This document shows, piece after piece, positions 1-10,656 of a stretch of 10,656 nt of DNA. The translations under genes and the position numbers were made by a program. Source of the stretch: Candidatus Caccocola faecipullorum (GTDB lineage Bacteria; Synergistota; Synergistia; Synergistales; Synergistaceae); NCBI GenBank assembly GCA_018716365.1, contig DVKA01000137.1, forward strand, positions 1-10,656, given 5' to 3'. Under the pieces are notes generated by a model, which made no database searches, had not been told where the DNA came from, and was given only the letters and a program-made list of their open reading frames with translations. How positions within the stretch are numbered: the first letter of the stretch is position 1; each line of letters begins with the position of its first letter.

Positions 1-1
1 C

Positions 2-598
2 TATGTGAACCCCGTCATCTTTTCAAACGAGCTTCAGGCCATCGCGTTCTACGACGAGCCGTGGCATCTCGAAATCCGCGAGCTGATGGAAAAGTTAATT
101 AAAGCGAACCGCGGCGGACGTTTCGGCTACGAAATAGAGATGTACGCAATAATACTGAAAATGTGGCAGGTAATAGTACAGAACAACGAAGAGATCTTGT
201 CCGCCGCGGCCTCTGTGACGTTCTCCGACAAGCAGAGAATAAAGGCTCTGACGCACTACATTCACAGAAATTATATGGAGCGTATTTCGCTCAACGAAAT
301 AGCCGATTCCGACCATATCAGCAAGGGCGAGTGCTGCCGCGTCTTCCAGCGCGTGCTTGGCACGACGCCCTTCGCATACCTCATAAATTACCGCATACAT
401 CAGGGGATGAAAATGCTCGCGACTACCGACCACAATATATCCGAGATAGCGCAGAGCGTCGGATTCGGTTCTGGAAGCTATTTCACGGAGTGCTTCAAAA
501 AGAAGATGCACTGTTCCCCGATGCAATACAGAAAACAGATGCAGGCGGCGGGCGGCGCGCCGCATTTCAAAGAACGGCCAGAGGAAGACTATTCGTAA
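2..598 (+). CDS. AraC-family transcriptional regulator, 5' end cut off by the window
   Basis: The open frame runs in from the left edge (a Tyr codon precedes the first GTG at 5, so that GTG is probably internal) and stops at TAA 596-598. Of the visible residues, the last ~115 form a two-helix-turn-helix AraC/XylS DNA-binding domain. The first HTH is around 'RISLNEIADSDHISKGECCRVF' (listed here only as a landmark of about 22 positions, residues 92-113), followed by the linker 'GTTPFAYLINYRI'. The second HTH contains 'ISEIAQSVGFGSGSYFTECF', ending with the typical 'CSPMQYRK'. The visible N-terminal ~75 residues would be the end of an effector-binding, probably cupin-like, domain; the ligand cannot be told. 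The gene lies 123 bases upstream of, and in line with, the kinase/enolase-like pair, so it is a plausible regulator of that operon. The short tail after the domain is polar and of no clear function. Confidence 0.9.
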   Translation, partial: YVNPVIFSNELQAIAFYDEPWHLEIRELMEKLIKANRGGRFGYEIEMYAIILKMWQVIVQNNEEILSAAASVTFSDKQRIKALTHYIHRNYMERISLNEIADSDHISKGECCRVFQRVLGTTPFAYLINYRIHQGMKMLATTDHNISEIAQSVGFGSGSYFTECFKKKMHCSPMQYRKQMQAAGGAPHFKERPEEDYS

Positions 599-627
599 TA
601 TTGACAGCAAGTATCGACATATTGACG

Positions 628-711
628 CTCCCGTTGACTTTGTTAAATAAAGCTTTTTATACTGGATTTGCATTCTGGAAATAAAAAAGCTTCGCACAAA
701 GTCAACGGGAG
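628..711. repeat. Large interrupted inverted repeat spanning promoter and ribosome binding site
   Basis: The outer arms are 16 bases and perfectly complementary: 628-643 (CTCCCGTTGACTTTGT) against 696-711 (ACAAAGTCAACGGGAG). A second inner pair, 650-660 against 681-692, matches over 11 base pairs with one bulged A; the remaining loop is 20 bases (661-680). The left arm holds the -35 box of the candidate promoter and the right arm holds most of the Shine-Dalgarno site of the next gene. It could be a regulator operator in DNA. In RNA reading through from the araC gene it would form a hairpin that hides the ribosome binding site. No T-run follows it, so it is not an ordinary terminator. Confidence 0.8.
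634..663 (+). promoter_or_regulatory. Candidate sigma-70 promoter for the kinase/enolase-like operon
   Basis: TTGACT at 634-639 and TATACT at 658-663 are separated by 18 bases; each differs from consensus by one base. Transcription would start near 670, giving a leader of about 50 bases before the ATG at 722. The -35 box lies inside the left arm of the inverted repeat at 628-711, so a protein binding that arm would compete with RNA polymerase. Another TTGACA lies at 601-606, without a convincing -10 partner. Confidence 0.6.
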
Positions 712-712
712 G
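707..712 (+). promoter_or_regulatory. Shine-Dalgarno site that fixes the kinase start at 722
   Basis: GGGAGG lies 9 bases before the ATG at 722. The frame is open upstream to an ATG at 668, but that ATG has no such site, and the 18 extra residues (His-Ser-Gly-Asn-Lys-Lys and so on) are unlike the family N-terminus. The site pairs with the left arm of the inverted repeat at 628-643. Confidence 0.85.
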
Positions 713-721
713 TTTTTATAT

Positions 722-2125
722 ATGCAGTGGAAGATAAGAAACCGCGAGCAGTTGTTATCCCACGGTGACACGGAGTCGAGACGCATCGTACTCGACATAG
801 CGGACAAGACGCTCCAGAAGCTCGACGCGAAGGAACGCATCAAAAGCATAATGAGCCTTGACGGCGACATCCTCCATATCGGGACGAAGAGCTGGGACCT
901 TTCCAAGAAGAAAAACGTTTACCTGGTAGGCGCCGGCAAGGCCTGCAACCACATGGCCATGGCGGTCGACGAAATACTCGGCGACAGGCTGACCCGCGGC
1001 ATCGCTATTGTGAAAATATCAGAGCCAACCGACGTTTTCCATAAAACCGAAGTCTACGTCGGCGGACACCCGCTTCCGAACGAAGAGGGCTACCGCGCCT
1101 GCAAAATAATACTCGACCTCGTAGACCACGCCGGGCCGGACGACCTTTTCATCTGCGTCATAAGCGGCGGAAGTTCCGCGCTTATGAGCTGCCCGATAGA
1201 GGGCATATCTCTCGACGACGAGATAAAGGTCACCGACGTGATGCTCAAATCCGGCGCGAACATATACGAGATAAACGCGATCCGCCGTCATATATCGCAG
1301 ATGAACGGCGGAATGCTCGCCAAGCGCATAGAGGCGCGCGGCGCGGAACTCATCGGCTTCGGCATAAGCGACGCGGTCGGCTCCCCGGCGACTGGAGACA
1401 TCGGAATCCCCTACGCTAAATACAAGAGCACTCCGATGGGACCGGACGCGACGACTCTCGACGACGCGCGGCGCGTCATCCGCGACTACGACGTCGCGGA
1501 CAGGCTCCCGAAAAACGTGGTGGACTACCTCATGAACGCGGGGCCGGAGTGCGAGACGCCGAAAGCGTTCCCGAACAACACCTATTACCTGCTGAACACC
1601 CTGCCCGACTCCTGCATCTACGCAAAGCAGATTTCAGAAGAAATGGGCATTCCGGCGGTCATACTCACATCTTTCCTAGAAGGCGAAAGCCGCGACGTCG
1701 GCACTATGTTCGCCTCCATAGCGCGCGAGATACAGGCCTACGGCAATCCGGTGCAGGCGCCGTGCGTGCTGCTCGCCTCCGGCGAAGCCACGACGCAGAT
1801 ACTCGACAACAGCACGATAACGGGCCACGGCGGCCCCTCTCAGGAAGAGACGCTGAGCTTCGCCCTTTCGGCGGCTAAGGCGAAAGGCATATGCCTGCTC
1901 TCGATGGACTCGGAGGGAACGGACGGCACGACAAGCGTAGCCGGAGGCATTACTGACTCGACAAGCTATAAGGCTGCGCTCGAAAAAGGCGTCGACGTGC
2001 ACGCCGCGCTCCGCGGACATGCAAGCTTCGAGGCGCTCGACGCCATCGGAGACGCGGTCTTTACAGGCAACACAGGAACCAACCTCTGCGACTTCAACGT
2101 CATGTACGTTCCGAAAATAGACTAG
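722..2125 (+). CDS. Glycerate 2-kinase-like protein (DUF4147 + MOFRL domains)
   Basis: This 467-residue cytoplasmic protein has the two-domain layout of class II glycerate kinases (GckA/TtuD type), which phosphorylate D-glycerate with ATP to 2-phosphoglycerate; family length is about 420-470. The N-terminal DUF4147 domain shows GAGKA at 70-74 with the conserved Lys73, SGGSSAL at 148-154, and 'INAIRRHISQMNGG' at 184-197. The C-terminal MOFRL domain (about 347-462) shows SGEATT at 353-358, GHGGPSQEE at 368-376, GTDGTTSVAGG at 399-409 and TGNTGTN at 448-454. From memory of the family, usual motifs are GGRNQE and GTDGPTDAAG. Here Arg and Asn are replaced by Pro and Ser, and the Asp by Ser, so substrate use may be altered. 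The stop codon overlaps the Shine-Dalgarno site of the enolase-like gene 12 bases on, so the two are one operon. Family assignment is secure; glycerate as substrate is inference. Confidence 0.85.
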   Translation: MQWKIRNREQLLSHGDTESRRIVLDIADKTLQKLDAKERIKSIMSLDGDILHIGTKSWDLSKKKNVYLVGAGKACNHMAMAVDEILGDRLTRGIAIVKISEPTDVFHKTEVYVGGHPLPNEEGYRACKIILDLVDHAGPDDLFICVISGGSSALMSCPIEGISLDDEIKVTDVMLKSGANIYEINAIRRHISQMNGGMLAKRIEARGAELIGFGISDAVGSPATGDIGIPYAKYKSTPMGPDATTLDDARRVIRDYDVADRLPKNVVDYLMNAGPECETPKAFPNNTYYLLNTLPDSCIYAKQISEEMGIPAVILTSFLEGESRDVGTMFASIAREIQAYGNPVQAPCVLLASGEATTQILDNSTITGHGGPSQEETLSFALSAAKAKGICLLSMDSEGTDGTTSVAGGITDSTSYKAALEKGVDVHAALRGHASFEALDAIGDAVFTGNTGTNLCDFNVMYVPKID

Positions 2126-2137
2126 GAGGACGCTAAA

Positions 2138-3409
2138 ATGTCAAAAATCCAAGAAGTCAAGGCAAGACAGCTCATCGACTGCAAATGCCGCCCGATGGTC
2201 GAGGTAGACGTGATAACTGAAAACGGCTCGCTCGGCCGCGGAAGCGCGCCGACCGGCAGCTCTGTCGGAATGTACGAGTCGTTCGTCCTCCGCGACGACG
2301 ACCCGAAAGAATACAACGGCATGAGCGTCCACAAGGCAGTCGAAAATGTCAACAAGATAATCGCCCCGGCCCTCGTAGGCAAAGAGGTAAGCGCCCAGGA
2401 CGAAATCGACAAAATAATGATAGAGCTCGACGGGACGCCGGACAAACACAACCTCGGCGGCAACGCGATATACAGCGCCTCGATAGCGGCCTTCCGCGCC
2501 GCGGCCGAAGACACGGGAAAGCCGCTCTACGAATACATTGCGGGCGAGCCTATCCGCGACGTCCCCATCCCGTCGTTCAACGTTATCAACGGCGGCAAAT
2601 ATCCGGGACTGACGCAGGCCTTCAACGAGTTCATCGTCATGCCCTACAAGGCGGACTCGATATATGAAGCTGTCGAAATAGCCGTCAAGGTATTCCAGAA
2701 GCTCGGGCCTGTCATCAAGAACTACACTAAAAAAGAACCAGGAGTCGGCGGCTCATACGGCTGGATTGCGCCTTCCGAAGACCCCGACGTGCTGCTCTCG
2801 CTCATGAGCGAGGCGATAGACGCCTGCGGCTATACCGGCAAATGCGCCTTCGCTCTCGACTGCGCTTCAAGCGAAATGTACGACGCGGCGACCAAGACAT
2901 ATTATCTCAACGGCAAACGCCTCTCCTCCGACGAACTGATCGGCTATGTCAAGGGGCTGACGGAGAGATGGAACTTCGTATTCATCGAAGATATGCTCGA
3001 CGAAAACGACTGGGAAGGCTACGAAATGGCGCATAAGGAAATTTCCCGTACGCTCATAATCGCCGACGACTTCACCGCGACGAGCAAAGAACGCATCGCG
3101 CGCGCCTGCTCGACCAACTCGATAGACGGCTTCATCCTGAAGCCGAACCAGGTCGGGACGATAAGCGAGGCGCTCGACGCCTACCGCTTCGCAAGGGAGC
3201 GCGGACTGCTAGCCATCCCATCTGGACGTTCCGGCGGCGTCATAGGCGACGTAGTGATGGACCTCGCCGTAGGCCTCGACGTAAGCTTCATCAAAAACGG
3301 CTGCCCACGCTCCGGCGAGAGAATAGACAAACTCAACTTCCTGATGCGCGTCGCCGATCTGAATCCCGGCTGCGTGATGTCGGACATAACTTCGCTGGTG
3401 CGCTTCTGA
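2138..3409 (+). CDS. Divergent enolase-family protein (enolase fold, altered active site)
   Basis: This 423-residue protein aligns along its whole length with enolase (2-phosphoglycerate to phosphoenolpyruvate; usual length 415-435). Features kept, with yeast equivalents in brackets, are loop Ser42 in PTGSSVG (Ser39), Glu164 in NEF (Glu168), and the metal ligands Asp241 (Asp246), Glu284 (Glu295) and Asp310 (Asp320). The base Lys335 in ILKPNQVG (Lys345), Arg364-Ser365 (Arg374-Ser375) and Lys386 (Lys396) are also kept. Changed features are the NGGEHADN motif, now NGGKYPGL, so His159 is Tyr155; the GDEGGYAP motif, now GGSYGWIAP, so catalytic Glu211 is gone; and SHRSG, now SGRSG, so His373 is Gly363. 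The N-terminal DSRGNP is DCKCRP. The start is supported by AGGAGG at 2124-2129, 8 bases before ATG. A standard glycolytic enolase elsewhere in the genome is expected. It is likely an enolase-superfamily enzyme for a related phosphorylated acid, or a weak/inactive paralogue; automatic annotation as eno would be unsafe. Confidence 0.85.
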   Translation: MSKIQEVKARQLIDCKCRPMVEVDVITENGSLGRGSAPTGSSVGMYESFVLRDDDPKEYNGMSVHKAVENVNKIIAPALVGKEVSAQDEIDKIMIELDGTPDKHNLGGNAIYSASIAAFRAAAEDTGKPLYEYIAGEPIRDVPIPSFNVINGGKYPGLTQAFNEFIVMPYKADSIYEAVEIAVKVFQKLGPVIKNYTKKEPGVGGSYGWIAPSEDPDVLLSLMSEAIDACGYTGKCAFALDCASSEMYDAATKTYYLNGKRLSSDELIGYVKGLTERWNFVFIEDMLDENDWEGYEMAHKEISRTLIIADDFTATSKERIARACSTNSIDGFILKPNQVGTISEALDAYRFARERGLLAIPSGRSGGVIGDVVMDLAVGLDVSFIKNGCPRSGERIDKLNFLMRVADLNPGCVMSDITSLVRF

Positions 3410-3433
3410 TCCGAAAGCGCCATTCCACACAGA

Positions 3434-3462
3434 AAGGCTGGAGCCCAGGCTCCGGCCTTTTC
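3434..3462 (+). terminator. Rho-independent terminator of the kinase/enolase-like operon
   Basis: Arm AAGGCTGGAGC (3434-3444) pairs with GCTCCGGCCTT (3449-3459), with one G-T pair; the tetraloop CCAG lies between two more bases of stem, and a TTTTCT run follows. It lies 25 bases after the enolase-like stop. Confidence 0.85.
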
Positions 3463-3500
3463 TATATTCGATTCTCGGGAAATTCTTCCAGCCTCGATAC

Positions 3501-3534
3501 AAAACGCCGCCGGAGCATGCTCCGGCGGCGTCCT
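3501..3534 (-). terminator. 28-bp perfect palindrome, terminator for the lysine aminotransferase gene (possibly bidirectional)
   Basis: The half-site ACGCCGCCGGAGCA (3504-3517) is followed directly by its exact reverse complement to 3531. On the minus strand the hairpin is followed by TTTTG, a short T-run, 43 bases after the aminotransferase stop. On the plus strand it is followed by TCCTTTATT, a poorer tail, so it can back up the plus-strand terminator just before it. Confidence 0.75.
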
Positions 3535-3577
3535 TTATTCCGTTCCGTTATCTGCTGCGTTTGGGAAAGGATGTCTG

Positions 3578-4945
3578 CTACTTCCCAAACACTTCCTTCG
3601 CGGCCTTGCGCGAGATTTCGATTCCGAGCTTGATGTCCTCGACGGGGACGTTGAGGGCCGGGCGGAAGCGGACGGTGTTCGCGCCGCAGCCGAGGATGAG
3701 CATATTGTTCGCCTGGCAGGCTTTGAGGAACTTGTTGCGCAGTTCTTCCGAGCAGATGTCGTAGGCGCACATGAGGCCCTTGCCGCGGACGTTGCGGATG
3801 TATTTCGGGAACTCCGCTTCGAGCTCTTTAAGTCCGTTGTAGAGCGCGGGGCCGGCTACGTTGCTGACGTAGTCGAGTATTTTATCGTCGCGGTAGATTT
3901 CAAGGTATCTCTGCGCGCGCACCATGTCGACGACGGTTCCGCCCCATGTCGAGTTGATACGGCTCGATACTGTGAAGCAGTTGTTTTCGACTTCGTCGAT
4001 ACGCGGACCGGCGACGAGGCCGCAGATCTGCGCCTTTTTACCGAACGAGAAGAGGTCCGGCTTGACGGGCGCGTGATGCTGCCAGGCCCACATCTTGCCG
4101 GTGATGCCCATGCCGCACTGCACTTCGTCAAAGATGAGGAGCATTTCGTTTTCGTCGCATATCTGGCGCAGCTGCTGGAAGAACTCGGTGCGGAAGTGGT
4201 TGTCTCCGCCTTCGCCCTGTATCGTCTCGATGATGACGGCGGCGATTCCGTCAGGGTCGTTCATCAGCGCGTGCTTGATCTGCTTTATCGCCTGCGCTTC
4301 GAGCCATTCGACGTCGCCGAGATGCTCTTCAAGCGGGAAGGTTATCTTCGGGTTGATTATGCGCGGCCATTCCGTAAATTTCGCATAGCGCTGGTGCTTG
4401 TTCGGGTCGTTGGTGTTCGTGACGGAGAGGGTGTAGCCGCTGCGTCCGTGGAAGGCCTCGTTGAAGTGCATGATCTTCGTGCCTTTGCGTCCGTCGTAGG
4501 CTTCGCCCGGGGTTATCTTGCCCTTCTGCAGAAGCTTCTGGACTTTCCAGTCCATCGCTACCTTGAAGGTGTTTTCAACGGCGAGCGTGCCGTAGTCGAT
4601 GAAGAATACATGGTTGTAGCCTTCCGGCACCGCGACTTCGCCGAACGTCTTGACGAAGTCCGCCATCTCCTGCGTGTAGATGTCGGAGTTGGCGACTTTA
4701 TTGATGGCGGCGCGGAATATTTTTTCCTTGAACTCTTCGTTGTCGAGCTTCGGATGGTTCATACCGAAGGGGGCCGAGGCGAAGAATGTATAGAAGTCGA
4801 GCCAGTCAGTACCGGTTGCGGAGTCGATGACGTGGCTGCCCTTAGATTTCTCCATGTCGATGACGATGTCGAAGCCGTCGCGGAGCATGAGTTTCTCTAT
4901 CGTTGAGAATACGTCCTTCGGCGCTACCAGATAATTTGATGCCAT
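3578..4945 (-). CDS. lat: L-lysine 6-transaminase (lysine epsilon-aminotransferase)
   Basis: This 455-residue PLP enzyme of aminotransferase class III moves the epsilon-amino group of lysine to 2-oxoglutarate. The product is 2-aminoadipate 6-semialdehyde, which cyclises to piperideine-6-carboxylate. Several segments match the LAT subfamily, as I recall the Mycobacterium enzyme, rather than ornithine or GABA aminotransferases: LAVENTFKVAMDWK (121-134), FDEVQCGMGITG (272-283, Asp273 for the pyridine nitrogen), FGKKAQICG (301-309, Lys303 the likely PLP Schiff-base lysine), and SSRINSTWGG (327-336). The C-terminal NTVRFRPAL (423-431) also matches. GGGAGG at 4954-4959 sits 8 bases before the ATG. 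The gene stands alone, convergent with the enolase-like operon; no semialdehyde dehydrogenase lies next to it. A catabolic role in lysine use is likely, but biosynthetic use (for example a piperideine-derived product) cannot be excluded from the window. Confidence 0.9.
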   Translation of the reverse strand: MASNYLVAPKDVFSTIEKLMLRDGFDIVIDMEKSKGSHVIDSATGTDWLDFYTFFASAPFGMNHPKLDNEEFKEKIFRAAINKVANSDIYTQEMADFVKTFGEVAVPEGYNHVFFIDYGTLAVENTFKVAMDWKVQKLLQKGKITPGEAYDGRKGTKIMHFNEAFHGRSGYTLSVTNTNDPNKHQRYAKFTEWPRIINPKITFPLEEHLGDVEWLEAQAIKQIKHALMNDPDGIAAVIIETIQGEGGDNHFRTEFFQQLRQICDENEMLLIFDEVQCGMGITGKMWAWQHHAPVKPDLFSFGKKAQICGLVAGPRIDEVENNCFTVSSRINSTWGGTVVDMVRAQRYLEIYRDDKILDYVSNVAGPALYNGLKELEAEFPKYIRNVRGKGLMCAYDICSEELRNKFLKACQANNMLILGCGANTVRFRPALNVPVEDIKLGIEISRKAAKEVFGK

Positions 4946-5020
4946 TTGTACAACCTCCCGTATGTTGTTTTTTGTACTTAATGCGGAGAATGGTTTATTT
5001 CAAACTTCACTGCAATTTAT

Positions 5021-5049
5021 AGTCTACATTCTAAACTTGATAAAATCAA
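5021..5049 (-). promoter_or_regulatory. lat: Possible sigma-70 promoter of the lysine aminotransferase gene
   Basis: On the minus strand TTGATT (5049-5044) and TAGACT (5026-5021) are 17 bases apart, about 75 bases before the start codon. The boxes match consensus only in part, and other A+T-rich pairs are possible in 4970-5150. The -35 box lies within the small inverted repeat at 5036-5050. Confidence 0.35.
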
Positions 5050-5050
5050 G
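5036..5050. repeat. Short inverted repeat upstream of the lysine aminotransferase gene
   Basis: CTTGATAAAATCAAG is a 6-base inverted repeat around a 3-base centre, overlapping the candidate -35 box. It may be an operator. It sits in an A+T-rich spacer (4946-5160) in which I find no gene. Confidence 0.4.
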
Positions 5051-5160
5051 CGCCAATTTCCAGAATTCAATTTTATAATTTAAGCAAAAATTTTAATCAT
5101 TCTATAAATAATTAAAGTATATTCACAAATACGCCGAACGAGGCCTTTTCTCTGTCGCTG

Positions 5161-5190
5161 AAAAAAATCCGGCCCTGAACGGGCCGGTTC
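5161..5190 (-). terminator. Rho-independent terminator of the rpoA-to-ykgJ operon
   Basis: Read on the minus strand, a 7-bp stem CCGGCCC / GGGCCGG with the 5-base loop GTTCA is followed by A and then seven T residues. It lies 10 bases after the stop of the cysteine-cluster gene and is a textbook strong terminator. Confidence 0.9.
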
Positions 5191-5197
5191 GTTTACT

Positions 5198-5620
5198 TTA
5201 TAAGTCGCGCGCAGTTTCAAGCGAGAGAAATTTCCTCACAAGCTCCGGCTCATAGTGTTTGCCGTTTCCCATGCCGGGGCAGAATGCGGCGTAGTAGTCC
5301 CATATCCGCTTGTCTGTCAGCATCGAGGGCCAAAAGGGGAACATACGGCACTGGAGCGGGCGGACTTTGTAGATTTTGCAGCGTTTCGTCTCTCCGTCGA
5401 GGAAGAGGCAGTCGTAGTTTTCTTTTTCCCTGATGCTGCACCGGCCGTCGATTCTCGTGAGGCATTCTTTTCTGAACGACGCTTCGTCCATGCCGAGCTC
5501 CGCGGCGATTTTAGCGCGTTCGGCGGGCGTCACCCATATTTCGCCGGGCTCGCCGCCGCAGCAGCGCCCGCAGCCTTGGCACTCGAAGTCAAGCCCCTCG
5601 TCTTCCCACCAGAGGCGCAT
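5198..5620 (-). CDS. YkgJ-family cysteine-cluster protein
   Basis: This small protein of 140 residues belongs to the YkgJ/UPF0153 (CxxCxxCC) family, thought to bind a metal or Fe-S cluster; its cellular job is unknown. Near the N-terminus lies CQGCGRCC (Cys14, 17, 20, 21), followed by Cys53, 61, 71, 81, 91 and 114. The segment with 'RCKIYKVRPLQCRMFPFWP' (80-98) is the family's second hallmark, in which Cys-x-Ile-Tyr and Arg-Pro-x-x-Cys recur. The ATG at 5620-5618 overlaps the mreB stop as TAATG, so it should be translated by reinitiation. A longer frame opening at 5722 would overlap mreB by about 100 bases and adds a non-conserved arginine-rich leader, so I reject that start. It is the last gene of the operon. 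Confidence 0.85.
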   Translation of the reverse strand: MRLWWEDEGLDFECQGCGRCCGGEPGEIWVTPAERAKIAAELGMDEASFRKECLTRIDGRCSIREKENYDCLFLDGETKRCKIYKVRPLQCRMFPFWPSMLTDKRIWDYYAAFCPGMGNGKHYEPELVRKFLSLETARDL

Positions 5621-6663
5621 TATTTGTTGACTATCCCCTTTTTCGTCGCAAGGTAGACGGCGCCCGTTTCCTTCAGTTTGTCGAGCGATTCGAGCGCGAT
5701 TCCGGTGCCGAGCGCTACGCATTCGCCCGCCGACTCTGCGACCATCGCGTTTATCTCGGTCTCCTCCATGATCAGCTCTGCGATGCCGCGCAGGTATGCG
5801 CCGCCGCCGGTGAGGATTATGCCGCGGTCCATTACGTCTGCGGAGAGCTCCGGCGGCGTCTTTTCAAGCACGCGCTTGATGCCGGCTACTATCGCGTTGA
5901 CAGGCTCTTCTATCGCGCGCGCGATGTCGACGCTCGACACGGTCACCTGTCTCGGAAGCCCCTGCACAAGGTCGCGCCCGCGGATGTCCATCGTCTTCTC
6001 TGGCGAGGCGGTCTTCGGGTCGCAGGCCCCGATCTGCTTCTTTATGTCCTCTGCAGTCTGCTCGCCTATCGCAAGGTTGTACTGCTTGCGCATATAGCGC
6101 ACTATCGACTCGTCGAATTTGTCTCCGCCGACGCGCAGCGACTCGTAGACGACGAGGCCGCCGAGCGAGACTATCGCTATGTCCGTCGTGCCGCCGCCTA
6201 TGTCGACGACCATGTTGCCTACCGGCTCGCCTACGGGCATGTTGGCCCCTATCGCGGCCGCCATCGGCTCTTCTATCAGGTACGCTTCCTTCGCGCCGAC
6301 TTCGAGAGCCGCTTCGAGCACGGCTCGCCGCTCTACGTCGGTCGCCCCGGCTGGGACGCCTATCATGAGGCGGTGGCGCACAAGGCGCTCAAGGCCTTTC
6401 GTAACCTTTTTCATAAACTCGCGGAGCATGACTTCCGTCATTGTGTAGTCCGCTATGACGCCGTCGCGCAGCGGGCGTATCGCCACGACGTTGCCGGGCG
6501 TCTTGCCTATCATAACCTTCGCGTCCTCGCCGACGGATAGTATCTTTCCTGTCGACTGGTCCATAGCGACGACGGAGGGCTCGCGCAGGACGATGCCCTT
6601 GCCCTTTACGAATACCAGGACGGTAGCCGTCCCGAGGTCTATACCTATGTCTTTATTCCACAA
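5620..6663 (-). CDS. mreB: Rod shape-determining protein MreB (bacterial actin)
   Basis: This 347-residue actin-fold ATPase (family length 330-350) polymerises on the inner face of the cytoplasmic membrane and guides lateral cell-wall synthesis, so the organism is probably rod-shaped. Visible motifs are phosphate-1 'IGIDLGTATV' (6-15), 'IGVPAGATDVERRAV' (101-115), 'EEPMAAAIGA' (131-140), phosphate-2 'DIGGGTTDIA' (154-163) and the adenosine motif 'TGGGAYLRG' (285-293). The start is TTG at 6663-6661, chosen because GGGAGG at 6679-6674 lies 10 bases upstream and no ATG or GTG start fits. The gap to truA is 68 bases and A+T-rich, so an internal promoter is possible, though I see no good one. mreC and mreD are not next to it. 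An MreB paralogue such as Mbl is possible; sequence alone does not separate them here. Confidence 0.93.
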   Translation of the reverse strand: MWNKDIGIDLGTATVLVFVKGKGIVLREPSVVAMDQSTGKILSVGEDAKVMIGKTPGNVVAIRPLRDGVIADYTMTEVMLREFMKKVTKGLERLVRHRLMIGVPAGATDVERRAVLEAALEVGAKEAYLIEEPMAAAIGANMPVGEPVGNMVVDIGGGTTDIAIVSLGGLVVYESLRVGGDKFDESIVRYMRKQYNLAIGEQTAEDIKKQIGACDPKTASPEKTMDIRGRDLVQGLPRQVTVSSVDIARAIEEPVNAIVAGIKRVLEKTPPELSADVMDRGIILTGGGAYLRGIAELIMEETEINAMVAESAGECVALGTGIALESLDKLKETGAVYLATKKGIVNK

Positions 6664-6731
6664 AATTCTTCAGCCTCCCGTTTTTATACAGAGGTCTTAT
6701 CTGCATAATCTATTCCGTTCAAATATTAATT

Positions 6732-7487
6732 TTACCATATCGGAGCGCCGTAGGTGACTTTCCAGAACCAGAGGCCGCAGGCAGGAAAGGTCCGTCCGCC
6801 GTCGGAGCGCGTGCGCGTCTCAGTATCGAGCAGCTCTTTTATCTCCTCCGGCCTGATTTTGCCGAGCGCGGCAAGCTCAAGGTTGCCGAGTATTATGCGC
6901 ACCATGTTGTGGAGGAATCCGTCGCCGCGTATCTGGAATACGACGAGGCGGCCTCTCCTGACGAGCCGCGCGCGTTCTATGCGCCGCACTGTCGTGTGCT
7001 CGTAGCCTTCGAGCCGGCAGAAGTTGCGGAAGTCGTGCTCCCCTTCGAGAAATTTCGCGGCTGCCACCGCGGCCTTCCAGTCGTACCCGCCGTGCTTGAG
7101 CCACGCGGCGTAGGGCTTTGTGTGCGGATATATCGAGCTTGCGTTCCATATAAAATAGCGGTACTCGCGTTTGAGAGCGCTGAACCGCGCGTGGAAATCG
7201 TCCGCGACGCGCGCCGTGCGCATTACGCTTACGCCCGGCGGCAGATGGGCGTTAATCGCAAGCATGAGGCTGCGCGGCTCCCATTCGCGCTTCATGTCGA
7301 AGGTGCAAATCTGCGCGCGCGCGTGCACGCCTGTGTCTGTGCGCCCCGCGCCCGCGACGTCCGTATGCCCGCCGTTCAGCGCCGAGGCCGCTTCCTCAAG
7401 GGCCTGCTGCACGGTCGGAAGCTCCGGCTGTATCTGCCAGCCGAAGAAACGGCCGCCGTCGTAGCTGATTTCCGCCGCGTATCTCAC
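6732..7487 (-). CDS. truA: tRNA pseudouridine synthase A (positions 38-40)
   Basis: This 251-residue enzyme (family about 245-270) isomerises uridines 38, 39 and 40 in the anticodon arm of many tRNAs to pseudouridine. The catalytic loop 'GAGRTDTGVHA' holds Asp51 as the nucleophile. The N-terminal 'YDGGRFFGWQ' (9-18) and the later 'DFHARFSALKREYRYFI' and 'GDGFLHNMVRIILGNL' are standard TruA motifs. The start is the GTG at 7487-7485, which overlaps the ecfT stop as GTGA. An in-frame ATG at 7577 would add 30 residues inside ecfT that no TruA has. The Shine-Dalgarno site is weak, as expected for coupled translation. Placement after the ecf genes is a common arrangement in Bacillota-like genomes. 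Confidence 0.95.
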   Translation of the reverse strand: MRYAAEISYDGGRFFGWQIQPELPTVQQALEEAASALNGGHTDVAGAGRTDTGVHARAQICTFDMKREWEPRSLMLAINAHLPPGVSVMRTARVADDFHARFSALKREYRYFIWNASSIYPHTKPYAAWLKHGGYDWKAAVAAAKFLEGEHDFRNFCRLEGYEHTTVRRIERARLVRRGRLVVFQIRGDGFLHNMVRIILGNLELAALGKIRPEEIKELLDTETRTRSDGGRTFPACGLWFWKVTYGAPIW

Positions 7488-8302
7488 AGCAGCCGCCCCG
7501 CCGCCCTGTCGAACACGACGAGCAGCGCCGATAAAAATATAAATCCAGCGAGGGCCGCGCCGTCCGAGCGCCGCCACCTGAGCGGACGCATACGCGTACG
7601 CCCCTCGCCGCCGGCGTATCCGCGCGCCTCCATTGCGACTGCGAGGTTCTCCGCGCGCTTGAAGACGATGACGAACAGAGGAATCAGCACGGGAACGTAG
7701 GCGCGCGCGCGGCGCATGAGGCCGCCGCTTTCAAAATCCGCGCCCCGCGACTTCTGCGCCTTGATGATGCGCGAGGTTTCTTCAAAAAGCGTCGGAATGA
7801 AGCGCAGCGCGATGGTTATCATCATCGCTATGTCGTGCGCGGGAAGGCCGAGCCGTTTCAGCGGTGAGAGAAGCCCTTCGAGGCCGTCTGAAATCTTTGC
7901 AGGCGTAGTGGTGAATGTCAGAAGCGAGGCGAACATGACGAGATATATGAGCCGCAGCGCCATTGCAAGGCCGAGCAAAGCGCCTTCGGCGGTCGCCTCT
8001 ATGCCGAAGAATGAAAAAAGGGCTTTTCCCGGCGTGAGGAAAAGATGAAATAAAGCCGTAAATATAACGAGAATAAGGACGGGACGCGACGACGCGGCGA
8101 CGAGCCTGAAGGGCAGCCGCGCAAGCCGCGAGAGCAGAAATATGAATAGCCCGCAGAGCGCGAAGGCCGGCGCCGTGTGCAGCATGAAAATTGCAATCAT
8201 AGCAATGATCGTGACGATTATCTTCACGCGCGGGTCGAGCGAATGAACGAAAGAATCGGCCGGAATGTACTGCCCAAGCGGGATTTTATCAAGCGAGGCC
8301 AT
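7484..8302 (-). CDS. ecfT: Energy-coupling factor transporter transmembrane protein EcfT
   Basis: This 272-residue membrane scaffold joins the two ATPases to a separate substrate-binding S component in group II ECF importers for vitamins and metals. It opens with 'LGQYIPADSFVHSLDPRVK' (9-27), the usual EcfT start. Hydrophobic segments lie near 27-42, 45-60, 73-89, 108-130, 203-215 and 249-265. The two coupling-helix triplets that dock on the ATPases are SRG at 185-187 and ARG at 226-228 (in MEARGY). Its start overlaps the ecfA2 stop by 14 bases, and its stop overlaps the truA start by 3. The first triplet has Ser instead of Ala, a frequent variant. Which substrate is imported depends on S components encoded elsewhere. 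Confidence 0.95.
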   Translation of the reverse strand: MASLDKIPLGQYIPADSFVHSLDPRVKIIVTIIAMIAIFMLHTAPAFALCGLFIFLLSRLARLPFRLVAASSRPVLILVIFTALFHLFLTPGKALFSFFGIEATAEGALLGLAMALRLIYLVMFASLLTFTTTPAKISDGLEGLLSPLKRLGLPAHDIAMMITIALRFIPTLFEETSRIIKAQKSRGADFESGGLMRRARAYVPVLIPLFVIVFKRAENLAVAMEARGYAGGEGRTRMRPLRWRRSDGAALAGFIFLSALLVVFDRAAGRLL

Positions 8303-9137
8303 TTTTTCTCTTTCTTATCTGGTCAATGAGGCCGTCGACGCTCCAGGCGAGCGCTTCAATCTTCCCGGCGGAACGCAGAGAGGCGGATATGCCGAGGATT
8401 TCAGGCACGGCGAGCCCTTTCACGTCGCGCGAGACGACGAGCCCAGCGGTCTCCTCCGGCGTGCCGAACGACAGAGCGCGTCCCTCTTCGAGCAGAAGAA
8501 TCATGTCGCTCACGGAGAGCGCAAACTCAATGTCATGCGTAATCAGTACGACGCCCGCGCCCGACGCGGCGAAATTCTTTATCATGGAGACGAGCGCCTC
8601 AGCCGCGTCGCAGTCGAGGCCGGCGGCGGGCTCGTCGAGCACTAGGTACGACGGGCGCGCCGATATTACGGAGGCTATCGCGACGCTGCGCTTCTGCCCG
8701 CCGGAAAGCCCGTAGGGCGAAGCGTCGAGCAAAGCTTCGTCAAGGCCGGCCTCTCTCGCGGCCTCTCTGACGCGCGCCGGAATTTCCGATTCCGGCACGC
8801 CCCAGTTGCGCGGCGCGAATGCTATCTCGTCGAAGACCTTGTCCGAAAATATCTGCTCTTCCGGGTACTGGAATACGAGGCCGGCCTTGCGGCGCACGCG
8901 CCGCGTCTCGGCGGCGCTTCTGCCGATCTCGTCCCCATCGACGCAGACGCGCCCGCTCTGCGGCGCGATGAGGCCGTTCAGATGCTGCGCAAGCGTAGAC
9001 TTCCCGCTCCCTGTGTGTCCGAGGACGGAAACTATCTGGCCTTCCCCGCACTCGAACGAAACGCCCGAAAGCGCGGCGCGCTCCGAGGGCAGCCCTGCGT
9101 TGTATGTATAGCTGAGATTTTCTACAATAAGCGGCAT
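8289..9137 (-). CDS. ecfA2: Energy-coupling factor transporter ATPase EcfA2
   Basis: This 282-residue ABC ATPase forms the nucleotide-binding heterodimer with EcfA1 beneath EcfT. Motifs are Walker A GHTGSGKST (40-48), Q-loop Gln90 in VFQYPEEQIF, signature LSGGQ (144-148), Walker B YLVLDE (164-169), D-loop GLD (173-175) and switch His201 in THD. The 'FQYPEEQIF' Q-loop and 'GHTGSGKST' favour EcfA2 (older name CbiO2) over EcfA1. The ATG lies inside the end of ecfA1 (16-base overlap), preceded by only a weak AGAAG. The last ~40 residues form the family's C-terminal extension, which mediates dimer contacts in known structures. Confidence 0.94.
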   Translation of the reverse strand: MPLIVENLSYTYNAGLPSERAALSGVSFECGEGQIVSVLGHTGSGKSTLAQHLNGLIAPQSGRVCVDGDEIGRSAAETRRVRRKAGLVFQYPEEQIFSDKVFDEIAFAPRNWGVPESEIPARVREAAREAGLDEALLDASPYGLSGGQKRSVAIASVISARPSYLVLDEPAAGLDCDAAEALVSMIKNFAASGAGVVLITHDIEFALSVSDMILLLEEGRALSFGTPEETAGLVVSRDVKGLAVPEILGISASLRSAGKIEALAWSVDGLIDQIRKRKNGLA

Positions 9138-9955
9138 AGTTCTTCTGTCAGCGAAGCGGCGTCCGTCGGGCGGCAGTCCAGTATAATGCCCTCTGCGCGC
9201 AATTTTTCAGCGAGCCGCTCGACCGGCGGCTTCATGAGATGCATAGAGGCAAGCTCCGCGGCGCTTTTGTTCAAAAATTCGCGCACCGGCATATCGCATG
9301 AAATTCTTCCATTTTCAAGGACGATCGCGCGGTCCGCGCAGCGTATCTCTTCAAGCCTGTGCGTCACCTCGACTATGGTGACGCCCTTCGCGTGCTCGCG
9401 CTTGATTATCTCGGTAAATTCGAGGCGCGAGCGCGGGTCCAGCATCGAAAGCGCCTCGTCGAGCAGAATCGCGCGCGGATGCATCGCAAGCGCGCCCGCG
9501 AGCGCGAGCCGCTGCTTCTGCCCGCCGGAGAGAGACGAGACGAGGTCGCCGCGCCTCTCCCAGAGCGCAGTCGCTTTGAGCGACTCCTCGACTCGGCGGC
9601 AAATCTCTTCCGTCGGACAGCCTAGGTTCTCGGGGCCGAAAGCGGCTTCCTCTTCTACGACTGCGGCGACTATCTGATCCTCCGGGTTCTGGAAGACGAT
9701 GCTCGAAATTCCGCGAAGCTGCTCCGGCTTCGCCTCGCGCGTATCAAGTCCGCAGACAAAACAAAAGCCCTGCGTGGGAGTCAGCAGGGCGCTTAAAATC
9801 TTTAAAAGTGTGGACTTTCCTGAACCGTTAGAACCAAGAAGCGCAACCCACTCGCCGGCGCGGATTTCCAAATCGATACCGCGGAGTATCTTTTCGGCCG
9901 TATTCGCATAGGCGAACTCCGCGCCTTGGAGAATGAATTGTATTTCTTGCTGCAT
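9122..9955 (-). CDS. ecfA1: Energy-coupling factor transporter ATPase EcfA1
   Basis: This 277-residue ABC ATPase is the partner of EcfA2. It shows Walker A GSNGSGKST (41-49), Q-loop Gln89 in VFQNPEDQIVA, signature LSGGQKQR (142-149), Walker B AILLDE (162-167) followed by ALSMLDP, and His199 in VTHRLEE. The 'NPEDQIVA' Q-loop and 'SMLDP' D-loop are typical of EcfA1 (CbiO1). The C-terminal stretch 'ECFT'-like domain from about 215 on is more variable. The gene starts 8 bases after the rplQ stop, and I see no Shine-Dalgarno site in or just before that gap; expression probably depends on ribosomes arriving from rplQ. Confidence 0.94.
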   Translation of the reverse strand: MQQEIQFILQGAEFAYANTAEKILRGIDLEIRAGEWVALLGSNGSGKSTLLKILSALLTPTQGFCFVCGLDTREAKPEQLRGISSIVFQNPEDQIVAAVVEEEAAFGPENLGCPTEEICRRVEESLKATALWERRGDLVSSLSGGQKQRLALAGALAMHPRAILLDEALSMLDPRSRLEFTEIIKREHAKGVTIVEVTHRLEEIRCADRAIVLENGRISCDMPVREFLNKSAAELASMHLMKPPVERLAEKLRAEGIILDCRPTDAASLTEELCRLL

Positions 9956-9963
9956 CTAAGGTT

Positions 9964-10317
9964 TTAGTCTACGAGCTGAATTACCGCCATCGGCGAGGAG
10001 TCGCCTACGCGAGTCCCGATCTTGACTATTCTGGTATAGCCGCCGTTGCGCTCGGCATACTTCGGCCCCAGCTCGTTGAACAGCTTATTGACCGCCTCTT
10101 TGTGAGGGATTCTGGCAATAACGAGACGACGGTCGTTGAGCGTGCCGGACTTCGCCTTCGTGATGAGCTTCTCGGCCACGCGGCGAAGCTCTTTGGCTCT
10201 CGTCTCCGTTGTAACGATGCTTCCCTCTACGAAGAGACTGGCCGCCATGTTGCCAAGCATGGCCCACCTGTGGGCGCTGCAGCGGCCCAACCGCCTTGTA
10301 CTCATGCGGTGTCTCAT
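9964..10317 (-). CDS. rplQ: 50S ribosomal protein L17
   Basis: This 117-residue protein of the large ribosomal subunit lies near the exit-tunnel region. It opens with '[17 protein letters not shown]' and contains '[18 protein letters not shown]' and '[19 protein letters not shown]', all hallmarks of bacterial L17, and has the compact length of the core protein with no extension. The Shine-Dalgarno site AAGGAGG (10332-10326) lies within the last codons of rpoA, with only 3 bases between that stop and this start. rpoA-rplQ is the usual end of the alpha ribosomal operon; here it continues into the ecf genes. Confidence 0.97.
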
Positions 10318-10320
10318 TGC

Positions 10321-10656
10321 TTACTCCTCCTTCGGATTCTGTTCGTTGTTCTCCAAATCCTCGTCGTCATCGTCGATCGGCGTGCTTATGTCGCCGCTGA
10401 GATGCAGGTCGAATTTGGCAAGTTTCTCCTCGATCTCCTTGAGGGAGATTTTGCCGAGGTTGCGGATTTTCAGGAGGTCGTCCCTCGTCCGCGATACGAG
10501 CTCGCCAATCATATGCACTCCGCCGCGAAGGAGACAATTCTCGCTGCGCACAGAAAGCTCAAGATCTCTGACGGGCCGCGTATAGATGGAGTTTTCGCCC
10601 ATCGGGAAGCCGGCCATTCCCGGGCCGAATCCCTTGGAGCCGCCGAGCGCCGCGCG
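10321..10656 (-). CDS. rpoA: RNA polymerase alpha subunit, C-terminal part only (gene runs off the right edge)
   Basis: About 111 residues are visible; the frame is open to the window edge. They hold a glycine-rich interdomain linker (from the edge: Arg-Ala-Ala-Leu-Gly-Gly-Ser-Lys-Gly-Phe-Gly-Pro-Gly, then MAGFPMGEN). The complete alpha C-terminal domain follows, beginning 'RPVRDLELSVRSENCLL' and including 'NLGKISLKEIEEKL'. This domain contacts UP elements and activators. Residues matching E. coli Arg265, Asn268, Cys269, Gly296, Lys298 and Ser299 are present. After the domain comes an acidic tail with four Asp in a row plus several Glu and Asn. A methionine at 10617 is an internal residue, not the start. 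The N-terminal assembly domain lies outside the window. Confidence 0.93.
   Translation of the reverse strand, partial: RAALGGSKGFGPGMAGFPMGENSIYTRPVRDLELSVRSENCLLRGGVHMIGELVSRTRDDLLKIRNLGKISLKEIEEKLAKFDLHLSGDISTPIDDDDEDLENNEQNPKEE
10326..10332 (-). promoter_or_regulatory. Strong Shine-Dalgarno site of rplQ inside the rpoA end
   Basis: AAGGAGG on the minus strand, 8 bases before the rplQ ATG, overlaps the last rpoA codons and so couples the two genes. Confidence 0.8.

Follow-up and report, generated by a model that had tools for sequence, protein, structure and literature searches.

A conserved family of kinase-linked enolase paralogues with a replaced leaving-group side, possibly lyases that form phosphoenolpyruvate from 3-substituted lactates

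Introduction

Enolase proper is usually regarded as a single-reaction enzyme. In the canonical protein, Lys345 removes the C2 proton while two metal ions bind the carboxylate and the phosphate, and Glu211 acts with Glu168 and His373 on the leaving hydroxyl; the loss of Glu211 cripples the yeast enzyme. A glycerate route described in Pseudomonas and other bacteria couples a MOFRL-family kinase to hydroxypyruvate isomerase, a reductase and pyruvate kinase (PMC2063504). The clusters analyzed here resemble that route in that a MOFRL kinase would feed an enolase-type step and pyruvate kinase, with isomerase and reductase types clustered nearby, and differ from it in having a dedicated enolase paralogue within the cluster that lacks the hydroxyl-releasing residues. 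A search of open-licence papers returned, among the matches listed, none on a kinase-paired enolase family.

Gene content of the locus

The window, by which we mean the whole stretch of 10,656 nucleotides analyzed (G000:C39:1-10656), comes from the genome of a Synergistota bacterium near Cloacibacillus. An open reading frame on its forward strand (2138..3409) encodes a 423 aa enolase paralogue, assigned by Pfam matches and motifs to what we call the SGRSGG family, that is 95% identical to a protein named enolase in Cloacibacillus sp. An23. Only 12 bp upstream of it ends a gene on the same strand (722..2125) for a MOFRL/DUF4147 glycerate-2-kinase-like kinase of 467 aa, in which the DUF4147 and MOFRL domains are both present (PF13660, 204.1 bits; PF05161, 88.8 bits). 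Its start at 722 was picked by the match to a 467 aa orthologue, the longest open reading frame beginning at 668, and its nearest solved structures are 1x3l and 2b8n (putative glycerate kinase). In contrast to the kinase of the glycerate route (PMC2063504), this protein scores far below the NCBIfam glycerate-2-kinase models (181.1 and 149.2 bits; cut-offs 550 and 670).

Further upstream, positions 2..598 of the forward strand encode an AraC-type regulator (HTH_18, 75.1 bits) whose 5' part is cut off by the edge of the window. The matching locus of a genome of the same genus (L033, in G001) carries a full-length 338 aa counterpart of this regulator at the same place and, upstream of it, a divergent gene for a dehydrogenase of the OCD family and TRAP transporter genes. 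In the genome of the window itself, the OCD-family and TRAP genes lie at the start of contig C90 in the same order as in L033, and an assembly break inside the regulator gene seems to separate the window from that contig. On the other side of the pair, a gene for L-lysine 6-transaminase (3578-4945, reverse strand; 564 bits, cut-off 520.8) adjoins the cluster, and such a gene is likewise found nearby in L033 and L035. Beyond it the reverse strand encodes a CxxCxxCC protein, found by profile search, followed by mreB, truA, ecfT, two copies of ecfA, rplQ and rpoA, open reading frames that were named by eye.

Active-site residues of the window protein

Enolase of EC 4.2.1.11 and the paralogue share both domains over their full length. 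The window protein scores far over the cut-offs of Enolase_N (154.6 bits) and Enolase_C (197.5 bits), among solved enolases it scores best with 2pa6 (E 6e-88, spanning residues 3-406), and it reaches 363.8 bits with the enolase equivalog TIGR01060, whose cut-off of 300 therefore fails to separate the paralogue from enolase. Misannotation as enolase, anticipated in the original prediction, is thus borne out by this model and by the names of relatives, which are called enolase or phosphopyruvate hydratase; the protein is a real and conserved one that the standard model takes for enolase. The match to the MR/MLE group is below cut-off (PF13378, 25.3 bits; cut-off 29.4). PRK08350, an archaeal-type hypothetical protein, is likewise an enolase paralogue lacking an assigned function, but its best match spans only residues 1-153 of the window protein (63.7 bits; cut-off 624).

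The active site was examined in alignments with solved enolases and with the family, with columns numbered on a canonical Pantoea enolase (L139); yeast-style labels (His159, Glu211, His373 and so on) are used for these columns. The alignments confirm that the active site is altered in the way first described for this sequence. The metal ligands Asp241, Glu284 and Asp310 are kept, together with Glu164, Lys335 (the position of the catalytic Lys345; codon at 3140..3142) and Lys386 (Lys396; 3293..3295). On the other hand, the position of His159 is occupied by Tyr155 (2600..2602), that of His373 by Gly363, and VGDEGG has become VGGSYG, with Glu211 aligned to Ser206 (2753..2755). Three further changes go beyond that description, namely Gln167 to Asn163, which directly precedes the kept Glu164 of the Glu168 position (2624..2629), Thr40 to Val43, and Glu377 to Gly367. 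The last of these closes the stretch Gly363-Arg-Ser-Gly-Gly367 (3224..3238), where the His373 and Glu377 positions are changed and those of Arg374 and Ser375 are kept as Arg364 and Ser365; Ser42 is kept as well. All of these codons lie on the forward strand. The paralogue therefore shares with enolase the metal ligands and the Lys345, Lys396, Glu168, Arg374 and Ser39 positions, and differs from it by replacement at every one of the Glu211, His373, His159, Gln167, Glu377 and Thr40 positions.

Conservation, phylogeny and selection

We collected 154 distinct enolase homologues, mostly from a scan seeded with the family's own alignment and complemented with relatives out of the genomes searched, and sorted them by residues into 83 family members (Ser at the Glu211 and Gly at the His373 position), 61 canonical enolases (His159, Glu211 and His373 intact) and 10 that were neither. 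The Ser/Gly and His/Glu/His counts are thus given by construction, being the selection rules. Outside these rules, all 83 family members, the window protein included, have Asn, Val and Gly at the Gln167, Thr40 and Glu377 positions, where all 61 canonical enolases have Gln, Thr and Glu. The metal ligands Asp246, Glu295 and Asp320, as well as Glu168, Lys345, Arg374 and Lys396, are present in 83/83 members. Less strictly fixed are the Ser39 (78 Ser, 5 Thr) and Ser375 positions (69 Ser, 14 Ala), the Tyr207 position (Tyr in 81/83, Phe in 2/83) and the His159 position, which holds Tyr in 60 members, Asn in 21, Cys in one and Gly in one. Under the separation rule applied, fifty positions distinguish the family from the canonical set.

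A quick tree was built from 79 of the 154 sequences (35 of the 83 family members, 34 of the 61 canonical enolases and all 10 others), leaving out the active-site columns. The branch that parts the family side from the canonical enolases measures 1.1 changes per column and has an SH-aLRT value of 100, so the separate branch is, along with the kinase pairing described below, a further difference from enolase. The family side holds the 35 family sequences, the paralogues of L149 and L151 with a Tyr-Tyr-Gly/Ser pattern, and the divergent L155; the only sequence departing from the family rule that is placed among the family is that of L080, which has Ala at the Glu211 position. While the free tree mixes L080 in, constraining the 35 family rows to one clade was not rejected (p-AU 0.117), which is no proof of a single clade. 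The placement of several outlying paralogues is unsure because their branches are long.

Between the window and L033, the enolase paralogue has a dN/dS of 0.036, the kinase one of 0.035 and MreB one of 0.020; for the paralogue the ratio was 0.105 against L035 and 0.088 against L036, and saturated against L034. These values show that the paralogue is a maintained protein under strong purifying selection. The idea of a non-catalytic or decaying copy, to which the missing canonical residues might lead, is scarcely credible, given that the metal ligands and both lysines are present throughout the family, that the dN/dS ratio is so low, and that the pair with the kinase is conserved and in places fused. 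The earlier rejection of plain decay is upheld by the same features and by the separate conserved branch.

Spread, and canonical enolase in carrier genomes

A single scan through a collection of species-level genomes yielded 122 relatives, and 80 loci were retained from it. Carriers belong to Synergistota, Clostridia, Bacilli, Treponema, Planctomycetota, Actinomycetota, Burkholderiales, Rhizobiales, Pantoea, Pseudomonas and other groups. Enolase-type matches were also found in 240 plasmid records, nine of which, from Agrobacterium, Rhizobium and Shinella, are 75-80% identical to a family query, an assignment by identity rather than by motif; the remaining 231 are under 60% identity. Within the set of 60 genomes, five carry the family (G000, G001, G010, G025 and G026).

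A second, canonical eno beside the altered copy, as envisaged in the original prediction, is present in most carriers and missing from the nearest genomes. With TIGR01060, no second match was found in the genome of the window (88% complete), and no canonical enolase in its near relatives G001 and G026, both 99% complete: the two matches in G001 are the counterpart of the window gene and a fusion in which the kinase is joined to a different type of enolase paralogue, and the single match in G026 is the counterpart of the window gene. Among the other carriers, where 50 of the 80 loci, from 49 genomes, were checked, 42 genomes hold an additional full-length, canonical-scoring enolase match over 580 bits, which makes the family, as a rule, a supplementary enolase-like enzyme. 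Genome G062 has only an enolase fragment, and no canonical-scoring match was found in G064, G069, G070, G074, G106 or G108, for which completeness is not given.

The paralogue could be the working enolase of Cloacibacillus, equipped with an unusual acid, as the three genomes without a canonical enolase all have a phosphoglycerate mutase of the dPGM type. That type scores over 360 bits in 11 of the 12 Synergistaceae genomes tested, and the gpmI and apgM models match none of these 12. We nevertheless consider this reading improbable, given the canonical-scoring enolase in 42/49 other carriers and the effect of losing Glu211 in yeast. Moreover, Synergistaceae genomes with no enolase match at all are not uncommon, and several relatives of this kind, among them G002, G004, G005, G007 and G009, which are 96-100% complete, keep the mutase. 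In genomes that lack a canonical eno, the wrong label would make glycolysis and gluconeogenesis seem complete, perhaps falsely.

Gene neighbourhood

The kinase next door, which the original prediction did not mention, is the strongest clue to the function of the paralogue. A MOFRL-family kinase is encoded directly upstream in 72/83 family loci, with a gap of less than 50 bp between the profile matches in 66 of these 72, and is fused to the enolase in a further 9/83, making 81/83 in total. The two exceptions are L102, which ends at a contig edge, and L118, where the kinase lies within the locus on the opposite strand and a 2-hydroxyacid dehydrogenase gene stands in between. Beside canonical enolases, on the other hand, the kinase was found in 0/61 loci, with flanks mostly of about 1.5 kb.

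The longer loci also encode an SbnB-like dehydrogenase of the OCD family, found in 43 of the 48 whose length reaches at least 18 kb, always with over 380 bits, and missing from L041, L073, L076, L092 and L114. The copy on contig C90 belongs to PRK06199 (443.4 bits; cut-off 362), a subfamily whose label, tyramine oxidase subunit B, seems questionable. SbnB is a dehydrogenase in the synthesis of 2,3-diaminopropionate for staphyloferrin B. Among solved structures it scores best with the OCD partner encoded in L034 (4m54, E 4e-30), although the two copies scanned against TIGR03944 (SbnB), from L116 and L034, stay at 163.1 and 168.4 bits, below its cut-off of 326.9. SbnB is reported to work in siderophore synthesis (PMC3179956), whereas the OCD partner is a PRK06199 member found in clusters with uptake systems. 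Paralogues of the PRK06199 type also occur in Synergistaceae away from any kinase-enolase cluster (L172, 7992-9116; L173, 7986-9113; L174, 6929-8119), where they lie beside a carrier of the sodium/glutamate symporter family in L174, a similar carrier, judged by eye, in L172, and a pair best matching sarcosine oxidase subunits, below cut-off, in L173.

Other neighbours were grouped using a simple codon model for gene calling, which detected none of the core genes in L097, L103, L117 and L068, so that the cluster counts are lower bounds; the profile-based counts (kinase, OCD and others), rechecked at higher scores, are unaffected by these gaps. Many cluster names were assigned by eye. Recurrent genes, some of them named in this way, encode TRAP parts, amino-acid-type ABC transporters and regulators of the RpiR, GntR and MocR types, and, among the enzymes, proline-racemase family members, hydantoinase A/B, AP_endonuc_2 TIM barrels and YgeY-type hydrolases. 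Parts of TRAP or amino-acid-type ABC transporters are found in 21/48 long loci and glutamate dehydrogenase in 13/48. At least one nitrogen-type neighbour (glutamate dehydrogenase, proline racemase, FAD amino-acid oxidoreductase, hydantoinase, YgeY, CN hydrolase, RidA or amino-acid-type ABC permease) is present in 33/48 long loci, a figure that has no matched background and includes several clusters named by eye.

A pyruvate kinase gene is present in only two of the loci read: in L042 it comes after the enolase gene, as a 168 aa fragment (178.9 bits) at the contig end, and in L110 it comes after the OCD gene, at full length (601.6 bits). The cluster of L160 contains a pyruvate carboxylase gene. 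A LarA-type racemase is encoded in 11/83 family loci (5/48 long ones); that of L057 is nearest to the malate racemase LarAH6, under cut-off. The paralogue itself might catalyze enolisation without elimination and so epimerise or racemise a phospho-hydroxy acid, which would accord with a kept base and metal site and a changed leaving-group side. This is a distant prospect: those loci with LarA already have a racemase, no path is visible from a phospho-epimer to central metabolism, and the pyruvate kinase neighbours point elsewhere.

Proposed reaction

Based on these features, we regard the paralogue as probably, by a modest degree, an active enzyme in a beta-elimination primed by ATP, where it takes the second step after the MOFRL kinase. 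The kinase would phosphorylate a 3-substituted lactate (X-CH2-CHOH-COO-) on its 2-hydroxyl, and the resulting phospho-acid would be held on two metal ions in the paralogue, where Lys335 would remove the C2 proton and X would be expelled from C3 to give phosphoenolpyruvate; pyruvate kinase would then convert the latter to pyruvate, recovering the ATP. In favor of this scheme, the base, metal and phosphate sites are kept and the leaving-group side is replaced uniformly throughout the family. A kept base and metal half, a replaced leaving-group half, the kinase and the pyruvate kinase together suggest that the eliminated group can leave without an acid; since Glu211 and His373, which hold and protonate the leaving hydroxyl, have given way to small residues, X would not be a hydroxyl. 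Several considerations weigh against the scheme: a new acid could come from Tyr207 or Ser206, with a hydroxyl still leaving; the neighbours, which differ widely between phyla, may belong to other pathways; pyruvate kinase is present in only two of the loci read; and five of the 48 long loci have no OCD gene. The reaction, its direction, its product and the nature of X are what we infer. The original prediction of enolisation chemistry on another substrate agrees with the kept Lys335, Glu164 and metal site, with the linked kinase and with the two pyruvate kinase neighbours; as a whole, its interpretation is partly supported, its residue claims standing as observations and its chemistry remaining a proposal. 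A lyase acting on a different phospho-hydroxy acid is what the protein probably is.

As to the leaving group, our best single guess, offered tentatively, is an amine, from a substrate of the isoserine or N-carboxyalkyl-amine type; it is prompted by the nitrogen-type neighbours, a weak step. Beta-hydroxyaspartate, nicotianamine, mimosine, Amadori and opine compounds and products of 5-hydroxyuracil were weighed as substrates on chemistry alone.

If the hydroxyl does leave, with Tyr207 for example as the acid, the enzyme could be a dehydratase of a longer 2-phospho sugar acid such as 2-phospho-erythronate or a 2-phospho-aldonate. The Ser/Gly/Gly replacements should widen the pocket for a longer chain, Tyr207 is nearly invariant, and some proteobacterial clusters contain a dihydroxy-acid dehydratase with a sugar phosphate isomerase/epimerase (L160) or an AP_endonuc_2 TIM barrel (L116). 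We judge this rather unlikely, as the position of His159, varying among Tyr, Asn, Cys and Gly, is a poor candidate for the acid, and as the pyruvate kinase and pyruvate carboxylase neighbours, at three loci, suggest that the product is a C3 compound.

Sulfite, which departs without the help of an acid, would be another possible X. The archaeal phosphosulfolactate synthase ComA forms phosphosulfolactate from phosphoenolpyruvate and sulfite, and conversion of 2-phospho-3-sulfolactate to phosphoenolpyruvate and sulfite would be the reverse of that reaction. Beside the OCD paralogue of L172 is an LDH2-type dehydrogenase whose best match is L-sulfolactate dehydrogenase (266 bits; cut-off 500), L082 has an ABC transporter that by eye is of the taurine/sulfonate type, and a DMSP_lyase-family cupin occurs in L160. 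Nevertheless, no sulfite-handling gene was found among the recurrent neighbours whose representatives were searched, and the glutamate dehydrogenase, hydantoinases and YgeY would be left unexplained, which makes sulfite a most improbable leaving group. The cupin gene of L160 lies at 14574-15266, within the cluster, on an Agrobacterium plasmid.

Returning to the proposed elimination from a phosphorylated 3-substituted lactate, we think it possible, although somewhat short of probable, that the family represents hidden phosphoenolpyruvate-forming lyases for such lactates, probably amine-bearing and opine- or isoserine-like, and that kinase-enolase pairs of this kind have been re-tooled more than once. 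If so, enolase itself would evolve new lyase reactions by rebuilding its leaving-group side while locked to a kinase, an unrecognised catabolic route would exist in gut, termite-gut and plant-associated bacteria, and enolase annotations would have to be corrected.

Other enolase paralogues

Enolase paralogues adjacent or fused to the kinase were found beyond the family at four loci (L149, L151, L037 and, as a fusion, L032), which have different residues at the His159, Glu211 and His373 positions. Judged from these sequences, re-tooled kinase-enolase pairs may have arisen more than once; were this true, enolase would be a family of several reactions. The fusion of L032 (5001-7604, reverse strand; 867 aa) is a second paralogue type within the same genus and adjoins genes for a nickel-pincer isomerase (group 22) and a tripartite tricarboxylate transporter. 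In L149 (5578-9571), the kinase gene stands ahead of two enolase paralogues in tandem, which have Tyr in place of Glu211 and the first of which adjoins the kinase; genes nearby resemble, by eye, those for an ABC transporter of the oligopeptide type and an MR/MLE-like protein.

No kinase was detected within the distance tested in L152, L154, L155 and L156. The paralogues of L152 (6935-8278) and L154 (179-1504), with no adjoining kinase, keep His159 and Glu211 and have Ala at the His373 and Asp at the Glu168 position. That of L156 (6983-8254) has His at a metal-ligand position and Asn at the Lys345 position, and with these replacements it is probably not an enolase-type catalyst. Finally, Petroclostridium sp. 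X23 carries a broken duplicate of a kinase-enolase pair (L150, 6399-8228), and a related copy at another site of its genome (L151) is intact.
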